This document shows positions 1 to 64,000 of a stretch of DNA of 64,000 nt, in pieces. The stretch is taken from contig NZ_KN882176.1 in the NCBI RefSeq assembly GCF_000934755.1, positions 1 to 64,000 on the forward strand, in the 5' to 3' direction. The translations under genes were made by a program, and so were the position numbers. The stretch is from Desulfonatronovibrio magnus. Its GTDB lineage: Bacteria; Desulfobacterota; Desulfovibrionia; Desulfovibrionales; Desulfonatronovibrionaceae. Numbering within the stretch: the first letter of the stretch is position 1; every line of letters starts with the position of its first letter. Under the pieces are notes generated by a model, which did not search any database, was not told the DNA's origin, and was given only the letters and a program-made list of their open reading frames with translations.

Positions 1-299
1 TGCAGCGCATCATCAATTCCGGTGGCCGGATAGACCGGGAAATGGCCACAGGTCGTGGTCGCATTGATGTGTGCATCCATTATGAAAATCAGCGTTACCC
101 CTTAGAAATCAAAATCCGAAAAGACGCCAAGACCCTGAAAGAAGGCCAAAAACAACTAACCCGCTACATGGAAACCCTGGGCTGCCACGAGGGCTGGCTA
201 GTTATCTTTGACCGGCGCGTAAAGCCCTCCTGGAAAAGCAGACTGTTCTGGAAAACCATCAAGGCTGATCAGCACACGATTCACGCCGTGGGGTGCTGA
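1..299 (+). CDS. C-terminal fragment of a PD-(D/E)XK-type protein, probably an AAA-ATPase-like protein (5' end outside window)
   Basis: The frame is open from base 3 with no start inside the window, so only the C-terminus (about 98 residues) is present. It contains a GRIDV...PLEIKI pattern, that is Asp followed by Glu-x-Lys, which fits the metal-binding core of a PD-(D/E)XK nuclease fold. A Gln- and Tyr-containing helix (KQLTRYM) and a WLVIFDRR strand follow. This tail is typical of the AAA-ATPase-like/PDDEXK_9 proteins that are abundant in Desulfovibrionales; these are often mobile or defence-associated and their function is unknown. The ATPase part would lie upstream of base 1. The motif is visible; the family call is inference from the tail only. 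Confidence 0.6.
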   Translation, partial: QRIINSGGRIDREMATGRGRIDVCIHYENQRYPLEIKIRKDAKTLKEGQKQLTRYMETLGCHEGWLVIFDRRVKPSWKSRLFWKTIKADQHTIHAVGC

Positions 300-565
300 A
301 GTTTTGTAACTGCTCAGCTTACCGGAGCATGCCTGTGGCTGAGATTTCGATAATAATTAAATAATTAATCAGCCACCCGCTGCGCTCGACGTATAGGCAT
401 TTAAGGCAGATTGAATATTTTCCTCCTGGCGGCTTGTCAGGAGGAAAGAATGCTAATGTCTGAGGGCGAGATAGAGTGCTGATCTGCAGGTGCAGGCATC
501 TTTTCTATGGGCCGGTCGCTTGCGGAAAATAATCGAGTGTCTGTCTTTTAAGTAACTTCTTCTTC

Positions 566-796
566 TAAGTAACTAAAACCAAATTAGTAATAAATTCAAA
601 GCATTATGCTTTTACCATAAAGATTGCTTCGGTCGCTTAGGTTCCCTCGTGGGTGACAGGTTTTCAGCAACTACATCCCTGACAGCTCAGGTGTCATTGC
701 GAGCGAGTCTTCGAGCGCAGCAATCTCAAACGTGTTGAGGCTAATTTTTTAGTTACTCACAAGTTCGGTCCCGGTCCCCCCGGGTGAGGAGCTTAC
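566..796 (+). repeat. Interspersed ~240-bp repeat, copy A; nothing recognised in 300-565
   Basis: This copy runs from TAAGTAACTAAAACC through TTGCTTCGGTCGCTTAGG and GTCATTGCGAGCGAGTCTTC to AGTTACTCAC and a CCCGGGTGAGGAGC end. Related copies lie at about 3385-3850, 4938-5174, 33252-33549 and 36655-36890, some inverted. The core has inverted ends of the form AGTAACTAAAA/TTTTAGTTACT, with a GC-rich CTCCTCACCCGGG unit attached on one side. Its right end coincides with the point where the following FG-GAP-like reading frame opens. I see no gene or clear signal in 300-565. Confidence 0.75.
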
Positions 797-1615
797 AAGT
801 TAGAGGCACTTGCAGGAGTCTGGCCTGAACATGGAACGTGGCATTATGATCTGCCTTCCGATGACTGGCAGTGGTTGACTGCAGCAGCAGATCAGATAGC
901 CATTGGTGATATTGATGGCAACAGCCAGGGTGATTTGATTGGTGTCTGGGAAAGCGGTACATGGATTAAATCATCAGCAATCGGCCAGTGGTCGCTCCTG
1001 ACCCGTTACTCTCCAGCGAGCAGTTTGGCTGCAGGTGATCTGCATGGCAACAGCCGCGATGATATTCTGGGCAGTTGGTCCAGCGGTGTGTGGTCCTGGA
1101 GCAGTTTTGTAGAAGACTGGAACCTGGTGACTTCTTATCCAGCACAATTGCTGACAACGAGCAGGTATAATCATGGTACAGGTGATGCGCTGGCAGGAGT
1201 CTGGGATTCAGGCCTGTGGCTGTGGGAGGGAGATGAATGGAACCTTCTGACGGAAATCCGGCCCTCTGCAATAGCCCTTGGAGATCTGACAGGTGATGGT
1301 CGGGCTGAAGTGATTGGCAGCTGGTCCAGTGGCGTGTGGTACTGGAACAGTTCAGATGAACAATGGACTCGGATAACTCATCATCCATCCAGCCTTTTAA
1401 CTGCGGGTGATCTGACAGGCAATGGCCGCGATGAGGTGGCAGGGGTATGGGACAGCGGAATCTGGTTTTATCGTCTTCCCGAGGTTTTGTGGGAGCATGT
1501 CACAGAAGCTGTTCCTACGGCTGTAACTTCCGGACGAATAAGTTCTGATTTAGCTGACCAGGGCCAGGCCTACGAGGCTCTTTTTATCTCTGATGAAATA
1601 ATTAGTGCACCATAA
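788..1615 (+). CDS. FG-GAP/VCBS-like tandem repeat protein, probably a 5'-truncated remnant
   Basis: The frame is open from base 788, just after a TGA at 785-787 inside repeat copy A. A possible TTG start is at 875. The product is about six repeats of roughly 40 residues of the form L-A-G-V-W-x-S-G-x-W ... W-x-x-L-T ... GD-L-x-G-N-x-x-D. This resembles the FG-GAP/VCBS beta-propeller blades of secreted or surface proteins. The first visible blade (LAGVWPEHGTW) lies upstream of the TTG, and there is no signal peptide, so the true 5' end has probably been lost to the repeat. A strong terminator follows the stop. The repeat structure is certain; expression and function are not. Confidence 0.6.
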   Translation, partial: GAYKLEALAGVWPEHGTWHYDLPSDDWQWLTAAADQIAIGDIDGNSQGDLIGVWESGTWIKSSAIGQWSLLTRYSPASSLAAGDLHGNSRDDILGSWSSGVWSWSSFVEDWNLVTSYPAQLLTTSRYNHGTGDALAGVWDSGLWLWEGDEWNLLTEIRPSAIALGDLTGDGRAEVIGSWSSGVWYWNSSDEQWTRITHHPSSLLTAGDLTGNGRDEVAGVWDSGIWFYRLPEVLWEHVTEAVPTAVTSGRISSDLADQGQAYEALFISDEIISAP

Positions 1616-1670
1616 AATAACTGAAAAGACTGTAGATTAGTTTTACAGAAATCAGCGTAACAAAATAACA

Positions 1671-1706
1671 GCCGGGCCGGAATTAAATTTCCGGCCCGGC
1701 TTTTTT
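1671..1706 (+). terminator. Rho-independent terminator
   Basis: GCCGGGCCGGAA and TTTCCGGCCCGGC form a near-perfect GC-rich stem with a very short AT loop, followed by six T residues. It lies 55 bases after the FG-GAP-like stop codon and is a textbook intrinsic terminator. Confidence 0.9.
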
Positions 1707-1826
1707 GTGACTTTCAACAGTGTGTAATGCATAAGCTCGCAGACTCAATCAATGCAAAGCTTGCAAACTCACAGGATTCAGTCCCCGGGTGCCCGGGTGA
1801 GGAGCTAAGAGGACCCATGTTTCCGA

Positions 1827-1922
1827 TGTCCAATGTCCAATGTCCAATGTCCAGTGTCCAGGATTTTCAGCCTTGAACCTTGTACCTTCAGCCTTCAGCC
1901 TTCAGCCTTCAACCTTCAGCCT
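1827..1922. repeat. Heptad tandem arrays: five TGTCCAA units, then eight TCAGCCT-type units
   Basis: Five TGTCCAA/TGTCCAG units (1827-1861) are followed by eight 7-nt units related to TCAGCCT (1867-1922). The second array enters the 3' end of the MFS gene on the minus strand: read on that strand, its GGCTGA supplies the stop codon. The same TCAGCCT/AGGCTGA heptamer recurs at 21647, 35034, 48851 and 62280. Confidence 0.85.
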
Positions 1923-3256
1923 TGAGATTTTGTGGGAGGTTTAAGCAAAAGGGACAGTCCTGCTGCAAAAATGCAGGCTATTCCAGCTATAGTAAAGGAT
2001 GTTGACCAGGTAGATATATCCCCGGCTCCTGCAGCGTCTCTGAAGTATCCGGCAATCTGCGGTCCGGCCACCCCGGCCAGTCCAAAAGACAAAAATATCC
2101 ATCCATAATTGGTGCCCAGATTTTTGCTGCCGAAATAGTCTGCTGTGGCAGCAGGAAACAGGGCAAAATTGCCTCCAAAATTGAAACCAATAATCGCCGC
2201 AGCCAGAATAAAGCTGCTTACAGCAGTGCCCATTTCAAAAAATACCAGCATGATGAATGCTTGAAAGCAGCACATCATAAGTAAAGACCATTTCCTGCCG
2301 AGACGATCAGAAATTCCACCCCAGATAACTCTACCGAGACCATTGAATATGGCGTACCAGGCCATGGCTGTACCTGCTATGGCTGCAGCCTGGGCCGGAC
2401 CATCAACAGCTTGTGCCGCCTGCAGCGCGTCAATACCGAAAAGACTTATGCTGTAAATAACCATCAGACCTGCCAGGGCAGTGCTGAAAAACATTATCCA
2501 CAACATATAAAACTGTGGCTTGCCCAGCATTTCTCTTGTAGTGAACTCTAAATTGCTTGACTCAGCAAAGGGTTGCTCTTTGGACTGGGTTGGATGGGAA
2601 ATACTCTGGGGAGCATAGCCCTCAGGGGGATTTAACATTACCATGCTGCCCAATGCCACGAAAATCAAAAATATCAGGCCATAGATTAAAAAGACAGACT
2701 GAACGCCCGGCAATGAAAACAGGCTGGTAGTATAAAGCAAACCTCCAAACCAGCTTCCGGCAAGCTTCACCCATAATGTGGCCCCAAAACCAAAGCCTGC
2801 CACAGCAATGCCTGAAATAAGACCTTTTTTATCAGGGAACCATTTAATGCCAACAGCAATGGGAACAACATAAGCCATGCCAATGCCTGCGCCGCCAATC
2901 ACTCCAATGAAAAAGAGTTGCCCCAGGAAAGTGCTGCCCAGGAGGCCTCCGAGAATATAACCAGTTCCAAGAACCGTTCCTCCGGCCAGAGCAATAATTC
3001 TTGGGCCAAATTTGACCTGAAGCCTTCCAGCAATGATCATACTCACAGCAAAGCACAGCAAACCAACAGAAAAGATCCAGGCAGCCTGCTGGGCAGTGAA
3101 ACCGTATTCTCCTCCCTGGGATACCGACAGGGTTAATAACCCGGTAAAAGCGCTCCAGGCATAAATTGTTCCAAGACAGAACTGTATGATGATGGCTCCG
3201 GCAACAACGAACCACCGTCTGTTGCCTTGAGCAAGAAAGTCTGATAATCTGTGCAT
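1916..3256 (-). CDS. OFA-family MFS transporter (oxalate/formate antiporter-like)
   Basis: 446 residues with about 12 hydrophobic helices. It opens with RRWFVVAGAIIIQFCLGTIYAW, characteristic of the OFA (oxalate:formate antiporter, OxlT-like) branch of the major facilitator superfamily. The loop motif GISDRLGRKWS after helix 8 fits the MFS loop consensus. OFA members exchange or import small monocarboxylates (oxalate, formate, lactate), so in a sulfate reducer lactate or formate uptake is plausible; the substrate cannot be read from sequence. It is monocistronic with repeat DNA on both sides. The C-terminus (KSQG) and the TGA stop fall in a heptad repeat array, so the last residues may be recent additions. 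Confidence 0.85.
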   Translation of the reverse strand: MHRLSDFLAQGNRRWFVVAGAIIIQFCLGTIYAWSAFTGLLTLSVSQGGEYGFTAQQAAWIFSVGLLCFAVSMIIAGRLQVKFGPRIIALAGGTVLGTGYILGGLLGSTFLGQLFFIGVIGGAGIGMAYVVPIAVGIKWFPDKKGLISGIAVAGFGFGATLWVKLAGSWFGGLLYTTSLFSLPGVQSVFLIYGLIFLIFVALGSMVMLNPPEGYAPQSISHPTQSKEQPFAESSNLEFTTREMLGKPQFYMLWIMFFSTALAGLMVIYSISLFGIDALQAAQAVDGPAQAAAIAGTAMAWYAIFNGLGRVIWGGISDRLGRKWSLLMMCCFQAFIMLVFFEMGTAVSSFILAAAIIGFNFGGNFALFPAATADYFGSKNLGTNYGWIFLSFGLAGVAGPQIAGYFRDAAGAGDISTWSTSFTIAGIACIFAAGLSLLLKPPTKSQG

Positions 3257-3384
3257 AATGTCCTTATTAATAATTGTTGTTGCAGAGTTGATGCTCGTGC
3301 TGGCGAATCAGTTGAGCTATCAGTTTTGAGGTCACATATCAAGTTGTGGTTCTCAGTGTTTGGAATAAACTTTTAAGCCCTTTA

Positions 3385-3850
3385 GAGGCGATCCACCCGG
3401 GGGCAGGGAGCGAAGCTGTGAGTAACTGTCTGTAAAGTGGAGCCTGCATCCTGCAGGCTATTTAATTCCAGGCGGCTGGAAGCCGCCTCCACCTTGAAGA
3501 ACAGTCCCATATACCACTCGTTCCCAGGCTCCAGCCTGGGGGCGTTTAGTTCTTGCGGCTCCAGCCGCTTCTTCAAAATTGGCTGGAGCCTGGGAACAAG
3601 AAAATCAGCCTTAGCACGAGATTGCTTCGCTTCGCTCGCAACAAGGATTGCCGCGCTCGCCCCAGTTGAATGGCTGCGCCTACACTGGGTGTATTCAACG
3701 AGGTAAAAAGACTCGCTCGCAATGACACCTGAGCTGTCAGGGATGTGGTTGCTCAAAATCTGTCACCAACGAGGGAGCCCAAGCGACCGAAGCAATGTGT
3801 ATGGTAAAACTGTAATGCTTTGATTTTATTATAAAAATGGTTTTAGTTTC
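3385..3850 (-). repeat. Interspersed repeat copy B, interrupted by a palindrome-rich segment
   Basis: Both ends match the interspersed family in inverted orientation (CACCCGGG...GTGAGTAACT at the left; GAGGGAGCCCAAGCGACCGAAGCAAT and GGTTTTAGTTT at the right). The middle, about 3430-3600, holds other short palindromes: GTGGAGCCTGCATCC, GGCGGCTGGAAGCCGCC and TCCCAGGCTCCAGCCTGGG. The last kind recurs near 39287-39392. This looks like stacked insertions rather than coding DNA; together with neighbouring AT-rich bases it fills the 3257-3940 gap. Confidence 0.65.
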
Positions 3851-3940
3851 GTGTAAATGATAAACAAACAGAAAACTCTAACTGTCTGAATTTGTTTCAA
3901 AATTTAGATTATTTTATGACATGAAAAAAAGAGGTAGTAT

Positions 3941-4762
3941 ATGATACCAAAAAATACCATTAGTGTGGTAGATTTTATTGATTACTCAAAAAGTTTAGAG
4001 GTATGTCTTGATCAAATAGAAACAGGCAGTGTATTCAGGCGGCGCAAACTCATTATTATCAAGCCAAACTTAGTGAACGCGTCTCCCTTCCCCATAACAA
4101 CTCCAACCGCTATTGTTGCATCTTTAATTGATTATATAAGAAAGAATTCCAAAGCACGGGTAGTAATTGCAGAAGGCTGTGGAGATGCCTGTCTGGATAC
4201 TGGGGAGATATTTTCACGGCTGGGTTACACTCGCTTGTCCAAGGAAATGAATGTCGAGCTCATTGACTTGAACAAATCAAGCCTTGTCCGGCTTCATAAT
4301 CCTGAGTGCAGTGTTCTGCCTGAAATATATCTTCCCAGGCAGACCATGAAAGGTTTTTTGATATCAGTGCCTGTGCTCAAGCGCCATTCACTGGCCCAGG
4401 TTACTTTATCCATGAAAAATATGCTGGGTCTTGCTCCGCCAAGTCATTATCAGCAGGGTGGAAGCTGGAAAAAATCATTTTTTCATGGTCAGATGCATCG
4501 TTCAATTTTTGACCTTAACCTTTACCGCAAACCTGATCTGTCCATTATTGACGCAACAGTCGGTATGGCTGAGTATCATTTGGGGGGCAGAACATGTGAA
4601 CCTCCGATAAATAAACTTGTTGCAGGCTTTGATCCAGTTGCTGTAGATTCCACGGGTGCACATCTGTTGGGCCTTCACTGGAAAGAAATCCCGCATATCT
4701 GCATGGCGCATGGTGTACTTGGTCATGCACTGGAACCAGGCAGTACTGATGTGCTGATTTAA
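3941..4762 (+). CDS. DUF362 domain-containing protein
   Basis: 273 residues. Features of the DUF362 family are visible: KLIIIKPNLV near residue 35, TPTAIVASLIDYI near 60, an EGCGD turn near 85, and KNMLGL around 160 with a late VAGFDPVAVDSTGAHLLG segment. DUF362 proteins are cytoplasmic, often iron-sulfur associated, and of unknown biochemical role. This copy has no ferredoxin domain and few cysteines, so it is the short form. The start is the ATG with GAGGTAG seven bases upstream. It stands alone between repeat clusters, so context gives no role. Family call good, function unknown. Confidence 0.8.
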   Translation: MIPKNTISVVDFIDYSKSLEVCLDQIETGSVFRRRKLIIIKPNLVNASPFPITTPTAIVASLIDYIRKNSKARVVIAEGCGDACLDTGEIFSRLGYTRLSKEMNVELIDLNKSSLVRLHNPECSVLPEIYLPRQTMKGFLISVPVLKRHSLAQVTLSMKNMLGLAPPSHYQQGGSWKKSFFHGQMHRSIFDLNLYRKPDLSIIDATVGMAEYHLGGRTCEPPINKLVAGFDPVAVDSTGAHLLGLHWKEIPHICMAHGVLGHALEPGSTDVLI

Positions 4763-4788
4763 AAGATGCTGAAATGAGTAAGTTTTTT

Positions 4789-5188
4789 GTAGCAGTTTAG
4801 CCATTTGCATGTGGCACGGCTTCCTGCCCGGAGGCATACAGCCCGGAGGGGGACTGGCTCTCCCAGCCCTTGTTTTATTAAGTCTGTGTTTTACATCAAC
4901 AAAAAACAAGGGCTGGTCTTGCCTGTCCCCTGCTTTCCTTAGAAGCTCCTCACTCGGGCGGCCCGGGACCGAAACTGTGAGTAACTAAAAAATCAGCCTT
5001 AGCACGTTTGAGATTGCCGCGCTCGAAGACTCGCTCGCAATGACACCTGAGCTGACAGGGATGTGGTAGCTGAAAACCTGTCATTGCGAGGGAGCCTAAG
5101 CGACCGAAGCAATCTGTATCGTAAAACCGTAATGCTCTGAATTTATTGCATATACGTTTGTAGTTACTTAGAAGGGCTAAACTATTAC
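4789..5188. mobile_element. MITE-like element with 14-bp terminal inverted repeats and 8-bp target duplication, interrupted by repeat copy C
   Basis: The left end is GTAGCAGTTTAGCC (4789-4802) and the right end GGCTAAACTATTAC (5175-5188). They are flanked by the direct repeat AGTTTTTT (4781-4788 and 5189-5196), an 8-bp target-site duplication. The interior shares GGGGGACTGGCTCT and GCCTGTCCCCTGCTTTCCTT with the intact copy at 24087-24238. A 14-bp stem (4863-4876 with 4903-4916) sits between those motifs. Repeat copy C is inserted just before the right end. There is no transposase; mobilisation would need one in trans. Confidence 0.75.
4938..5174 (-). repeat. Interspersed ~240-bp repeat, copy C, nested in the MITE-like element
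   Basis: The body runs from CTCCTCACTCGGGCGG to TTGTAGTTA and is flanked on both sides by CTTAGAAG (4938-4945 and 5167-5174), which may be an 8-bp target duplication. It splits the MITE-like element whose right terminal repeat resumes at 5175. The rest of the gap up to 5337 holds a short unit (TTTGGTTGTGGGCACAG, about 5208-5250) that recurs at 34965 and 62340. Confidence 0.75.
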
Positions 5189-5337
5189 AGTTTTTTGCTG
5201 CTGTTAGATCCTTGTTTAAATTTGGTTGTGGGCACAGTCTGCATTAGCTTGATGCTGGTGTGTAAATTTTCAATTTATTGCTTTAGATGCCAGCACATAA
5301 GTTTCGCTGCAGTGCTATTGTAACAGGAGGAAGATGT

Positions 5338-5826
5338 ATGATAAATAAGTTTTTAGTCTTAATGTTTATGACTGTTGTATTTTCAGGTATTTCAGGGTGT
5401 TGTCCCTGGAAAGACAGCTCAGTTGTGCTGCCAAAGATTGATGATGAAGGTACAGTAATGCCTTCAAAACTTGCGGGGCCTTTTCGCTGGGAGCTTTATT
5501 TTATTAAAAGCGAGCAGGTGGATAAACAGCCTGACGGGCAAAGAGTGCCATATATCAGGTTTGATGAGGAAAAAAACCGGGCCTTTGGGTTTTCAGGGTG
5601 TAACCGATTTACCGGAGGATTTACAGCAGGTAAGGATAGCAGCCTGACCTTTTCACACATAGCATCCACCAAAATGGCCTGTAAAGATATGCATATTGAG
5701 CAGAAATTTCTTCAGGTTCTAAGTAACACCCGAAGCTATAAATTTATTATTCAGGGTCGACTTCAGCTTATCGGACATGATTCCGATGTACTGGCTGAGT
5801 TTGCAGCAATTATTTCTGAACAGTGA
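5338..5826 (+). CDS. META/HslJ-like domain lipoprotein
   Basis: 162 residues from the ATG at 5338, chosen because AGGAGG lies just upstream; an in-frame ATG at 5287 has none. The N-terminus is a lipoprotein signal (MINKFLVLMFMTVVF, lipobox ISGC), so the mature protein should be lipid-anchored after Cys20. The body has WELYFIKSEQ, FDEEKNRAFGFSGCNRFTGGF and STKMAC, the hallmarks of META domains (HslJ type), where the GxxGCNxxxG turn is diagnostic. META proteins act in the envelope, and HslJ is linked to stress and novobiocin resistance. The specific role here is unknown. Monocistronic. Confidence 0.85.
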   Translation: MINKFLVLMFMTVVFSGISGCCPWKDSSVVLPKIDDEGTVMPSKLAGPFRWELYFIKSEQVDKQPDGQRVPYIRFDEEKNRAFGFSGCNRFTGGFTAGKDSSLTFSHIASTKMACKDMHIEQKFLQVLSNTRSYKFIIQGRLQLIGHDSDVLAEFAAIISEQ

Positions 5827-5883
5827 TCCTGAATATCTGTTGACATCTCAGCAGATCGTCTGGTGAGAAGCCAACAACAAGGA

Positions 5884-5921
5884 ACCAAGAACCAAGAAAC
5901 AAGAACTATCAACACTCAAGT
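5884..5921 (+). repeat. Heptad array of AACNNNN units in the 5827-6404 gap
   Basis: Five consecutive 7-nt units (AACCAAG, AACCAAG, AAACAAG, AACTATC, AACACTC) end in AAG. The same design, five units ending in AACTTTC or AACTCTC then AAG, occurs at 24314 and 55716. The rest of the gap has no gene I can support. A fragment near 6245-6290 (TTAGCAGCTTAGCC ... GGGGGACTGGCTCT) matches the left part of the MITE-like element. Confidence 0.65.
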
Positions 5922-6404
5922 TGTCCTGTTTATGTTCTGAAAAAGAGTATACATTTTTTTCCATTAGAAAGAAATCAGTTTTTTGATAGGGATCATGTAG
6001 ATATACAGATATGCCCTGAGCCAATATCATGGAGCCGACACAGCAGGCCCTGATGCAGAAAAGGGGTGAGAACATGTCCGGGGTATTGTGTGATGGCTTA
6101 GCAGGGTGTTGAATAAGTTATTATCAGGCAGGTGATTTAATTGTGCAGGGCAAGATACAGATTTATTTAAAAAGTTCCGCTCAGGTCCAGGTATAGAACC
6201 TCAATTTTACCCTTGTAATACACTTTAAAGAAATATACTTAACAGTTAGCAGCTTAGCCCTTTGTGTGTGTGGAGGGGGACTGGCTCTTTCTTAAACAAC
6301 TGGGAGCATTTTAAACAGGAAATCTTACATAAATTGGCACCTTGTCAAAACCGGGGTGTGGACTGCCCCGGGGAATGGTTTTTACTGAAAGAGGAGATGG
6401 GTCT

Positions 6405-9059
6405 TTGAAGGGAGATCTGCATCAGGAAATTCTTCTGGAAATGGCTCTGTCCATCAGCGGCGAGTTTGAACTGGAAGTGCTGCTCAAAAATTCTCTTCCA
6501 ATTTTTCTGCGCAAACTTAATTGCAGCCTGGCCGGAGTGGTTCAGCAAGATGTTCATGTCCTGCATACAAGCCTGGTATTACCAAGGGTCATGCATGACC
6601 AGCCTTTATGGGAAGATTTGGTCAATGCTCTTATTCAAAAGGCGGCCAGCCAGGATCAAGATAATTTTGTGGAGGTACTGAAGCGAGAACAGGGGCTTTA
6701 TTATGGCTTCAGTCTTTCCGGCTTTGGAATGCTCATCCTGGGTCGTAAAACTGTATTTGACCCTGCATTTCTCAATGAATTGAAACATATTATAAAAATG
6801 CTGTCCAGAGCATGCAGAGCCTGTATGGAGGCTTTGCAGCGCAGACAGGCAGAGCAGACTTTACAGATGGTTCAAGCTCAGCAGAAAGCTTTGCTGGATA
6901 ATCTGCCTTTTTCAGCCTGGCTCAAAGACACTCAGGGAAATTATCTCGCGGTTAACGAGTTCTTTTGCCGCGAAAGTGGTCTGTCCCGGAAGGATATCCT
7001 GGGTAAAAATGCCCTGCAGGTCTGGCCGGAATCCACTGGACGGCGCTATGTGCAGCAGGACACCAGAATAATGCAGAGCGGTGATAAAATGAACTGGGAA
7101 GATTTGATCCAGGAACAAGGCAGCAAAAAATGGGTGGAATTCTACAAGACTCCGATATTTGATTCAGATGGCAATATAGTTGGGCTTTGCGGATTCAAGC
7201 GGGACATTACCGAAAGAAAGCGCATGGAAGAGTCTCTGCGCAAGAGCCAGGAGCTTTACAGAGGAATAGTGGAATCCCAGACGGACATGGTGGTTCGAGT
7301 TGATGAAAAGGGACGTTTTACCTATGTCAATGATGCCTATTGTCAGGCCTTTGGAAAGACCAGGGAAGAACTTATCGGCAGTACCTTTATGCCTTTGATA
7401 CACAAAGATGACCTGGAACCGACCATGGAAGCAATGAAGCTGCTTGAGGTTCCTCCATACCGTGCATACATGGAACAGCGTGCTAAAACTGTGCATGGCT
7501 GGCGCTGGCTGGCCTGGGAGGATTATGCCATCAGGGATAAAGAAGGCAGGATATCCGAAATCCAGGGGGTTGGAAGGGATATTACGGCTCAAAAGGAAGC
7601 TGAAAAAGATCTTAAAACCAAGGCTGACTTAGAAGCGGTCATAGCCAGGATATCCTCAAGATTTGTAAACCTTGGTGCTGAAAACATCGATGAAGCGATA
7701 CTTTCCAGTCTTCGTGAAATGGGCGAGTTTCTAAGCATGGACAGAGTTTATGTGTTTGAGTTTGAAACCAGCCGCACCATGTTGAATAGTACTTACGAGT
7801 GGTGCTCTCCAGGTATTGCTTCCCAGTCGCAATATCTCCAGAATGTGCCGGCAGGCGTGGTTTCTTCCTGGATGGAAAAAATGTTTTTTTTTGATGATGC
7901 CCTTATTGAAGATGTCTCTAAGGTGACCATGCTGGATACTGCAAATGATTTAAGTCTGCCGGAGGAGGAATGTGCACCCTCCATTGTTGTGCCTCTGATC
8001 TGGGAAAGTTCCCTTGAGGGATTTATCTGTTTTGATTCAAAGGACCAAAAACAGGATTGGAACGATAAGGGAGCCGTGCCTTTTTATATGCTGGCAGGCA
8101 TTCTTGTGAACTCCCTGAAGCGCAAAGAGACTGAAGAGCAGCTTCGCCAGAGCCGCAATGAACTGCGCCATCTGAACGCCACTCTGGAACAGAAAGTGGA
8201 AGAGCGCAGCCGTCAGCTGGGAGAAGTCCAGCAGAGGCTGATTCTTGGAGAAAGGATGGCGGCTATTGGTCAGCTCGCTGCGGGAATAGCCCATGAGCTC
8301 AACAATCCTGTTGGATTTGTTTCCATGAATTTTGAGACTCTGCAGGAAGAGATTCAGATTATCGTTGAGGTTGTACAAAGCTACAAAAAGGCATTGGGGG
8401 CAGTACCCGGCTCCCGGGAACAGGAAAGACTTCTGTCCCAGGCATTTGAGCTTGAAAAAAAATATTCTCTGGATTTTGTTTTGAGCGATCTGGATAAGCT
8501 TTTTGAGCAGTCCAGGGATGGATTCCAACGCATTTCAAAGATTGTTAACAGCATGCGCAATTTTTCCAGGAGTGACTCTGGAGAAGAATTTATATTGTTT
8601 GATCTTAACAGAGGACTTAGAGATACTCTGGTCCTGGCTCATAACAATTATAAGAATCATGCCGAAATTCAGACCGAACTTAATGCTATACCCGAGATAG
8701 AATGCGTACCCGGGGAAATTAACCAGGTATTTTTAAATATTGTAGTTAACGCGGCCCAGGCCTTAGAAGATGCCCATATGCCCCGGCCAGGGACTATTAA
8801 AGTTCGCACATGGGCTGATGATAACCATGTATACTGTGATATTTTTAACGATGGCCCTACAATTGAAGAGGAAGTCCGCAAGCGTATATTTGACGCTTTT
8901 TTTACCACCAAACCTACCGGCAGGGGGACAGGACTGGGGCTGAGCATTTCTTATGATATTATTGTCCGCAAGCATAATGGAATTTTAAGTGTGGACAGCA
9001 ATGAACAGGATGGCACTACGTTTCACATTGTTCTGCCGGTCAGGCAAAAGAGAGGTTAG
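6405..9059 (+). CDS. Sensor histidine kinase with GAF-like, two PAS and GAF domains
   Basis: A cytoplasmic kinase of about 885 residues with no membrane helices. Order: an N-terminal GAF-like segment; PAS1 (LLDNLPFSAWLKDTQGNYLAVN); PAS2 (GIVESQTDMVVRVDEKGRFTYVN), each ending in a DIT PAC motif; a GAF module (FLSMDRVYVFEFE); a coiled coil; then HisKA with the H-box GIAHELNNPVGF and HATPase_c with NAAQAL, GTGLGLSISYDI. The phospho-acceptor is the His of AHELNNP. I chose the TTG at 6405 because GAGGAG lies 8 bases upstream; longer starts at 6342 (TTG) or 6375 (ATG) lack a clear ribosome site. The REC-PP2C-HATPase gene downstream is the likely partner. Confidence 0.85.
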   Translation: MKGDLHQEILLEMALSISGEFELEVLLKNSLPIFLRKLNCSLAGVVQQDVHVLHTSLVLPRVMHDQPLWEDLVNALIQKAASQDQDNFVEVLKREQGLYYGFSLSGFGMLILGRKTVFDPAFLNELKHIIKMLSRACRACMEALQRRQAEQTLQMVQAQQKALLDNLPFSAWLKDTQGNYLAVNEFFCRESGLSRKDILGKNALQVWPESTGRRYVQQDTRIMQSGDKMNWEDLIQEQGSKKWVEFYKTPIFDSDGNIVGLCGFKRDITERKRMEESLRKSQELYRGIVESQTDMVVRVDEKGRFTYVNDAYCQAFGKTREELIGSTFMPLIHKDDLEPTMEAMKLLEVPPYRAYMEQRAKTVHGWRWLAWEDYAIRDKEGRISEIQGVGRDITAQKEAEKDLKTKADLEAVIARISSRFVNLGAENIDEAILSSLREMGEFLSMDRVYVFEFETSRTMLNSTYEWCSPGIASQSQYLQNVPAGVVSSWMEKMFFFDDALIEDVSKVTMLDTANDLSLPEEECAPSIVVPLIWESSLEGFICFDSKDQKQDWNDKGAVPFYMLAGILVNSLKRKETEEQLRQSRNELRHLNATLEQKVEERSRQLGEVQQRLILGERMAAIGQLAAGIAHELNNPVGFVSMNFETLQEEIQIIVEVVQSYKKALGAVPGSREQERLLSQAFELEKKYSLDFVLSDLDKLFEQSRDGFQRISKIVNSMRNFSRSDSGEEFILFDLNRGLRDTLVLAHNNYKNHAEIQTELNAIPEIECVPGEINQVFLNIVVNAAQALEDAHMPRPGTIKVRTWADDNHVYCDIFNDGPTIEEEVRKRIFDAFFTTKPTGRGTGLGLSISYDIIVRKHNGILSVDSNEQDGTTFHIVLPVRQKRG

Positions 9060-9132
9060 TCGTTATCTATAGCAGTCTTCGTCCGCAAACTGGTCATGGG
9101 ATTCTGATCTACTTCAGTAACTTCAAAAAAAA

Positions 9133-9214
9133 CTGGACCCCGGATCAAGTCCGGGGTGACGGTTATTGCAGGTTTTTAATCTTTAGAGTCATTCCGGCGA
9201 AAGCCGAAATCCAG
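9133..9214. repeat. REP-like double palindrome
   Basis: Two short palindromes, GGACCCCGGATCAAGTCCGGGGTGAC and GTCATTCCGGCGAAAGCCG-AATCCAG, are separated by about 27 bases. The same pair in the same order occurs at 55557-55640 between trpB and trpA. A fragment of the interspersed family (GTTCGGTCCCAGATCACCCGGG) follows at 9241. Repeats of this look are widespread in proteobacterial genomes. Confidence 0.75.
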
Positions 9215-9318
9215 GTTTTGATGGGTATAAGTTACTCCCAGGTTCGGTCCCAGATCACCCGGGTGAGGAGCTTACAAATTATTTACACAGGGTTATATTA
9301 AAAACACAGAGTCAGAAT

Positions 9319-10983
9319 ATGCGAGAATCTATAGAAGCACGGAAAATTGATGGTCTTGAAAGCATCAACCTCTTATTTGTGGATGATGAGATAGCAATAC
9401 TGGATTCATTGAAGCGCCTTCTCATGAGAGAGCCCTATGGGAAATTTTTTGCAAATTCTGCAGCCGAGGGTCTGGATATAATCGAAGCTGAAGATGTGCA
9501 TGTAGTAGTTTCTGATGTAAAAATGCCTGTAATGGATGGCATGACCTTTTTGAAGGAGGTACGCAGGCGCAAGCCGCAGATAGTGCGCATGGTTTTAAGC
9601 GGTGCAGCTGACCTGGATCAGATCGTGGACTCCATAAACAATGGAGAGGTGTATCGTTACATCCTCAAGCCAATTCAGATAGTGAAGGAATTCAGGGCTA
9701 CCCTTCTGCAGGCAGTGGAGCTTTACAATATCAAGCAGCAACGCTTTCAGCTTTTTGAAGAATTGCAGGCCAGCAATACAAAATTGCGGGAATGGCAGCA
9801 GAAAATGCAAAAAGAGCTTGGACTGGCCGGTGCTTTGCAGCGCAAGGTTTTATCAGTTGCCCCTTACATCGACTCACAGATGGAGATTTTCAGTGCCTAT
9901 GAGCCCCATATTTCGGTTGGTGGGGACCTTTTTGATGTGTTCAGCCTGTCCGGAGGCAAAGTCTGTGTTATCATAGGGGACGTGGCCGGTCATGGCGTGG
10001 CCCCGGCCATGCTGTCCATGCTGTTGCGGGTTCTGGCCGGTGAAACAGCCCAGGCCATGCATGATAAGGGACCAGCAGCTGTGTGCAATGTCATACACCA
10101 GCGTTTTCTGCAATATGTTCAGGATCCGGAGTTTTATGCAACCCTGTTCATGGGCTTTTTTGAGCCGGACATATCTGCCTGGCGCTGCATAAGCTGCGGT
10201 CACCCCCAGGCTTTTGTTTATCCTCAAAACCCGGATATTGACTTGAACAAGGGAGTGTATCCTGTCGGCCTGGCCATAGGACCATCAGAAATAGCTGACA
10301 GTTCTGATGAAATCATTCTTCCAGTTCATGCGGGAATGAATATCGTACTTTATACAGACGGTCTTGTGGAGTCTCACAAGACATCACCCAATGAAAGTTG
10401 CCCAGCAATCGATCTGTCCAAGGTCATCAGCACAACTCTGGAATCAAGAGCTCTTAATCCCGCCAGACGGATTATGGAAAAGGTGCAGGACCATGGATGC
10501 GAGCTCAACAATGATGACTGCAGCGTTTTGACTATAAATCATGTGGACATGAAAGATATATTGTGGTCCGGACGAGTGGAGTTGAGCCTGGTATATGCGG
10601 AAAAGATCGCCAGGGATATTCATGACCTTTTTTTGGAGCAGGGATGGGCGGATAGTTTTGCCTGGTCTGTTCGAATGGTTGTCCACGAATTTGCTGTGAA
10701 CATAATTGATCATTCAGGATTGTCTCAAGGACAGGATTTTTACCTGAGTGTGCGTCTGAAGGAAGGCCTGTGCCGGATAGTTTTTCTTGATAAAGGCAAG
10801 GAATGGGACTATCTTTCAACCAAATCCTTAATGCACAAAAACCCCCTGTATTCAGAACGCGGCAGGGGGCTTGAAATTCTCAGCCAACTTTGCCGGGATG
10901 TTTTGATTTTTCGTCGCTCCGGGGTCAATCATTCACTATTTACGGTCATCAATGATGATGCAGCCTCTATTGTAAAATCATAA
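9319..10983 (+). CDS. Response regulator with PP2C (SpoIIE) phosphatase and RsbW-like HATPase domains
   Basis: 554 residues. Residues ~15-130 are a receiver (LLFVDDE, phospho-acceptor Asp in VVVSDVKMPVMDG, Lys in YILKP). A coiled linker leads to a PP2C/SpoIIE domain (~190-400) with metal-binding motifs VGGDLFDVF, IIGDVAGHG, SCGHPQAFVY and VLYTDGLVE. Residues ~420-554 form an anti-sigma-factor type HATPase (VVHEFAVNIIDHSG, FLDKGKEWD, GRGLEIL). The phosphatase and kinase activities for a STAS partner therefore sit on one chain, as in SypE of Vibrio fischeri but in a different domain order. The STAS protein at 12005 is the obvious substrate; the kinase at 6405 probably phosphorylates the receiver. 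Domain reading strong, circuit inferred. Confidence 0.9.
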   Translation: MRESIEARKIDGLESINLLFVDDEIAILDSLKRLLMREPYGKFFANSAAEGLDIIEAEDVHVVVSDVKMPVMDGMTFLKEVRRRKPQIVRMVLSGAADLDQIVDSINNGEVYRYILKPIQIVKEFRATLLQAVELYNIKQQRFQLFEELQASNTKLREWQQKMQKELGLAGALQRKVLSVAPYIDSQMEIFSAYEPHISVGGDLFDVFSLSGGKVCVIIGDVAGHGVAPAMLSMLLRVLAGETAQAMHDKGPAAVCNVIHQRFLQYVQDPEFYATLFMGFFEPDISAWRCISCGHPQAFVYPQNPDIDLNKGVYPVGLAIGPSEIADSSDEIILPVHAGMNIVLYTDGLVESHKTSPNESCPAIDLSKVISTTLESRALNPARRIMEKVQDHGCELNNDDCSVLTINHVDMKDILWSGRVELSLVYAEKIARDIHDLFLEQGWADSFAWSVRMVVHEFAVNIIDHSGLSQGQDFYLSVRLKEGLCRIVFLDKGKEWDYLSTKSLMHKNPLYSERGRGLEILSQLCRDVLIFRRSGVNHSLFTVINDDAASIVKS

Positions 10984-11044
10984 AAAAATTTCGGAGACAG
11001 CCTCTATGCTACATATTTTTTGGGTCCATTATCAGGGGTAACAA

Positions 11045-11779
11045 ATGAACGAAGAGATATTCAGGGCTCGCAAAGCCCTTTTCAAGGAATTGCAATTGCC
11101 TGTTTCCAGGGCAGACATGCACCTTCTTAAGTCCAGGCACCGCATGAAGGTTCTCATGTGGGAACTGAGCCTGGGTGGTCTTTTTTTTGTCAAGCGTATC
11201 ATGGACGTGATAGGCGTGCTCTTAGGACTGATCATTCTTTCTCCATTTCTCATAATCGTCGCCCTGGCCATTGTCATTGAAGACGGGAGACCTTTTTTGT
11301 TTTCCCAGAAAAGAGTAGGATTGAATGGTCGAATTTTTTCATTTTACAAGTTTCGCTCCATGTACAAAGATGCTGAAAAAAGGAAGCAGGATCTCATGGA
11401 CAGTAATGAATCCCGTGATGGAGTGATTTTCAAGGTTAAACATGATCCCCGTGTGACAAAAGTAGGGCGAATTATCCGGCGTCTGAGCATCGATGAATTG
11501 CCTCAACTTTTCAACGTTCTCAAGGGGGACCTGGCACTGGTTGGACCAAGACCACCACTGCCTGACGAGGTTGCTCAGTACAGCCTTGAAGAACGTAAAA
11601 GACTGCATGTAAAGCCCGGTCTGACCTGTTTCTGGCAGATCCAGGGACGTTCAGAAATTCCTTTCAAAGATCAGGTGCGCCTTGACCTGCAGTACATTCA
11701 CAGCCAGAGCATCGCCATGGACCTGTGGATTATCATCAAAACCATTCCGGCTGTTCTTTCGGGCAAGGGGGCGTATTGA
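11045..11779 (+). CDS. Initiating phosphoglycosyl transferase (bacterial sugar transferase, WcaJ/WbaP-like)
   Basis: 244 residues: a short N-terminal segment, one hydrophobic (probably re-entrant) helix, FFVKRIMDVIGVLLGLIILSP, then the catalytic domain of the monotopic phosphoglycosyl transferases: FSQKRVGLNG, FYKFRSMYKDAE (essential basic/acid stretch), IRRLSIDELPQLFNVLKGD and LVGPRPPLPDEV, GLTCFWQIQGRS. It transfers a sugar-1-phosphate from a UDP-sugar to undecaprenyl phosphate at the inner membrane, the first step of repeat-unit assembly. It is the short form, lacking the N-terminal four-helix part of WbaP. It heads the polysaccharide genes on the + strand. Confidence 0.92.
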   Translation: MNEEIFRARKALFKELQLPVSRADMHLLKSRHRMKVLMWELSLGGLFFVKRIMDVIGVLLGLIILSPFLIIVALAIVIEDGRPFLFSQKRVGLNGRIFSFYKFRSMYKDAEKRKQDLMDSNESRDGVIFKVKHDPRVTKVGRIIRRLSIDELPQLFNVLKGDLALVGPRPPLPDEVAQYSLEERKRLHVKPGLTCFWQIQGRSEIPFKDQVRLDLQYIHSQSIAMDLWIIIKTIPAVLSGKGAY

Positions 11780-12004
11780 TAATTGCAAGCCACTTACTTG
11801 TAACTTGTCCGCAATCCCATTTAATAAAAAGCATTGGCCCCCGGTCTGCAGCATGATTAACTCTGGGCAGCTTTTTATTTTTGGCCAGGCAGCCATTATG
11901 GATATTAAACATGAGACGGATGCTCATCCGTAAAGTCCTATTTTTCCAATCATGAAAACCAGGCAGGCATAGTAGTTATATATAATTTAAGCAGGAGGAT
12001 ACTG

Positions 12005-12346
12005 ATGCAGACATCCAATCCCATTGAAGGCGTAGTCATTGCAAGTGTTCCGTCAAGCACCCTGACAGCTTCCAACGTTGATCCCTTCAGGGAAGATTTC
12101 AAAAGGGTCATGGAGGAAAATCAGGGTTTGAAGATTTTGATTTTGGATCTTTCAGAATTAACTTTCATGGACAGCTCGGGACTTGGAACCCTGATTGCTC
12201 TTCTTAAAAAGAGTTCCGAGTATGGACAGGAAATAAAACTGGTGGGGCTGAACAAGGAAGTGCGGGTGGTTTTTGAGATTACCCGTGCTTACAAGCTGTT
12301 CGATATCTTTGAGACCACGGAAGAAGCTCTTCGGGTGGTTGAGTGA
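12005..12346 (+). CDS. STAS-domain anti-sigma factor antagonist (RsbV/SypA-like)
   Basis: 113 residues forming a single STAS domain. The phosphorylation loop FMDSSGLGTLIALLKK carries the Asp-Ser pair whose Ser is the kinase target in SpoIIAA/RsbV. GGAGG lies just upstream of the ATG, and the stop overlaps the next gene by four bases (GTGA). Its position inside a polysaccharide cluster, near a protein carrying both PP2C and RsbW-like domains, suggests a phospho-switch that controls polysaccharide production, as SypA does in Vibrio fischeri. Family certain, target unknown. Confidence 0.9.
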   Translation: MQTSNPIEGVVIASVPSSTLTASNVDPFREDFKRVMEENQGLKILILDLSELTFMDSSGLGTLIALLKKSSEYGQEIKLVGLNKEVRVVFEITRAYKLFDIFETTEEALRVVE

Positions 12347-13779
12347 AAGCCGTGATCCATACCGGGGTACCTGCACCCTGGGCTTCGCCGGTAAGCCAGG
12401 TTCCCTGGGCTTTGCTGCCATTGGGAAATCGCCCCCTGCTGGAGTACTGGCTTGAGTGGTGCTCGGATTTGAATATCCGGGATATCCGGCTGGTTCTGGA
12501 TGATGGTGCAGAATTAATCGAAAAGTATGTGGGCTCTGGAGAACCCTGGGGGCTGCAGATCACATACAGTTTTTACCGCAACCAGAATGATCCGGTATCA
12601 TTTCTTAAACGTTTTTCCATGGAGTCTCTGACAGAAGGACTGCTTCATGTAACTGGTCCGGCATTTCCGCGCAAAACCGGTAAAGAACCTCTGAGTCCCC
12701 TGCCCGGGAAAACCTATATTCATGTAAAAGAAGACGCGGCTGCATGTATTTTAAGCCATGATCCCCACCTGCTGCAGGACTGGTACAATCAGGCCAAAAA
12801 CGGCAAGCTTGTAAACTGGGATGAATTTGAGTCCCTGGGCCGGGAAATTGTACCTCTGGAAAGTCTGAAAGACTTCTACAATATCAATATGAGCTTAGTG
12901 CAGGGCGAAGTTGAAAAGTATCTTCGGGCAGGATATTTCTTTCAAGACAACGTAAGTATAGGCTATAATGTAATCACTCCCCCAACAGCCACCTTGTCTC
13001 CGCCTCTAATTGTCGGCAATGACTGCCGTATAAGCCCCATGACCGTCATAGGACCCAATGCAGTGGTGGGAAGTCATGTTATGATTGACCGCAATAGTGA
13101 AATTTCCGATTCGGTTATACTAAACGGTACTTTTATAGGCCGCGGCATGGAGATACGCTCCAAAATAATTGCAGGCAATACAGTCATAGATCCTTACAGC
13201 GGGGCCGTAGTGAACATACCGGATCCCTGGATGGTCAGCAATGTGCAGTCCCTGCCCCGGTTCAGGGATATGCTGCACTCCCTTTTCAGCCGCATGGCAG
13301 CCGGAGTTATCGTTATGACTCAATTGCTGCCCTTTGCCCTGCTGTTTGGATGGAAGCTGGCCCAGGGCAGCCGTTTTACCCATCAAAAGGTACAGGGCAG
13401 AAAAGGTAAAACGCTTAAACTGCCCCGCTATATCCCGTCAAAATCTTCCGGAGGGATTTCAGAAAGGATATTTATGGCCCTTGGCCTGGACCTCTACCCT
13501 CATTTTCTGCTTGTCTTTTACGGACGTTTGTGGCTTTGCGGCCATCGGCCCAAGTCTTTGGAGCATGGTATATCGCCGGAAATGAAACCGGCAGACCGGG
13601 GAATTTTTCCTGCGGCCATTACCTATGCTGATCTCAGGGATCCTGATAATGATGCTGACTTAGAGCGAGTGGAAGATCTGTATTACCGCCACCACCGCTC
13701 CCTGTGGGAAGACATGCGTATTCTGGGACGTTTTATTATCAGACGCTGGGTGAAGTTTTTCAAAGGCAGGGAAAAATAA
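12343..13779 (+). CDS. Nucleotidyltransferase-like protein with left-handed beta-helix
   Basis: 478 residues from a GTG start translationally coupled to the STAS gene. The N-terminal ~180 residues look like a degenerate NDP-sugar pyrophosphorylase (WALLPLGNRPLLEYWLEW replaces the usual LAGGxGTRL loop). A hexapeptide beta-helix (~225-300; IVGNDCRISPMTVIGPNAVVG) follows. A hydrophobic segment (~320-345) and a basic C-terminal region (FPAAITYADLRDPD, YYRHHRSLWEDMRILGR) resemble the lipid-proximal part of sugar transferases. It may assist sugar activation or act with the transferase at 11045. The lack of an intact nucleotide loop argues against simple pyrophosphorylase activity. Confidence 0.6.
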   Translation: MKAVIHTGVPAPWASPVSQVPWALLPLGNRPLLEYWLEWCSDLNIRDIRLVLDDGAELIEKYVGSGEPWGLQITYSFYRNQNDPVSFLKRFSMESLTEGLLHVTGPAFPRKTGKEPLSPLPGKTYIHVKEDAAACILSHDPHLLQDWYNQAKNGKLVNWDEFESLGREIVPLESLKDFYNINMSLVQGEVEKYLRAGYFFQDNVSIGYNVITPPTATLSPPLIVGNDCRISPMTVIGPNAVVGSHVMIDRNSEISDSVILNGTFIGRGMEIRSKIIAGNTVIDPYSGAVVNIPDPWMVSNVQSLPRFRDMLHSLFSRMAAGVIVMTQLLPFALLFGWKLAQGSRFTHQKVQGRKGKTLKLPRYIPSKSSGGISERIFMALGLDLYPHFLLVFYGRLWLCGHRPKSLEHGISPEMKPADRGIFPAAITYADLRDPDNDADLERVEDLYYRHHRSLWEDMRILGRFIIRRWVKFFKGREK

Positions 13780-13793
13780 AGAGGATTTATATT

Positions 13794-14765
13794 ATGATCT
13801 CTGTAGTCATTGTCAGCTATAATACCCGTGATATTTTGCGCCGGTGTCTTGAGGCTCTTTTTGAGAATACGGCCGGAGTGGAAATTCAAGTGCTGGTCGT
13901 GGACAACGATTCCAGGGACGGATCTGCACAGATGGTCAGGGAAGAATTTCCCGGGGTCAACCTGACTGCCAACCAGCAAAATACTGGTTTTGCTGCAGCC
14001 AACAATCAGGCTTTTGCCCTGGCCCGGGGGGAATATATTTTATTGTTGAATCCGGATGCTTTTGTAAAACCCGGAGCTATTTCCAGAGCAGCTGAATTCA
14101 TGAGACAAAACCCGGGGTGTGGAGTATGCGGGGGGCGCATTGTTGATCCTGACGGCAGTCTGAATCCCTCTGCCAGACGATTCCCCACATGGTTCTCCAA
14201 TTTTTGTACGCTTAGCGGGCTAAGCAGTCGCTTTGCAGGATCTTCCTTTTTCAACAGGCACGACTTTGGGGGATTTGCCCACGACAGGGTCAAGGAGGTG
14301 GACTGGGTGCCCGGAACTTTTATGTTTCTGCGCAAAAGCATGCTGGATGATATTGGTTTTTTCGACGAGCGTTTTTATATTTACTACGAGGAGACTGATT
14401 TGTGTATGCGGGCCAGGAAGGCCGGATGGAAAGTGTACTTCATTCCAGAGGCAGAGGTTGAGCATATCGGAGGGGCCAGCAGTAAAACCCGCAAAGACAA
14501 GGCTTACAACAGGGCTTCGGCCCAGGTCATGAATTTCAGGATACGTAGTGAATACCTTTATCTGTACAAATATGGGGGAATGTTTTCGGTTTTGTCTCAC
14601 GCAGGTCTTGAGATGGGCTGGCATGCCCTGCGCATGGGTGTGAATATGCTGCGAGGCAAAGATGGCAGAGAAAAGCTTGTGGAGTCCGGCACAGTCATCC
14701 AGCTCATCCGGCAGGCCCTGCAGGATACCAGTTACGGCCGGCATTCTCCTCCGATTCCATGGTAG
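13794..14765 (+). CDS. Glycosyltransferase family 2 (rhamnosyltransferase-like)
   Basis: 323 residues from the ATG at 13794, which has AAGAGG upstream. GT-A fold signs: MISVVIVSYNTRDILRRCLEAL at the start, VVDNDSRDGS, NTGFAAANNQAF, LLNPDAFV as the DXD-type metal site, and WVPGTFMFLRK then YEETDLCMRARKAGW. The pattern is typical of dTDP-rhamnose:rhamnosyltransferases and related enzymes that extend a lipid-linked glycan on the cytoplasmic face. It lies in the EPS operon between the nucleotidyltransferase-like gene and an acyltransferase. Donor sugar not predictable with certainty. Confidence 0.9.
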   Translation: MISVVIVSYNTRDILRRCLEALFENTAGVEIQVLVVDNDSRDGSAQMVREEFPGVNLTANQQNTGFAAANNQAFALARGEYILLLNPDAFVKPGAISRAAEFMRQNPGCGVCGGRIVDPDGSLNPSARRFPTWFSNFCTLSGLSSRFAGSSFFNRHDFGGFAHDRVKEVDWVPGTFMFLRKSMLDDIGFFDERFYIYYEETDLCMRARKAGWKVYFIPEAEVEHIGGASSKTRKDKAYNRASAQVMNFRIRSEYLYLYKYGGMFSVLSHAGLEMGWHALRMGVNMLRGKDGREKLVESGTVIQLIRQALQDTSYGRHSPPIPW

Positions 14766-14787
14766 TATGACCTGAAAAGGACTGACA

Positions 14788-15294
14788 ATGTTTTTAAGCA
14801 ATGTACGTCAAGATCTCAAGACCTATAAAGGCGACTGGACCGCCCAGGGATTCTGGGCCATGCTGGTATATCGTCTGGGGCGCTGGCGCTATGGGATACG
14901 TTTCAGAATAATCCGGCTGCCTTTTTCCCTTCTTTACAAGGTACTTTTCAAGATGGTGCAGATTTTCTGCGGCATACAGATGCCCTGCGAAGCTCCTGTT
15001 GGGCGCAATTTCAGGATTGATCATTTTGGCAATATCATTATCAGCGGCTATGCTTCTTTTGGAGACAATTGTGTCGTGCGCAACGGTGTTACTGTTGGCA
15101 TCAAAAATGTGGAAGAAAAGAAAGCCCCCAGTATAGGCAACAATGTTGATATAGGTGCCGGAGCTAAAATTCTGGGAAATATAACCATAGGCAACAATGT
15201 TTTTATCGGGGCTAATGCAGTGGTTATTACCGATGTTCCAGACGACTGTCTGGCTGTAGGAGTTCCGGCAAAAATCAAATACAGGCGAAATTGA
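14788..15294 (+). CDS. Serine acetyltransferase-like hexapeptide acyltransferase
   Basis: 168 residues. The C-terminal half is a left-handed beta-helix (NFRIDHFGNIIISGYASFG, VRNGVTVGIKN, IGNNVDIGAGAKILGNITIGNNVFIGANAVV) ending in VPAKIK. The catalytic-type His is in DHFGN. The family (CysE/WcaB-like) acetylates sugars or serine. In an EPS cluster, and without the CysE N-terminal helical domain, O-acetylation of a glycan is the likely job. The C-terminal half of the protein at 16113 is a relative, so this cluster has two such domains. Confidence 0.85.
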   Translation: MFLSNVRQDLKTYKGDWTAQGFWAMLVYRLGRWRYGIRFRIIRLPFSLLYKVLFKMVQIFCGIQMPCEAPVGRNFRIDHFGNIIISGYASFGDNCVVRNGVTVGIKNVEEKKAPSIGNNVDIGAGAKILGNITIGNNVFIGANAVVITDVPDDCLAVGVPAKIKYRRN

Positions 15295-15393
15295 TGCACA
15301 GGGGAACTTGATGTCCATGACACCTGCAATCCAGTCCCTATGTTGTCAACAATTACCCATGTTACAGAAATCAGTTAACAAATAGCTGCCACT

Positions 15394-16101
15394 ATGACTT
15401 TGGAACGTAATTCACAATCATTAGAAAAGCCGCACATCCTGATCGCTGCCAGGGATGCTTCGACGCAATCTCTGCTGTCATCGGCACTGCCGGAAAAGTA
15501 TCATGTGACTGTGGTGGATTCGGCCGGGGAAGGAGAGCGCATCCTGGCCGCGGAGGGTGTGGGTGCGGTGCTGTGCTCTACTGTTCTTTCAGATATGGCT
15601 GGACTGGAATGGCTTGCACAGCTCAAGCGCCGCAATGCCTCGGCAATGCGTATTTTTGTCCCGGAACGTTCCACTGAAGCTCTTGCTGTGGCAGCCGTCA
15701 ACAAGGCCAACGTGTTTAGATACGTACCCGACCCTACTGATCAGGACCGTCTGCTTGCAGCAGTGGATGAAGCCATTAAGGCTGCCGGACACAGGGCGGG
15801 TCCATCATGTATGCGTGAAGCTGTGGGCAAGGTCATCAAGGCTCATACTCTTTGCCGAGGCTCTGAAAAGGGTTGTCTGGTGCAGGCGGAGCAGGATCGG
15901 GCGGATGAGCAGCCCACACTCATCAGAAGTTTCAGCACTTATGCAGGCTGGACCAGCATGGGCATTTTGTCCATGGTCTTTTTTCTGCTTGCAGCTCTTT
16001 TTATGGGGGTGGGAGTGCTTACCATCCTGTATGTGGTCAAGTCGTTGCTGGGTATAGATCTCATAGATGGCTGGCATTTTACAGATTGGCTGCAACGATA
16101 A
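15394..16101 (+). CDS. Pseudo-receiver protein with C-terminal membrane segment
   Basis: 235 residues. Residues ~13-130 follow the response-regulator fold (HILIAARDASTQSLLSSAL ... VFRYVPDPTD), but the strand that should end in the phospho-acceptor Asp reads AVLCSTVLSDMAGLEWL, with Ser where Asp is expected, and the acidic pair after strand 1 is also lost. The conserved Lys (KP) is replaced by Asp-Pro. A strong hydrophobic helix (~190-215, MGILSMVFFLLAALFMGVG) anchors the C-terminus. It is likely a phosphorylation-independent docking or assembly factor of the EPS machinery. That role is inference from position. Confidence 0.65.
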   Translation: MTLERNSQSLEKPHILIAARDASTQSLLSSALPEKYHVTVVDSAGEGERILAAEGVGAVLCSTVLSDMAGLEWLAQLKRRNASAMRIFVPERSTEALAVAAVNKANVFRYVPDPTDQDRLLAAVDEAIKAAGHRAGPSCMREAVGKVIKAHTLCRGSEKGCLVQAEQDRADEQPTLIRSFSTYAGWTSMGILSMVFFLLAALFMGVGVLTILYVVKSLLGIDLIDGWHFTDWLQR

Positions 16102-16112
16102 GGGGAATATGT

Positions 16113-17729
16113 TTGACAACAGAAAGCATAACATCAGAACAGCATCCGTCTCCAGGTCTGGTGGTTATAGGTCGCAATGAGGGGCATAGGCTGGAACAGT
16201 GTCTGAAGTCACTGACAGATCAGGGCAGTCCATTAGTTTACGTGGACTCGGGTTCTACTGATTCCAGCATTGAAATCGCGCGCAGCCTGGGAGCGGACGT
16301 GGTGGAACTCGACATGCAGAAGCCTTTTTCCATGGCCCGTGCGCGCAACGCTGGATTTGCAAGAGTTCTAAAGTTGCAGCCAGACACGGCCCTGGTGCAC
16401 TTCTTTGACGGGGACTGTACAGTAGTCCAGGGATGGGTGCAAAAGGCCATGGACTTCATGCTCAGAGAGCCTGATGCTGCAGCTGTAAGCGGCAGGCGCA
16501 GGGAGATGGAGCCGGAAGGATCCATCTACAATGCCATGGCAGACATGGAATGGGACGCCCCTTCTGGTCCTGCAAAGGCCGTGGGTGGGGATGCTCTTTA
16601 CAGAGTACAGGCCTTTTCTCAAGTCGGTGGATTCAACGAAGCACTTATTGCCGGAGAAGAACCAGAACTTTGCTTTCGTCTGCTGGCAGAAGGCTGGAAG
16701 ATTTACAGAGTAGAAGGCGACATGACCATGCATGACGCCCAGATTCACAGTTTCAGACAATGGTGGAAAAGAATGATTCGAGGCGGATATGGGTCTTTGG
16801 ATGTATACCGTCGTTGCAGGCCTGTTGCCGAAAGTCCGGATGATGTTCCTTTCAGTTCCATGGTGCTCAGCGCTCGCATCTGGAGTCTGGGCTGGCTTCT
16901 GGGGGCACTGTTTATTGTAATGCTTATGTCATGGGGCTGGGGAGGTACCGGAACAGCACTTGCTCTGTTCATGTCCATGGGGATATGGCTGGCTCAGGCC
17001 GGGCGTATTGCCATGAAAACTTATTCTGCTCACTTAGAAAAGCGGAACAGATTTATTTTTGCAATCCTGACCATGCTGGGCAAATGGGCTCAGGCAGCAG
17101 GGCATTTGCGTTATTATCTGGATCGTTTCAGGGGCAAAAGTGCGGTCCTTATAGAATACAAGGGATCCCAAAGGCAGTCATCGCCGTGGAAAGCGGACCG
17201 GGCCCGTTATCCCAAACGGGCCTTTTTGCGGGAACAATCTCTCTGGGCCATTGCAGTCTACCGATTTGGGAGATGGAATGACGCACGCAGTCCTGGAGTC
17301 AGCCGCTGGCTGCTGGACAGAGTTTACTGGTTAATGTTTCGCATAGTGGAGACTCTGACCAGCGTAAGCTTTACCAAGGATACAGTCATCGGTCCGGGGC
17401 TGCGGATTTACCATTTTGGAAACATATTTGTACACAACCGGGTTCAAATAGGTGCCGGCTGCACCCTGCGCCAGGGGGTGACCATTGGTAACCGTACCGA
17501 TGGCGGACCTGTTCCGGTAATTGAAGACCATGTAGAATTCGGTGCCTATGCTCAGGTGCTGGGTGGTATCCGTATTGGAGAGGGGGCCAGGATTGGGGCC
17601 ATGAGCGTGGTGCTTCAGGATGTTCCCCCCCGGTGCACAGCAGTAGGCATTCCAGCCAGGATTATTTACCCCGCGGAGTTGCCTGCGGGTTCCAGCCGGT
17701 CCGCTTCTGACATTGAAGACAAATTCTGA
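16113..17729 (+). CDS. Fusion of family 2 glycosyltransferase and serine acetyltransferase-like domain
   Basis: About 538 residues from the TTG at 16113 (AAGGGGA upstream). A longer TTG at 16086 overlaps the previous gene and lacks a ribosome site. Residues ~10-230 are GT-A (LVVIGRNEGHRLEQCLKSL, VYVDSGSTDSS, HFFDGDCTV as metal site, GEEPELCFRL). Two hydrophobic segments follow (~250-300). Residues ~390-530 are a CysE-type beta-helix (IYHFGNIFVHNRVQIGAGC, LRQGVTIGNR, EFGAYAQVLGGIRIGEGARIGAMSVV). One chain could transfer and acetylate a sugar at the membrane. It sits between the pseudo-receiver and a GT4 gene. Confidence 0.88.
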   Translation: MTTESITSEQHPSPGLVVIGRNEGHRLEQCLKSLTDQGSPLVYVDSGSTDSSIEIARSLGADVVELDMQKPFSMARARNAGFARVLKLQPDTALVHFFDGDCTVVQGWVQKAMDFMLREPDAAAVSGRRREMEPEGSIYNAMADMEWDAPSGPAKAVGGDALYRVQAFSQVGGFNEALIAGEEPELCFRLLAEGWKIYRVEGDMTMHDAQIHSFRQWWKRMIRGGYGSLDVYRRCRPVAESPDDVPFSSMVLSARIWSLGWLLGALFIVMLMSWGWGGTGTALALFMSMGIWLAQAGRIAMKTYSAHLEKRNRFIFAILTMLGKWAQAAGHLRYYLDRFRGKSAVLIEYKGSQRQSSPWKADRARYPKRAFLREQSLWAIAVYRFGRWNDARSPGVSRWLLDRVYWLMFRIVETLTSVSFTKDTVIGPGLRIYHFGNIFVHNRVQIGAGCTLRQGVTIGNRTDGGPVPVIEDHVEFGAYAQVLGGIRIGEGARIGAMSVVLQDVPPRCTAVGIPARIIYPAELPAGSSRSASDIEDKF

Positions 17730-17734
17730 GCGTC

Positions 17735-18973
17735 ATGAGAAAAGATATGCGAATAATTATGATGGCCCCCTGGCTGCCCAAGCTGTCCGAGACTTTTGTA
17801 TACCGGGAGGTCTTTGGTTTGCGTAAGGCTGGAATAGATGTCCTGACCGCCTCTGTACATCATCCCGGCTCTTCCTGGAGGGATGTGCATCTCAAGGACC
17901 TGGCTGAACGAAGCATTCAGGTCTATGGTATGGGAACACTGGCCATGCTGCTGGATGCAGTAATGGAAGCTGCCAGGTATCCAGTTGTCTCTGCCGCGAC
18001 CCTGAAGACTGTATTGCAGGACGCTATAAAGACTGATGACGTGTCCATGCTCAAGGGACGTCTCAAAATCCTCTGGCAGGGACTTGGCGGCCTGGCCCTG
18101 GCCAGGAGAAGCCGCAAGCACAGGCCGGAACATATACATGCGCATATGGCTCACGTGCCCACAACCATTGCCATGTATGCAGCCATGCAACTGGGCACAA
18201 GCTTCAGCTTTACCGGACATGCAGCAGATATCTTCCGGGACCGCTCTTTGCTGAAGCAAAAGCTGGAACGGGCAGGTTTTGTGCGCTGCATCAGCTACTG
18301 GCACCGGGAGTTTTATAAAGACATCGCAGACAGGCCTGATGAAGAATACCCGGTGGTGCGCTGTGGTGTTGATGTATCCGGGATTGAAAAAAGTAGTGAT
18401 GTGCCCTCTGGTGATCCGGCATTAATCATGGGAGTGGGGAGGCTGGTGCCCAAAAAAGGATTTGACCTGTTAGTAAAGGCTGTACATGTTCTAAAATCAA
18501 CCGGAAAGTCTTGCATCTGCCGAATCATAGGCGATGGTCCTGAGCGTGAAAGCTTAGAGTCTTTAACCCGCAGTCTGGGGCTTCAGGATATGGTCATATT
18601 TCAGGGATCCATGGACAACAAAGATATACTGGAGATGTTGCCGCAAGCAGATATATTTGTTCTGCCGTGCCGAACCGACGCATCCGGAGACAAAGACGGT
18701 ATTCCGGTGGTGCTTATGGAGGCCATGGCTGCCGGAGTCTGTTGTGTGAGCGGAGATTTGCCGACCATCAGGGAACTGATATCTTCCGAAAAAAACGGTT
18801 GTCTTGTACCCCCTGAAGACTCAGCTGCTCTGGCTGAAACGCTGGAACATCTTCTGCAGGATCCCCGGCACAGGAAAAGCATTGCGGCGGAAGGACACAG
18901 ACGAATACTGGAAGAATTTTCCCTGGAAATGAATGTCCAGAGATTGAAAACAGCTCTGTTGTCGCAGAAGTAA
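17735..18973 (+). CDS. Glycosyltransferase family 4
   Basis: 412 residues. N-terminal Rossmann half: MRIIMMAPWLPKLSETFVYREVFGLRKAG, the pattern of colanic-acid type GT4 enzymes. C-terminal half: GVGRLVPKKGFDLLVKAV, RIIGDGPERESLESL and the catalytic-loop motif GIPVVLMEAMAAGVCCVSGD, which carries the donor-binding Glu of the EX7E motif. It is a GT-B enzyme that adds a sugar from a nucleotide donor in the cytoplasm. It starts six bases after the previous stop, so it is in the same operon. It is followed by a 371-base gap with a hairpin element, which may end this transcript. Confidence 0.92.
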   Translation: MRKDMRIIMMAPWLPKLSETFVYREVFGLRKAGIDVLTASVHHPGSSWRDVHLKDLAERSIQVYGMGTLAMLLDAVMEAARYPVVSAATLKTVLQDAIKTDDVSMLKGRLKILWQGLGGLALARRSRKHRPEHIHAHMAHVPTTIAMYAAMQLGTSFSFTGHAADIFRDRSLLKQKLERAGFVRCISYWHREFYKDIADRPDEEYPVVRCGVDVSGIEKSSDVPSGDPALIMGVGRLVPKKGFDLLVKAVHVLKSTGKSCICRIIGDGPERESLESLTRSLGLQDMVIFQGSMDNKDILEMLPQADIFVLPCRTDASGDKDGIPVVLMEAMAAGVCCVSGDLPTIRELISSEKNGCLVPPEDSAALAETLEHLLQDPRHRKSIAAEGHRRILEEFSLEMNVQRLKTALLSQK

Positions 18974-19047
18974 CCAATAATTGATAACAATGTCTTGTTA
19001 TTTATGACAGGGTTTCAAAAGTAGGTTACGAATAAAAATATATGATT

Positions 19048-19263
19048 AAAAAAATGTAACTGTTCACCATATTTTCACTTTTGCGTAAAGCCTGCATCCT
19101 GATTGGTTTTCGCCATTGCTGCTTGTTTGACCAGCCCTGAGCCCGTTAGTCAAAATCAAGGATATGAAGACGGACTCTCGGCTACGTGAATTAATTGCTG
19201 GTTTTGACTTACGGGCTCATGCTGGGAGTTTGCAGCAACAGAAAACCAATCAGGATGCAGGCT
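19048..19263. repeat. Large nested inverted repeat preceded by a 23-bp motif shared with trpB-trpA
   Basis: In the 18974-19344 gap, 19089-19111 and 19241-19263 are perfect 23-bp inverted arms. Inside them lie TTGCTGC/GCAGCAA and a second 18-bp pair (19138-19155 with 19202-19219) with one mismatch. The whole would fold into a single ~175-nt hairpin. Just upstream, 19048-19070 is identical to 55501-55523. It could be a MITE-like element, an RNA structure, or a terminator between two EPS transcripts; there is no T-tract at its end. Confidence 0.7.
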
Positions 19264-19344
19264 GTCCTCACAGCAATGTGAATAGATACAAAAAATTCTG
19301 ACTATACAGGTGTTAAAATTAATTAAAAAAACGGAGACAAACCC

Positions 19345-20271
19345 ATGCCTGGTTCAAATTATGTATTGATAACCCCCTGCAGGGACGAAGCCGACTATGC
19401 CCGTCAATGCCTGGATAGTGTTCTGCAGCAGACAGTGCACCCGGCCCTTTGGGTGATTGTTGACGACGGCTCAAGGGATGAGACTCCTCAGATTCTGCAG
19501 GAGTATGCAGACAGGGTGGACTGGATTAAAATTGTGCAGCGTAAGGACCGGGGTAAAAGGGCAGTGGGTCCTGGTGTCATTGATGCCTTTTATGCAGGTC
19601 TGGAAACCATTGATCTAAGCCAGTTCGATTACCTGTGTAAATTTGACCTGGACCTGGATATACCTGCGGGGTACTTTGAGACCCTCATTTCCTGGATGCA
19701 GCAGGATCCCTGTCTTGGGACCTGCAGCGGCAAGCCGTATTTTAAAAGCAACGGTGACGGACACCTGGTAAGCGAAAAAATCGGTGATGAAATGTCCGTG
19801 GGCATGACCAAGTTCTATCGCCGTGAATGCTTCCAGGAAATCGGCGGGTTTGTGCGTCAGGGCATGTGGGACGGCATTGATTGCCACCGTTGCCGCATGC
19901 TGGGCTGGATAGCCTGCAGCCGGGATACTGAGGAAACCCGGTTTATCCATCTGCGTCCTATGGGTTCCAGCCAGCAGAATGTATGGACGGGACGGATGCG
20001 CCACGGTTTCGGGCAATATTTTATGGGAACTGGGCTGGCCTACATGACCGCCAGTGCCTTGTACCGCATGACCCGTCCTCCGGTACTGGTGGGTGGCCTG
20101 GGCATGTGGTGGGGCTATGTGCGCAGCATGCTGGCCCGGGAAGACCGCTACCAGGACCCTGAGTTCCGACGTTTTTTGCGCAGTTATCAATGGTCATCCC
20201 TGTTTATGGGCAAGGCCAGGGCCACCAGGAGACTGGATGACAGGTCCAGGGCCATGAAAGGGAGATGCTGA
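19345..20271 (+). CDS. Glycosyltransferase family 2
   Basis: 308 residues. It begins NYVLITPCRDEADYARQCLDSVLQQT; WVIVDDGSRDETP, LCKFDLDLDIP (metal-binding acidic motif) and FYRRECFQEIGGF follow in family order. CGGAGA lies just upstream of the ATG. It overlaps the export gene by seven bases, so the two are translated together. It lacks strong membrane helices until a weak segment near residues 225-255. The role is addition of one sugar of the EPS repeat unit; the sugar is unknown. Confidence 0.9.
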   Translation: MPGSNYVLITPCRDEADYARQCLDSVLQQTVHPALWVIVDDGSRDETPQILQEYADRVDWIKIVQRKDRGKRAVGPGVIDAFYAGLETIDLSQFDYLCKFDLDLDIPAGYFETLISWMQQDPCLGTCSGKPYFKSNGDGHLVSEKIGDEMSVGMTKFYRRECFQEIGGFVRQGMWDGIDCHRCRMLGWIACSRDTEETRFIHLRPMGSSQQNVWTGRMRHGFGQYFMGTGLAYMTASALYRMTRPPVLVGGLGMWWGYVRSMLAREDRYQDPEFRRFLRSYQWSSLFMGKARATRRLDDRSRAMKGRC

Positions 20272-21515
20272 ATATGGCAGAAGCGCTTACAAGTCGTTCA
20301 AGGCTGCAATTTGTCCACAAAAAAAGATTAAATGAAGGGTTGGAGTGGTATTCATTCAGCTTCTGGTACAGAACAACAGCAAGAATATTGTTGTTTGTAC
20401 TTGTTTTGTTTGTGTGCGCGGCCTGCTCCGGGCAAAGACCTGTGCCTGGAGTATACGGTCCTGACATAACTGCAGCAGATATGGACCCTGCTGAAGAAGT
20501 CGAATATGTGCGGCTTGACCAGGAAATTCCGCCAGATATGTTTGCACCCAAAGGACATGCTTCAATTTCAGAATTTGCTTCAGAAGATGATGTAGAGTCT
20601 TTTTCAGATCAAGTTTCTCCGGAGTACCGTCTTGGTCCAGGGGATCAGTTCTCCTTTATTGTCCGGGGCCGTGAAGATATAAGCGTTGAAAACGTTATTG
20701 TGTCTCCGGATGGCAGGGTTGCACTGCCTCGCATCGGGGTGATTAAAATCCAGGACATGACTCTGGACGAGGCTACCTTTAACTTGGAGAAAGCTCTGGA
20801 AAGATATTATGAATTTCCTGATGTCACTCTGGCCATGGAGAAGTACAACAATAACAAGGTTTATGTTCTGGGCCGCGTATCTAATCCCGGTGCAGTGCAT
20901 TTCCATGGACAGGGCACAGTTCTGGAGGCCCTGGCTCTGGCCGGGGGATTGCCGGTGGATACCCAGAAGTCTTTCTTAAGCAGGTGTATGATCATTCGCG
21001 GCAATGAGATGGTCATGTGGATTGATCTCAGGGGGCTGCTGCAGGAAGGTAATATGGCCCTGAATGCCAGGTTACAGAATAATGATGTGCTTTTCATCCC
21101 CCAAAGCGAGGATTCAGTGGCTTATGTCATGGGCGAAGTCCTTAATCCCGGTGTTCTGATGCTGCGTTCTGAAATGACGGTCATGGATGCTTTGATGAAT
21201 GCGGGAGGCATAACTAAGGATGCCAATCCCCGGGAGGTCTACCTGGTACGCTGGCAAAGGGACAGCAGCCTGGTGCAGGAGATTGATCTGACGGCTTTCG
21301 TGCAGCAAGGGGATTTGCGCAGGAATTATGTCCTGCGGGAGGGCGATATTCTTTACGTCAGTCAGCGGGGTATGTCCAGGTTTAATTACTTCATGACCCA
21401 GCTGCTGCCTTCTTTTCAGGTAATTGACTTCGGCCTGGAACAGGCTGAGCGCCTTGGGGCAATGCAGGAACTGCGCAGAAAGATATGGGGTCAGGAAGGG
21501 TTTGTGGGCAACTGA
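20265..21515 (+). CDS. Wza-like polysaccharide export lipoprotein with SLBB domains
   Basis: 416 residues. A signal sequence with lipobox (LFVCAAC around residue 48) is followed by the Poly_export domain (EYRLGPGDQFSFIVRGREDISVENVIVSPDGRVALPRIG) and SLBB repeats (NKVYVLGRVSNPGAVHF; VAYVMGEVLNPGVLML). It should form the outer-membrane channel for the polysaccharide. The N-terminal ~45 residues are longer than usual, and an internal start is possible. It pairs functionally with the Wzc-like protein encoded after a 267-base gap. Confidence 0.9.
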   Translation: MLNMAEALTSRSRLQFVHKKRLNEGLEWYSFSFWYRTTARILLFVLVLFVCAACSGQRPVPGVYGPDITAADMDPAEEVEYVRLDQEIPPDMFAPKGHASISEFASEDDVESFSDQVSPEYRLGPGDQFSFIVRGREDISVENVIVSPDGRVALPRIGVIKIQDMTLDEATFNLEKALERYYEFPDVTLAMEKYNNNKVYVLGRVSNPGAVHFHGQGTVLEALALAGGLPVDTQKSFLSRCMIIRGNEMVMWIDLRGLLQEGNMALNARLQNNDVLFIPQSEDSVAYVMGEVLNPGVLMLRSEMTVMDALMNAGGITKDANPREVYLVRWQRDSSLVQEIDLTAFVQQGDLRRNYVLREGDILYVSQRGMSRFNYFMTQLLPSFQVIDFGLEQAERLGAMQELRRKIWGQEGFVGN

Positions 21516-21604
21516 TCCAGTTTCATCCGGGTTTTACTGAATTTTGCTAAGCTGAAAAAAGGAAATAGTTTAGGCCTTTTTCAGGAAATCATGTTGCAGG
21601 TACA

Positions 21605-21755
21605 GCTCGCAACAATCGTTAAATTGAGGCGATAACTAAACTTTTCAGGCTGAAGGCTGAAGAGTTGGAATTTGGAAGTTATTGCTCTTGTCATGATTAA
21701 AAAAAATCTGGTTTTTTTGCTACAGGATTGAGGAGGTAAGTTACTAAAAATGCTT
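21605..21755 (+). repeat. Heptamer-bearing interspersed element, copy 1 (two AGGCTGA units)
   Basis: The segment GCGATAACTAAACTTTTC, then two AGGCTGA units (21647-21660), then TTGCTCTTGTCA, a T-rich run, CTACAGGATTGAGG and GTAAGTTACTAAA matches 34996-35203 and, inverted, 62195-62345. The copies differ in the number of heptamers (2, 12 and 4). This copy lies directly upstream of the Wzc-like gene, as the second lies directly upstream of manC. Confidence 0.8.
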
Positions 21756-21782
21756 GCCCCATTAAACTTTTGAGCTAAGTAT

Positions 21783-24014
21783 ATGCAGGACAGCGACATT
21801 CAAGCCCGCGACAGTTCTAACAACCCTGAACATGGTAAGAAGAACAAACCATTTCAGCTGATTGCCTTTTCTTTCAGACGGGCACCCCTGGTTTTGTTTG
21901 CAGGGGGGATAATCTGCTTTCTGCTTTTCCTTTTGCTCCTGCCCAGGGTCAGCCCCATATACGAAACCCAGTCCATGCTTCTTGTGGATCCAGCCAAGGA
22001 AACAACTCTGGCAGGACGGGAACGTGATCCCATTCCAGGTGATATTGGCAAATATACCCGCAACCTCATTGAGAGGATCCCCAGGTATGATGTGCTGGCC
22101 ACTGCCATTTCCCGCTTAGATGAGGCAGACTATCCAGTTTTTCTCAATCCCGGCCGCCCGGAGGAGGCTAATGTGTACAGTCTCATGAGTCGAATCCGGG
22201 TGCGTGAAGTTCACCTGACCTATCTGATTTCCCTGACTATCTCAGCAGAAGAACCTCAAGGTCTTGCACCTGTGTTGAATGAGGTTATGAAGGCCTTTCT
22301 GGAAAAAATGGAGCATGAGCAGGAGGGGCAATATGTACGAAGGATAAATTATCTTTCAGTTGAAAAGGAAAGAATTTCAGCCCGTCTGGAAGATGCCCGC
22401 ACAGACCTTCAGAGACTGGTGGACAGCATGGATTCCAAGAGTTTTCTGCAGGATAATTATACTTCACATATCTATAAGAAAGATATGCTTCAGAGGATGT
22501 ACCTTGAGGCTGAAGAAGAGCTTTCCAGGAGAGAGTCGTTGCTTGACCAGGCTATTGCCAACAGGGAAGCAATACCTGTACTGGACCTGCAAGCGTTTGC
22601 AGACGAAAGGGTTGCGGATAATTTCGGCATTAACCGTATTGAGCAGTGGACCTATGAGCAGCTGCAGGCATTGAGAGCATCAATTGATGGTCTGACACCC
22701 GAAAATCCGGATCGGATTTACGTTGAGCAGCGTATGGAGGCCATGGAGGCCTTTCTGGAACAGTATAAACAAAGGGTCAATAAGGAAACCATACGTAATA
22801 TAAGGGAGAGACAAAAATACGAGCTGAACCTGGACGTGATCCAGGCCCGCACCAGTTACGATGCCTCTGTTAAAAATACCCGGCGCCTGAAAGAGCTTCT
22901 GGAACAGGCCACGAGAGAGGCCTCGCAGGTTTCAGAGGCCATTTATCAGGCATCTGCCATCCAGTTTCGCATCGAGCAGCTGCGCGAAAGGCTGACAGCC
23001 TTAAACAATCGTATGGATGATGCTGAAATGGTGGCCAAGTCCCCCATACCTGTGGATATAGATAAACTGGCTGTGACCCCTGGGGTGCCGGCGAGAACTA
23101 ATATTAAGGTTATTTCCATGATGATTCTGGCCCTGGGTTTTGGAAGTGTATTCAGCTTTGTGCTTGTTTTTGACTTTATGGACAACAGGCTCAGGGATCC
23201 AGGAGAGGTGGAACAGGCCCTGGGAGGGTCCGGTCCAGCACCCATCCCCTATATGAGCGGCCGTGATCTTCCGCCGGGAAGTTTTTTTGATGCTTCATTA
23301 GAGTTGCCGGAACACTCTTCAGTTCTGGCTATACGTTCCCTGGCTGTCCGGATGGAACTGGAGAAGGAAAAGAACGATGCCAGAGTGTTTGCCATTGCCG
23401 GACTCAACCCTGAATGCGGAGTGACCTCCCTGGCCCTTAACCTTGCTCATATCCTCCGGGCCGGCAGTGATAAAATTCTTGTGCTGGAGTGTAACCTTCT
23501 GAGACCTGGTGCGGCCAGAGTGGAGTCAGGACTTAGTAAAGGCCCCGGGCTGTGGGAAATACTGCAGTCCAGTCAACTGTCCGGATGGCAGGAAGTTGTG
23601 CAGGTAGAACCCAGAAGAGCAGTGCATGTTATGACGGCCGGGGATCCCGGGCCGGGTATACCCAACCGCTCGGCCATGCTGAACCTTCTTGATAATGTGC
23701 GCCGGGAATATGACCTGGTTATTTTAGATTTGTCTACCATAATTGACGATGAGTTTGCTTATTTTGCAGCAGTGCACTCAGATGCTGTGCTTCTGGTGGG
23801 ACGTGAGGATGTGAGTCAGTACCGGGATCTGCGCCGCAGTATTGAAATGCTGGTAGATGCCCGGGTGCCGGCTGTCAGTGCAATACTTAACTTTTCCAGA
23901 CCGAGAAGAGTGGAAAACGTTCGTAATGTACTGCAAAAGCAGATGCAGTTTGTCTCAAGAGTACACCGTTCCATGCATCGTATGGTTCGCAGGAGTTTAC
24001 GACTTAACAGGTAA
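21783..24014 (+). CDS. Wzc-like chain-length determinant with degenerate kinase domain
   Basis: 743 residues. An N-terminal Wzz domain with a helix at ~35-60 (LVLFAGGIICFLLFLLLL) leads into a long periplasmic coiled coil (~180-410), then a second helix at ~440-465. The C-terminal ~250 residues have the BY-kinase/ParA fold, but the Walker A loop reads NPECGVTSLALNLA without the Gly-Lys-Ser/Thr, Walker A' is VLECNLLRP instead of an Asp-containing form, and the tail has no tyrosine cluster. It should still set chain length and link to the Wza-like channel, but catalytic kinase activity is unlikely. Confidence 0.88.
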   Translation: MQDSDIQARDSSNNPEHGKKNKPFQLIAFSFRRAPLVLFAGGIICFLLFLLLLPRVSPIYETQSMLLVDPAKETTLAGRERDPIPGDIGKYTRNLIERIPRYDVLATAISRLDEADYPVFLNPGRPEEANVYSLMSRIRVREVHLTYLISLTISAEEPQGLAPVLNEVMKAFLEKMEHEQEGQYVRRINYLSVEKERISARLEDARTDLQRLVDSMDSKSFLQDNYTSHIYKKDMLQRMYLEAEEELSRRESLLDQAIANREAIPVLDLQAFADERVADNFGINRIEQWTYEQLQALRASIDGLTPENPDRIYVEQRMEAMEAFLEQYKQRVNKETIRNIRERQKYELNLDVIQARTSYDASVKNTRRLKELLEQATREASQVSEAIYQASAIQFRIEQLRERLTALNNRMDDAEMVAKSPIPVDIDKLAVTPGVPARTNIKVISMMILALGFGSVFSFVLVFDFMDNRLRDPGEVEQALGGSGPAPIPYMSGRDLPPGSFFDASLELPEHSSVLAIRSLAVRMELEKEKNDARVFAIAGLNPECGVTSLALNLAHILRAGSDKILVLECNLLRPGAARVESGLSKGPGLWEILQSSQLSGWQEVVQVEPRRAVHVMTAGDPGPGIPNRSAMLNLLDNVRREYDLVILDLSTIIDDEFAYFAAVHSDAVLLVGREDVSQYRDLRRSIEMLVDARVPAVSAILNFSRPRRVENVRNVLQKQMQFVSRVHRSMHRMVRRSLRLNR

Positions 24015-24086
24015 CCTTTAACTCTAGTGTTATTACCTGGACAATCAGAAGTTTTATTATAATTCTTTGTTTTTGTTAGCTTTTTT

Positions 24087-24238
24087 GTAATAGTTTAGCC
24101 ATTAGCATGTGGCACGGGGACTGGCTCTTCTGGGACCCACTTGTCTCAAAAGTGAGACGTTTAAATCATCGGTTGATCCTCAAGTGGGGCCCAGAGTGCC
24201 TGTCCCCTGCTTTCCTTAAAAAAGGGCTAAACTATTAC
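24087..24238. mobile_element. Intact 152-bp MITE-like element with 14-bp terminal inverted repeats and 8-bp target duplication
   Basis: The ends GTAATAGTTTAGCC (24087-24100) and GGCTAAACTATTAC (24225-24238) are perfect inverted repeats. Direct repeats GCTTTTTT flank the element (24079-24086 and 24239-24246). The interior has GGGGACTGGCTCT, a variable stem (CCCACTTG/CAAGTGGG) and GCCTGTCCCCTGCTTTCCTT. The copy at 4789-5188 has the same ends, the same kind of target (AGTTTTTT) and a different stem. No open frame. Confidence 0.85.
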
Positions 24239-24313
24239 GCTTTTTTTAACAATTGAACATATCTTTCGAGCTAAGCCAGGTATCTATCCAAATTTATTGA
24301 TTTTATTTCTTTC

Positions 24314-24351
24314 AACCAGGAACGAAGAACCAGGAACTTTGAACTTTCAAG
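24314..24351 (+). repeat. Heptad array of AACNNNN units
   Basis: Five 7-nt units (AACCAGG, AACGAAG, AACCAGG, AACTTTG, AACTTTC) end in AAG, ten bases beyond the stop of the minus-strand glycosyltransferase. Same design as 5884 and 55716. The array is clear; its role is unknown. Confidence 0.65.
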
Positions 24352-24360
24352 TTATTTAGA

Positions 24361-25392
24361 TTACCAGTTTAGACGGTCCCTGCGCAGGTCTAACCAGGCA
24401 GCACAAGTGACGGGGATATTGAACAGTGTCCTGATCAGGGCTGCCGCAAAACCGGTGAAGGAACGCCCGGCCTGCATGGAACGCCACTGATGCAGGGGAA
24501 GCAGCACGATGCTGTAAATGTCCTTGAACCTGCTGCTTAATTGTATATTGCCGGCAATGAGGGTGCGCAGCCAGTCCTTATCCTGCTCATTGTTCTGTCT
24601 GATGATTTGGGCAGGAAGTAATCCCTGGGACACACATTTGCGTAGATATTCAAACAGGATGATATTGCACAAAGTGCCAGCAATTATTCGTCTTTCATGC
24701 CTGAACAGCTTTTTCATGCTCGATTCAGCTTCGTAAAGATGATAGGCTCCTGGGGCCCTCACCAGGGCGTTATTTCGTTCCGGCCGACTGAATCCATCAG
24801 TGGTCAGCATGGCCTTTATGAAGCCGTCTTCCACCAAAAGGGGCAGAGGCAGAAAGATATTTCGCAGAGCCTCTGATCTGGCGGCATAAAGTTGTCCGCA
24901 CAGTTTGGGCGGACCTGCAGCAGATACCCTGGATGCAGCCACCGACAAATGCCCGCGCAGGTCATGGCCTTTGTCCATAGCTATGCTTTTCACCGGTTCA
25001 TCAACTGATGCCAGGGCTCCGGGATTTTTTTCCAGACTCTTTACCAGCCGGGACAGGGTATCGATTTGGGGCAGACGAATGTCAGCGTCCACCAGGATCA
25101 ATATTTCAGCATCAGGCCGGGAGTATTCGTGAACAAAAAGGTTCCATGCGTTGTCTTTACCGGCCCTGGCCAGTTCCACAACCCTGAAGTCCCATTTCAT
25201 GACCGGCTTAATTTTTTCAGCGGTCTTCCTGGCATTTTCAGCGGTCTGATCACTGGAGCCGTTGACCACCACCACTACCTCCAATTGATCTGCCATCCCG
25301 GGTATTTTATCCTGGGCGGCAAGGTCCTTCAGGACGGCGGGGATGGTTTGCTCCTCGTTATGAGCCAGTATGCCGATGCTGATCTTGTTCAT
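24361..25392 (-). CDS. Glycosyltransferase family 2
   Basis: 343 residues, the only minus-strand gene in the EPS cluster. It starts ISIGILAHNEEQTIPAVLKDL; VVVVNGSSDQTAENAR and EILILVDADIRLP supply the nucleotide and DXD motifs. The C-terminal part has amphipathic and weakly hydrophobic segments (HQWRSMQAGRSFTGFAAALIRTLF), as in enzymes that dock on the membrane. Its orientation against the neighbouring genes and the MITE-like element next to it suggest later insertion or local inversion. Family strong, acceptor unknown. Confidence 0.88.
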   Translation of the reverse strand: MNKISIGILAHNEEQTIPAVLKDLAAQDKIPGMADQLEVVVVVNGSSDQTAENARKTAEKIKPVMKWDFRVVELARAGKDNAWNLFVHEYSRPDAEILILVDADIRLPQIDTLSRLVKSLEKNPGALASVDEPVKSIAMDKGHDLRGHLSVAASRVSAAGPPKLCGQLYAARSEALRNIFLPLPLLVEDGFIKAMLTTDGFSRPERNNALVRAPGAYHLYEAESSMKKLFRHERRIIAGTLCNIILFEYLRKCVSQGLLPAQIIRQNNEQDKDWLRTLIAGNIQLSSRFKDIYSIVLLPLHQWRSMQAGRSFTGFAAALIRTLFNIPVTCAAWLDLRRDRLNW

Positions 25393-25585
25393 GTCTGTTA
25401 TGTCCTTTTGGGAGGGGGGTACACAATACCCTGCTTAAATTTATAATGATGTTTGTATCTGTTCATGCAACTTGTAACCATTCATTGGGTGGTTCACAAG
25501 AGAAGAAATACTGGTCAGGAACAATGGTTACGAATTTTTATTTTGCAGGGATGATGTATCACATTCGGACAACTGGAACAGGACT

Positions 25586-26965
25586 ATGACCCCTCTGGTT
25601 CCCTTAGTCATGTTCGGCTGGCTGCCGTTTGTCATCTGGCTTTTCAGAGTGCTCAGGGCCAGGCATGCAGTTATTGCAGGGTTTCTCCTGGGCTGGATGT
25701 TTCTGCCTCAGCATACCTTTGTCATTCCAGGCGTACCCAACTATTCCAAGATCATGGCCATGAGCCTGGGTATTCTGCTGGGGACTCTTCTGTTCAACAG
25801 TCAGGTATTATCCCGATTCCGCCTGCATATCCTTGATTTGCCGGTTCTTATATGGGGTTTCGTTCCTTTTTTTACTGCCCTGAGCAACAACCTCGGCGTT
25901 TATGACGGGTTGTCTGCAACCCTGGATCAGTTGACTACCTGGGGACTGCCGTACTTCATCGGCCGTCTGTATTTTTATGACAGACAGGCCTTGAAGGAAC
26001 TGGCTTTTGGGATTTTTCTCGGTGGCCTGATATACATCCCCTTCTGTTTATGGGAGGTTGTCATGAGCCCCAGGCTGCACAGAATAATATATGGGTTTCA
26101 CCCCCATGATTTTGGCCAGACCAAGCGTATGGGTGGGTGGAGACCCGTGGTCTTCATGGAGCACGGGCTCATGACTGCCATGTGGATGATAACTGCTTTT
26201 TTGAGCGGGTACCAGCTTTTTCGTTCAGGCTGGCTGCAACGTAAATTTCCAGACTGGAAGTGGTTCTGGCTGCCGGCACTGATTGTTTTGCTCATTACCA
26301 TCATTTTAAACAAGTCCACGGGCGCCATGGGGCTTCTGGCCCTGGGACTGCTGGTGCTTCATGTGCTGTACTGGACCCGCTGGTCCCTGCCTTTGCTGGT
26401 GATTCTTCTGGTGCCGGTTATATATGTAGTGGCCAGAGGTACAGGTGCCTGGGACGGTCAGCACCTTATAGATGGCGCGGCGCGTGTGGCCAGCCCTGAA
26501 AGGACCGGTTCACTGGCTTTTCGCCTGGATAATGAAACCATACTGGTGGACAAGGCCACGGAGCGTTTTTTTCTGGGGTGGGGCGGTTGGGGCAGGTCCT
26601 TTGTGCGGGACGCTGAAGGCAGGCCTGTTTCAGTGCCTGACGGTCTGTGGATCCTGGCCTTTGGTCAGCATGGTGTAATTGGCCTGGCTTCCTTGTTGAC
26701 CGTACTCATTATGCCACCCCTGCTGTTCCTGAGAATGTATCCCGTGGTCAGCTGGAGAGGACCGCCAGTGGCTCCCCTGGCATCCCTGCCTATTCTCATG
26801 GGTATTTTTACTGTGGACAGCCTGCTGAATGCCATGTTTAATCCTTTGATCCTGATCCTGGCTGGAGGGATCATCGGCTTGTGGATAAACCGGCATCAAC
26901 AGAAAGCAGAAGTGTATGACAACAGGATGCAACTGGCTGCCAGGCCTGTGACACGTCTATTTTAA
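25586..26965 (+). CDS. O-antigen/EPS polymerase-like membrane protein (Wzy-like)
   Basis: 459 residues with about ten hydrophobic helices and one large hydrophilic loop near residues 290-360 (GTGAWDGQHLIDGAARVASPERTGSLAFRLDNE). The layout is that of the Wzy/WaaL O-antigen ligase-polymerase superfamily, in which arginines of the periplasmic loop are needed for catalysis. Position between export and flippase genes supports a polymerase of the repeat unit. These proteins are poorly conserved, so the call rests on topology and context. Confidence 0.7.
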   Translation: MTPLVPLVMFGWLPFVIWLFRVLRARHAVIAGFLLGWMFLPQHTFVIPGVPNYSKIMAMSLGILLGTLLFNSQVLSRFRLHILDLPVLIWGFVPFFTALSNNLGVYDGLSATLDQLTTWGLPYFIGRLYFYDRQALKELAFGIFLGGLIYIPFCLWEVVMSPRLHRIIYGFHPHDFGQTKRMGGWRPVVFMEHGLMTAMWMITAFLSGYQLFRSGWLQRKFPDWKWFWLPALIVLLITIILNKSTGAMGLLALGLLVLHVLYWTRWSLPLLVILLVPVIYVVARGTGAWDGQHLIDGAARVASPERTGSLAFRLDNETILVDKATERFFLGWGGWGRSFVRDAEGRPVSVPDGLWILAFGQHGVIGLASLLTVLIMPPLLFLRMYPVVSWRGPPVAPLASLPILMGIFTVDSLLNAMFNPLILILAGGIIGLWINRHQQKAEVYDNRMQLAARPVTRLF

Positions 26966-27014
26966 AAGGTCTTATCAACTTGAGAATTCAAAGTTCCTAA
27001 GGACAAATATAATC

Positions 27015-28496
27015 ATGCCCACAGAAGCCAATACACATTCGGGGGGTCATAATTCCAGTCGCAGCCTTGCAATACGGGGCTCCATGTGGACCATGTTTGG
27101 TTATGGAGGTTCCCAGGTTTTGCGCCTGGGCAGCAATCTTATCCTTGCCAGACTGCTGTTTCCTGAAGCTTTCGGACTTATGGCCCTGGTAAACGTTTTT
27201 ATGCACGGTCTGCAGATGTTTTCCGACGTAGGCCTTGGACCAAGCATAATCCAGAACAAGCGAGGCAGGGAGACTTCCTTTCTGCGCACTGCCTGGACTA
27301 TTCAGGTTGTGCGTGGGGTGATCCTCTGGCTGGCTTCATGTGCCCTGGCCCTGCCTGCAGCCGCCTTTTTTTCAGTTAGTGATCCCATGGCTGAGAGTCT
27401 GGCAATGATGCTGCCCGTAGCCGGTATGACCGCTCTGATTGCCGGTTTTACCTCTACAGGAGTGTTTCTTTTAAACCGGTCTATGTCTCTGGGACGTCTT
27501 ACCGGTTTGGAAATGGTTTCCCAGGCGGTTTCCATAGGGGTTATGATCGGATGGGCTTTAGTGTATCCCAGCGTGTGGGCCCTGGTGGCGGGCGGACTGG
27601 CTTTCAGCTTTACGCGCATGGTTCTCAGTCATTTCCTGAATCCGGGCCCCGGGGACTGGTTTGCCTGGGACCGCTCCTGCGCCGGTGAATTGTTTAAGTT
27701 TGGAAAATGGATTTTTCTGAGTACTCTGGTGACCTTTCTGGCTACCAATCTGGACCGGCTGATGCTGGGCAGACTTTTGAGCATGGCTGAACTGGGAGTG
27801 TACAGTATAGGTATGACCTTTGCAAGGGTTGCCATTCACACCTCCAGCAAGCTTAGTACTCTGGTGATTTTCCCACTGCTGTCCAGGCTGCAGGATGAAC
27901 CGGATCGTCTCGTTAATGCCTGTCTCAAAGCCCGCAGACCAGTATTATGGGTCAGCGGAGCGGTTTGCGCTGGTTTTGCCATGGGTGCTCCTTTATTTTT
28001 TGAGACTCTCTATGATCAGAGATACCATGAAGCAGGCAGGATTTCTCAGTGGCTGGCCCTGTATACCTGGACTCATGTCCTGGTTTCCAGCATGGACCGC
28101 ATTCCTCTGTCTCTCGGCAAGCCCAGGGTACTTTTTACTGCCAACCTGATTACCACCTGCTGCATGGCTCTGGCTCTGCCCGGATATATGCTTATGGGGC
28201 TGCAGGGATTCATTTTGGGCATGGCTCTGTCAAATATTGCGGCCCATATTTATCTCTTGAGCACTTTGCCTTTTGGAAGACGCGCAATGGTTCTTCAGAG
28301 CACAGGCTTTACTGTTGGTCTGTTTGTTTATTCCCTGCCTCTGATAATACTGCTGCGAAGCATAGACATCCAGCAGTCTCCTCTAATGCATGCTCTGACT
28401 GTTGGTATGGCCGCCAGTCCCCTGGTCCTGGCAGGAGCCTGGTTTGCCTGGAAAGCTGTCAAGTCTAAAGATAAACAGGAGAAATCAAGATCATGA
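27015..28496 (+). CDS. Wzx-like oligosaccharide flippase (PST/MATE superfamily)
   Basis: 493 residues with 12-14 helices. The N-terminal RGSMWTMFGYGGSQVLRLGSNLILARLLFPEAFGLMALV is the signature of the polysaccharide transporter family that flips undecaprenyl-linked repeat units to the periplasm. The last codons overlap the start of the next gene by four bases (ATGA). It follows the polymerase-like gene by 49 bases. Confidence 0.92.
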   Translation: MPTEANTHSGGHNSSRSLAIRGSMWTMFGYGGSQVLRLGSNLILARLLFPEAFGLMALVNVFMHGLQMFSDVGLGPSIIQNKRGRETSFLRTAWTIQVVRGVILWLASCALALPAAAFFSVSDPMAESLAMMLPVAGMTALIAGFTSTGVFLLNRSMSLGRLTGLEMVSQAVSIGVMIGWALVYPSVWALVAGGLAFSFTRMVLSHFLNPGPGDWFAWDRSCAGELFKFGKWIFLSTLVTFLATNLDRLMLGRLLSMAELGVYSIGMTFARVAIHTSSKLSTLVIFPLLSRLQDEPDRLVNACLKARRPVLWVSGAVCAGFAMGAPLFFETLYDQRYHEAGRISQWLALYTWTHVLVSSMDRIPLSLGKPRVLFTANLITTCCMALALPGYMLMGLQGFILGMALSNIAAHIYLLSTLPFGRRAMVLQSTGFTVGLFVYSLPLIILLRSIDIQQSPLMHALTVGMAASPLVLAGAWFAWKAVKSKDKQEKSRS

Positions 28497-29281
28497 AAAA
28501 CAGCATACAGCAATGGCAGGAACTGGCCAGGCAGGTCAGCCTGGGTCAGGCTGCTGATATGAATATCTTGCGTGAGCGGGGCAGTGATGTGCGTATAGCC
28601 CGGGTAAGTACGGCCCATGACGGCAGTGTGGTGGTTAAGCTCTGGAACAGGCCAGGCTTGCGCGGGCTTGTCAGATACTTAAGCTGCAGCAGCGCTGCCC
28701 GCCGGGAGTGGACAGCCCTGAAGCGTCTGTCTGAATCCGGAGTGCCCGTACCCGAACCTCTGGCTTATATACCCAGGCTTTCGGGACCAGCAGCCCACAC
28801 CCAGGCTCTTATTACCCGGGATCTGGGAGAATGCGGCGATGTCTTAGAGTACCTGAAAGAACTTATCCAGCAGGGCGATCAGCAAAAAGAGCAAGACTTT
28901 TGTGATGAGATTATCAGGGTCACTGCTGTCATGGTCCGCCTGGGACTTTTAGATACAGATCACCGTCTGCCCAACTTTGTGGTAGAGCCGGGAGGCAGCC
29001 CTGTTCGCCTGGATTTTGAGCTCAATGTTCGGCGGCCATTTCCCCGGTTATGGATCAGAAAATACGGTCTTATGCTGGGAACTCTTCTGGGCAGTTTTGT
29101 TTTTGCGGTCCAGCCGGATACACATAAGGTGCAGAGCTTTGCCGTCAGATTGCGCAAGACTCTGGAACCTCCAAAACCTGTTTTGCGAGTGGCAGAAAAA
29201 AGAATGCAGGAAATGCTTGAGCGCCAGGAACTGGAAACCGGTTTGCATATTAAGATTGATAATCCATGGGAGATGAACTGA
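28493..29281 (+). CDS. Kdo/WaaP-like lipopolysaccharide kinase family protein
   Basis: 262 residues with a protein-kinase-like fold. VVVKLWN has the nucleotide-binding Lys, AARREWTALKRLSESGVPVPEPL the helix-C Glu region, and LGLLDTDHRLPNFVVEPGGSPVRLDFEL the catalytic-loop Asp/Asn and metal-binding Asp. This is the pattern of Kdo kinase/WaaP proteins, which phosphorylate sugars of LPS or EPS on the cytoplasmic face. Substrate unknown. Translationally coupled to the flippase and to the next gene (TGATG). Confidence 0.75.
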   Translation: MKNSIQQWQELARQVSLGQAADMNILRERGSDVRIARVSTAHDGSVVVKLWNRPGLRGLVRYLSCSSAARREWTALKRLSESGVPVPEPLAYIPRLSGPAAHTQALITRDLGECGDVLEYLKELIQQGDQQKEQDFCDEIIRVTAVMVRLGLLDTDHRLPNFVVEPGGSPVRLDFELNVRRPFPRLWIRKYGLMLGTLLGSFVFAVQPDTHKVQSFAVRLRKTLEPPKPVLRVAEKRMQEMLERQELETGLHIKIDNPWEMN

Positions 29282-30753
29282 TGCCTTCACAAAAAAATAT
29301 AGTTCAGCAGAACAGGATTCCACTGGTAGTCATGGGGATCCCCTTTCATGATATGACTTTTGAAGAGACTGTCGCATGGGCCATGGACAGAATCCGTTCA
29401 GGCAGGCCCGGTTATATTGTTACAGCCAATCTGGACTTTGTTATGCAGTCGCGCCGAGATCCTGAGCTGCAGCGTATCATGCTGGAAGCGGACCTTGTGG
29501 TGGCAGACGGCGCTCCTCTGGTATGGATTTCCCGAGTGTTCGGCCCAAAGCTCAGACAGAGGGTCACAGGCAGTGACCTGACTCCCATGCTGGCCATGGC
29601 ATGCACAGATGAAAACCGAAGCATATTTGCTCTGGGAGCTGCTCCCGGAGTGTCTCAGAAGGCCATGCAGGTCTTATCAGAAAGGTATCCAGGCTTGCAG
29701 GTTGCTGGAACATATTCACCGCCAAAGGCAGATATCCTGGAGATGGATCATGAAGATATCCTCAAACGCATTCAGGATACTCAACCGGACCTGCTGCTTG
29801 TGGCCTTTGGAGCACCCAAGCAGGAAAAGTGGATTAATATGCATTTCCGGAAATGGAAAATTCCTCTTGCCATAGGAATAGGAGGCACTCTGGATTTTCT
29901 GGCAGGTGTTCAGCGCAGGGCGCCGCGGCTGGTACAAAAAATCGGCATGGAGTGGTTCTGGCGCATGCTTACAAATCCCCGGCGTCTTTTGGGGCGCTAC
30001 GCCTCCAACCTGGCGTTTCTGACTACAGAGAGCATCAGGCTGAGCAGGCTGTCCCGGGGCAGCGGGCCAGAAAGAGAACAGCTGCCTCTGCCACAGGCTT
30101 CCATCCTGGAGAGTCTCCAGGCAGTCTCCATACCTCTGAAGCCCATGACATCCATCTTTGCCGTAGAGGCCTTTCTTGAACAGCTGCTTCCTGTAATTCA
30201 GACTCACAGTCCAGTGCTGGATCTCTCAGAGATCAAGGCTTTGAGCAGCCTGGAACTCGGGGGACTGGTAGTCTTAGACAAAACCTGCCGCAAATATAAG
30301 CGCAGGGTATTTTTATGGAATACCAGACAAAGCATTCAGCGCTATCTGCAGGCCTGCGGACTGACTGACTATCTAAGGATAGTGGATAATCTGGAGGAAC
30401 TGCAGTCCCAGCTTGGGATGCTGCAGCAGATTGTCCGGGAAGGATCACTGGTGGACATGGGGCAGGGCTTTTTGAAGATCCGCATGCCACTGGAACTTAC
30501 TGTGACCAATCTGGAAAATTTCCGGCAGAAGGTGGAGGGCATATGGGACAGAATGTCCGGCCATGGCGGATTAAACGAGATCACCTTTGATGCCCGAGAG
30601 CTGGAATATATTGACAGCGCAGCCCTGGGTTATCTGGTGGGGCTTAAGAAAAAGGCTCAGACACATGACATTGTTATGAAATTTGACGGATTCAGCGGCG
30701 CTGCCGGAAAGACCCTCAAGCTGGCCCGGCTGGAAAAGCTGCTGGGTGCATGA
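29281..30753 (+). CDS. WecG/TagA/CpsF glycosyltransferase fused to two STAS domains
   Basis: 490 residues from the ATG at 29281, which overlaps the preceding stop. Residues ~10-240 are a GT26 domain (ANLDFVMQSRRDPELQ, ADLVVADGAPLVWISR, GAPKQEKWI, IGIGGTLDFLAG, RAPRLVQKIGMEWFWRML). Residues ~275-370 form one STAS domain (VLDLSEIKALSSLELGGLVVL) and ~385-490 a second (EITFDARELEYIDSAALGYLVGL). The second keeps the Asp-Ser of the phosphorylation loop; the first has Ser-Ser. A glycosyltransferase carrying its own STAS pair could be the direct target of the REC-PP2C-HATPase at 9319. This link is inference. Confidence 0.88.
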   Translation: MPSQKNIVQQNRIPLVVMGIPFHDMTFEETVAWAMDRIRSGRPGYIVTANLDFVMQSRRDPELQRIMLEADLVVADGAPLVWISRVFGPKLRQRVTGSDLTPMLAMACTDENRSIFALGAAPGVSQKAMQVLSERYPGLQVAGTYSPPKADILEMDHEDILKRIQDTQPDLLLVAFGAPKQEKWINMHFRKWKIPLAIGIGGTLDFLAGVQRRAPRLVQKIGMEWFWRMLTNPRRLLGRYASNLAFLTTESIRLSRLSRGSGPEREQLPLPQASILESLQAVSIPLKPMTSIFAVEAFLEQLLPVIQTHSPVLDLSEIKALSSLELGGLVVLDKTCRKYKRRVFLWNTRQSIQRYLQACGLTDYLRIVDNLEELQSQLGMLQQIVREGSLVDMGQGFLKIRMPLELTVTNLENFRQKVEGIWDRMSGHGGLNEITFDARELEYIDSAALGYLVGLKKKAQTHDIVMKFDGFSGAAGKTLKLARLEKLLGA

Positions 30754-30913
30754 TTGTTTATCGGGTTTTTGTAGATTTTGCATTTCATAATCCAAAACCA
30801 TGACAGCAGGCGAGTTTTGTTCTTACAGGCGGACTATCCGGCAGCAAAATACCAAGTCTCTTATAGCTTAAATAGAATGTCGCTGTAGTATTACCAATTG
30901 ATAAATATGATTT

Positions 30914-31900
30914 TCAACCTTCAAGAATATGCAGATTAATTTCAGGGGGGCAGTTCAACCGGGCAGGCAGGCCGGATGCGCCGCATCCCCTTGAAGTATA
31001 GCCCTGCATCCTGTCCAAGGCCCAGGCTCCTGCAGAATACTTTCTGGACACTGACGAGTTGGTGATAACAGGAATACCCCCTGGCAGACACATTTGACCA
31101 CCATGGGTGTGTCCGCAGAGATATACGTCCACCCCGGCAAAAGAAGCCTGTCTGCATGCTTCCGGGGAATGGCAGAGCAGAATGCTGAAGGACTTTTGCG
31201 GAATCTGCTGCATAGCCCGGGGGATATCGTGAACGTGATAAAAGTGAGGATCGTCCACTCCGGCAATCCAGATTCTCTGCCCCTGGTTTTCTAAAGCGAC
31301 AGATTCATTGAGAAGCATGCGTACTCCCATACTTTCAAGTCCGTGAACCATCTCCAGGAAATCATGATTTCCAAGGATCCCATAGATCCCGTAAGGGCAT
31401 GAGATAGACTCAGTGAGAAACTGCATTTTTTCCAAGCAGGTCTGGTACTCCCGGTTGGTCTGAAAACGGTAGTCACCGGTAAGCACGCACAGATCGTATC
31501 GGCCGCGAAATTTTTCAAGGGCATCTTTTAATTTGTGGCATCCATCCGGTATGGCATCTGCGTGAATGTCTGACAGCTGCAAGATGCGCAAACCGTGAAA
31601 AGCCCCGGGCAGATTTTTGAAATTAAAGACATGCTCACGGATGCGATAGTTCAGACAATTGTTGCTGCAGCGCTTTGTCATGCCAGTAAGAAAAAGACCG
31701 TATTTGATGAGCAGGGGAAGGGTCTCGCTGTTTTCAGGGTGGAAGCGCAGACTGCCCCGGCCACCGTAAACTTTGGAAGAATGGTGTGCCTGGAGCATCA
31801 GGCGGTTCCCAACATAGCTTTGACCGAGTCTGTTAATCAGCTCGTTCAATTGGCCCGATCCCATGGTTGAGTAATCCGTTAGTTTTATTGATTGTGTCAT
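30914..31900 (-). CDS. Calcineurin-like metallophosphoesterase (YkuE/YaeI-like)
   Basis: 328 residues. All metal motifs are present and in order: LQLSDIHAD, LTGDYRF, ILGNHDFLE, LLCHSP and CGHTHGGQMCLP. The GHTHGGQ ending is typical of the YkuE/YaeI branch, whose members hydrolyse phospholipid-type substrates such as UDP-diacylglucosamine. The N-terminal ~85 residues are unrelated to the domain and carry a Cys-Asn-Asn-Cys stretch. It reads toward the EPS operon end and is probably its own unit. Confidence 0.88.
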   Translation of the reverse strand: MTQSIKLTDYSTMGSGQLNELINRLGQSYVGNRLMLQAHHSSKVYGGRGSLRFHPENSETLPLLIKYGLFLTGMTKRCSNNCLNYRIREHVFNFKNLPGAFHGLRILQLSDIHADAIPDGCHKLKDALEKFRGRYDLCVLTGDYRFQTNREYQTCLEKMQFLTESISCPYGIYGILGNHDFLEMVHGLESMGVRMLLNESVALENQGQRIWIAGVDDPHFYHVHDIPRAMQQIPQKSFSILLCHSPEACRQASFAGVDVYLCGHTHGGQMCLPGGIPVITNSSVSRKYSAGAWALDRMQGYTSRGCGASGLPARLNCPPEINLHILEG

Positions 31901-31979
31901 CTTTTTTATCCTGCAAATGCTTCAATGATAGGCTTATTGAGAGTTAGAATGCTGTGTATCAGGTTTTCAGGGGTAAATA

Positions 31980-33113
31980 TCAAGAATCCAGCCGGCAACA
32001 CTCATCACTGGTTTGTTCTGGACAGCAGGGCAGGGAAATGGTTACCAGAGTACCCTTGTCTTCCGGGCTGGAGATATCAATCACACCCTTATTCACTATC
32101 AGAATGCGTTTGGCTATACTGAGTCCCATGCCTGCTCCCACAGCCTTGGTGGTGAAAAATGGGTCAAATATGTAGGGCATACTTTCCGAGGTAATGCCCC
32201 GGCCCTGGTCAGAGATACAGAGTACCACCTGGCTGTCTTTGTGATGGGCTGAGATGATTATTCGATTCCTGATTATGCCTTCAGAGTCTCCTGCTTCTAT
32301 GGCATTTTCCAGAACAGCTTCCAAGACCTTTTTAATCTGCTGCATGTCTGCCCAGACCATCAGGTTCGTTTTCTCAGGTACATTTAACAATAACTCTGCG
32401 TGTTCCTTTTCAGCTCTGAGACTCATCTCGCTACAGAGAGGTTTAACCAGGGATTCTACAGACCAATGCTGAGGTTCTGGCAAACTTACAGAGGCGTATT
32501 CCATGACATAATGAGCCATGGACTCCAGCCTTCCGGCCGATTCCAGGATATACCCGACATAGTCCCGGGTTTTTTCAGATGATCCTGGTTGCTTCAAAAC
32601 CAGATTGGCAAAGCCTCCGATGGCCATTATGGGATTACGGATCTGGTGCGCAATGGATAAGGTCAGTTTGTTGAGGCTTTCAGCCAGCAGTTTTTCAAGA
32701 TTATTTTTTTCCTGCAGGGCATCCTTTTCACGATCATGCATATTTTTTAAGCTGGTCAGGTCCTGGATAAGGATTACCAGCCTCCATTCATCCTGGTCGT
32801 TTCTGAAAAATGAAGAAATGATATCTACGTATCTCTGTTTTCCGTCAGGCCTGGAATACCAGACCTGGCTGCGATAATTGACCTGCTCCTGCTGGATGAC
32901 TTTTAAGAGGACGTCGTTGAAATCATTGTTTTCAGGGTTGTCCAGGAAAAGTATCTCGCTGCCTTTTTCAAGGAGCACCTCTCTGGAAATTCCTAATATT
33001 CTGCACAGGGCTGAGTTGGCAATCTCCACTTGTCCTTTTTTTTCGATAATCATCACCCCCGAAGGCATAGCCTCCAGGATATTGTCACTGATGATACTCT
33101 GCAGATTGTTCAT
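31980..33113 (-). CDS. PAS-domain sensor histidine kinase
   Basis: 377 residues, soluble. PAS domain at ~10-115 (ILEAMPSGVMIIEKKGQVEIANSALC ... LVILIQDLT), coiled linker, HisKA with LSIAHQIRNPIMAIGGF (phospho-acceptor His), and HATPase_c with ENAIEAGD, CISDQGRGI, FFTTKAVGAGMGLSIAKRI. No response regulator lies next to it. It is 79 bases from the phosphoesterase gene on the same strand, so the two may be co-transcribed. Confidence 0.88.
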   Translation of the reverse strand: MNNLQSIISDNILEAMPSGVMIIEKKGQVEIANSALCRILGISREVLLEKGSEILFLDNPENNDFNDVLLKVIQQEQVNYRSQVWYSRPDGKQRYVDIISSFFRNDQDEWRLVILIQDLTSLKNMHDREKDALQEKNNLEKLLAESLNKLTLSIAHQIRNPIMAIGGFANLVLKQPGSSEKTRDYVGYILESAGRLESMAHYVMEYASVSLPEPQHWSVESLVKPLCSEMSLRAEKEHAELLLNVPEKTNLMVWADMQQIKKVLEAVLENAIEAGDSEGIIRNRIIISAHHKDSQVVLCISDQGRGITSESMPYIFDPFFTTKAVGAGMGLSIAKRILIVNKGVIDISSPEDKGTLVTISLPCCPEQTSDECCRLDS

Positions 33114-33251
33114 ATGCCCTTTTTGAAAAAGAAAATGTTTTTATAATACTGATATGAGCAACAATGGCCAGGGGATGAGGCAAACAGGGCTAAAAAGGGT
33201 TCCAAGGCATTCAAGTGCCTATACAGTAAATCATCTGAGCTATTCCCTTTT

Positions 33252-33549
33252 GTAAGCTCCTCACCCGGGCGGCCCGGGACCGAACGTGTGAGTAACTAAA
33301 AAATCAGCCTTAACACGAGATTGCTTCGCTTCGCTCGCAACAAGGATTGCCGCGCTCGAAGACTCGCTCGCAATGACAGCTGAGCTGTCAGGGATGTAGT
33401 TGCTGAAAACCTGTCACCCACGAGGGAGCCTAAGCGACCGAAGTAATCTGTATGGCAAAATCATAATGCTTTGAATTTATTGCTTATTTGGTTTTAGTTG
33501 CTTAGAAGCTCCTCACCCGGGCGGCCCGGGACCGAACGTGTGAGTAACT
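33252..33549 (-). repeat. Interspersed ~240-bp repeat, copy D, plus an extra half unit
   Basis: The full copy spans 33252-33508. After CTTAGAAG, a second CTCCTCACCCGGG...GTGAGTAACT unit follows (33509-33549). It is inverted relative to copy E at 36655. The 33114-34021 gap is filled by this, the next repeat and AT-rich DNA; I see no gene in it. Confidence 0.75.
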
Positions 33550-33622
33550 TAATGAGTCTGTCACTTTTCTGAAAATTGGGACAGTCCCCGCAAGGTACTA
33601 TAAAACAGATTGATACTCCATT

Positions 33623-33795
33623 GGTTCCTGGAAGAAATTTGCTTCAATGAAAAAATTTACACAGCGAGGGACAGTCCCTGTGCCAGGCGCAAAGCTCCCA
33701 TCTTTGAAGGAACTTTTCTGGCAAATGTGCATCAATCATAAGCAAAAATCGTGAAAATGTGAAAAATATAACCGTCTGATTTTATTAGCAAAACG
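33623..33795 (+). repeat. Second interspersed repeat, inverted partner of 36892-37100
   Basis: The stretch GTTCCTGGAAGAAATTTGC, AAAAAATTTACACAGCG, GGGACAGTCCC, AAGCTC-CATCTTTGA, GGAACTTTTCTGG, TCAATCAT and GTGAAAATATAACC matches the reverse complement of 36892-37100 with scattered changes. The partner holds about 40 extra bases (CTTCCTGCCCGGAGG), also seen near 4815. Confidence 0.7.
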
Positions 33796-34021
33796 ATTCC
33801 AGTTACTTGTAAGGTAATATTATTTGAAGTCTATAAAAAAGTAAATCAAAATGCTTATCTTTAAGAGCTTACCTGTACTCATGAGTAAGGTAGTTGTTCC
33901 AATAGAATGCAAACAGGTTTACAAAGCACAATTAATGGGATAGTTGACACTACAATCTACCCCGGGCCGCCCGGGAGATGCATTTTAAATCTTAAAATTA
34001 AACAGGAACTCTCAATATTAC

Positions 34022-34957
34022 ATGTGGAAACTTTTTTTAAAGGGCTTTGGAATTGGTGCTGCCAGCATTGTACCGGGGCTAAGTGGTGGAACAATTGCCC
34101 TCATCATGGGGATATATGCCCGGCTGATTGGTATTGCCGGCAATATAGATCACCGTACGCTTGCAGGTTTTGTGCGCCTGGCGGGCAGGGGACATTTTGG
34201 CCGGGCCTTTGAATATGCCGTTCAGACCTGGCAACTGCATTTTCTTATCCCCATAGGAGCAGGAGCGCTGGTGGCGATTTTCAGCACGGCTTCATTGATA
34301 AACTTTGCAATTTCAAACTACCGTGGTTTTGTTTATTCATTTTTTTTCGGCCTGGTACTGGTTTCAATTTACTACCCCCTGAAGAGAGCAGGCAACATCA
34401 GGTTCAAGGAAGTCCTTGTTTTTTGTCTGGCATGCGCATTGATACTGCTGGCGCAGCTTTCTCCCTTATGGAGCGATTTGCAGGGCTTCAGCAATATTGG
34501 GGCGCTTCGTTTTTTTCTGGGAGGGGCCGTGGCCATGGCCACCATGCTGTTGCCGGGCTTCAGCGGTTCATTCATGCTGGTGGTCATGGGGGTTTATTTT
34601 GAGATTCTAACTGCTGTTGCAAGCATGGACCTGAAAGTTATTTCTCTGGTAGCCTTGGGCTGCGTGTTTGGATTGATCAGCCTGGCCAAAGTTATCCGTT
34701 TTTTGCTGACAAACTTTTATTCCACCACCATGTGTTTTCTGGCAGGCCTTATGTTTGGTTCTTTATCTGCCCTGTGGCCTTTTCAGAAAGAAGTGCAAAT
34801 AAATGAAGATAAGCTCATCACTGCGGGTTATATTCTGCCTGAAAGCCTGGCCCAGGGCTGGCCATATTTCTTATGCTTTGTAACCGGAGCAGGTCTGGTT
34901 TTTTTATTTATTCTGATGGATATTAAGACAGGCCGACATAAAAAAGATGTAACATAA
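34022..34957 (+). CDS. DUF368 family membrane protein
   Basis: 311 residues, about eight helices. The family shows an internal duplication visible here as GAASIVPGLSGGTIALIMGIY near the start and ATMLLPGFSGSFMLVVMGVY near residue 175. DUF368 (PopT/UptA-like) proteins have been implicated in recycling of undecaprenyl phosphate across the membrane; that would fit near polysaccharide genes. The start is an ATG with no clear ribosome site. It is flanked by repeats, so it may have moved as a block with manC. Confidence 0.85.
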   Translation: MWKLFLKGFGIGAASIVPGLSGGTIALIMGIYARLIGIAGNIDHRTLAGFVRLAGRGHFGRAFEYAVQTWQLHFLIPIGAGALVAIFSTASLINFAISNYRGFVYSFFFGLVLVSIYYPLKRAGNIRFKEVLVFCLACALILLAQLSPLWSDLQGFSNIGALRFFLGGAVAMATMLLPGFSGSFMLVVMGVYFEILTAVASMDLKVISLVALGCVFGLISLAKVIRFLLTNFYSTTMCFLAGLMFGSLSALWPFQKEVQINEDKLITAGYILPESLAQGWPYFLCFVTGAGLVFLFILMDIKTGRHKKDVT

Positions 34958-34964
34958 TTGAGAC

Positions 34965-35203
34965 TAATGCGGGCTGTGCCCACAAACCAATTTAAAAAAG
35001 GATCGTTAAGTTGGGGAGATAACCATCACTTTCAGGCTGAAGGCTGAAGGTTGAAGGCTGAAGGTTGAAGGCTGAAGGTTGAAGGCTTAAGGTTGAAGGT
35101 TGAAGGCTGAAGGCTGAAGAATAAGGATCTTGGGTATTGTTGCTCTTGTCAGGCTTTAAATTTTTTTTTTCTACAGGGTTGAGTCAGTAACTTACTAAAT
35201 TCA
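34965..35203 (+). repeat. Heptamer-bearing interspersed element, copy 2 (12 AGGCTGA-type units)
   Basis: ACTAATGCGGGCTGTGCCC, AAAAAGGATCGTTAAG, GATAACCATCACTTTC, then 12 consecutive heptamers (35034-35117, AGGCTGA or AGGTTGA with one AGGCTTA), then TTGCTCTTGTCAGG, a T-run, CTACAGGGTTGAG and GTAACTTACTAAA. It aligns with 21605-21755 and the inverted 62195-62385; only the heptamer number differs strongly. It ends 14 bases before the manC start. Confidence 0.85.
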
Positions 35204-35217
35204 CAGGGGAGCACACC

Positions 35218-36633
35218 ATGTTTTTACCAGTTATACTGGCCGGGGGGTCCGGCACTCGATTGTGGCCATTATCACGTAAGCTTTATCCCAAACAGTTTCT
35301 GGCTTTCGGTGGGGAGCTGAGCATGCTGCAGCAATCTGTAATGCGCCTTCAAGGATTGCAATGTTCAAGCCCTTTGCTGGTCTGCAACGAAGATCATCGT
35401 TTTTTGACTGCTGAACAAATGCGTCAAATGGGGCATGAGGACATAACCATTCTGCTGGAACCAGAGGGGCGTAACACTGCTCCAGCTATTGCCCTGGCAG
35501 CCCTGCACGCCACAAGCAATGGAAATGATCCTATTTTGTTGATCATGGCGGCAGATCACCATATTCAGGATCAGCAGGCTTTTCATGAAAGCGTGTCTAA
35601 AGCGGCAGACCAGGCTGGTAAAGACTGGCTTGTGACTTTTGGTATTGTTCCTGGATCTCCTGAGACTGGTTATGGATATATCCAGCGCGGACAGGAAATC
35701 CAGGGGCAGGCTTATAGAGTAGAGCGCTTTGTGGAAAAACCTGATTCAGATACTGCAGCTGCATATCTAAAGGCAGGGGATTACTACTGGAATAGCGGCA
35801 TGTTTATGTTCAGGGCCGGTCGTTACCTGGAAGAACTTAAGAAGTTTGAGCCGGATATCCTGGCAAGTTGCAGCGCGGCCTTACAAAATGCCCGTCAGGA
35901 TATGCATTTTGTAAGGGTGGATAAAGATGCCTTCAGTGCCTGTCCCAGTGATTCCATTGATTATGCTGTTATGGAGAAAACACAGGACGCTGCCATAGTG
36001 CCTATGGAGGCCGGCTGGTCGGACGTTGGATCCTGGTCATCTTTGTGGGATCTTTTACCTCGCGATGCTGAGGGCAATTCATGTAAAGGCGACGTCATAA
36101 CACTGGAAACCAGTAATAGCCTGCTTTTGTCTGATAACCGACTGGTAGCTACGCTGGGAGTGCAGGATCTGGTGGTGGTGGAAACCAAGGATGCTGTTCT
36201 GGTGGCCCATAAGAACAGAGCACAAGAGATCAAGGCTCTGGTGAACCATATTAAAAGCAGCGGCCGCAGCGAGCACATCACCCACAGGGAGGTTTTCAGA
36301 CCCTGGGGGTCCTATGACAGCATAGATGCCGGGGGCAGGTACCAGGTCAAACGAATCACGGTTAAACCAGGGGCCAAACTTTCCCTGCAAAAGCATCATC
36401 ACCGGGCAGAGCACTGGGTGGTAGTTTCTGGGACGGCCATGGTCACTAATGGAGAAGAGTCCTTTCTGGTTACTGAAAATCAGTCCACTTATATTCCACT
36501 GGGCAGGACCCATTCCTTAGAAAATCCCGGTAAAATTCCACTGGAACTCATCGAAGTTCAGTCAGGTGCTTATCTCGGAGAAGATGATATAGTCAGGTTT
36601 GAAGACATTTATGGAAGATTAGAGAAGGATTAG
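35218..36633 (+). CDS. manC: Mannose-1-phosphate guanylyltransferase/mannose-6-phosphate isomerase
   Basis: 471 residues, the usual length of the bifunctional enzyme. N-terminal GDP-mannose pyrophosphorylase: [24 protein letters not shown] and [13 protein letters not shown], with NSGMFMF in the sugar-binding part. The C-terminal cupin isomerase domain begins at [21 protein letters not shown] and has the metal ligands in [17 protein letters not shown]. It makes GDP-mannose for EPS/LPS, probably for the cluster at 11-31 kb. The start has GGGGAGC just upstream. Confidence 0.93.
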
Positions 36634-36654
36634 GTGTATCTGCCTCGTTATTTT

Positions 36655-36890
36655 ACAAGTAACTGAAATCGAATATCCAATAAATTCAGAGTATTATGGT
36701 TTTACCATACAGATTGCTTCTGTCGCTTAGGCTCCCTCGTGGGTGACAGGTTTTCAGCAACCACAACCCTGACACCTCAGGTGTCATTGCGAGCTAGTCT
36801 TCGAGCGCGGCAATCTCAAACGTGCTAAGGCTGATTTTTTAGTTACTCACACGTTCGGTCCTGGTCCGCCCAGGTGAGGAGTTTCTAAGT
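36655..36890 (+). repeat. Interspersed ~240-bp repeat, copy E
   Basis: ACAAGTAACTGAAATCG to GGTGAGGAGTTTC; same orientation as copy A, inverted relative to copy D. It begins 22 bases after the manC stop. Confidence 0.75.
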
Positions 36891-36891
36891 A

Positions 36892-37100
36892 ACTAAAACC
36901 AAATTGTCAACAAAATCAGAGGGTTATAATTTTCACAATTTTAAGATTTTTACATATGATTGATTCTCAATTACCAGAAAAGTTCCGTCAAAGATGAGAG
37001 CTTTACGCCTGGCACAGCTTCCTGCCCGGAGGCTTACAGCCCGGAGGGGGACTGTCCCACGCTGTGTAAATTTTTTCATTTAAGCAAATTTTTCCAGGAA
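36892..37100 (-). repeat. Second interspersed repeat, inverted partner of 33623-33795
   Basis: The reverse complement follows 33623-33795 through TTTACACAGCG, GGGACAGTCCC, AAGCTCTCATCTTTGACGGAAC and TTATAACC, with about 40 extra bases (37020-37060) that also occur in the MITE-like element at about 4815-4850. It ends the repeat-bounded block holding DUF368 and manC. Confidence 0.7.
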
Positions 37101-37177
37101 CTAATGCAGCATTAATCTTGTTTGTAACACCTGCTGATATCAGAGAGAAAGCGCCTGGCCTTAAAGAAAGGAGCCAT

Positions 37178-37250
37178 AAGAGTTCTGGACGCTGATCTCG
37201 CCCCAGTGAAATGAGAAGAGATTTCACGGGATAAACAGATCTCCGCAGAT
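37178..37250. repeat. 73-bp repeat shared with 40307-40379
   Basis: AAGAGTTCTGGACGC, GATCTCGCCCCAGTG, then GTGAAATGAGAAGAGATTTCAC (an 8-bp stem) and TAAACAGATCT. The second copy lies at 40307-40379 with three or four changes. It ends seven bases from the permease stop and could double as a stem after that minus-strand gene, although no T-tract follows. Confidence 0.75.
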
Positions 37251-37257
37251 GGACAAA

Positions 37258-39096
37258 TTAAAGAGGCCAGAATAAACTAATGAGCAGCACCCCACCAATG
37301 CTTAGAATTATGGTCAAGGGCAGTCCAAGCTTCCAGTAATCGCTGAATTTATACCCACCAGGTCCAAAGACAAGGGTGTTGGACTGATGTCCAATGGGTG
37401 TCAAAAAAGGCATTGAAGCTCCCACAGCCACTGCCATTAGAAAGGGATCCAGAGAAGTGTTCAATATCTCTGATATATTTATGGCAATGGGAGCCATAAG
37501 GACTGCTGCTGCAGCATTATTGATGAGGTTTGATAGGATCATGGTGGCTGCCAGCAGCAGGCTCAGAGTGAAAATGGCAGGCATTCCTCCAGAAAGTATT
37601 AAAATTTTGTCTGCTACCAATTGAGCTCCACCAGTGGCTTCCATGGCAGTGCCAACAGGAATCATGGCACCAAGAAGGATAATTATTGGCCAGTCAACAC
37701 TCTTATAAGCTTCATTTAAAGTAACTATTCCCCACAGCAGCATGAAAAGTGCTGCTCCAAGAAGGGCTATATGAATCGGTAGGTAGCTAAGCGTAGCCAT
37801 AAGAATTGCAAAAATAAATACAGCGATTACCAGAAAGGTGTTTTTGTAAGGCGCAAGGCTCAGCTCTCTTTCAGCTAAGGGGAAACATCCCATCTCATTA
37901 ACGGCATCTTTTATGGAATCCGGTGCTCCCTGGAGCAGCAATACATCCCCTGCTTTAAATCTGATGCTTTTGAGCCTTTGCTTGAGCCTTGTTCCCTGTC
38001 TGGCAACGCCGAGAAGATTGATGCCGTATTTCCAGCGCAGATTAAGATTTATTACATTTTTTCTGATTATTGGTGACTCAAGTTGAACTACTGCTTCAGT
38101 GAGTTGCATTTTATCTGCCCGGATATACTCCTTGCATTCATCAGAATCATCATTTCTTTTTTTTGCCTTTTTCTCGTCTGAATCAATAAATTCTAAGCAA
38201 AGTTCCTTGCTGCCTACCAGTTCAAGTCCTGCTTCTTTAATTAGGACATCAAGATCTTCTGAGTCTGCCTCAACAATAAGGATGTCCCCTTCTGCAAGAA
38301 TTTCAAAACTTGAAGGAGCAGCAATTTTCTTACCTGAACGGACAATACCGATAACTACTATTTCAGTATCAGGGAGGTATTCAAGGTCTCTTATGGTTTT
38401 GCCAATGACTTTTGATTTTTCTGGAATTACAACTTCAGTAAGATATGATTCAATCTGGAAAAGTTCATCCACGCTTCCCTGTTTCTTCCTGTCTGGAAGC
38501 ATGAATCTGCTTAGCAGTACAATGAATACTATACCTGCTGCAGCAAGTCCGACCCCTACGGGTGAAAAGTCAAACATGGAAAAGGGAGGAAGGTCTCCCT
38601 GGGTTCTGTAAGAAGCAATGATAATATTGGGAGGTGTGCCAATCATGGTGGTCAGGCCTCCCAGGAGTGAACAAAAGGCAAGGGGCATAAGCAGCAGGGA
38701 GGGAGAGATATCGTTTTTTCTTCCCATCTGGATGGCAACAGGCATAAGCAGGGCCAATGCACCTACATTATTCATGAATGCAGACAAAACAGTGACCACG
38801 ATACATAATGCTCCAAGAAGCAGAACAGGACTATGAGCCAGAGGAGAGAGTCTTTTGGCGATGATGTCAACAATTCCAGCGTTGCTTAAGGCCCTGCTTA
38901 TTATAAGGACTACAGCTACTGTTACCACAGCAGGGTGGGAAAAACCAGTGAATGCCTCATCAGGTGAAATTATTCCACTGATTACCACTACAAAGAGAGC
39001 TGAAAGAGCTATGAGGTCATAGCGGATTTTTCCCTGAATGAATAAGAACAGACAAGCGCCAAGGACACAAAAGACTATTAATTGTTCAGTTGTCAT
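37258..39096 (-). CDS. SLC13/DASS-type permease with two central TrkA-C (RCK_C) domains
   Basis: 612 residues. Helix blocks at ~1-205 and ~405-612 have the divalent anion:sodium symporter pattern (NNVGALALLMPVA; TMIGTPPNIIIASY; NLINNAAAAVLMAPIAI; VGASMPFLTPIGHQSN). The two SNT-like motifs are replaced by NNVGA/TPPN and NNAAA/TPIG. The central ~200 residues hold two RCK_C regulatory modules (EVVIPEKSKVIGKTIRDL; LNLRWKYGINLLGVARQGTRLK). It probably takes up sulfate or a dicarboxylate with sodium; sulfate uptake would suit a sulfate reducer but the substrate is not proven. Confidence 0.88.
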   Translation of the reverse strand: MTTEQLIVFCVLGACLFLFIQGKIRYDLIALSALFVVVISGIISPDEAFTGFSHPAVVTVAVVLIISRALSNAGIVDIIAKRLSPLAHSPVLLLGALCIVVTVLSAFMNNVGALALLMPVAIQMGRKNDISPSLLLMPLAFCSLLGGLTTMIGTPPNIIIASYRTQGDLPPFSMFDFSPVGVGLAAAGIVFIVLLSRFMLPDRKKQGSVDELFQIESYLTEVVIPEKSKVIGKTIRDLEYLPDTEIVVIGIVRSGKKIAAPSSFEILAEGDILIVEADSEDLDVLIKEAGLELVGSKELCLEFIDSDEKKAKKRNDDSDECKEYIRADKMQLTEAVVQLESPIIRKNVINLNLRWKYGINLLGVARQGTRLKQRLKSIRFKAGDVLLLQGAPDSIKDAVNEMGCFPLAERELSLAPYKNTFLVIAVFIFAILMATLSYLPIHIALLGAALFMLLWGIVTLNEAYKSVDWPIIILLGAMIPVGTAMEATGGAQLVADKILILSGGMPAIFTLSLLLAATMILSNLINNAAAAVLMAPIAINISEILNTSLDPFLMAVAVGASMPFLTPIGHQSNTLVFGPGGYKFSDYWKLGLPLTIILSIGGVLLISLFWPL

Positions 39097-39286
39097 TTTG
39101 TTAAGCTGCCTTTTTATGTGTTAAGGGGTGATGTTTACAGAGTGACGGAAAAGGAGTTATGATAATTACTTGTATTAACTGAGTGTTGTAAAGTCCTTAT
39201 CCAGCATTCTGTTCAAAAAAATATAAACTTCAGAACTAGCCCGGGAAGTACTGGACCAGACCGACAAGTAACTTACACCCCTTGTT

Positions 39287-39392
39287 CCCAGGCTCCAGCA
39301 TGGGAATGTTTCGTTCTTGGGGGGTAACTGCTTCTTCAAAGTGTGTTTAGAAACATAGAATAGCGATGAAACCAGGCTGGGGCCTGGTAACA
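39287..39392. repeat. Palindromes of GTTCCCAGGCTCCAG type; rest of 39097-39657 gap
   Basis: TTGTTCCCAGGCTCCAGCATGGGAA and CCAGGCTGGGGCCTGGTAACAAG at the two ends recall the palindromes inside 3520-3600. Then come the first two GGGGTCAGACCCC-type palindromes (39426 and 39559) that mark the start of the toxin-antitoxin island. I see no gene in this gap. Confidence 0.55.
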
Positions 39393-39494
39393 AGAGCAGC
39401 AATATTAAATCTCTGGAAATAGTTCTGGGTCAGACCCCATTGCTTATTCAATGGCTTTATCTTTACAGTGACATCAATTACTTATATAAATTTC

Positions 39495-39575
39495 CACATA
39501 CCTTCATTGATAGTTGTGGAGTATCGTCAGTAATATTAAGTGGTTACAGGGGAATGTTGGGGTCAGACCCCCATG
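39495..39575 (+). repeat. Cassette-boundary repeat 1 ending in GGGGTCAGACCCC
   Basis: CATACCTTCATTGATAG, GTATCGTCAGTAATATTAAG, GGTTACAGGGGAATG and GGGGTCAGACCCC (39559-39571), then CATG. It lies 83 bases upstream of the first antitoxin gene. The same succession of motifs occurs at 41195 and 43164 and partly at 40231 and 41992, always in this orientation. Confidence 0.75.
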
Positions 39576-39657
39576 CCCCAGTTACAATATACGCATCCAT
39601 GGACAAAAATAATTACTTTCAGCTTTTAACTTGGTGCATATATACAAAGGAGTCTGT

Positions 39658-39888
39658 ATGAACACTCATACTAGTACCCCCTTTCAACGGGCCATTGAGG
39701 CTGTGGAAGCCTTGCCCTTGAATGAAAGGGAAGACCTTTTGGCAACATTGAGACTGCGCACTATTGAAGAAAGAAGGGAGCAGATAGCAGCCAACGCACG
39801 CGAAGCCCTCCAAGCGGTCCGGCAAAAACGAGCTAGCTTTGGAAGTCTGGAGGATCTGAAAAAGGATCTTTTGTCCAATGAATTATAA
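39658..39888 (+). CDS. Antitoxin of a RelE/YafQ-type module
   Basis: 76 residues from the ATG at 39658, chosen for the AAAGGAG six bases upstream; an in-frame start at 39631 lacks one. The sequence is helical and charged (ALPLNEREDLLATL, EERREQIAANAREALQAVRQKR, SLEDLKKDLLSNEL), as in small addiction-module components. The C-terminal ~30 residues would wrap the toxin. It overlaps the toxin gene by 11 bases, the classical arrangement in which antitoxin comes first. Role by size and context; DNA-binding class not identified. Confidence 0.8.
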   Translation: MNTHTSTPFQRAIEAVEALPLNEREDLLATLRLRTIEERREQIAANAREALQAVRQKRASFGSLEDLKKDLLSNEL

Positions 39889-40165
39889 GCTTGCCTGGAC
39901 TCAAGGTTTCAAAAGAGGCTTCAAAAAGGCAACCAGAAACAACGAGCCCTTACAGGAAAAGATTTTTTCCGTATTGGATAATCTATGCAATAATCCTTTT
40001 GATGCAAAACTGAAGACGCATAAACTGCATGGAAAATTGATGGGGCTTTGGGCCTGTCATGTAGAGTATGACTGCCGGATTGTTTTTGCGTTTGAAAAAG
40101 ATCCTGATTTAGGAAATGACCTGATCGTATTGATTGACATCGGAAAGCATGATGAGGTTTATTAG
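39878..40165 (+). CDS. RelE/YafQ-type mRNA interferase toxin
   Basis: 95 residues. It follows the RelE fold order (LAWTQGFKRGFKKATRN, LDNLCNNPFDAKLKTHKLHGKLMGLWACHV, YDCRIVFAFEKD, LIDIGKHDEVY). The conserved KLHGKL...W...V...YRI-like path and the C-terminal GKHDEVY match the YafQ/YoeB-like group that cleaves mRNA in the ribosomal A site, with late His/Tyr residues taking part. Complete and uninterrupted, so probably active. Confidence 0.88.
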   Translation: MNYKLAWTQGFKRGFKKATRNNEPLQEKIFSVLDNLCNNPFDAKLKTHKLHGKLMGLWACHVEYDCRIVFAFEKDPDLGNDLIVLIDIGKHDEVY

Positions 40166-40230
40166 GTTTAACAGACTGTTAAGGGGCCGGCGTTAAGGAC
40201 CAAGGTTCCTCAGCGGCCCAGATCACGCCC

Positions 40231-40294
40231 TGAATGAAGATTATTCAGCATAATGATATTAGATAGTTACAGAGGAATGTTGGGGTCAGACCCC
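40231..40294 (+). repeat. Cassette-boundary repeat 2 (partial)
   Basis: ATAATGATATTAGATAGTTACAGAGGAATG then GGGGTCAGACCCC (40282-40294), here followed by AAAGTC rather than CATG. The 5' part is less conserved than in other copies. Confidence 0.65.
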
Positions 40295-40306
40295 AAAGTC
40301 AAATCT

Positions 40307-40379
40307 AAGAGTTCTGGACGCAGATCTCGCCCCAGTGAAATGAGAAGAGATTTCACGGGGTAAACAGATCTTCGCAGAT
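40307..40379. repeat. Second copy of the 73-bp repeat
   Basis: Matches 37178-37250 closely. It directly follows boundary repeat 2. The remaining bases up to 40485 contain AGCGTGAATCAGCGCAATCAGCG, an imperfect short tandem. Confidence 0.7.
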
Positions 40380-40485
40380 AGGAAGAGATAAAACCTCTTA
40401 TCAGCGTGAATCAGCGCAATCAGCGTCAAAAAAGTCTTTGCCGACAACAAAAATTTCGACCGGTTCAAGTTAGAACAGGATATAT

Positions 40486-40872
40486 ATGGATAAACATATC
40501 AAATATTGGATCGATTCAGCAGATCATGATCTGGATGTAGCCGCATCTCTTTTTGCTAATGCCAAGTATGACTGGTGTTTATTCATTGCCCATCTGGTAT
40601 TGGAAAAGACCATGAAAGCTCTTTACGTAAAGTACAAAAATGATTTTCCTCCGCGCACCCATGATTTATTAAGATTAGGCGAAATGATCGGCCTTGGTTT
40701 GGATGATGAGACCATGGGATTTCTCGATTCAGTGAATACTTTTAATATATCAACCAGATATCCTGATGAGAAGTTAAGATTTTACAATCTTTGCACCAGA
40801 GAATTTGCGGCTGAAAACTTTATCCGGATCAAGGAGATAAGGAAATGGCTTCTGCAAAAGATATATCAGTGA
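40486..40872 (+). CDS. HEPN domain protein (HepT-like toxin of a HEPN/MNT pair)
   Basis: 128 residues, all helical. YWIDSADHDLDVAASLFANAKYDWCLFIAHLVLEKTMKAL is the classical start of HEPN proteins (PF05168), followed by THDLLRLGEMIGL and ISTRYPDEKLRFYN. HEPN/MNT pairs act as toxin-antitoxin systems in which the HEPN partner is an RNase and MNT adds AMP to it. The canonical RxxxxH motif of the RNase is not evident here, so toxicity is inferred from the pairing. It overlaps the MNT gene by 28 bases. Confidence 0.82.
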   Translation: MDKHIKYWIDSADHDLDVAASLFANAKYDWCLFIAHLVLEKTMKALYVKYKNDFPPRTHDLLRLGEMIGLGLDDETMGFLDSVNTFNISTRYPDEKLRFYNLCTREFAAENFIRIKEIRKWLLQKIYQ

Positions 40873-41168
40873 AAAAGGCCCGCTTGTTTCTTGACTCACT
40901 GCGCGAGGCAGGAATTGACGTTTCTGAAGCATATCTATTCGGCTCGGTTGTCGCCGGGGTATCCCATAAGGATAGCGACATCGACCTGGCTGTGGTATCA
41001 AGTAAGTTTCAGGGGATTAGGTATCATGACATGAAAAAGATAAGCAGACACCGAAGAAAAATTGATCTGCGCCTCGAGATCCATCCTTTTTCCAGCCAGG
41101 AGGTCGAACAGGACCCACCTCAGTTTTATTTAAAAATTAAACAGGAAGGCCTGAGAATTCTTCCATGA
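40845..41168 (+). CDS. MNT-type nucleotidyltransferase antitoxin (MntA-like)
   Basis: 107 residues. AYLFGSVVAGVSHKDSDIDLAVV contains the GSx10DxD motif of minimal nucleotidyltransferases with both metal-binding aspartates; the third acidic residue is likely the Asp of KIDLRLEIH. In characterised pairs MntA AMPylates HepT to neutralise it. The start is the ATG at 40845, inside the HEPN gene, with AAGGAGATAAGGAA upstream. Confidence 0.87.
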   Translation: MASAKDISVKKARLFLDSLREAGIDVSEAYLFGSVVAGVSHKDSDIDLAVVSSKFQGIRYHDMKKISRHRRKIDLRLEIHPFSSQEVEQDPPQFYLKIKQEGLRILP

Positions 41169-41194
41169 TTTTCAAATAAATCAGGGTGAACAGA

Positions 41195-41295
41195 ATACCT
41201 TCAATGAAAAATGCGGCTTATCGATAATGATATCAAGTGATTACAGAAATAGTTAGGAAACAGTTTGGTTAACAGTTTGGGGTCAGACCCCCATG
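41195..41295 (+). repeat. Cassette-boundary repeat 3
   Basis: ATACCTTCAATGAAAAATGCGG, TATCGATAATGATATCAAG, GATTACAGAAATAG, a partly duplicated AACAGTTTGG, and GGGGTCAGACCCC (41279-41291), then CATG. It lies 55 bases before hicB. Confidence 0.75.
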
Positions 41296-41349
41296 GCTTA
41301 TCCATCGGCGGCATCAGATGGCTTAAATCCCCACAGAAAGGAGAATATT

Positions 41350-41559
41350 ATGAAGTTTCGAGTTTTACTCCAGCCAGACACTGAAGATGGTGGCTTCAAT
41401 ATCAGTTGCCCTGCATTGCCAGGATGTCATTCTCAGGGAGAAACAGTGGAGGAGGCTCTTGCCAATATTCGTGAGGCCATTGAACTCAGTCTTGACGTAC
41501 TCAATAGCCGCGCCAAAGCTCAGAATCCCAGGGAGCAGATTATGGAAGTAGCTCTCTAA
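41350..41559 (+). CDS. hicB: HicB-like antitoxin
   Basis: 69 residues from the ATG at 41350 with AAAGGAG upstream; the longer frame from 41293 begins inside the boundary repeat. The fold signature FRVLLQPDTEDGGFNISCPALPGCHSQGETVEEALANIREAIELSLD is the partial RNase H-like domain of HicB. There is no C-terminal DNA-binding domain, so it is the short form. One base separates it from hicA. In this locus the antitoxin comes first, the reverse of the E. coli order. Confidence 0.9.
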   Translation: MKFRVLLQPDTEDGGFNISCPALPGCHSQGETVEEALANIREAIELSLDVLNSRAKAQNPREQIMEVAL

Positions 41560-41560
41560 A

Positions 41561-41788
41561 ATGACACGGTTAGGCGGTTACTCCGGTACAGGAGTTGTCC
41601 GGGCTTTCCAAAGCGCTGGCTGGAAGGTGGTTCGGAAAAAAGGAAGTCATGTCTGCATGGAAAAGCCAGGACACGAGTCTATCCTTACAATTCCTGTGCA
41701 TAAAGGAAAGGACGTCAAGAAAGGGACACTGCGCAACCTTATCAAAGATGCTGAAATGACAGTAGATGAATTTCTCAAATGTATTTGA
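41561..41788 (+). CDS. hicA: HicA-like mRNA interferase toxin
   Basis: 75 residues of dsRNA-binding-like fold: GTGVVRAFQSAGWKVVRKKGSHVCMEKPG, then TIPVHKGKDVKKGTLRNLIKDAEMTVDEFL. The His in GSHV is the catalytic residue of HicA toxins. Length and motifs are complete. Pairs with the HicB gene directly upstream. Confidence 0.92.
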   Translation: MTRLGGYSGTGVVRAFQSAGWKVVRKKGSHVCMEKPGHESILTIPVHKGKDVKKGTLRNLIKDAEMTVDEFLKCI

Positions 41789-41955
41789 AAAAGTTTGGAT
41801 TCAAACTCCCATGCGTATACAGGGGGGCCATTGACACCGAGAGATGTTGCAAGTTAATACTCATTTATTGACACTGGCTGGTCTCAGAGGCCTAGCCAAC
41901 TATCAGAGACCTGGCCCAGCAGACCCCAAAGTCAAAATGACAAAAGGAGTGCATA

Positions 41956-42012
41956 ATGGAAGCAAGAGCCGTTAAAATTGGAAGCAATCTGGGAAATAGT
42001 TCGGAGAAATAG
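41956..42012 (+). pseudogene. N-terminal remnant of an AbrB/MazE-type antitoxin
   Basis: An ATG with AAAGGAG upstream opens MEARAVKIGSNLG, the usual first residues of AbrB/MazE swapped-hairpin antitoxins (VKIGNSxG). The frame then runs into the boundary repeat and stops at 42012 after 18 residues. The rest of the gene is gone. It may belong with the MazF fragment at 43452, which lacks its N-terminus. Confidence 0.6.
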
Positions 42013-42032
42013 TTCGGGGTCAGACCCCCATG
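41992..42032 (+). repeat. Cassette-boundary repeat 4 (3' part only)
   Basis: GGAAATAGTTC occurs twice in imperfect form before GGGGTCAGACCCC (42016-42028) and CATG. It replaces the body of the MazE-like gene. Upstream, about 41875-41925, GGTCTCAGAGG and CAGAGACCTGG recall GGTCTCAGAGACC at 43696. Confidence 0.65.
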
Positions 42033-42104
42033 GCGACACAGGCCACAGTCAGAAAGACTCAGCTTCAGGCATCATCTTTACATCACCATGCAAGTGGAGG
42101 AATT

Positions 42105-42293
42105 ATGCAAGAAACTATGGATATTGATCAGGAATTATTGAAAAAGGCTGCACAGATCCTGGGTGAAAAGGAAAAGTCGCGCTTGATCCAGATGGCGTTA
42201 GAGGCATTGATTGAAAGAGAAAATGCCCGAAACTTGGCACGGCTTGGTGGTAGCCAACCTGAATTGCGGCATGTACCGCGTCGCAGACTTTAA
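42105..42293 (+). CDS. vapB: VapB-type antitoxin
   Basis: 62 residues from the ATG at 42105 (GGAGG upstream); the in-frame ATG at 42030 lies in the boundary repeat. IDQELLKKAAQILGEKEKSRLIQMALEALIERENARNLARLGGSQP has the ribbon-helix-helix pattern and R-L-G-G tail of the VapB family PF09957, which usually partners a PIN toxin. The toxin starts 15 bases after the stop. Confidence 0.87.
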   Translation: MQETMDIDQELLKKAAQILGEKEKSRLIQMALEALIERENARNLARLGGSQPELRHVPRRRL

Positions 42294-42307
42294 AAGGCAG
42301 CGTAGGG

Positions 42308-42685
42308 ATGTATCTTGTTGACACATCTGTTTGGATTGATCATTTTAACAAAAGTGAACCGCTTTTGGTATCCTTTCTGAATGATAATGTAGTTTGTACC
42401 CATCCGTTTATTATCGGAGAAATTGCACTTGGCAATTTACGTCAACGTGAAATTGTAATTGGATATTTTCAGGGACTTCCTCAAGCATGTGTGGGTTCTG
42501 ATTTTGAAGTTATGCATTTCATCAGCAAAAAAATGTTGCATGGAAAAGGCATTGGTTATGTAGATGCACATCTTGTGACAAGCGCCTTACTGATGAACAA
42601 CATATATATTTGGACTCGTGACAAAAAACTGCTGAAAGCAGCTAAACAATTAAACATGGCATATATAGAGGACGATTCAAACTGA
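42308..42685 (+). CDS. vapC: VapC-type PIN-domain ribonuclease toxin
   Basis: 125 residues. All four acidic residues of the PIN active site are visible: Asp in YLVDTSVWIDHF, Glu in IIGEIALG, Asp in GIGYVDAHLV and Asp in WTRDKKLLKAA. VapC toxins cut specific tRNAs or rRNA. Complete frame, so probably functional. Confidence 0.92.
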   Translation: MYLVDTSVWIDHFNKSEPLLVSFLNDNVVCTHPFIIGEIALGNLRQREIVIGYFQGLPQACVGSDFEVMHFISKKMLHGKGIGYVDAHLVTSALLMNNIYIWTRDKKLLKAAKQLNMAYIEDDSN

Positions 42686-43159
42686 ACAGCTTTTTCTCAC
42701 CAAACATCTTTCCGTGTAGCGCAGATAACCGGTGAATATGTTATGTGCAAAAAGTCATTTCGTACCTGACAAGGGACAATATGTTTCCTTGAATTTTGGA
42801 AGACAATTTTTACTAAAAAGATAATAATATTAAAGTGTAATCAAGATTTTAACCAGAATCGATTGATTCTATCGCCAAAAATCGAGCCTTTTTGAGGTTT
42901 ATAGCCAATCAGTCTAGCTTGTAAGAGGGTTCAGACCCCGGCCCCTATAAAAGGCGAGAGATCTTATCATTTTGGCCGAAAACCCGAATATAGAATTATC
43001 TACTTCATTGAGGATGCTGTGATTACGGTGACCATCATTGGTACTTGAGAAAACATTTACAATCGTGCCAACCGAAGAAAAAAATAGTATTCCATCGCCC
43101 ATATTGAATGGGAAATTGAACTGGAAAATATCAATGATATCAGCTATCTATAGAAATTT
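42686..43159. other. Gene-free stretch downstream of vapC
   Basis: AT-rich DNA with no supportable frame. A degenerate form of the boundary palindrome (GGGTTCAGACCCCGG) occurs near 42928, which may mark a decayed cassette edge. Confidence 0.5.
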
Positions 43160-43163
43160 TTGC

Positions 43164-43277
43164 ATACCCTCAATGAAAAATTCGATGTATCGGCAATGAT
43201 ATCAAATGGTTACAGAAACAGTTTGGGGTCAGACCCCCATGCCGAGAAACTCCACAAACAGCTTGGGGTCAGACCTC
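43164..43277 (+). repeat. Cassette-boundary repeat 5, with duplicated palindrome
   Basis: ATACCCTCAATGAAAAATTCG, TATCGGCAATGATATCAAA, GGTTACAGAAACAG, GGGGTCAGACCCC (43225-43237), CATG, then a second GGGGTCAGACCTC (43265-43277). It is the best-preserved copy next to 41195. The following DNA to 43451 has ATTAGCGTAGATTAGTGAAAATTCGTGG, a common intergenic motif. Confidence 0.75.
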
Positions 43278-43451
43278 GATGGTCCAAAAAGAAGAGAGTT
43301 GTCCACGAATCTGCACGAATGAGCACGAATAAGAATGAAGAAGGGATAAATATCTGCCTGGCTGATCGCCAGGACAGATAGCATTCGTCGCCTTTGGCGA
43401 AAGATTAGCGTAGATTAGTGAAAATTCGTGGATAAAACTCTTAGGTTACCC

Positions 43452-43667
43452 ATGACCACCCCGCAGTACACTATCACGAACCAAGTCAAAGGCTATCCTT
43501 TCGAGGTTCAAATAGTCGACAATCCATCTATTACGGGAGTTGCCCTGGCCGATCAGGTCAAAAATCTGGATTGGCGCGCTCGGGGCATAAAGTTTGTGAC
43601 CACAGTAGAAGAGGCCGTGCTCGAAGAGGTTTTTGCCAAGTTTGCTGCCCTATTGAGTGCAAGTTAG
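43452..43667 (+). pseudogene. C-terminal remnant of a MazF/PemK-type toxin
   Basis: 71 residues, TITNQVKGYPFEV ... TGVALADQVKNLDWRARGIKFV, the second and third blocks of the MazF fold. The first ~35-40 residues, including the start strand and the conserved R-P-A-L-V-L segment, are absent and replaced by unrelated DNA. RNase activity is unlikely. It has probably lost its 5' half to the insertion or deletion that also cut the MazE-like gene. Confidence 0.75.
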
Positions 43668-43788
43668 TTCCCATCCGGAAACTCCTATTGATACTTGCTG
43701 GTCTCAGAGACCTGGCCCCAACAAAAAACAGTTATTGGGTTATGTTTCAAAGGTAAAAAATACGTCGATTTGCCAAGGAGAAGAAAAC

Positions 43789-43998
43789 ATGAGCGTAATT
43801 TAAAATCCACAATATGTGGTCGATAACGAGCAAATCACCAAGGCTGTACTTTTAAGCACCGAGGAATGGGAGCAAGTATTATAAGAGCTTGAGGAGCTTG
43901 AAGATATCCGAGCTTATGATGCAGCCAAGGCCGAATCCCAGGAAACGGTGCTGTTTGAAGAGGCAGTGCGGCAGATCCAGGGGGATGGCAAAGAATGA
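43789..43998 (+). pseudogene. Decayed antitoxin of a RelBE-like module (two in-frame stops)
   Basis: From an ATG with AAGGAG upstream the frame reads MSVI-stop-NPQYVVDNEQITKAVLLSTEEWEQVL-stop-ELEELEDIRAYDAAKAESQE..., ending at a TGA that overlaps the next ATG (ATGA). The protein pattern, with AVLLSTEEWEQVLxELEELEDIRAYDAAK, is a Phd/RelB-like antitoxin. Both premature stops are TAA. Confidence 0.8.
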
Positions 43999-44204
43999 CC
44001 TATACGATTGAGATTCTGCGCTCTGCCCAGAAAAAACTCTCATAAATTGAGCCCAAGGAGCAATCGCGTATCATTGAAGCAATCCGAAAATTAGCAGGGA
44101 ACCCCCGGCCTCCTGGTTGTAAAAAACTTTCCGGCAGGCCAGCTTGGCGAATTCGAGTTGGATCTTGTCGGGTTATTGATTTTTTTGAGGCCACGTTCGC
44201 TTAA
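43995..44204 (+). pseudogene. Decayed RelE toxin (in-frame stop and lost C-terminus)
   Basis: MTYTIEILRSAQKKLS-stop-IEPKEQSRIIEAIRKLAGNPRPPGCKKLSGRPAWRIRVGSCRVIDFFEATFA. This is clearly RelE (IxxLAxNPRPxGxKKLxGRxxWRIRxGxYRVIY), with a TAA at codon 17 and the last ~20 residues replaced by T-rich DNA that leads into the aromatic operon leader. Inactive. Confidence 0.85.
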
Positions 44205-44237
44205 ATTGGAAAAAAACATTTTTTTTAAATTTTTTTG

Positions 44238-44266
44238 TTGACAAGACCAAATTTTTTCAATTAAGT
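44238..44266 (+). promoter_or_regulatory. Candidate sigma-70 promoter for the aromatic amino-acid operon
   Basis: TTGACA (44238-44243), a 17-base spacer and TTAAGT (44261-44266) in T-rich DNA. Initiation about seven bases after the -10 box would fall at or within a few bases of the leader-peptide ATG at 44275, so that transcript would be leaderless or nearly so. The -35 is perfect, the -10 weak. Confidence 0.45.
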
Positions 44267-44274
44267 CGATTTCC

Positions 44275-44373
44275 ATGTTAAACAATTCTCTCAATCACAG
44301 TTTCACCAATTTTTATTTTTGGTATTTTTATTTTATCAGGACCTGTGGTCTGGAGGGAAAGGTTTACTCTTAA
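44275..44373 (+). CDS. Aromatic leader peptide of the aro-phe-tyr-trp operon (32 residues)
   Basis: ATG at 44275, TAA at 44371. Residues 13-20 (codons 44311-44334) read FYFWYFYF, eight aromatic residues in a row covering Phe, Tyr and Trp, the three end products of the operon; Phe10 and Tyr31 add more. No Shine-Dalgarno sequence is visible, which fits a start at or near the 5' end of the transcript. The reading frame is followed by an antiterminator arm and an intrinsic terminator, as for trpL/pheL leaders. T-rich DNA encodes Phe and Tyr easily, so the run alone would be weak; the structures around it make the case. Confidence 0.8.
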   Translation: MLNNSLNHSFTNFYFWYFYFIRTCGLEGKVYS

Positions 44374-44412
44374 AACAACTGGTTTAAACTCAACAATCCA
44401 AAGGGCCGCAGG
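44342..44412 (+). promoter_or_regulatory. Candidate antiterminator pairing of the aromatic operon attenuator
   Basis: CCTGTGGTCT (44342-44351), eight bases after the aromatic codons, can pair with GGGCCGCAGG (44403-44412) in ten consecutive pairs, three of them G-U. The second segment contains the 5' arm of the terminator, so the two structures exclude each other. The first segment can also close a local hairpin (GGACC with GGTCT, 44339-44351). A ribosome stalled in 44311-44334 would prevent or bypass the local hairpin and allow the antiterminator. Confidence 0.7.
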
Positions 44413-44435
44413 CAAAAGCCGGCGGCCCTTTTTTT
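44403..44435 (+). terminator. Intrinsic terminator (attenuator) before the first aro gene
   Basis: GGGCCGC (44403-44409) pairs with GCGGCCC (44422-44428). Inside, GGC-AAAA-GCC extends the stem past one A-G mismatch, and seven T residues follow. It lies 29 bases after the leader-peptide stop and 60 before the first gene's ATG, so it must be read through for the operon to be expressed. Confidence 0.9.
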
Positions 44436-44495
44436 GTACCATTTAAACGGGCTGCCACTCGAGCCTGGGCCTCCAAAACAACGGAGGGAACAAAA

Positions 44496-45296
44496 ATGCA
44501 TTTAGGAAAAAAACTCAGACTGGAAAGAATTTTCAATCGTAACACTGGAAGGACAATTATAGTGCCTTTAGATCATGGTGTTACTGTAGGTCCAATTTCA
44601 GGGCTTGTGGATCTGAGGGACACAGTGGGTAAAATAGCAGAAGGCGGAGCCAATGCCGTGGTCATGCATAAAGGTCTGGCCAGGTGCGGTCATCGAGGGG
44701 AAGGCAGTGATGTAGGGCTAATTCTTCATTTGTCTGCCAGCACATCCATATCTCCATATCCCAATGCCAAAACCCTGGTAGGTTCTGTGGAAGATGCCAT
44801 CAAACTTGGAGCCGACGCAGTATCAGTTCATGTGAATCTCGGTGATGAGTCCGAACGGGATATGCTCAGAGATATGGGTATGATTGCTTCCAGGGCAAGC
44901 GATTGGGGCATGCCTCTGCTGGCCATGGTTTATGCAAGAGGCCCCAAGGTCAAGGATGAATATGACGTGGACGTGGTTGCTCATTGCGCCAGGGTTGGCG
45001 AAGAGCTGGGCGCCGATGTAGTCAAGGTGCCTTACACAGGTGATATGGACACATTCACCAAAGTAGTGGAGGCCTGCTGCATTCCTGTGGTAATTGCAGG
45101 TGGTCCCAAACTGGAAAATGGCCGGGACCTGGTCCAGATGGTGTATGATGCTGTTGCTTCAGGTGGAGCAGGCTTGTCCATAGGCAGAAACATTTTTCAG
45201 CACGACAATCCTTCCTTGCTTATAAAAACCCTGAATCAGGTTGTGCATAATGACCTGGAAATTGAAGATGCCATGGAAATGCTGGAAAAGGGTTAG
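44496..45296 (+). CDS. 2-amino-3,7-dideoxy-D-threo-hept-6-ulosonate synthase (class I aldolase family)
   Basis: 266 residues of the DhnA/FbaB-type class I aldolase family. [10 protein letters not shown] near the start, [27 protein letters not shown] and [10 protein letters not shown] (Schiff-base Lys) are in the expected places. In archaea and Desulfovibrio this enzyme (MJ0400-like) condenses L-aspartate semialdehyde with a ketose phosphate and replaces the DAHP synthase step. The neighbour, 3-dehydroquinate synthase II, uses its product. The ribosome site is GGAGGG, nine bases before ATG. First structural gene after the attenuator. Confidence 0.9.
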
Positions 45297-45416
45297 TTTC
45301 TTTTGACGGCATTTTTTTTGTCCAAGAGAACTAACTTGTCGGGCAGCAGGTTGATCTGATTAAATTTGAACGCTGAATCTTGTACGTTGAACTTTCTTCA
45401 ATCAGGATACAATTAA

Positions 45417-46391
45417 ATGAAAAAGAAAATATATTTTAAAGCTGTACCTTTTGACAAAAAGATGGTCACTCTGGCCCTTGAGTCCGGAGTGGATGCCATT
45501 ATTGCAGAAAATAAAGATCTGGAGGGCATTGCTGCTCTGGGCAGAACAGAAGTGCTGGACATTGAAGGATTCAACTTCATGGCTATCAATGAGAAACAGG
45601 ATGAAGAAAAAGTTGTTGAACTTCTAAACACAGGCAGCAAAGTTGTATTGCTTAGAGATGTGGAAATAATTCCAGTGGAAAATATTCTGGCTCAGGCTGT
45701 CAATGTGGGCATGGAAGTGGACAGCCTGACAGGCTTGGAAACAGCTTTCGGCATTCTGGAAAAAGGAGTTGATTATGTGGTGGTTGGTGCTGACAGTGCT
45801 CAGGAGCTCAAAAATATGGTCAAAAGAGTAAAGCAGGACCAGGGCAAGGTGGATATTGTTTCAGCCAAGGTGCTGGAGATTTCTCCCATAGGTCTGGGGC
45901 ATCGGGTATGCGTGGACACCATTTCCCTGTTGAAAACCGGACAGGGCATGCTGGTAGGCAACTCCAGCGCATTTACCTTTCTGGTCAATGCCGAGACCGA
46001 ATCCAACCCTTATGTTGCAGCCAGACCTTTTAGAATAAATGCAGGCGCGGTTCATTCCTACGCATGCCTCCCCCAGGACAAAACTACCTACCTTGAAGAG
46101 CTATGCCCCGGCACAGAAGTGCTTATAGCCGGCCATGACGGGACCAGCTTTTCCGCAGTAGTGGGCAGAATCAAGACAGAAATTCGTCCCATGCTTCTCA
46201 TTACAGCTGAATACGAAGGTAAAAAAGGCAGTGTTGTCCTGCAAAACGCTGAAACCATCAGGCTTGTAGGAGCCAATGGAGTTCCGGTTAGCGTGGTTAA
46301 ACTTCAGGTGGGTGATGAAGTGTTGTGCAAGCTGGATCAGGCTGGAAGGCATTTTGGAATGCGCATCCAGGAAGAGATCAGGGAAGAGTAG
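45417..46391 (+). CDS. 3-dehydroquinate synthase II
   Basis: 324 residues of the archaeal-type DHQ synthase II family (MJ1249-like), which deaminates and cyclises the ADH synthase product to 3-dehydroquinate with NAD. Visible family features: a repetitive N-terminal half (VDAIIAEN, LEGIAALGR), then GLGHRVCVDTISLLKTGQGMLVGNSS, NPYVAARPFRINAGAVHSY and the C-terminal LDQAGRHFGMRIQEEI. A 120-base gap precedes it, containing degenerate heptads (AACGCTG, AATCTTG, TACGTTG, AACTTTC at about 45369-45396). Confidence 0.92.
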   Translation: MKKKIYFKAVPFDKKMVTLALESGVDAIIAENKDLEGIAALGRTEVLDIEGFNFMAINEKQDEEKVVELLNTGSKVVLLRDVEIIPVENILAQAVNVGMEVDSLTGLETAFGILEKGVDYVVVGADSAQELKNMVKRVKQDQGKVDIVSAKVLEISPIGLGHRVCVDTISLLKTGQGMLVGNSSAFTFLVNAETESNPYVAARPFRINAGAVHSYACLPQDKTTYLEELCPGTEVLIAGHDGTSFSAVVGRIKTEIRPMLLITAEYEGKKGSVVLQNAETIRLVGANGVPVSVVKLQVGDEVLCKLDQAGRHFGMRIQEEIREE

Positions 46392-46393
46392 TC

Positions 46394-47482
46394 ATGAACC
46401 AGGAACAAAGTCTGAAACAAATCCGCCATGAGATAAGTACCATAGATGCGGGCATACTTGAATTGCTCAATAAAAGAGCTGTCCTCAGTCTTAAAGTCGG
46501 GGACATCAAATCCCAGTCAAAGGACAGTGTGTTTAAACCTTTCAGAGAGAAGGAAGTATTAAACGGCCTGGCTGTCAAAAATTCCGGTCCCCTGCCTGAA
46601 GAACATTTGCGGGCCATTTACAGGGAGATATTTTCATCATCCAGAAGTCTGCAGCAGAAACAAAGGGTTGCCTACCTCGGGCCTGAGGGAACTTTTTCCT
46701 ATTTTGCCGGAGTGGAGTATCTGGGGCAAAGTGCTGATTTTTTTCCCAAACCAGGACTTGAAGATGTGTTCAGGGCAGTGGATATCCGAGAAGCTGAGCT
46801 GGGCATTATTCCTCTGGAAAACTCTCTCGAAGGCAGTGTGGGCCAGAGCCTTGATCTTTTTATGAAGTTTGAGGTTTTTATACACGCTGAGGTCTTCTGC
46901 CGCATCAGTCACGCTCTTTTGACCCAGGAAAAAGAAGCAGATCAGATTAAAAAGGTATACTCTCATCCCCAGGCCCTGCAACAATGTTCCACCTGGCTGA
47001 AAACCAATTTGCCCGGAATAGCGGTAATTCCTGATGAGAGCACGGCGTCAGCTGCGAGAAGGGCTGCTGGAGAAAAGGGCGCTGCTGCCCTTGGCCACAA
47101 AAATCTGGCCAGGATTTTTCACCTGAATATTGTTGAGCAGGGTCTTGAAGATGTACCGGATAACTGGACCAGGTTTCTAATCATAGGTGCTAATCCCCCT
47201 GAAACTGGCAGTCGGGAGAAAACTTCTCTTCTTTTTACAGTTACAGATAAGCCCGGTTCTCTCGTGACAGCATTGAATGTGTTGTCAAGAAAGGGAATCA
47301 ATATGAAAAAGTTAGAATCACGGCCCATGCGTGTGGAAAAGTGGAGATATGTTTTTTTTACAGACGTTGAATGCGATTTGACTGCTGAAGAATACAAGGA
47401 TGTTTTGAGCGAATTAGCTGAGAGCTGTCATTTCTTAAGAATTCTGGGGAGCTATCCCCAGGGACCTCAGATAACAGCTTAG
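46394..47482 (+). CDS. pheA: Chorismate mutase/prephenate dehydratase
   Basis: 362 residues from the ATG at 46394, two bases after the previous stop. Residues ~5-85 are an AroQ-type chorismate mutase (IRHEISTIDAGILELLNKRAVLSLKVGDIK). Residues ~90-275 are the dehydratase (VAYLGPEGTFSYFA; IPLENSLEGSV; DNWTRFLIIG with the catalytic TRF). The C-terminal ACT domain has the ESRP motif that binds phenylalanine (KLESRPM). It directs chorismate to phenylpyruvate and is probably feedback inhibited. Confidence 0.95.
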   Translation: MNQEQSLKQIRHEISTIDAGILELLNKRAVLSLKVGDIKSQSKDSVFKPFREKEVLNGLAVKNSGPLPEEHLRAIYREIFSSSRSLQQKQRVAYLGPEGTFSYFAGVEYLGQSADFFPKPGLEDVFRAVDIREAELGIIPLENSLEGSVGQSLDLFMKFEVFIHAEVFCRISHALLTQEKEADQIKKVYSHPQALQQCSTWLKTNLPGIAVIPDESTASAARRAAGEKGAAALGHKNLARIFHLNIVEQGLEDVPDNWTRFLIIGANPPETGSREKTSLLFTVTDKPGSLVTALNVLSRKGINMKKLESRPMRVEKWRYVFFTDVECDLTAEEYKDVLSELAESCHFLRILGSYPQGPQITA

Positions 47483-47520
47483 CTCTTAGACAATAATAAA
47501 ACCGGTTAAATTAAAATATT

Positions 47521-48879
47521 ATGAACAGTATAAGTCACATAATACTGAATGCTCCTTCCTCCAAGTCCATGTCTCACAGGGCCATGCTCATGGCTGGTCT
47601 GGCTCAGGGAGAATCAATCTTGAGTAACGTCTTAGACAGCGATGATCTTACCCATACCCGCATGTGCCTTGAAGCCATGGGTGCGCAGTTTGACAGTTCG
47701 GGTTCCAGGCTTGTGGTCAAAGGTCTGGGCGGAAAAGTATCTGCAGCTCCAGGTCAGGTCGTTGGTCTTGATGTAGGTGAATCCGGCACGACCTGCAGGC
47801 TGATAGCAGGCATTGCAGCTGCTGGAAAAGGCAGTTTTAAAATATCAGGCCGCGGCAGAATGCATCAGCGACCCATTAAAAGTTTAGCCGATGCTTTAAT
47901 GCCTTTTAATATTATTTTTTCTTACCAGGAGGCTCACGGTTGTCCGCCGGTAATCATCGAAACCCAGGGCCTTCCCGGTGGAGAGCTGTCCATATCTTTG
48001 GAAGAAAGCAGCCAGTATCTGTCAGGAATTCTTTTGGGATCCATCATGGCTGAAGATGAGATGGTTATAAACCTGACCGGAAGCAAAGTGGTATCATGGC
48101 CTTACGTTAATCTGACCCTGCAGGTTATGGATGAGTTTGGTTGTGGACCGGAAATACAGGTTGAAGAAAGTGGAAAATGGGTGAGTGTTTCAGCTTCTCA
48201 AGTAAAGGAAGCAAAGCCGGGCAAAATAAGATTTATTGTCCGCCCTTTAACTGTAGCTGGCAGAGACTATCAGGTTGAAGGCGATTTCAGTAATGCGTCA
48301 TATCTTCTCGCAGCTGGGGCTCTTGGCCCAAGGCCCACAATGGTCACAGGGCTGAACCCTCAATCCAGGCAGGGGGACAGGGTTATCTTAGATATTCTGC
48401 AAAAGATGGGAGCCAGAGTTGAGATAAGCAATAAGGGTGTACTTGTGGAAGGTGCCCGGCTTAAAGGCGTGGACTTAGATATGGGAGCAAGCCCGGATCT
48501 GGTTCCTACGGTAGCTGTGCTGGCATCCCAGGCCAGGGGGATTACTAAAATAACCAATGTAGCCCATTTGAGAATCAAGGAAAGTGACCGCCTTGAGGGT
48601 GTATTCAACGAGGTGAGCAGGACAGGCTGCAAATGCAGCATGTTAGATGATGGTCTGATCATTGACCCTGAAGGGTTTGAGTCAGACAGAGAAATAAAAT
48701 TTTCCACATATGATGATCACCGCATGGCCATGAGCCTTTCATTGTATCAGCTTACAGGAATCAATGTTGTTCTGGATAATCCTGACTGCGTGAAAAAATC
48801 CTTTCCAGGATTCTGGGATGAATGGAGCAAAGTGGTATCTGGGATGGGGAAGGCTGAAGGAGGGAAGGCTGAAGGCTGA
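47521..48879 (+). CDS. aroA: 3-phosphoshikimate 1-carboxyvinyltransferase (EPSP synthase)
   Basis: 452 residues. LNAPSSKSMSHRAMLMAGLAQG binds shikimate 3-phosphate and PEP; VGESGTTCRLIAG, RGRMHQRPIKSLADAL, RLKESDR-type HLRIKESDRLEGV and the catalytic DDHRMAMSLSL follow. The protein normally ends near FPGFWDEW; here the reading continues through GMGKAEGGKAEG, encoded by the AGGCTGA heptads, one of which gives the TGA stop. The tail is probably dispensable. No ribosome site is obvious before the ATG. Confidence 0.95.
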   Translation: MNSISHIILNAPSSKSMSHRAMLMAGLAQGESILSNVLDSDDLTHTRMCLEAMGAQFDSSGSRLVVKGLGGKVSAAPGQVVGLDVGESGTTCRLIAGIAAAGKGSFKISGRGRMHQRPIKSLADALMPFNIIFSYQEAHGCPPVIIETQGLPGGELSISLEESSQYLSGILLGSIMAEDEMVINLTGSKVVSWPYVNLTLQVMDEFGCGPEIQVEESGKWVSVSASQVKEAKPGKIRFIVRPLTVAGRDYQVEGDFSNASYLLAAGALGPRPTMVTGLNPQSRQGDRVILDILQKMGARVEISNKGVLVEGARLKGVDLDMGASPDLVPTVAVLASQARGITKITNVAHLRIKESDRLEGVFNEVSRTGCKCSMLDDGLIIDPEGFESDREIKFSTYDDHRMAMSLSLYQLTGINVVLDNPDCVKKSFPGFWDEWSKVVSGMGKAEGGKAEG

Positions 48880-48945
48880 AGGCTGAAGTGTGAAGCCTGG
48901 ACCTTGGACCTTGGACCTTGGACCTCAGACCTTGGACCTCGGACC
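48851..48945 (+). repeat. Phase-locked heptad array inside the operon (aroA 3' end to tyrA)
   Basis: Seven-base units continue with almost no slip from AGGCTGA (48851; 48866 to 48886) through AGTGTGA and AGCCTGG into ACCTTGG, ACCTTGG, ACCTTGG, ACCTCAG, ACCTTGG, ACCTCGG. The period is kept while the sequence changes. It fills the space between aroA and tyrA and supplies the aroA stop. Confidence 0.85.
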
Positions 48946-48980
48946 ATTTTTGATCAGTAACTAGCTAAGGCATAAATAAT

Positions 48981-49754
48981 ATGAATGATTCTCAAATAGC
49001 CATTATTGGCGGGCACGGTCAGATGGGGCGGATGTTAGACAAAAGATTTTCTGATGTCGGCTTGAAAGTTCTTTGTCTGGATCAGCCCCTGCCTGAAGAT
49101 GAGCTCGAAGCTCTTCTGTCTCCTTGCAGGCTGGTTATTCTGGCCGTGCCCATTTCTGTCTTTGCCCAGGTTACTGAATTGATTGCACCCAGAATGGCCC
49201 AGGGAACGATTTTAACTGATATTTGCTCAGTCAAGGTAACCCCGCTCATGCATATGGAAAGGCTTTATACAGGCCCTGTGGTGGGGACTCATCCCTTGTT
49301 TGGTCCTGACCCAAAACCCGATCATGAGCTTAAGGTTGCCCTGTGCCCTGGTACTGGCACAGATCAAAATAGCGTGGAATTGGTTGAAAAAATATTCAAC
49401 AAGGCCGGGATGCGAACGTTTATCTGTTCGGCCAGGGAGCATGATCAGGCCATGGCCTGCATCCAGAGTCTTAATTTTGTTACAACAATATCATATTTTG
49501 CCAGCTTGCCCCAGGATCTTGATCTGGAAAAGTTTTCCACACCGTCATTTATGCGCAGGCTTAACTCAGCCCGGAAGATGCTCAATGAAGACGCTTATCT
49601 TTTTTCATCTCTTGCTGAAGACAATCCTTATACTGGACAAATGATTCGCAGGTTCAAATCTTTTCTTAACTTAAGTGCAGCAGGTGAGCTGGAACTTCTG
49701 CAGGACAAGGCCCTCTGGTGGTGGCGTAATGAAAATGAAAAAGGGGGGCCATAA
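48981..49754 (+). CDS. tyrA: Prephenate dehydrogenase, with a Trp-Trp-Trp tail
   Basis: 257 residues. The NAD-binding loop IAIIGGHGQMGRMLDKRF, VILAVPISVF and GTHPLFGPDPKPD (prephenate-binding His region) identify it; QSLNFVTTISYF lies in the helical dimer domain. It oxidises prephenate to hydroxyphenylpyruvate for tyrosine. The tail is KALWWWRNENEKGGP. These three Trp are the only ones in the protein, and they lie 66 bases before a terminator preceding trpE. The tail therefore probably doubles as a Trp-sensing leader; see the attenuator entry. Confidence 0.93.
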   Translation: MNDSQIAIIGGHGQMGRMLDKRFSDVGLKVLCLDQPLPEDELEALLSPCRLVILAVPISVFAQVTELIAPRMAQGTILTDICSVKVTPLMHMERLYTGPVVGTHPLFGPDPKPDHELKVALCPGTGTDQNSVELVEKIFNKAGMRTFICSAREHDQAMACIQSLNFVTTISYFASLPQDLDLEKFSTPSFMRRLNSARKMLNEDAYLFSSLAEDNPYTGQMIRRFKSFLNLSAAGELELLQDKALWWWRNENEKGGP

Positions 49755-49829
49755 TGTCTTTTATACATGCGTTTAGTGTAACTAAAAAAGCCGCGTTCAG
49801 CCCCCCCAGGGCAGGACGCGGCTTTTTTT
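49743..49829 (+). terminator. Internal attenuator between tyrA and trpE
   Basis: The terminator stem pairs 49790-49803 with 49809-49822, fourteen positions with one A-A mismatch and one G-U, loop CCCCA, then seven T (49823-49829). An alternative pairing GGGGGGC (49743-49749, last codons of tyrA) with GCCCCCC (49800-49806) overlaps the inner stem and loop and would block it. A ribosome held on the Trp codons 49716-49724 leaves the G-run free; one that reaches the TAA at 49752 covers it. This is the logic of a trp attenuator. Confidence 0.75.
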
Positions 49830-49872
49830 GTTTTTACCGATTCAGGTTGAATGATAAATAAAGGAGTGAAAC

Positions 49873-51282
49873 ATGATCAAACTTAAGCAAAAGGCAACCT
49901 GCCTGCCGGCAGATACCCAGACTCCGGTATCTTTGTATCTTGGCTTTGTGGGCAGGGAAAAGGGAATTCTACTGGAAAGCTCGGAAGTAGACGGCAGGCT
50001 GGGACGATACAGCCTGCTTGCCTGGGATTTCAGGCTGCAGCTTGGGAGCAGGGAAGGCAAGCTCACTGTAAAGTGTCTCGATAATCGCTTGGATTCCATC
50101 AAAGATTTTGAAGGGCTGGATTTTACCGAGGGTGTGCGCAAAGTGCTGGAAGAAATTGAAATCGAGGCTGACAGTGAGTTTGACCTGCCGCCCATGACCA
50201 GGGCTGTTTATGGTTATTTTGGATATGGAATGAGCGGACTTTTGGAACCAAAGCTGGCTCAGGCCCTGCCTGCCGAGCAGACTGAAGCCCAGCTTGTACT
50301 TCCCGGAAGGATGCTTCTTTTCGACCATCTGCACTATCATTGTTATTACTTATGTCTTGATAATGATCTATCCCTGCCCAAACCCAAGCCATCAAGAGCC
50401 AAGTCCCAATTTAAAGTGGGCAAAATCACCACTTATCCTGACCAGGAAAAATATCACGACTGGGTAATCAAAACCAAAGAGCTTATCAGGCAGGGAGAAG
50501 CCATTCAGGTGGTGTTGTCCACCAGGTTTGAAGCACCGTTTAAAGGAGATCCGTTTCTTGTATACCGTCATTTGCGCAGAATAAATCCCTCCCCATATAC
50601 CTTTTTTCTCAATTTGGACGGGGTTTCTTTGATGGGGTCTTCTCCTGAGCTTATGGTTAAATGCGGGAAAAATGTTCTGCAGTTGAGACCCATTGCAGGC
50701 ACCAGGCCCAGGGGTGAGACAGAGAAAGAGGACCAGGCCCTGGCTGATGAACTATTGCAGGATGAAAAGGAACGGGCCGAGCATGTCATGCTTGTGGATC
50801 TGGGGCGTAACGACCTGGGCCGTATTGCTCAAGCCGGCAGTGTTGAAGTAGATAAGTTCATGCAGGTGGAGCGCTTTTCCCATGTCATGCACCTGACCTC
50901 GTATCTTTCTGCTCTTTTGAAAAAAGATATGGATGTGGTGGACATATTAAAGGCATCCTTTCCAGCTGGTACAGTTTCAGGCGCGCCCAAAATAAGGGCT
51001 ATGGAGATCATTTCTGAAATGGAGGAGCTGCCTCGCGGCCCTTACGCCGGAGCCATTGGCTGGATTGGACTGGATCAGGGCAAGGTGAATATGGATACAG
51101 GTATAACTATCAGAAGTCTTTGGATCAGGGACGGCAAGATTCACTGGCAGGCCGGAGCTGGTGTTGTTTACGATTCAGTCCCTGAAAAAGAATGGCAGGA
51201 ATGCGCCAACAAGGCCAAAGCCATTCTCAAAGCCCTAAGCTACACAGGAGGAACAGATGATTTTGCTCATAGACAACTTTGA
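49873..51282 (+). CDS. trpE: Anthranilate synthase component I
   Basis: 469 residues. LLESSEVDGRLGRYSLL near residue 35 has the Trp-binding LLESS feedback motif. The catalytic half shows RQGEAIQVVLSTRF, NLDGVSLMGSSPELMV, PIAGTRPRGETEKED and LVDLGRNDLGR, FPAGTVSGAPKIRAMEII. It converts chorismate and ammonia or glutamine to anthranilate with TrpG, whose gene overlaps its end by 26 bases. GGAG lies upstream of the ATG, after the internal attenuator. Confidence 0.96.
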   Translation: MIKLKQKATCLPADTQTPVSLYLGFVGREKGILLESSEVDGRLGRYSLLAWDFRLQLGSREGKLTVKCLDNRLDSIKDFEGLDFTEGVRKVLEEIEIEADSEFDLPPMTRAVYGYFGYGMSGLLEPKLAQALPAEQTEAQLVLPGRMLLFDHLHYHCYYLCLDNDLSLPKPKPSRAKSQFKVGKITTYPDQEKYHDWVIKTKELIRQGEAIQVVLSTRFEAPFKGDPFLVYRHLRRINPSPYTFFLNLDGVSLMGSSPELMVKCGKNVLQLRPIAGTRPRGETEKEDQALADELLQDEKERAEHVMLVDLGRNDLGRIAQAGSVEVDKFMQVERFSHVMHLTSYLSALLKKDMDVVDILKASFPAGTVSGAPKIRAMEIISEMEELPRGPYAGAIGWIGLDQGKVNMDTGITIRSLWIRDGKIHWQAGAGVVYDSVPEKEWQECANKAKAILKALSYTGGTDDFAHRQL

Positions 51283-51835
51283 TTCCTTTACTTTCAACCT
51301 GGTTCAGGTGCTTCAAAAAATCGGGGTGGACCCTGTTGTTGTTAGAAACAATGACGATTTTGTGTTTGAAGCTCTTGAGGGTAAACTTGAAGGAGTGATT
51401 ATTTCGCCTGGCCCCAGCAGACCTGAGAATGCAGGACTTTGCTTAGATTTTTTAGAAAAGCTGGACCAGAGTATACCCGTTCTCGGTGTATGCCTTGGCC
51501 ACCAGATACTGGGCCATTTTTCAGGGGCTGAAGTAAAGGTGGCTGACAGGATCATGCACGGCAAGACAAGCAGGGTCTACCATGAACAAAAAGGAATTTT
51601 TCAGGGCATTCCCAGTCCTTTTGAAGTGTGTCGTTACCATTCCCTGCTGGTTATTCCGGGTTCTGAGCCAAAGTTTGAGGTTACAGCGAGAACCAGAAGC
51701 GGTGAAGTGATGGGACTGCAATATTTAGATCGACCATGGATGGGAGTCCAGTTTCACCCGGAATCTATACTTACGCCTATGGGACCTCAGATTGTGGAGA
51801 ATTTTGTCAGGGTTGTAGGGAGTTTTAGGTTTTAA
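51257..51835 (+). CDS. trpG: Anthranilate synthase component II (glutamine amidotransferase)
   Basis: 192 residues. The class I amidotransferase triad is visible: Cys in LGVCLGHQILG, His and Glu in GVQFHPESIL. IDNFDSFTFNLVQ and SPGPSRPENAG are further family motifs. It supplies ammonia to TrpE. Start AGGAGGAACAGATG lies within the trpE 3' end, giving tight coupling of the two subunits. Confidence 0.96.
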   Translation: MILLIDNFDSFTFNLVQVLQKIGVDPVVVRNNDDFVFEALEGKLEGVIISPGPSRPENAGLCLDFLEKLDQSIPVLGVCLGHQILGHFSGAEVKVADRIMHGKTSRVYHEQKGIFQGIPSPFEVCRYHSLLVIPGSEPKFEVTARTRSGEVMGLQYLDRPWMGVQFHPESILTPMGPQIVENFVRVVGSFRF

Positions 51836-51907
51836 GTTTTAGGTGTTTTGATTGCCTGCAAGAATCATTTTTTGCAGGGAAATTTGAATAGTAAATGGAG
51901 AAACACA

Positions 51908-52900
51908 ATGAACATTCAAAAATCTTTGAATAAAATATGTGAAAGGCAGAATCTTGATTACGAAGAAAGTCTTGATATATTCAGGGCTCTTTTTCAGGGT
52001 GACATCACCCCTGCCCAGAGCGGAGCCTTGCTTCTCGGGCTCAGACTCAAAGGCGAAACCGGCGATGAACTGGCTGCTGCAGTAAAAGTGGCTTTAGAAA
52101 AGGCCCGACTGGTCAATAATATGCAAGGCGTGCGTATAGATACCTGCGGTACAGGCGGAGACGGACGCAACAGCTTTAACTGCTCTACTGCGGTTGCTTT
52201 TTTTCTGGCAGATATGGGGGTAAGCGTAGTCAAACATGGCAACAGGGCTGTATCAAGCTCCTGTGGAAGTGCTGATGTGGTTGAAGCACTGGGACTGCCT
52301 CTATTAGATGATCCGGCAAAGGTCGGCCCTGAGCTTGATAAAATAAATTTTGCCTTCTTATTTGCCCCGCACTTTCATCCCGGTTTTGCCGGCATTGCCC
52401 CCTTACGCCAGGAACTGGGCATAAGAAGTATATTCAACCTGATGGGCCCATTGCTAAATCCTGCCCGGCCCACGCATCAGATTCTTGGTGTACCATCAGA
52501 AATATTTATGCCTCTAATGGCTGCGGTGCTGCAAAAGAATGAGGTGAAGTCAGCAGCAGTGGTGCATGGAGCCCAGGGTTTTGATGAACTCACGCCATGC
52601 GGAGTTAATAAAGTAATCTTTGTCAGTGAACAGGGGCTCAAAGGCCAACCCATTGATCCGACTGAATTTGGTTTTAATCTATGCTCTCCTGAAGATCTGG
52701 CCTGCCAGGATAAGGATGAGGCATTGAAACGTCAAAGAGAAATACTTAGTGGCTGCGGTCCTCAGGCCATGCAGGACATGGTGGCCCTTAATCTTGGGCT
52801 TGGCATTGCACTTCTTAACCCAGAATTAGATATAAAAGAGTGTATGGTTCAGGCCAGAAAAAAAGTTGGTTCCGGACTTAAAAACCTGCAGGTATTTTGA
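51908..52900 (+). CDS. trpD: Anthranilate phosphoribosyltransferase
   Basis: 330 residues from the ATG at 51908 (the in-frame ATG at 51848 lacks a ribosome site and adds an atypical extension). PRPP-binding DTCGTGGDGRNSFNCST, the KHGNRAVSSSCGSADVVEALG loop and FAPHFHPGFAGIAPLRQELGIRSIFNLMGPLLNPA are all present. It joins anthranilate and PRPP. The 72-base gap before it holds a small stem (CTGCAA...TTGCAG near 51858-51879). Confidence 0.95.
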   Translation: MNIQKSLNKICERQNLDYEESLDIFRALFQGDITPAQSGALLLGLRLKGETGDELAAAVKVALEKARLVNNMQGVRIDTCGTGGDGRNSFNCSTAVAFFLADMGVSVVKHGNRAVSSSCGSADVVEALGLPLLDDPAKVGPELDKINFAFLFAPHFHPGFAGIAPLRQELGIRSIFNLMGPLLNPARPTHQILGVPSEIFMPLMAAVLQKNEVKSAAVVHGAQGFDELTPCGVNKVIFVSEQGLKGQPIDPTEFGFNLCSPEDLACQDKDEALKRQREILSGCGPQAMQDMVALNLGLGIALLNPELDIKECMVQARKKVGSGLKNLQVF

Positions 52901-52901
52901 A

Positions 52902-53675
52902 ATGAAAAATCAGATGCTCAAAAAATTCATGGATGCCAAGCAGGAAGAGATTAAGGCATTGCAAATGCTGGCTGCTTCTGGAAAGTCAGCGTCTGTTTAT
53001 GATGGTCCAAGGCCTGGGTTTCTCGATGCCCTGAAAAGATCTGGCCCGTCCATAATTGCTGAATACAAAAGGTCCTCCCCGTCCAAAGGGGAAATTAACA
53101 AAGATCTTTCACCTGAACAGGCTGCCCAAATGTTTGTCAACGGAGGGGCAAGCTGTTGTTCTGTACTGACTGAAAAAATGTATTTTCAGGGTGATTTAGA
53201 TTATCTGCAAATATTTGCGGATCAGAACCTGCCTGTATTGCGCAAGGATTTTCTGTTTCATCCCTTGCAAATCATAGAAACAGCCGCCACCAAGTCATCA
53301 GCCTTACTGCTCATTGTCAGAGTGATTGAGGATCAAATGCTTTTAACTGAACTGGTGCGAAGCAGCCTTGACTATAGTATTGAGCCAGTGGTGGAAATAT
53401 TCAGTGAAAAGGAGCTTGATCTTGCAACCGCTGCCGGGGCAAGACTGATACTGGTAAACAATAGAGACCTGGATCTGCTTAAAGTGGACCTGAAAGTTTC
53501 AAGAAAGCTCATAAAAAACAAGCCCGCACACCAGACCTGGATTTGTGCCAGCGGTATTGAAGAAAAAGATCAGATTGATGAGTTTCACGCTCTGGGATTT
53601 GAGGCCTTTTTGATCGGAACCAGCATTATGTCTGCACCCAATCCGCAACAAAAACTCAAGGAGCTTGGAGCATGA
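52902..53675 (+). CDS. trpC: Indole-3-glycerol-phosphate synthase
   Basis: 257 residues from the ATG at 52902, one base after the trpD stop. A longer frame from 52866 lies inside trpD. IIAEYKRSSPSKGEI (catalytic Lys and Glu region), VLTEKMYFQGDLDYL, LRKDFLFHPLQI, LVNNRDL and CASGIEEKDQ are in TIM-barrel order. It makes indole-3-glycerol phosphate. Its end overlaps trpF by four bases (ATGA). Confidence 0.95.
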   Translation: MKNQMLKKFMDAKQEEIKALQMLAASGKSASVYDGPRPGFLDALKRSGPSIIAEYKRSSPSKGEINKDLSPEQAAQMFVNGGASCCSVLTEKMYFQGDLDYLQIFADQNLPVLRKDFLFHPLQIIETAATKSSALLLIVRVIEDQMLLTELVRSSLDYSIEPVVEIFSEKELDLATAAGARLILVNNRDLDLLKVDLKVSRKLIKNKPAHQTWICASGIEEKDQIDEFHALGFEAFLIGTSIMSAPNPQQKLKELGA

Positions 53676-54292
53676 AAAAAAGGCTTGTCAAAGTATGTGG
53701 TCTCACCAGCTGCCAAGACCTTGCGTTTTGCCAGGATATTGGTGTTGACCTGACCGGCTTTATTTTTCATCCGCCCAGCCCGCGATATATTGATCCTGTT
53801 GTTGTTGGTCGATGGGAGAAAAAAACAGAGCTTCGGGTGGGAGTGTTTGTCCACTCGGATATTGAAAAGATTATTGATACCATTGAAACAGCAAGGCTTG
53901 ATCTTGTTCAGTTGCATGGGGGACAGGATGAAAAGGTGTGTCTGAGCATTGGTCCGGAGCGGGTAATGCGCGTCTTCTGGCCTGAAAGGCATGTCATGAA
54001 GGATGATTTTGAGCAGGAACTGGATTCTTTTAAAGAAGTCTGCAGTTTTTACCTGTTAGACGCTGGTACAAGTTCGGGTGGTCATGGCAGGAGTATTGCC
54101 AGCCCCTGGCTTTGGGATTTGATTACCGCAAAGCCCTGGTTTCTCGCTGGAGGTCTTAGCCCGGATAATATTAAGGGTGTTTTGGATCTTGGCATGACAG
54201 GGCTGGATTTAAATTCCGGTGTTGAGCTGAGTCCGGGAATCAAAGATCATGATAAGATTAGAAGAATAATGAAAATAATTTTTGATATGTGA
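53672..54292 (+). CDS. trpF: Phosphoribosylanthranilate isomerase
   Basis: 206 residues, TIM barrel. [14 protein letters not shown] holds the catalytic Cys; [24 protein letters not shown] (catalytic Asp) and [14 protein letters not shown] follow. It rearranges phosphoribosylanthranilate to CdRP. The order D-C-F with separate C and F proteins contrasts with the E. coli trpCF fusion. Confidence 0.95.
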
Positions 54293-54315
54293 ATTTCAAT
54301 CTACAGGAGATAGTC

Positions 54316-55485
54316 ATGAAAAAAGGATATTTTGGGGATTTTGGAGGGCAGTTTGTGCCGGAACTGCTGGTGCCGCCCCTGACTGAACTGGAAAAGGCCA
54401 TGCAGGAGATCATGGATGGACCGGAATTCAATACAGAGTTGGAGCAGGTGTTTTCCGATTTTGTGGGCAGACCCACCCCCATTTGCAAATGTTTTAATCT
54501 GTCAAAGGAGCTGGGTTTTGAGCTCTGGCTCAAGCGTGAAGATCTGGCTCATACAGGAGCCCATAAAATTAACAATACCATTGGCCAGGCCCTGTTGACC
54601 AAACATATGGGTAAAAAATGTCTTCTTGCTGAAACTGGAGCTGGACAGCACGGAGTAGCCACGGCAACGGCAGCAGCAGTGCTTGGGCTTGAGTGTATTG
54701 TATTTATGGGTGCCTTGGATGTAGAGAGGCAAAGCCATAACGTACGCAGGATGGAGCTGCTCGGTGCAAAGGTGGAACCGGTGCAAAGCGGAACCAAAAC
54801 CCTCAAGGATGCCATTAATGCTGCGCTGCGTCACTGGATAGCTCATCAGCAGGATACTCATTATTGTCTGGGATCAGTGGTGGGGCCTCATCCCTTTCCT
54901 TTACTGGTCAGGAAACTGCAGTCAGTTATTGGACAGGAGGCCAGGAAACAGTTCATGGATCGTCTGAGCAGGTTGCCGGATATTGTTGTGGCCTGTGTGG
55001 GTGGCGGGTCCAATGCCATGGGCATATTTCATCCTTTTGCAGAAGATAAAGATGTAGATCTGGTGGGCGTTGAAGCTGGAGGCGAGGGATCACCTGACTG
55101 TTTTCATTCTGCCACATTGTCCAAAGGAACTTCAGGGGTGCTGCATGGAACTCGCACCTATCTTTTACAGACAGAGGACGGACAGATTATGCCCTCCCAT
55201 TCAGTGGCACCCGGGCTTGACTATCCAGGAGTCGGGCCGGAGCATTCTTTTTTAAAAGACAGTGGTCGGGCCAGATATGATGTAATATATGATCACCAGG
55301 CATTGCAGGGTTTTTACACTCTGTGTCGCAAGGAAGGAATTATCCCGGCCTTGGAAAGTTCTCATGCCCTGGCCTGGGTTCTGGAAAACAGGGAAAGCAT
55401 TGCCAAAGGCTCTGTGGTATTGGTCAATCTGTCCGGACGTGGTGACAAGGATCTTGATATTGTCCGGGAGATTGAAGCTGGTTAG
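54316..55485 (+). CDS. trpB: Tryptophan synthase beta chain
   Basis: 389 residues from the ATG at 54316 (AGGAGATAGTC upstream); the frame also opens at 54289 inside trp[16 protein letters not shown] at the start, [15 protein letters not shown] with the PLP-binding Lys, [24 protein letters not shown] phosphate loop and SGRGDKD at the end identify it as the ordinary TrpB1 type. It condenses indole and serine. Confidence 0.96.
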
Positions 55486-55500
55486 TAAGGTTTCAACTGT

Positions 55501-55753
55501 AAAAAAATGTAACTGTTCACCATCCAGCTGCCATTTTCAAAAGCGAAATGCAAAATACTGGACCCCGGATCATTTTCGGGGTGTCGGTTAAAGCAGATTC
55601 TTACTCTTTACCGTCATTCCGGCCAAAGCCGGAATCCAGAAAACAACAGGTTAGCACAGAAGTCAGCCTGTAGAACTGCATAAAAGCATGCTGAACAGAA
55701 ATAAATAAACACAACAACCGTTAACAATTAACTGATAACATTTAACTCTCAAG
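55501..55753. repeat. Repeats separating trpB from trpA
   Basis: In the 306-base gap between trpB and trpA: a 23-bp motif identical to 19048-19070 (55501-55523), a REP-like double palindrome (55557-55640) matching 9133-9214, and a heptad array (AACCGTT, AACAATT, AACTGAT, AACATTT, AACTCTC, then AAG; 55716-55753). Elsewhere from trpE to trpB the spacing is small or overlapping, so these appear inserted. Confidence 0.75.
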
Positions 55754-55791
55754 CTGCAGAACTTTTTTAGTTCAATGATAAGGAATAAAAT

Positions 55792-56556
55792 ATGAGTAAT
55801 ATCCTGACAGACAGAATAAAGACTGCCCTTTCAGACGGGCGAAAGGCTTTGATCCCTTTTGTGCCTGCAGGTTTTCCAGATAAGGCTCAGTTCTGGGACA
55901 TCATTATGGAACTTGATGACTCAGGCGCGGATATTATTGAAATTGGTGTCCCTTTTTCCGATCCAGTGGCTGATGGCCCTGTGGTGGAAAAGGCATCCAT
56001 CAGATGCCTCGATCAGGGGGTCAATCTGCATTGGATTATGCAGGGGCTTGCAAAGTACAGAAAAAACATAAGTGCTGGAATTGTACTCATGGGCTACTTT
56101 AATCCGTTTTTACAGTATGGGCTTGACAGCCTGGCCAGCAAGGCAGCAGAGGTGGGAGTTAATGGAATTATTATTCCTGATCTCATCTTAGAGGAAGCAT
56201 TGCCTCACTTGGATCAGCTTCAACCCTCAGGATTGTCCTTTATACCTCTCGTGGGACTCAACACTCCACAAGAGCGAATGAATAAGTATTCACAAACAAA
56301 ACCGGCTTTTGTGTATCTGGTTTCTGTTCTGGGTATAACCGGAACAAAAGCAAGCGCAACTCAGTTGCTGCGCGATAAACTAAAACAGGTAAAAGAAAGC
56401 TTTGCATGTCCTGCTGCGCTGGGATTTGGCCTAAGCTCCAAAGAACAGTTAGAACCCATTGCGGATCTGGTGGAAGCGGTAGTGTTTGGCAGCGCTCTGA
56501 TCAAGCATCTTGACCAGGGCAAAACAGCGAGAGATTTTATGCGGGCCTGGGCTTAA
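55792..56556 (+). CDS. trpA: Tryptophan synthase alpha chain
   Basis: 254 residues. IEIGVPFSDPVADGPVVEKAS contains the catalytic Glu and Asp; GIVLMGYFNPFLQYG, GVNGIIIPDLILEEA and GFGLSSKEQL with VFGSALI follow. It splits indole-3-glycerol phosphate and passes indole to TrpB. AAGGAAT lies just upstream. Last gene of the operon. Confidence 0.96.
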   Translation: MSNILTDRIKTALSDGRKALIPFVPAGFPDKAQFWDIIMELDDSGADIIEIGVPFSDPVADGPVVEKASIRCLDQGVNLHWIMQGLAKYRKNISAGIVLMGYFNPFLQYGLDSLASKAAEVGVNGIIIPDLILEEALPHLDQLQPSGLSFIPLVGLNTPQERMNKYSQTKPAFVYLVSVLGITGTKASATQLLRDKLKQVKESFACPAALGFGLSSKEQLEPIADLVEAVVFGSALIKHLDQGKTARDFMRAWA

Positions 56557-56562
56557 GCTCAT

Positions 56563-56605
56563 AACATCTTTACACTTCGCGTCAAACGCGAAGTGTAAAG
56601 ATGTT
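56563..56605. terminator. 20-bp perfect palindrome between convergent trpA and kamA
   Basis: 56563-56582 and 56586-56605 are exact inverted copies with a three-base CAA loop. The spacing to both convergent stop codons (7 and 16 bases) suggests a bidirectional terminator, although neither side has a clear T-tract. Confidence 0.55.
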
Positions 56606-56620
56606 CAGATCGTTTTAAAA

Positions 56621-58030
56621 TTAGGCTGCGGTTGATCTTCTTTGCATGCGCTGATTATCGCTTGGGGTCAGGCTGCAGGTTTCATCGCTGTCGGACAGCA
56701 GTTTTTCAATGCCCACGCACTGTTCCACCCCGTCATCCTCCTTAAGCTGGAGATTGCATGCCTTGCAGTCACGGTCGCAGAATTTTGCTTCATAGCTTTC
56801 AGGTTCGGAGTAGGTGGTGATCACTCCTTCAAAGTTGCGCAGAATTACCTTGTTGGCCCCCCAGGAAACAATATAGTTGGGCATGATGGGTATTTTTCCT
56901 CCTCCGCCGGGAGAGTCAATGACATAAGTTGGCACTGAAAAGCCGCTGGTGTGTCCCCTGAGACTTTCTATGATTTCAATGCCTTTGCCCACTGGCGTGC
57001 GAAAGTGAGTCAGGCCTTCGGACAGATCGCACTGATAAATATAATATGGGCGAACCCGGTTTTTAATGAGTTTCTGATTAAGGGTTTTGATCAGGCGCTG
57101 GCAATCATTGATGCCTGCCAGAAGTACTGTCTGGTTACCGAGAGGAATGCCTGCATCCGCAAGCATGGTCAAGGCGGCCTTGGATGTGCTGGTTACTTCT
57201 CTTGGATGATTGAAGTGCGTGTTGAGCCAGAGAGGGTGATGTTTTTTCAGGATTTGCACCAGATCGCTGGTAATCCGGTAAGGAAGGACTACCGGCATTC
57301 TGGATCCGATTCTTACAACATCCACATGATCAATCATGTTGATTTCTCCAAGAATCCAGTCCAGACGTTCATCGGAAAGCATTAAGGGATCACCCCCGGA
57401 TAAGAGCACGTCTTTTATCTGAGGTGTATTTTTAATGTATTCAATGCCTTTTAAAAGGTCTTTTTTTCCAGGCATGGTTTCCGCGTCGCCCACCTTTCGT
57501 TTTCTTGTACAGTGGCGGCAGTACATGGAGCATATATTGCTGATATGAAAGAGCACCCGGTCAGGATAGCGGTGAGTTATGCCTGGAGTGGGGCTGTCCT
57601 CTTCCTCATGCAATGGATCGCTCATATCGGATCTTTCTATGATCAATTCCTTAGACGAAGGAAAGGACTGACGGAATATGGGATCATTGGCATAATCATC
57701 TGTTTCAATAAGAGATAGATAATAAGGAGTTACAGACATTGGGAATTTTTCCGCAGTCTGCCTGAATGCTTTTCTTTCCCGTTGTGGAAATTTAATATTA
57801 AGAAGGTTCTCAAACTGATCAATATTGCGTACTGAATTCTGGATATGCCATTTCCAGTCGGTCCACCTTGATTGCCAGTCCTTTGCGGCAGGCAGATTAT
57901 TCTGACTGACCGTATTTACAGCACATTGAACAGATTGTGCAGAGTGTAGCACCTGGCTATTTTTCGGCGCATCAATGTTGCTGGTCATTCTTCTGGCAAT
58001 TTTACTGTCCTTTTCGTTCAACTGATACAT
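56621..58030 (-). CDS. kamA: Lysine 2,3-aminomutase
   Basis: 469 residues. Radical-SAM cluster motif [86 protein letters not shown] with the PLP-binding Lys. The two Asp that bind the lysine side amine in the clostridial enzyme are kept (YQCDLS, VIDSPG), so lysine rather than glutamate is the probable substrate. It makes beta-lysine, which in many anaerobes is acetylated by AblB to an osmolyte. No ablB lies beside it. An N-terminal ~60-residue extension is present. Confidence 0.9.
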
Positions 58031-58646
58031 AATTAATCCTTTAGTCAGCCAATCTCAGATTCGGAGAACACTTTTCAGGCTTATATTAAGCAACTACCTC
58101 ATGTTCATGCAAAAGGATAAACTGTTGCCCGAAATCTGCACCAGCATTTCCAAAGCTCCAATGATCCGCATAATTGGGTCATTGAGCAAAGTAATCAACT
58201 TATTATTTAGATCGGTCAGCGATCTGAGCGGTGATCTTCAAGAAGCACCAATGGATTCACATCAGCACAAGCCTGAGATATAACCGGATTGCCTTAACAA
58301 AGTCATCTATACCGGGTGCGAAAATCATATGCCAAACAGTTCTGAAGGCAGATGAGCCAAACCCGGCAGGTAACTCTCAAGTCTTGCTGCAGTGATAATA
58401 AAGCTGGAAAATGGTGAGCGGCTGCCTGTTTGAGTTTAGAAAAGAAGCTTGAGTGCTCTTCTCTGTTTTCTGATTCGATTGTCTTATCTATAACAAAATA
58501 ATGCAGAAATCAAGTTTAATTAAGCAACGAATAAAATAGGTAAAAAAAGCAGGGAGATAATATTGACTTATGGGTACAGTTTTGTACTTATTAAGTATGC
58601 TTGTTTCCAAAATATTTTCCGTATTTTGCTACTTCTTTTTTGACCA
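58031..58646. other. Gap between kamA and the methyltransferase gene
   Basis: AT-rich upstream region of kamA. I looked for a lysine riboswitch and for frames with ribosome sites and found none I would support. A 60-codon frame at 58101-58283 (+) has no ribosome site or recognisable pattern. Confidence 0.5.
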
Positions 58647-59948
58647 CTAATTTACCTCTTTTTTCTTATATTCCAGGAATTTATTTTTATTCTTGTATTG
58701 ATAAGACAAGTCTACTTCTACAAAACCATTTTTAATTAAATGAGCATTTAAGAATGTCTTATTTTTAAGATAGACATACGCCATTAAGTTGTTGCTGGTG
58801 TCGTGTTTGATTGCATCATATTTAAGAGTAATCTTTTGACCTTTAGTTTTGATTTTTAAAAACTCAATAGCCTCTTTTGCTGTAGACTTATCTTCTTTTA
58901 CTCCAATTAGCCTTACAGTTAGATCGTTATTTAATTTAATCAATTCCGGACTGATTATCGTTTTTATTGTATAAAAATCCTCTGTATCTGTTGAGCTATT
59001 GTTGTCTAATTTAGAGCCGTACTGTAATTTTTTAGGGTCGATTTTTTTATCAAAAGCATGAAAATCTTTAAAAACATAGGGAAGACTTCTGATTTTCTGA
59101 TTAAAATCAAGATCAATGACACTTTGGGTAGAGAATATAAATTTTGGTCCATTCAATTCAGGGCTATAGACCCCAAGCTTTTTTCTAATAAGTGAAAAAA
59201 ACTCTTGATTGACTTCATAACCTATAGAATTTCTGCAAAGCTTTTTGGCAGCCAGAGAAGTGGTTCCACTGCCAAGAAAAGGATCTAAAACAGTATCACC
59301 GACAAAAGAGAACATTTTGATTAACCGTTTAGGAAGTTCCTCAGGGAACATGGCAATATGACCGTCCTGCTTCGCACCTCCAAAATACCAGTGTCCAGAA
59401 AAATACTCCTTCCATTCTTCTTTTGTCATTTTTGATTCTTCTTTTAGTTTTTTATCCGGCTTTTCAGGGGTGCCAAGTTTTTTAAACAGGAGGATAAACT
59501 CATAATCTATGGAAATAATACCATTGCGAGGAAATGGAAAACTTCCCATTATACTTGCCCCTCCAGTGGTATTGGTAGTTGTTTTTTTCTGCCATATTAT
59601 GGCTCCCATGTAGTCAAATCCGATTGCTTCGCAAAATTTAATAATCTCAGTTCTTATAGGAATAACTTTATATCTCCCATAATAAACAGACCGAGCGAAC
59701 TGATCTCCAATGTTAACACAAAGTCTGCAGCCATTTTTGAGAATCCGGTGACATTCGTTCCATACAAGATTTAGATTGTTTATATAGTCTTCATAGTTGT
59801 CATTAAAACCAATTTGCCCTTCAGAGCCATAATCCTTTAATTGCCAATATGGAGGAGAGGTGATGACAAGATGAACGGATTTGTCTTGTATTTCGTTCAT
59901 GCGCCGACTATCGCCTTGAATGATTTTGTGTGTTGTTTTCATGAGCAC
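58647..59948 (-). CDS. Orphan DNA methyltransferase fused to a degenerate staphylococcal-nuclease-like domain
   Basis: 433 residues. Residues ~1-265 form an N6-adenine/N4-cytosine methyltransferase with motif IV TSPPYWQLKDYG before motif I DPFLGSGTTSLAAKK (beta-type order). Residues ~330-433 (VRLIGVKEDKSTAKEAIEFLK, GQKITLKYDAIKHD, MAYVYLKNKTFLNAHLIKNGFVEVD) follow the SNase fold, but of the catalytic Arg35, Asp40, Glu43 and Arg87 only the first has a clear counterpart. No restriction gene is adjacent. Lys- and Asn-rich, AT-rich coding unlike the neighbours suggests transfer. Confidence 0.82.
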   Translation of the reverse strand: MLMKTTHKIIQGDSRRMNEIQDKSVHLVITSPPYWQLKDYGSEGQIGFNDNYEDYINNLNLVWNECHRILKNGCRLCVNIGDQFARSVYYGRYKVIPIRTEIIKFCEAIGFDYMGAIIWQKKTTTNTTGGASIMGSFPFPRNGIISIDYEFILLFKKLGTPEKPDKKLKEESKMTKEEWKEYFSGHWYFGGAKQDGHIAMFPEELPKRLIKMFSFVGDTVLDPFLGSGTTSLAAKKLCRNSIGYEVNQEFFSLIRKKLGVYSPELNGPKFIFSTQSVIDLDFNQKIRSLPYVFKDFHAFDKKIDPKKLQYGSKLDNNSSTDTEDFYTIKTIISPELIKLNNDLTVRLIGVKEDKSTAKEAIEFLKIKTKGQKITLKYDAIKHDTSNNLMAYVYLKNKTFLNAHLIKNGFVEVDLSYQYKNKNKFLEYKKKEVN

Positions 59949-60318
59949 TCCGAAACCAAGTGAGAAAGTTACTTGTTTTGATAATTACTGTAAAATAGCA
60001 TGCCGTGCAGTTGTCTTAATCTCGCATATTTTTTGGGGTTGTCATTATTTAAGCGATGCTATAGAGTAGTAATTTCTTGAGATGACTGAAAGATGCTAAA
60101 TTGAGTATCTGAATAGTTTATGTCCGTCTTAGTATTTCTAAGCAGCTTCAAAACAACTGAGCCCCGGGTCCTGGGGGAAGTTTGCTTGTTCAATACAAGG
60201 TGGAGGAGCATTGCAGGCGCTGATTGTTAAAAGCCTGCAGGATGCTGTCTCCACTATAACGACAATTACTTGTCCAATCTATTACTCATAATGTTTTTTT
60301 TATACAAGGAGATATTTT
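59949..60318. other. Divergent intergenic region
   Basis: It separates the minus-strand methyltransferase from the plus-strand synthetase. A palindrome near 60208-60258 (GTGGAGGAGCATTGCAGGC ... GCCTGCAGGATGCTGTCTCCAC) resembles the stems near 3436 and 19089. No gene seen. Confidence 0.5.
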
Positions 60319-61845
60319 GTGCAACTACACCACCGATTTATTCAAACAGCTAAGAAGTTTCCTAAGAAGATTGCAGTACATGACATAGCTGCAGAGCGTG
60401 AATTGACCTATGAAAGGATGCTCATTGTAAGCCTGATTTTATCCAAGCGTTTTAAGAAGATTAAAACCCAGTATGTAGGCGTGATGGTTCCCACTTCAGC
60501 CGGGTGCATGCTGACCAATCTTGGTTTGCTCATGGCGGGTAAAATTCCAGTCATGATCAATTATGCTACAGGAGCGTTGGAAAACTCATTGTACGCTCAG
60601 GACAAATGCAGCTTTAAAACCATACTGACCAGTAAAAAGCTTTTGGACAAGCTCGATCTAAAGCCTGTAGAGGGAATGGAATTTCTTGAAGATATTGTAG
60701 CCTCTGTCAGTCTGACTGAAAAGATTCCAGCCTTAGTAAAGGCTAAAATGCCTGAAAATATGGTTCATAAAATGGTGCATTCCGGTGATGACGATGAGAC
60801 AGCTGTTATCTTGTTTACCAGCGGCAGCGAGAAAGAGCCTAAAAGTGTCCAACTCACTCACAAGAATATTGGACACAACTTAGACAGTATTCCCAAGGTT
60901 GTGGATGTGGATCATAAAGATGTATTTCTGGCAAGCCTGCCACTGTTTCATGTCTTTGGGCTGACCGCGAACTTCTGGATGCCTCTAACAACAGGTACTT
61001 CCATTGTCACCTATCCAAATCCACTGGAATTTAAGGTTGTTTGCAGTCTTGTCAGGGATTACAAAGTTACAATTATGACCGGCACCCCGTCATTTTATCA
61101 TGGATACCTGAAGAAATCCCAGCCAGGAGATTTTACCTCTGTCAGAGTGGCTCTATCAGGAGCTGATACTCTGGCCCCCCAGATTTATGACGGTTTTCAG
61201 GAAAAGCAGGGCATTACATTATTAGATGCATATGGTGCAACAGAAACAAGTCCTGCTATAAGCATCAATACACCGAGCCAGAACAAAAAAGGAAGCGTGG
61301 GCAAGCCATTGCCAGGAGTTGAAGTCCGAATTCTAAATGTGGACACTGATGATGAACTTCCTCCAGGTGAGACTGGGAAAATACTGGTCAAGGGCGATAT
61401 GGTTATGAAAGGTTATCTTGGTGACCTTGAAGAGACAACTATGCGCATTCATAATGGCTGGTATGACACAGGAGATATGGGGTTGTTGGATGAAGACGGA
61501 TTTTTGTGGCACAAGGGCAGGCTTAAGAGGTTCGTCAAGGTTGGAGGCGAAATGGTTTCCCTGGTTCGAGTGGAGGAAGTACTTTATAAATATGTAGCTG
61601 ATGAAGTGCTTTGTTGCGTTGTGGGCATTCCCAACCCAACCAAAGGTTCGGATATTGTTGCCGCCATAACTACTGATGATTTCAGCAAGCGCAAGCTCAT
61701 CAAGCAAATGAGTAAAGATTTACCTGCCATTGCTGTGCCCAAAGAGTTTTATGTTATCAAGGATATACCTGTAATGGGTTCTGGAAAAGTGAACTTTCGT
61801 GAGGTTGAGCGTATTTGCAGAAAGATGTCCATTGAAGGGAAATGA
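60319..61845 (+). CDS. AMP-forming acyl-CoA/acyl-[ACP] synthetase
   Basis: 508 residues from a GTG with AAGGAG eight bases upstream. AMP-binding motifs are present: VILFTSGSEKEPKSVQLTHKN (A3), LDAYGATETSPAI (A5), DTGDMGLLDEDGFLWHKGRLKRFVKVGGEMVS (A7-A8) and the late GKVNFRE with the catalytic Lys. It is closest in look to the acyl-ACP synthetase half of Aas-type proteins. It activates a fatty acid to acyl-AMP and passes it to ACP or CoA. Monocistronic as far as seen. Confidence 0.88.
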   Translation: MQLHHRFIQTAKKFPKKIAVHDIAAERELTYERMLIVSLILSKRFKKIKTQYVGVMVPTSAGCMLTNLGLLMAGKIPVMINYATGALENSLYAQDKCSFKTILTSKKLLDKLDLKPVEGMEFLEDIVASVSLTEKIPALVKAKMPENMVHKMVHSGDDDETAVILFTSGSEKEPKSVQLTHKNIGHNLDSIPKVVDVDHKDVFLASLPLFHVFGLTANFWMPLTTGTSIVTYPNPLEFKVVCSLVRDYKVTIMTGTPSFYHGYLKKSQPGDFTSVRVALSGADTLAPQIYDGFQEKQGITLLDAYGATETSPAISINTPSQNKKGSVGKPLPGVEVRILNVDTDDELPPGETGKILVKGDMVMKGYLGDLEETTMRIHNGWYDTGDMGLLDEDGFLWHKGRLKRFVKVGGEMVSLVRVEEVLYKYVADEVLCCVVGIPNPTKGSDIVAAITTDDFSKRKLIKQMSKDLPAIAVPKEFYVIKDIPVMGSGKVNFREVERICRKMSIEGK

Positions 61846-62194
61846 GAAGGGATCCAGGGCCTATGGGGTGAAGATTTCAGAAGATAATAGCAGGCTGAAG
61901 GGTTTAAAGCTGAAGGCTAAAGGCTGAAGATTTGCAGGCTGAAGGGTTGAAGAAAAGATAGAATGACAATTTTGGAAAAAACAGGAGTCTAATTGGTTAA
62001 TTTGTGGTAATTAAATTACAATTTTGCGGATTGTTGTCTTGAGATAACTGACTGGTCGCCATAAAAAGCTGCGAAAATATATCAGTATAAACCGATACTT
62101 TTATGTAAACTGGATGGGGACTGCTACTTTTGTCTCCGGATAGTTCGGCTGTTTTGCGTTTGAGGTTGAGAAAAGTGCCTGTCACCTGTGGCTT

Positions 62195-62385
62195 AGTAAC
62201 TTACCGCCTTAATCACGCTGCAATAATCATGAAAATTTTAAAAACTGACAAGACCAATAATGTCCAAAATCCTAATTTTTCAGCCTTCAGCCTTCAGCCT
62301 TCAGCCTGAAAAGTCCAGTTATCGCCACAAGTAAACTATCCTTGTTTGAAATTGGGCTGCGGGCACGGCCCGCGTTAGGCTATAA
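62195..62385 (-). repeat. Heptamer-bearing interspersed element, copy 3 (four units, inverted); rest of 61846-62475 gap
   Basis: Read on the minus strand it matches 34965-35203: ATTATAGCCTAACGCGGGC, GGCGATAACTGGACTTTTC, four heptamers (62280-62307), TTGGTCTTGTCAG, TAAGGCGGTAAGTTACTAAG. Degenerate heptads (AGGCTGA, AAGGGTT) also occur at about 61891-61952. It lies in the upstream region of the sigma-54 activator gene. Confidence 0.75.
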
Positions 62386-62475
62386 TTTACACAAAATATC
62401 GCTGTAGCGATAGGTGTTGCTCAGAAATATTTCTGATTTTCCTGTGACAGGTACGTTCTTTGCTTAATCAAATTT

Positions 62476-64000
62476 ATGGTTAAGCTGGCTCAGTCAAAAT
62501 TAAAGGTTCTTTATGAAGTAAGTCTGATACTTGGTCAGGCATTACAATTAGAGAATTCCTTAGACAAGATCCTTAAGGTCCTTGCTGACTCTTTGCATAT
62601 GAAAAGAGGGACCGTTACCATCATCGATGATGAAACGGGCATACTCAGTATAATGGCCTCACATGGCCTTACTCCGGCTGAAAAAGACAAGGGCAAGTAT
62701 CGCCTTGGTGAAGGGGTGACAGGGCGAATCTTTGCCTCAGGTCAACCGTTCATTGTACCGGATATTGCTAAAGAACCGCTGTTTCTTGGCAAAACAGGGG
62801 CCAGAAACATGGAAAAGGGCAAGATATCTTTTATTGGTGTGCCCATTAGTCTGCAAGGTACCCCCATTGGCGTGCTGACCGTAGATAAGCTGTTTGATCA
62901 GGATGTTTCTTTTGATGAGGACATCAGATTCTTAACCATCGTTGCAGCATTGATCTCCCAGTTTGTGAGCATTAACAGGCAGGTTAGAGCGAGAGAGAAG
63001 GATTTGCTCAGAGAAAACCTGTCATTGAAGACAAAATTGTCAAAAAATGTTCAGCGTTTTTTTATTGTTGGTAAAAGTCCTGCCATGTCCGCCATCCATC
63101 AGATGATTGAAAAGGTTGCACCCACAAGAGCCACAGTTCTGTTTCTTGGTGAATCCGGAACAGGAAAAACGCTTATTGCCAGAATCATTCATGAGTTGAG
63201 TGAAAGATCCAGATTCCCATTTATCAAGGTAAACTGTGCCTCGCTGCCGGACAATCTTCTTGAGTCTGAGCTTTTTGGTTATGAAAAAGGTGCATTTACC
63301 GGTGCTGTAGGGTCCAAGCCCGGGCGTTTTGAAGAAGCAGATAAAGGAACTATATTTCTTGATGAAATCGGTGAAATGCCTCACAGCATTCAGGCCAAGC
63401 TGCTGCGTTTTCTTCAGGAAAGAGATTTTGAGCGTCTTGGCGGAAATAAGACCATACGTGTTGACGTTCGAATCATTGCTGCAACCAACAAGGACCTGGC
63501 CCGTGAGGTTCATCATGGCAAATTTCGTGATGATCTGTATTATCGATTGAATGTATTTCCCATCATTGTGCCCCCACTTCGAGATCGCAAGGAAGATATC
63601 CCTTCCCTTCTTAATCACTTTGTTGACAAAATTGTAAAAGAGTATGGAAGAAGGTTGTATTTTTCACAGGACTGTCTTGACGTTCTTGTAAACTACAGCT
63701 GGCCAGGTAATATCAGAGAGATGGAAAATCTGGTGGAACAACTCTCCATACTTGCAGAGGGCGAAAGACTCGAAAGCAGGGATCTTCCAGGTTTTATGGT
63801 TGATGTTCAGCCTTCCAACCAGCCTGAGAATGTTGATTCCAGAACTCTGGAAGATATTGAGAAAAAAGAAGTATTAATTGCTCTTGAACGGAATGCGTGG
63901 ATTCAGTCACGGGCAGCGAGAGAACTGGGCATTACCCAGAGGCAGATGGGATACAAGGTATCAAAATTTGGTCTGAGGGAAGTAATAGCGAGGCACAAAA
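62476..64000 (+). CDS. NifA-like sigma-54 dependent activator (3' end outside window)
   Basis: 508 codons to the window edge. GAF domain at ~15-165 ([34 protein letters not shown]), AAA+ domain at ~195-430 with Walker A GESGTGKT, the sigma-54 contact loop GAFTGA, Walker [12 protein letters not shown], and [20 protein letters not shown]. The Fis-type [26 protein letters not shown] is the form found at the end of NifA, so only a few residues are missing. It needs a sigma-54 promoter; its targets, perhaps nif genes, are not in the window. The start ATG lacks a strong ribosome site. Confidence 0.9.

Follow-up and report, generated by a model that had tools for sequence, protein, structure and literature searches.

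The window analysed here, a 64,000-nt stretch of DNA from the sulfate-reducing bacterium Desulfonatronovibrio magnus, carries twelve genes in the order aroA′-aroB′-pheA-aroA-tyrA-trpEGDCFBA behind a short leader, which raises the question of how one merged operon could be adjusted to the supply of phenylalanine, tyrosine and tryptophan. A first-pass annotation of the sequence had proposed that a single leader peptide with codons for all three end products would do so by attenuation. The 32-codon frame, its FYFWYFYF run, the 10-pair antiterminator and the seven-T terminator that it described all lie where it had placed them, and the merged aromatic operon behind them was confirmed by open reading frames and by Pfam and NCBIfam profiles. 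It had overlooked a −35 box at 44238–44243 as well as WWW codons and a second terminator between tyrA and trpE. We consider it quite likely, from sequence and comparison, that the operon is under two ribosome-mediated transcription attenuators in series, termed here gate 1 and gate 2. The genes downstream of the leader are as follows.

44496–45296, + strand: aroA′, 2-amino-3,7-dideoxy-D-threo-hept-6-ulosonate synthase (ADH synthase; NCBIfam TIGR01949, 398.8 bits against a cut-off of 299)
45417–46391, + strand: aroB′, 3-dehydroquinate synthase II (Pfam PF01959)
46397–47482, + strand: pheA, chorismate mutase/prephenate dehydratase with an ACT domain (Pfam CM_2, PDT, ACT)
47521–48879, + strand: aroA, EPSP synthase (TIGR01356)
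48981–49754, + strand: tyrA, prephenate dehydrogenase (Pfam PDH_N), C-terminal tail ...ALWWWRNENEKGGP
49873–56556, + strand: trpE, trpG, trpD, trpC, trpF, trpB, trpA (open reading frames; tblastn with these proteins)

The identities of aroA′, aroB′, pheA, aroA and tyrA were taken from Pfam and NCBIfam profiles, and tblastn with the window's trp proteins recovered the identical gene order in relatives.

A conserved aromatic frame with an antiterminator and a terminator

Gate 1 occupies the region directly upstream of aroA′ and consists of the following elements.

44275–44373, + strand: leader peptide gene, 32 codons, product MLNNSLNHSFTNFYFWYFYFIRTCGLEGKVYS followed by a stop; predicted to be leaderless, with its ATG at or near the 5′ end of the transcript
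44286–44300, + strand: segment 1 (anti-antiterminator), pairing with approximately 44343–44359 in the fold of the window RNA
44311–44334, + strand: control codons FYFWYFYF (TTT TAT TTT TGG TAT TTT TAT TTT), in the loop between segments 1 and 2
44342–44351, + strand: segment 2, the 5′ arm of the antiterminator, CCTGTGGTCT
44403–44413, + strand: segment 3, the 3′ arm of the antiterminator (44403–44412, GGGCCGCAGG) and 5′ arm of the terminator
44418–44435, + strand: segment 4 with its T7 tail (44429–44435), the intrinsic terminator of the whole-operon attenuator (44403–44413 pairing with 44418–44428)

The aromatic leader frame is no chance frame. Its best score is eight aromatic residues in nine codons, a value reached in none of 1,000 shuffles of the 300 nt upstream that kept the dinucleotides, where the highest other score, seven in nine, came up in a single trial. 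This leader holds the only instance of the codon pattern (F/Y)3-W-(F/Y)4 in the 4.8-Mb genome. The ten antiterminator pairs (44342–44351 with 44403–44412) include some G-U pairs, and the terminator (44401–44437) has a free energy of −23.8 kcal/mol. Within it, A44410 stands opposite G44421, a mismatch that is conserved because A44410 must pair with U in the antiterminator.

The first-pass annotation had suggested comparison with the region before the orthologous first gene in other Desulfovibrionales, and there the aromatic frame proved to be present. Aromatic leaders were found 5′ of aroA′ in nearly all of the Desulfovibrionales loci examined, and the full element, a leader with all three aromatic residues followed by an antiterminator and a terminator, precedes the orthologous gene throughout the order. 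At least six aromatic residues in nine codons were counted at 57 of 63 Desulfovibrionales loci as against 6 of 1,260 shuffles, and a covariance model built on the segment from antiterminator to terminator found matches in 144 of 150 Desulfovibrionales genomes. Aromatic leaders also occur in many other families of Desulfobacterota, with fewer Trp codons there. In an alignment of 52 leaders, 99.8% of the cells pair in the terminator, where three pairs show double changes, and 96.5% pair in the antiterminator, where one pair changes from U-A to C-G in six sequences; the covariation of the antiterminator rests on that one pair, and the arm varies little. F and Y codons end in T or C, and TTA/TTG are rare, in stretches that had been preselected for aromatic content. 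By inspection, many relatives also share a CCACAG motif (N-H-S codons) at segment 1. Gate 1 thus combines a short frame rich in end-product codons, of predicted translation, with a conserved and mutually exclusive antiterminator and intrinsic terminator, as a ribosome-mediated attenuator does.

Leader composition and downstream genes

Across the loci compared, leader composition tracks the genes that follow: F, Y and W together where trp is in the operon, W only at separate trp operons, F only at a symporter gene, and Y only or F only at monocistronic aroA′ genes. Where trp belongs to the operon, 23 of 24 scored leaders contain all three residues. The leader that does not, L187 of Desulfothermus, differs by one base within a run of T and reads F/Y/W if the extra T is a sequencing error. 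Where trp forms a separate operon, trpE often stands behind a W-only leader of its own, such as GWWWRKQLRGGDVRA in genus g12.

This correspondence bears on whether the single Trp codon of the window's gate 1 leader is used at all. The leader might respond mainly to Phe and Tyr, with the Trp codon incidental, since F/Y-only runs occur in 15 of 41 aro operons that lack trp and gate 2 can serve Trp. W is nevertheless present in the leaders of 23 of 24 merged operons as against 26 of 41 trp-less ones (Fisher p = 0.003, kinship ignored), and it is missing from the aro leaders of both genomes in which trpE was not detected (G048 and G058, approximately 99% complete; loci L041, L051, L169 and L170). 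These leaders read FAYGYY and FVYDYY, and same-genus relatives have FFWYFYF and trp; the two genomes are, by their gene content, likely Trp auxotrophs. We therefore regard a response mainly to Phe and Tyr as unlikely and favour a leader that would sense all three amino acids, although its Trp response in the window could be weak, given the single Trp codon. A strict rule by which only trp-containing operons have W in their leader was rejected on the same 26 of 41 trp-less operons; W is sensible there because the common pathway also feeds Trp.

Second copies of aroA′ that appear to be monocistronic carry Y-only (L160, L162 and L168) or F-only (L164) leaders, and at L332 an aroA′ gene lies behind an F-only leader, with no other operon gene in the stretch fetched. 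By their leaders, these second copies resemble amino-acid-specific isozymes of the first pathway enzyme. In several Desulfovibrionaceae, an F-only leader with the architecture of gate 1 precedes a gene for an SSF-family symporter (Pfam PF00474), which we propose as a candidate Phe-regulated phenylalanine transporter.

At these symporter loci (L328, L330, L334, L336, L338, L340, L342, L343, L345, L347, L348 and L353), the Phe-rich leaders, mostly of the leaderless type (for example FSFFFFFSFRFF), lie 5′ of a small membrane-protein frame and the SSF-family sodium:solute symporter. In one Desulfothermus draft genome, frame changes affect both a leader T-run (L019) and tyrA (L187); they are probably sequencing errors.

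A second, Trp-only attenuator predicted in the tail of tyrA

Gate 2 emerged when the trp genes were checked for any further control. Its elements in the window are listed below.

49716–49724, + strand: three Trp control codons, TGG TGG TGG, within tyrA
49743–49750, + strand: segment 2 of the internal attenuator, GGGGGGCC, directly 5′ of the tyrA stop, identified by its duplex with the 5′ arm and loop of the terminator and by a coevolution test on 35 loci
49790–49829, + strand: internal intrinsic terminator between tyrA and trpE, GCCGCGTTC...GGACGCGGC, with a T7 tail and a C-run in its loop (local fold −27.1 kcal/mol)

The view that a single leader is the whole control was not supported by this comparison, as most merged operons have a second, Trp-only attenuator between tyrA and trpE with its Trp codons inside tyrA. 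In 35 linked loci and in most of 23 further genomes, the WW(W) tail recurs together with a terminator and with a segment complementary to it close to the tyrA stop; the arrangement is absent in g263 and g16, and there trpE begins 2–5 nt after tyrA. Here the Trp codons lie just 5′ of an antiterminator/terminator switch, in the 3′ end of tyrA rather than in a dedicated leader peptide gene, and would act in the manner of a leader. With a ribosome placed at the tyrA stop, antiterminator pairing drops in 34 of 35 loci; in the window the change is small (0.67 to 0.54).

Alternatively, gate 1 alone could regulate all twelve genes, the terminator before trpE being a leaky intra-operon terminator and WWW a structural feature of TyrA. 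Consistent with this, nearly all merged operons carry a Trp codon in gate 1, and unlinked TyrA within Desulfovibrionales retains WW or WWW, as does TyrA at four loci where the internal terminator is gone (L161, L390, L393 and L395). Against this stands a segment just before or after the tyrA stop that is complementary to the terminator arm and coevolves with it. These segments vary between species yet match their own terminator: own-species duplexes average −23.8 kcal/mol as against −18.8 kcal/mol for cross-species ones, none of 20,000 permutations did as well (35 loci, shared ancestry ignored), and at L163, L165, L374 and L185 different sequences form the same pairing. Further arguments against it are the distance from the W-run to the tyrA stop, mostly 36–42 nt, and the g12 genomes with a free trp operon, in which a short leader has the WWWR and GGGGGAG layout of the tyrA tail. 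Regulation by gate 1 alone therefore appears improbable to us. We find it likely, though a little less so than the presence of two attenuators as such, that the TyrA tail (WWW) acts as the leader peptide of a Trp-only gate into trp, behind a leaderless F/Y/W front gate, and that this gate became a free-standing WWW leader in g12 after trp moved away.

The proposal that WWW is in TyrA solely for attenuation is not supported, as WWW persists in unlinked TyrA; the Trp codons of TyrA may serve the protein itself or be a relic. In the cases seen outside Desulfovibrionales, TyrA has no W tail. In D. hydrothermalis, trpE, trpG and trpD are reported to change at 10 versus 0.1 MPa (PMC4162548), which is weakly compatible with separate control of the trp part.

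Promoter and predicted leaderless start

Upstream of the leader ATG, two promoter elements were located.

44238–44243, + strand: −35 box TTGACA of the operon promoter, starting 37 nt 5′ of the leader ATG
44261–44266, + strand: candidate −10 element TTAAGT after a 17-nt spacer, a weak match read from the sequence; relatives have TTTATA or TATAAG at the equivalent place

With genus g12 excluded, all 53 Desulfovibrionales loci have a −35 box (at least five of six matches) that starts 35–40 nt (mostly 37 nt) 5′ of the leader ATG; a Shine-Dalgarno-like motif is present at only 5 of these 53. In a further set of 20 loci, symporter leaders included, the distance was 35–39 nt in 18. A −35 box at a fixed distance from the ATG, together with usual promoter spacing, places the transcript start at or a few bases from the ATG. 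The leader peptide is thus probably leaderless, with a predicted transcript start within a few nucleotides of A44275.

If the transcript instead began further upstream, the leader would be translated from an ordinary 5′ untranslated region. The weakness of the window's −10 element, a consensus promoter scan of the window that detected no promoter 5′ of the leader, and the five Shine-Dalgarno-like motifs are what such a start would lead one to expect. Against it stand the constant distance of TTGACA from the ATG, seen in 53 of 53 loci, and the loci where the spacing differs: in g12 and outside the order, −35 boxes lie mostly 53–59 nt from the ATG, and this longer spacing goes with Shine-Dalgarno-like motifs, found in 9 of 10 g12 loci and 34 of 47 loci outside the order (the 47 include one duplicate of the window's own locus, misfiled as outside). 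An upstream start for the window's leader is accordingly rather doubtful, and the leaderless start is preferred.

Directly 5′ of the leader promoter, positions 43995–44204 hold a frame like a small RelE/ParE-type toxin (TYTIEILRSAQKKLS, stop, IEPKEQSRIIEAIRKL...), with an in-frame TAA after approximately 16 codons. By its sequence appearance, it is probably a broken toxin gene of a toxin–antitoxin pair.

A proposed two-gate mechanism

The frames and alternative pairings with their conservation, the distance from −35 box to ATG and the agreement of leaders with genes were all seen in the sequence and by comparison. In the course of events that we infer from them, the start of transcription, translation, ribosome stalling and the effect of each amino acid are predictions. 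At gate 1 (44275–44435), RNA polymerase would start at or a few bases from the leader ATG, and a ribosome would load on the 5′-terminal AUG and trail the polymerase. When charged tRNA-Phe, -Tyr or -Trp is scarce, it would stall in FYFWYFYF; a ribosome stalled between segments 1 and 2 would prevent 1:2 pairing, so that 2:3 forms, the terminator is blocked and the whole operon would be transcribed. With no shortage, the ribosome would reach the leader stop, segment 2 would be covered or re-paired with segment 1, and the 3:4 terminator would halt transcription before aroA′. At gate 2 (49716–49829), the ribosome finishing tyrA would read the three Trp codons and, if Trp-tRNA is short, stall there, and the G-rich segment before the tyrA stop could then pair with the C-rich terminator arm, letting the polymerase enter trpEGDCFBA. 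When Trp suffices, the segment would be hidden under a ribosome at the tyrA stop, the terminator would form and only the common, Phe and Tyr genes would be made.

Folding with and without ribosome masking, which the first-pass annotation had suggested as a check, gave a mixed result. The RNA from 44270 to 44440 (171 nt) folds at −51.1 kcal/mol (z = −5.25), and none of 200 shuffles was equally stable. For transcripts ended before the last terminator arm, in equilibrium folds with a simple 31-nt ribosome footprint and no kinetics, antiterminator pairing averaged 0.94 over 61 leaders when the first aromatic codon was occupied by the ribosome, and 0.30 when the ribosome stood at the stop. Values were lower at late codons of the aromatic run because the ribosome starts to cover segment 2. 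The window's own leader did not follow this average at the stop, where its value was 1.00, because the usual stop is missing from it and its frame runs on for two more codons, ending 22 rather than 16 nt after segment 2 and hence 6 nt further on than in most relatives. In the window, termination would then rest on 1:2 pairing forming first, and the window RNA favours this pairing before segment 3 is made.

Relation to known attenuators

Classical cases of multivalent ribosome-mediated attenuation are found in the E. coli ilvGMEDA and thr leaders, which differ from gate 1 in being Shine-Dalgarno-led and in serving another pathway. Like gate 1, trpL and pheL (Rfam Trp_leader and Phe_leader, RF01859) combine control codons, alternative hairpins and an intrinsic terminator, but each senses one amino acid, and in gate 1 segments 1 and 2 enclose a loop that holds the control codons. 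An Rfam scan of the window gave RF01859 at 16.7 bits, against a gathering score of 55, and Trp_leader was not among the matches up to E = 10; the matches at this permissive threshold were discarded as chance-level and driven by the terminator. We give hardly any credence to a metabolite- or protein-sensing element (riboswitch, T-box or protein-dependent) in place of a ribosome-mediated attenuator, as the strong RNA structure that would suit it comes with no Rfam family at gathering score (Phe_leader being the best), with conservation of an aromatic open frame whose F and Y codons end in T or C, and with codon content that follows gene content.

That known leaders sense one amino acid, as the first-pass annotation had it, is wrong in general. 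According to the available part of its description, the Corynebacterium glutamicum ilvBNC leader (IlvL, MTIIRLVVVTARRLP) has Ile, Val and Leu codons and a transcript start one nucleotide from the ATG (PMC11857589). It resembles gate 1 in being multivalent for three pathway end products and in antiterminator/terminator attenuation, and differs in that it concerns branched-chain amino acids in an actinobacterium, with no second, in-gene attenuator mentioned in that part. Leaderless leader peptides have thus been described in Actinobacteria, there and in Streptomyces lividans (trpL1, MFAHSTRNWWWTAHPAAH, and others; PMC8079986); the latter have the leaderless start that is predicted for gate 1, and control codons as it does, but are single-pathway, separate small genes. 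A putative attenuator before the D. vulgaris aroA′-aroB′-aroQ/pheA-aroF-tyrA-[trp] supraoperon had been listed from a database of predicted attenuators (Song, Bonner and Jensen 2005, PMC1173090, Table 7). Operon and position correspond to gate 1; the sections of that paper considered here mark one attenuator, at the front, and mention neither a leader peptide nor the amino acid sensed, nor a leaderless start or an internal attenuator.

A limited search of the open-access literature found no transcript starts mapped in Desulfovibrionales and no description of a trivalent aromatic leader, of a leaderless start in Desulfovibrionales or of a trp leader in the TyrA tail. Ribosome-mediated attenuation is known, and multivalent and leaderless leaders are known separately; their combination and the enzyme-embedded trp leader appear to be new. 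If the proposal is correct, a merged operon would handle several end products by purely RNA-based control, with a shared three-aromatic gate and a nested gate for the most costly product; it would also exemplify an enzyme whose tail doubles as a leader peptide, and leaderless attenuator peptides in bacteria other than Actinobacteria. From the leader code (F, Y, W and mixtures), function could then be predicted: the symporter would be a candidate phenylalanine transporter, and the single-gene aroA′ copies would be isozymes controlled by Tyr or Phe. The same supraoperon is reported for D. vulgaris, which would make it a possible experimental host.

Variant arrangements in other genomes

At L346 and L397 (G447:C73), an aromatic leader of the same architecture is followed directly by what remains of tyrA and by trpE, and the genome carries the element once more, on C40; this may mean that the assembly is rearranged or mixed, or that the gate has been duplicated. 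Outside Desulfovibrionales, at L135 and L231 (G101), aroA′ is followed directly by trpEGDCF, and the leader is W-rich (YTYWWGFFFYFYTW).

Follow-up and report, generated by a model that had tools for sequence, protein, structure and literature searches.

Can the last codons of an enzyme gene serve as the leader peptide of an attenuator for the genes behind it? The question is raised by the tyrA-trpE junction in the window (the whole 64,000-nucleotide stretch of Desulfonatronovibrio magnus DNA analysed here), where an original prediction had proposed that the 3' end of tyrA acts as a Trp leader peptide. One long aromatic operon runs through this region, comprising the genes for ADH synthase (from 44496) and DHQ synthase II, followed by pheA, aroA, tyrA, trpE, trpG, D, C, F, B and A, and ending at 56556. 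When a profile of TyrA relatives was compared with solved prephenate dehydrogenases, the best match was 2pv7 (E 1.2e-34), and the AF2 model of TyrA reached a mean pLDDT of 91.6. The protein ends in ...WWWRNENEKGGP and, as had been claimed, its only Trp residues are three consecutive ones (246-248 of 257); counted from the C-terminus they are residues 10-12, and not 12-14 as originally stated. The features of the junction are as follows.

48981 to 49754, + strand: tyrA, prephenate dehydrogenase of 257 aa (ORF call), the 3' end of which is the putative leader ORF.
49716 to 49724, + strand: three consecutive Trp codons, the putative control codons.
49743 to 49749, + strand: GGGGGGC, the 5' arm of the antiterminator, within the last tyrA codons; it starts at the 19th nucleotide past the last Trp codon (a gap of 18 nt).
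49752 to 49754, + strand: tyrA stop codon; by footprint calculation a ribosome here would cover the arm.
49784 to 49828, + strand: intrinsic terminator in the tyrA-trpE spacer, with arms at 49784-49798 and 49814-49828 and a loop at 49799-49813; a second T-run comes after it.
49800 to 49806, + strand: GCCCCCC, the partner of the arm, in the terminator loop.
49743 to 49806, + strand: antiterminator fold, GGGGGGC with GCCCCCC plus AAUGUCUUUU with AAAAAG..CGUU.
49873 to 51282, + strand: trpE, the first gene proposed to be regulated (Shine-Dalgarno AAAGGAG at 49860-49866); trpG, D, C, F, B and A follow to 56556.

The terminator consists of a 15-bp stem followed by T-runs, and its region without the arm (49757-49829) folds at -33.1 kcal/mol (z -5.8 vs shuffles); our general terminator scan missed it because its loop exceeds the length that the scan allows. 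The original claim that the pairing of GGGGGGC with GCCCCCC excludes this terminator held only in part, since the pairing is present but its 7 bp alone meet nothing other than the loop. The full alternative fold, which involves the RNA from the G-run to the C-run before the 3' arm of the terminator is made, adds to the 7-bp core two further 5-bp helices that use the 5' stem of the terminator (-21.2 kcal/mol for 49743-49807, z -2.7). Because this fold also takes the 5' stem arm, the terminator would be excluded; we infer, from sequence alone, that exclusion in the window depends on the extra helices. No Rfam covariance model matched the window at gathering score. A search of the genome itself with a fixed DNA pattern of the element returned no match, and the pattern failed even on the known site, because the sequences of the arm and its partner vary.

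We postulate that the tyrA end and the tyrA-trpE spacer together very probably constitute a ribosome-mediated Trp transcription attenuator that uses a structural gene as leader peptide, with the stalling, the read-through and the dependence on Trp being inferred. In this model, when Trp-tRNA charging is low, the ribosome behind RNA polymerase would stall on the UGG run of tyrA with its leading edge just short of the downstream arm; the free arm would pair with the emerging 5' part of the terminator, no terminator would form, and polymerase would proceed into trpE-A. With ample Trp, the ribosome would reach the tyrA stop codon and cover the arm, so that the terminator would form and trpE-A would remain untranscribed, with upstream aro, pheA and tyrA still being transcribed. 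The model hence retains, as an inference, the earlier suggestion that Trp shuts off trpE-A without shutting off Phe and Tyr synthesis. It also implies that Trp starvation would slow the completion of TyrA itself.

To survey the arrangement, we looked for TyrA in close relatives, in 348 genomes of the class (all of which were placed in the same order) and in 395 genomes across the phylum; 80 named loci were fetched, the nearest being from Desulfonatronovibrio MAGs, and the final tyrA set comprised 158 non-redundant Desulfovibrionales loci (individual loci are denoted by L numbers). In 88 of the 158, trpE lies downstream with the same layout; 86 of these have a detectable terminator and an upstream arm, and the other two (L099 and L160) have the arm and a hairpin with a weak T-run. 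All but one of the 88 attenuator loci (87/88) carry at least three consecutive Trp residues. Thus, the proposed check on TyrA C-termini and spacers in relatives was passed, Trp codons, arm and terminator occurring together in 88 loci. The core pairing and the terminator 5' stem share bases in 80 of 86 loci, with median energies of -28.0 kcal/mol for the antiterminator vs -23.1 kcal/mol for the terminator. The outgroup TyrA proteins examined end before the position of the Trp run or lack such a run, and have no trpE nearby. In L160, the arm and hairpin are intact, the T-run is weak and trpE lies ~870 nt away; this could be a decaying attenuator.

The arm and the terminator also co-vary. Across genera, the pairing is kept with differing letters: GGGAGGA with TCCTCCC (L005), ACGGGGAGGATA with TATCCTCCCCGT (L004), GAGAAGTGC with GCACTTCTC (L060, Halodesulfovibrio), AGAGGAGTGC with GCGCTCCTCT (L036), GGGACGCGGC with GCCGCGTCCC (L028 and others, Humidesulfovibrio type) and GGGTGCGGC with GCCGCACCC (L123, Pseudodesulfovibrio). 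Over 86 loci, the median core helix score was 23.4 for arms with their own terminators, 16.8 with swapped terminators, 14.8 for shuffled arms and 16.6 for a reversed terminator. Among 42 disjoint pairs of nearest relatives, the own pairing was better in 27 and the crossed pairing in 2, with 13 ties (p 1.6e-6). The pairing between the upstream arm and the terminator therefore exceeds chance over the 86 loci. As a separate matter, a Shine-Dalgarno role of the G-rich arm was considered and rejected, because some arms (e.g., GGGACGCGGC and GGAGAAGTGC) do not resemble a Shine-Dalgarno sequence, yet are complementary to their own terminators.

If a stalled ribosome sets the arm free, it matters where the arm sits. 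Measured from the last Trp codon, the start of the core pairing lies at 17.8 nt (sd 3.4), whereas measured from the tyrA stop it is far more variable (sd 8.4 nt), because the stop may sit anywhere 6-36 nt past the last Trp codon. Both spreads are inflated by a few core assignments (e.g., L048 and L026) in which a helix other than the functional one was probably scored. The Humidesulfovibrio loci, like several more, have their arm at or beyond the stop codon, yet its distance from the Trp codons remains 12-23 nt; in several lineages the whole arm is downstream of the tyrA stop. On this spread of positions, a fixed register of the arm to the stop codon was rejected. We then modelled the ribosome with a footprint of ~30 nt, reaching 12 nt ahead of the A-site codon, a size assumed from general knowledge. 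When the A site is occupied by the last Trp codon, the arm is free in 86/86 loci, and with the ribosome at the stop codon a mean of 96% of the arm is covered. The claim that a paused ribosome leaves the pairing open and one at the stop codon covers it was thereby upheld, as far as footprint geometry with an assumed size can do so, and the model predicts an attenuator-type geometry that depends on the position of the Trp codons and not on the gene end. We also observed that TyrA of L046 is shorter than that of its relatives (...GWWWRSS, TGA), with the arm (GGGAAG, W+18) and the terminator still complementary past the stop.

These positions bear on a different explanation, namely TnaC-like sensing by the nascent peptide, in which tunnel-bound Trp and the WWW peptide would arrest the ribosome at the tyrA stop, where it would cover the arm. 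This rival also predicts termination at high Trp and agrees with WWW lying near the C-terminus. However, tunnel arrest needs a fixed register, whereas the distance from WWW to the stop ranges over 6-36 nt with unconserved intervening sequence, and it is to the Trp codons that the arm register is held. We consider TnaC-like sensing all but ruled out.

Under the attenuator model, a further matter is what happens when tyrA is not translated. We found no conserved 1:2 hairpin that could sequester the arm while no ribosome is present; pairing of the arm with the upstream 40 nt had a median of -7.5 kcal/mol vs -7.7 kcal/mol when shuffled (86 loci). An untranslated tyrA message should therefore read through by default, unlike the E. 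coli trp message, and we infer from the sequences that read-through is probably the default without translation.

Additional evidence comes from loci where the two genes have parted. Twelve genomes have trpE somewhere other than downstream of tyrA. There, trpE is preceded by a short ORF of its own with 2-3 consecutive Trp codons (e.g., MNVFSNTISNSFKGWWWRIQLRGGDVRA in L232), plus a terminator, and the arm stands at +14 to +18 nt; most of these genomes represent one clade, and L229 and L230 look independent. Such modules argue against a second rival, according to which general translation coupling at the tyrA end, as in rph-pyrE, acts without the Trp codons being the signal. In favour of that rival, an arm and a terminator alone already confer dependence on ribosome position, and WWW also persists without a downstream trpE. 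It does not account for the near-constant distance from the Trp codons to the arm, for the at least three Trp residues in 87 of the 88 arm-bearing loci, or for relocated modules that are short ORFs with Trp codons; hence, we judge it very improbable.

The persistence of WWW needs closer consideration, since its occurrence in TyrA proteins whose genes are not next to trpE had been named beforehand as refuting the leader interpretation. That condition is met in one large clade (Desulfovibrio sensu stricto and kin; 37 sequences, close to one evolutionary event), and the relocated trpE genes in those of its members that we examined are preceded by a WWW leader of their own. In addition, W247 is invariant in every TyrA of the aligned sample, and the last predicted helix of TyrA starts with W246-W248 (AF2; mean pLDDT of the block 84, dropping to 56 in the tail beyond). 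As WWW is kept without trpE and starts the last helix, the Trp run is partly a protein feature; given the conservation of W247 and the separate WWW leader of the relocated trpE, we take the met condition to show a second, protein-level role for part of WWW and not a refutation. Where trpE follows tyrA by a few bases without a terminator (Solidesulfovibrio type), or the terminator has been lost (Fundidesulfovibrio type), TyrA has only WW in 15/22 loci, compared with 1/88 attenuator loci, the first Trp being usually gone. In three genomes without a trpE match, TyrA ends in LWW, LWW and RWF, i.e., the full WWW is lost. In a tree-aware test of attenuator presence against WWW, the trend had the direction expected of the attenuator model (about 2.3 of 6 pairs went the same way and essentially none the opposite way), but the independent events are too few to give the test power.

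A third rival holds that the terminator is an ordinary operon terminator, that trpE-A has its own promoter and that WWW is only a feature of the TyrA protein. It is favoured by the retention of WWW in the clade without a downstream trpE, by the Trp run starting the last predicted helix and by tyrA-trpE spacers of 200-870 nt in some genomes, which leave room for a promoter. Against it, in the window the + strand of the terminator-trpE interval contained no sigma-70-like site, and the rival leaves unexplained the arm-terminator co-variation, the spacing from the Trp codons to the arm independent of the stop, and the module before relocated trpE. We regard an own promoter as a very unlikely explanation. 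The attenuator remains our preferred reading: the sequences show how it is built, that its parts co-vary, how they are spaced and that it recurs as a stand-alone leader, and the original interpretation of the tyrA 3' end as a Trp leader is supported by the co-occurrence, the co-variation, the Trp-to-arm spacing, the footprints and the relocated modules, with the response to Trp itself inferred.

Upstream of trpE in L231-L238 and L240 are stand-alone trp leaders (such as WWWRIQLRGGDVRA) whose sequences are similar to those of TyrA tails in the neighbouring clade (WWWRENNDTGGVRH, WWWRSHTERGGVRPS). Judged from this resemblance only, common descent of the leaders and the tails is likely. In a bolder reading, which in our opinion could as easily prove wrong as right, the enzyme gene is the attenuator leader in most of the order, and leader peptide and enzyme tail interconvert. 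Within this reading there are two alternatives: the trp leader of Desulfovibrio sensu stricto (GWWWRIQLRGGDVRA) may derive from the tyrA 3' end once trp had moved away, or an ancestral trp leader ORF may have fused in frame to tyrA, giving the C-terminal extension. Either way, the locus may allow a possible conversion between leader peptide and protein tail to be traced.

How does the proposed element relate to known systems? With the E. coli trpL attenuator it shares Trp codons, an arm (segment 2) exposed by ribosome position, and an exclusive antiterminator and terminator before trpE. It differs in that the last codons of a 257-codon enzyme gene inside the operon make up its leader, and in that neither a segment 1 hiding the arm nor an Rfam match was found. 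It has most of what defines a ribosome-mediated attenuator: control codons in a translated ORF, a terminator before trpE, an exclusive antiterminator (in the window, with the extended fold only) and an arm that is free or covered, the last on geometry only; a response of read-through to Trp supply is inferred. It does not meet the trpL-type requirement of a dedicated short leader ORF without other function, the ORF being tyrA, which encodes a full enzyme. In E. coli rph-pyrE, whether a terminator ahead of the downstream gene acts depends on translation at the end of the preceding structural gene, and UTP is sensed through transcription-translation coupling; the tyrA-trpE element differs from it in having amino-acid control codons and an antiterminator arm.

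The supraoperon also has an attenuator at its front, with the following features.

44275 to 44373, + strand: leader peptide MLNNSLNHSFTNFYFWYFYFIRTCGLEGKVYS (containing FYFWYFYF); in nearly all relatives that were examined, an aromatic-rich leader plus terminator precedes the ADH synthase gene.
44402 to 44437, + strand: terminator ahead of the ADH synthase gene, whose 5' arm pairs with CCUGUGGUCU of the leader (-17.8 kcal/mol).

Given its Phe, Tyr and Trp codons, we infer that this first attenuator (44275-44437) is a general aromatic one, ahead of the operon. Its counterpart in D. vulgaris is the putative attenuator that Song et al. (2005; PMC1173090, Table 7) list for the aroA' supraoperon, the same supraoperon, where it precedes the first gene; between tyrA and the trp operon their table shows none. 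No earlier description of a tyrA-trpE attenuator was found in the literature searched, most subscription journals being outside the search. What would be new is the enzyme gene as leader, ribosome-mediated trp attenuation, by which this element most likely works, being known.

RNA-seq data from Desulfovibrio hydrothermalis show that trpE, G and D are lower at 10 than at 0.1 MPa, with no gene from the aldolase to tyrA listed, and that at 26 vs 0.1 MPa the aldolase gene through trpF are all listed as lower (PMC4162548). Apparently, the operon halves can be uncoupled, and a second point of control located between tyrA and trpE would fit the data; these are subject to significance cut-offs, concern pressure and not Trp, and the presence of the element in that species is assumed.

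If the model is correct, amino-acid attenuation need not use a dedicated leader peptide, as the C-terminal codons of an enzyme can be the sensor; elsewhere the task of sensing Trp is done by a separate tiny leader-peptide gene, a role that the tyrA end appears to take in the sulfate-reducing Desulfovibrionales. One operon could then be regulated in two steps, for all aromatics at its front and for Trp alone in its middle. Since searches for short leader ORFs miss such attenuators, others may hide at gene ends elsewhere. Beside the operon we noted by eye, at 39878-42685, a toxin-antitoxin-like cluster (a RelE/YafQ-like protein, a HEPN plus nucleotidyltransferase pair and a PIN-domain protein) and, at 56621-58030 on the - strand and convergent with trpA, a lysine 2,3-aminomutase-like radical SAM protein.
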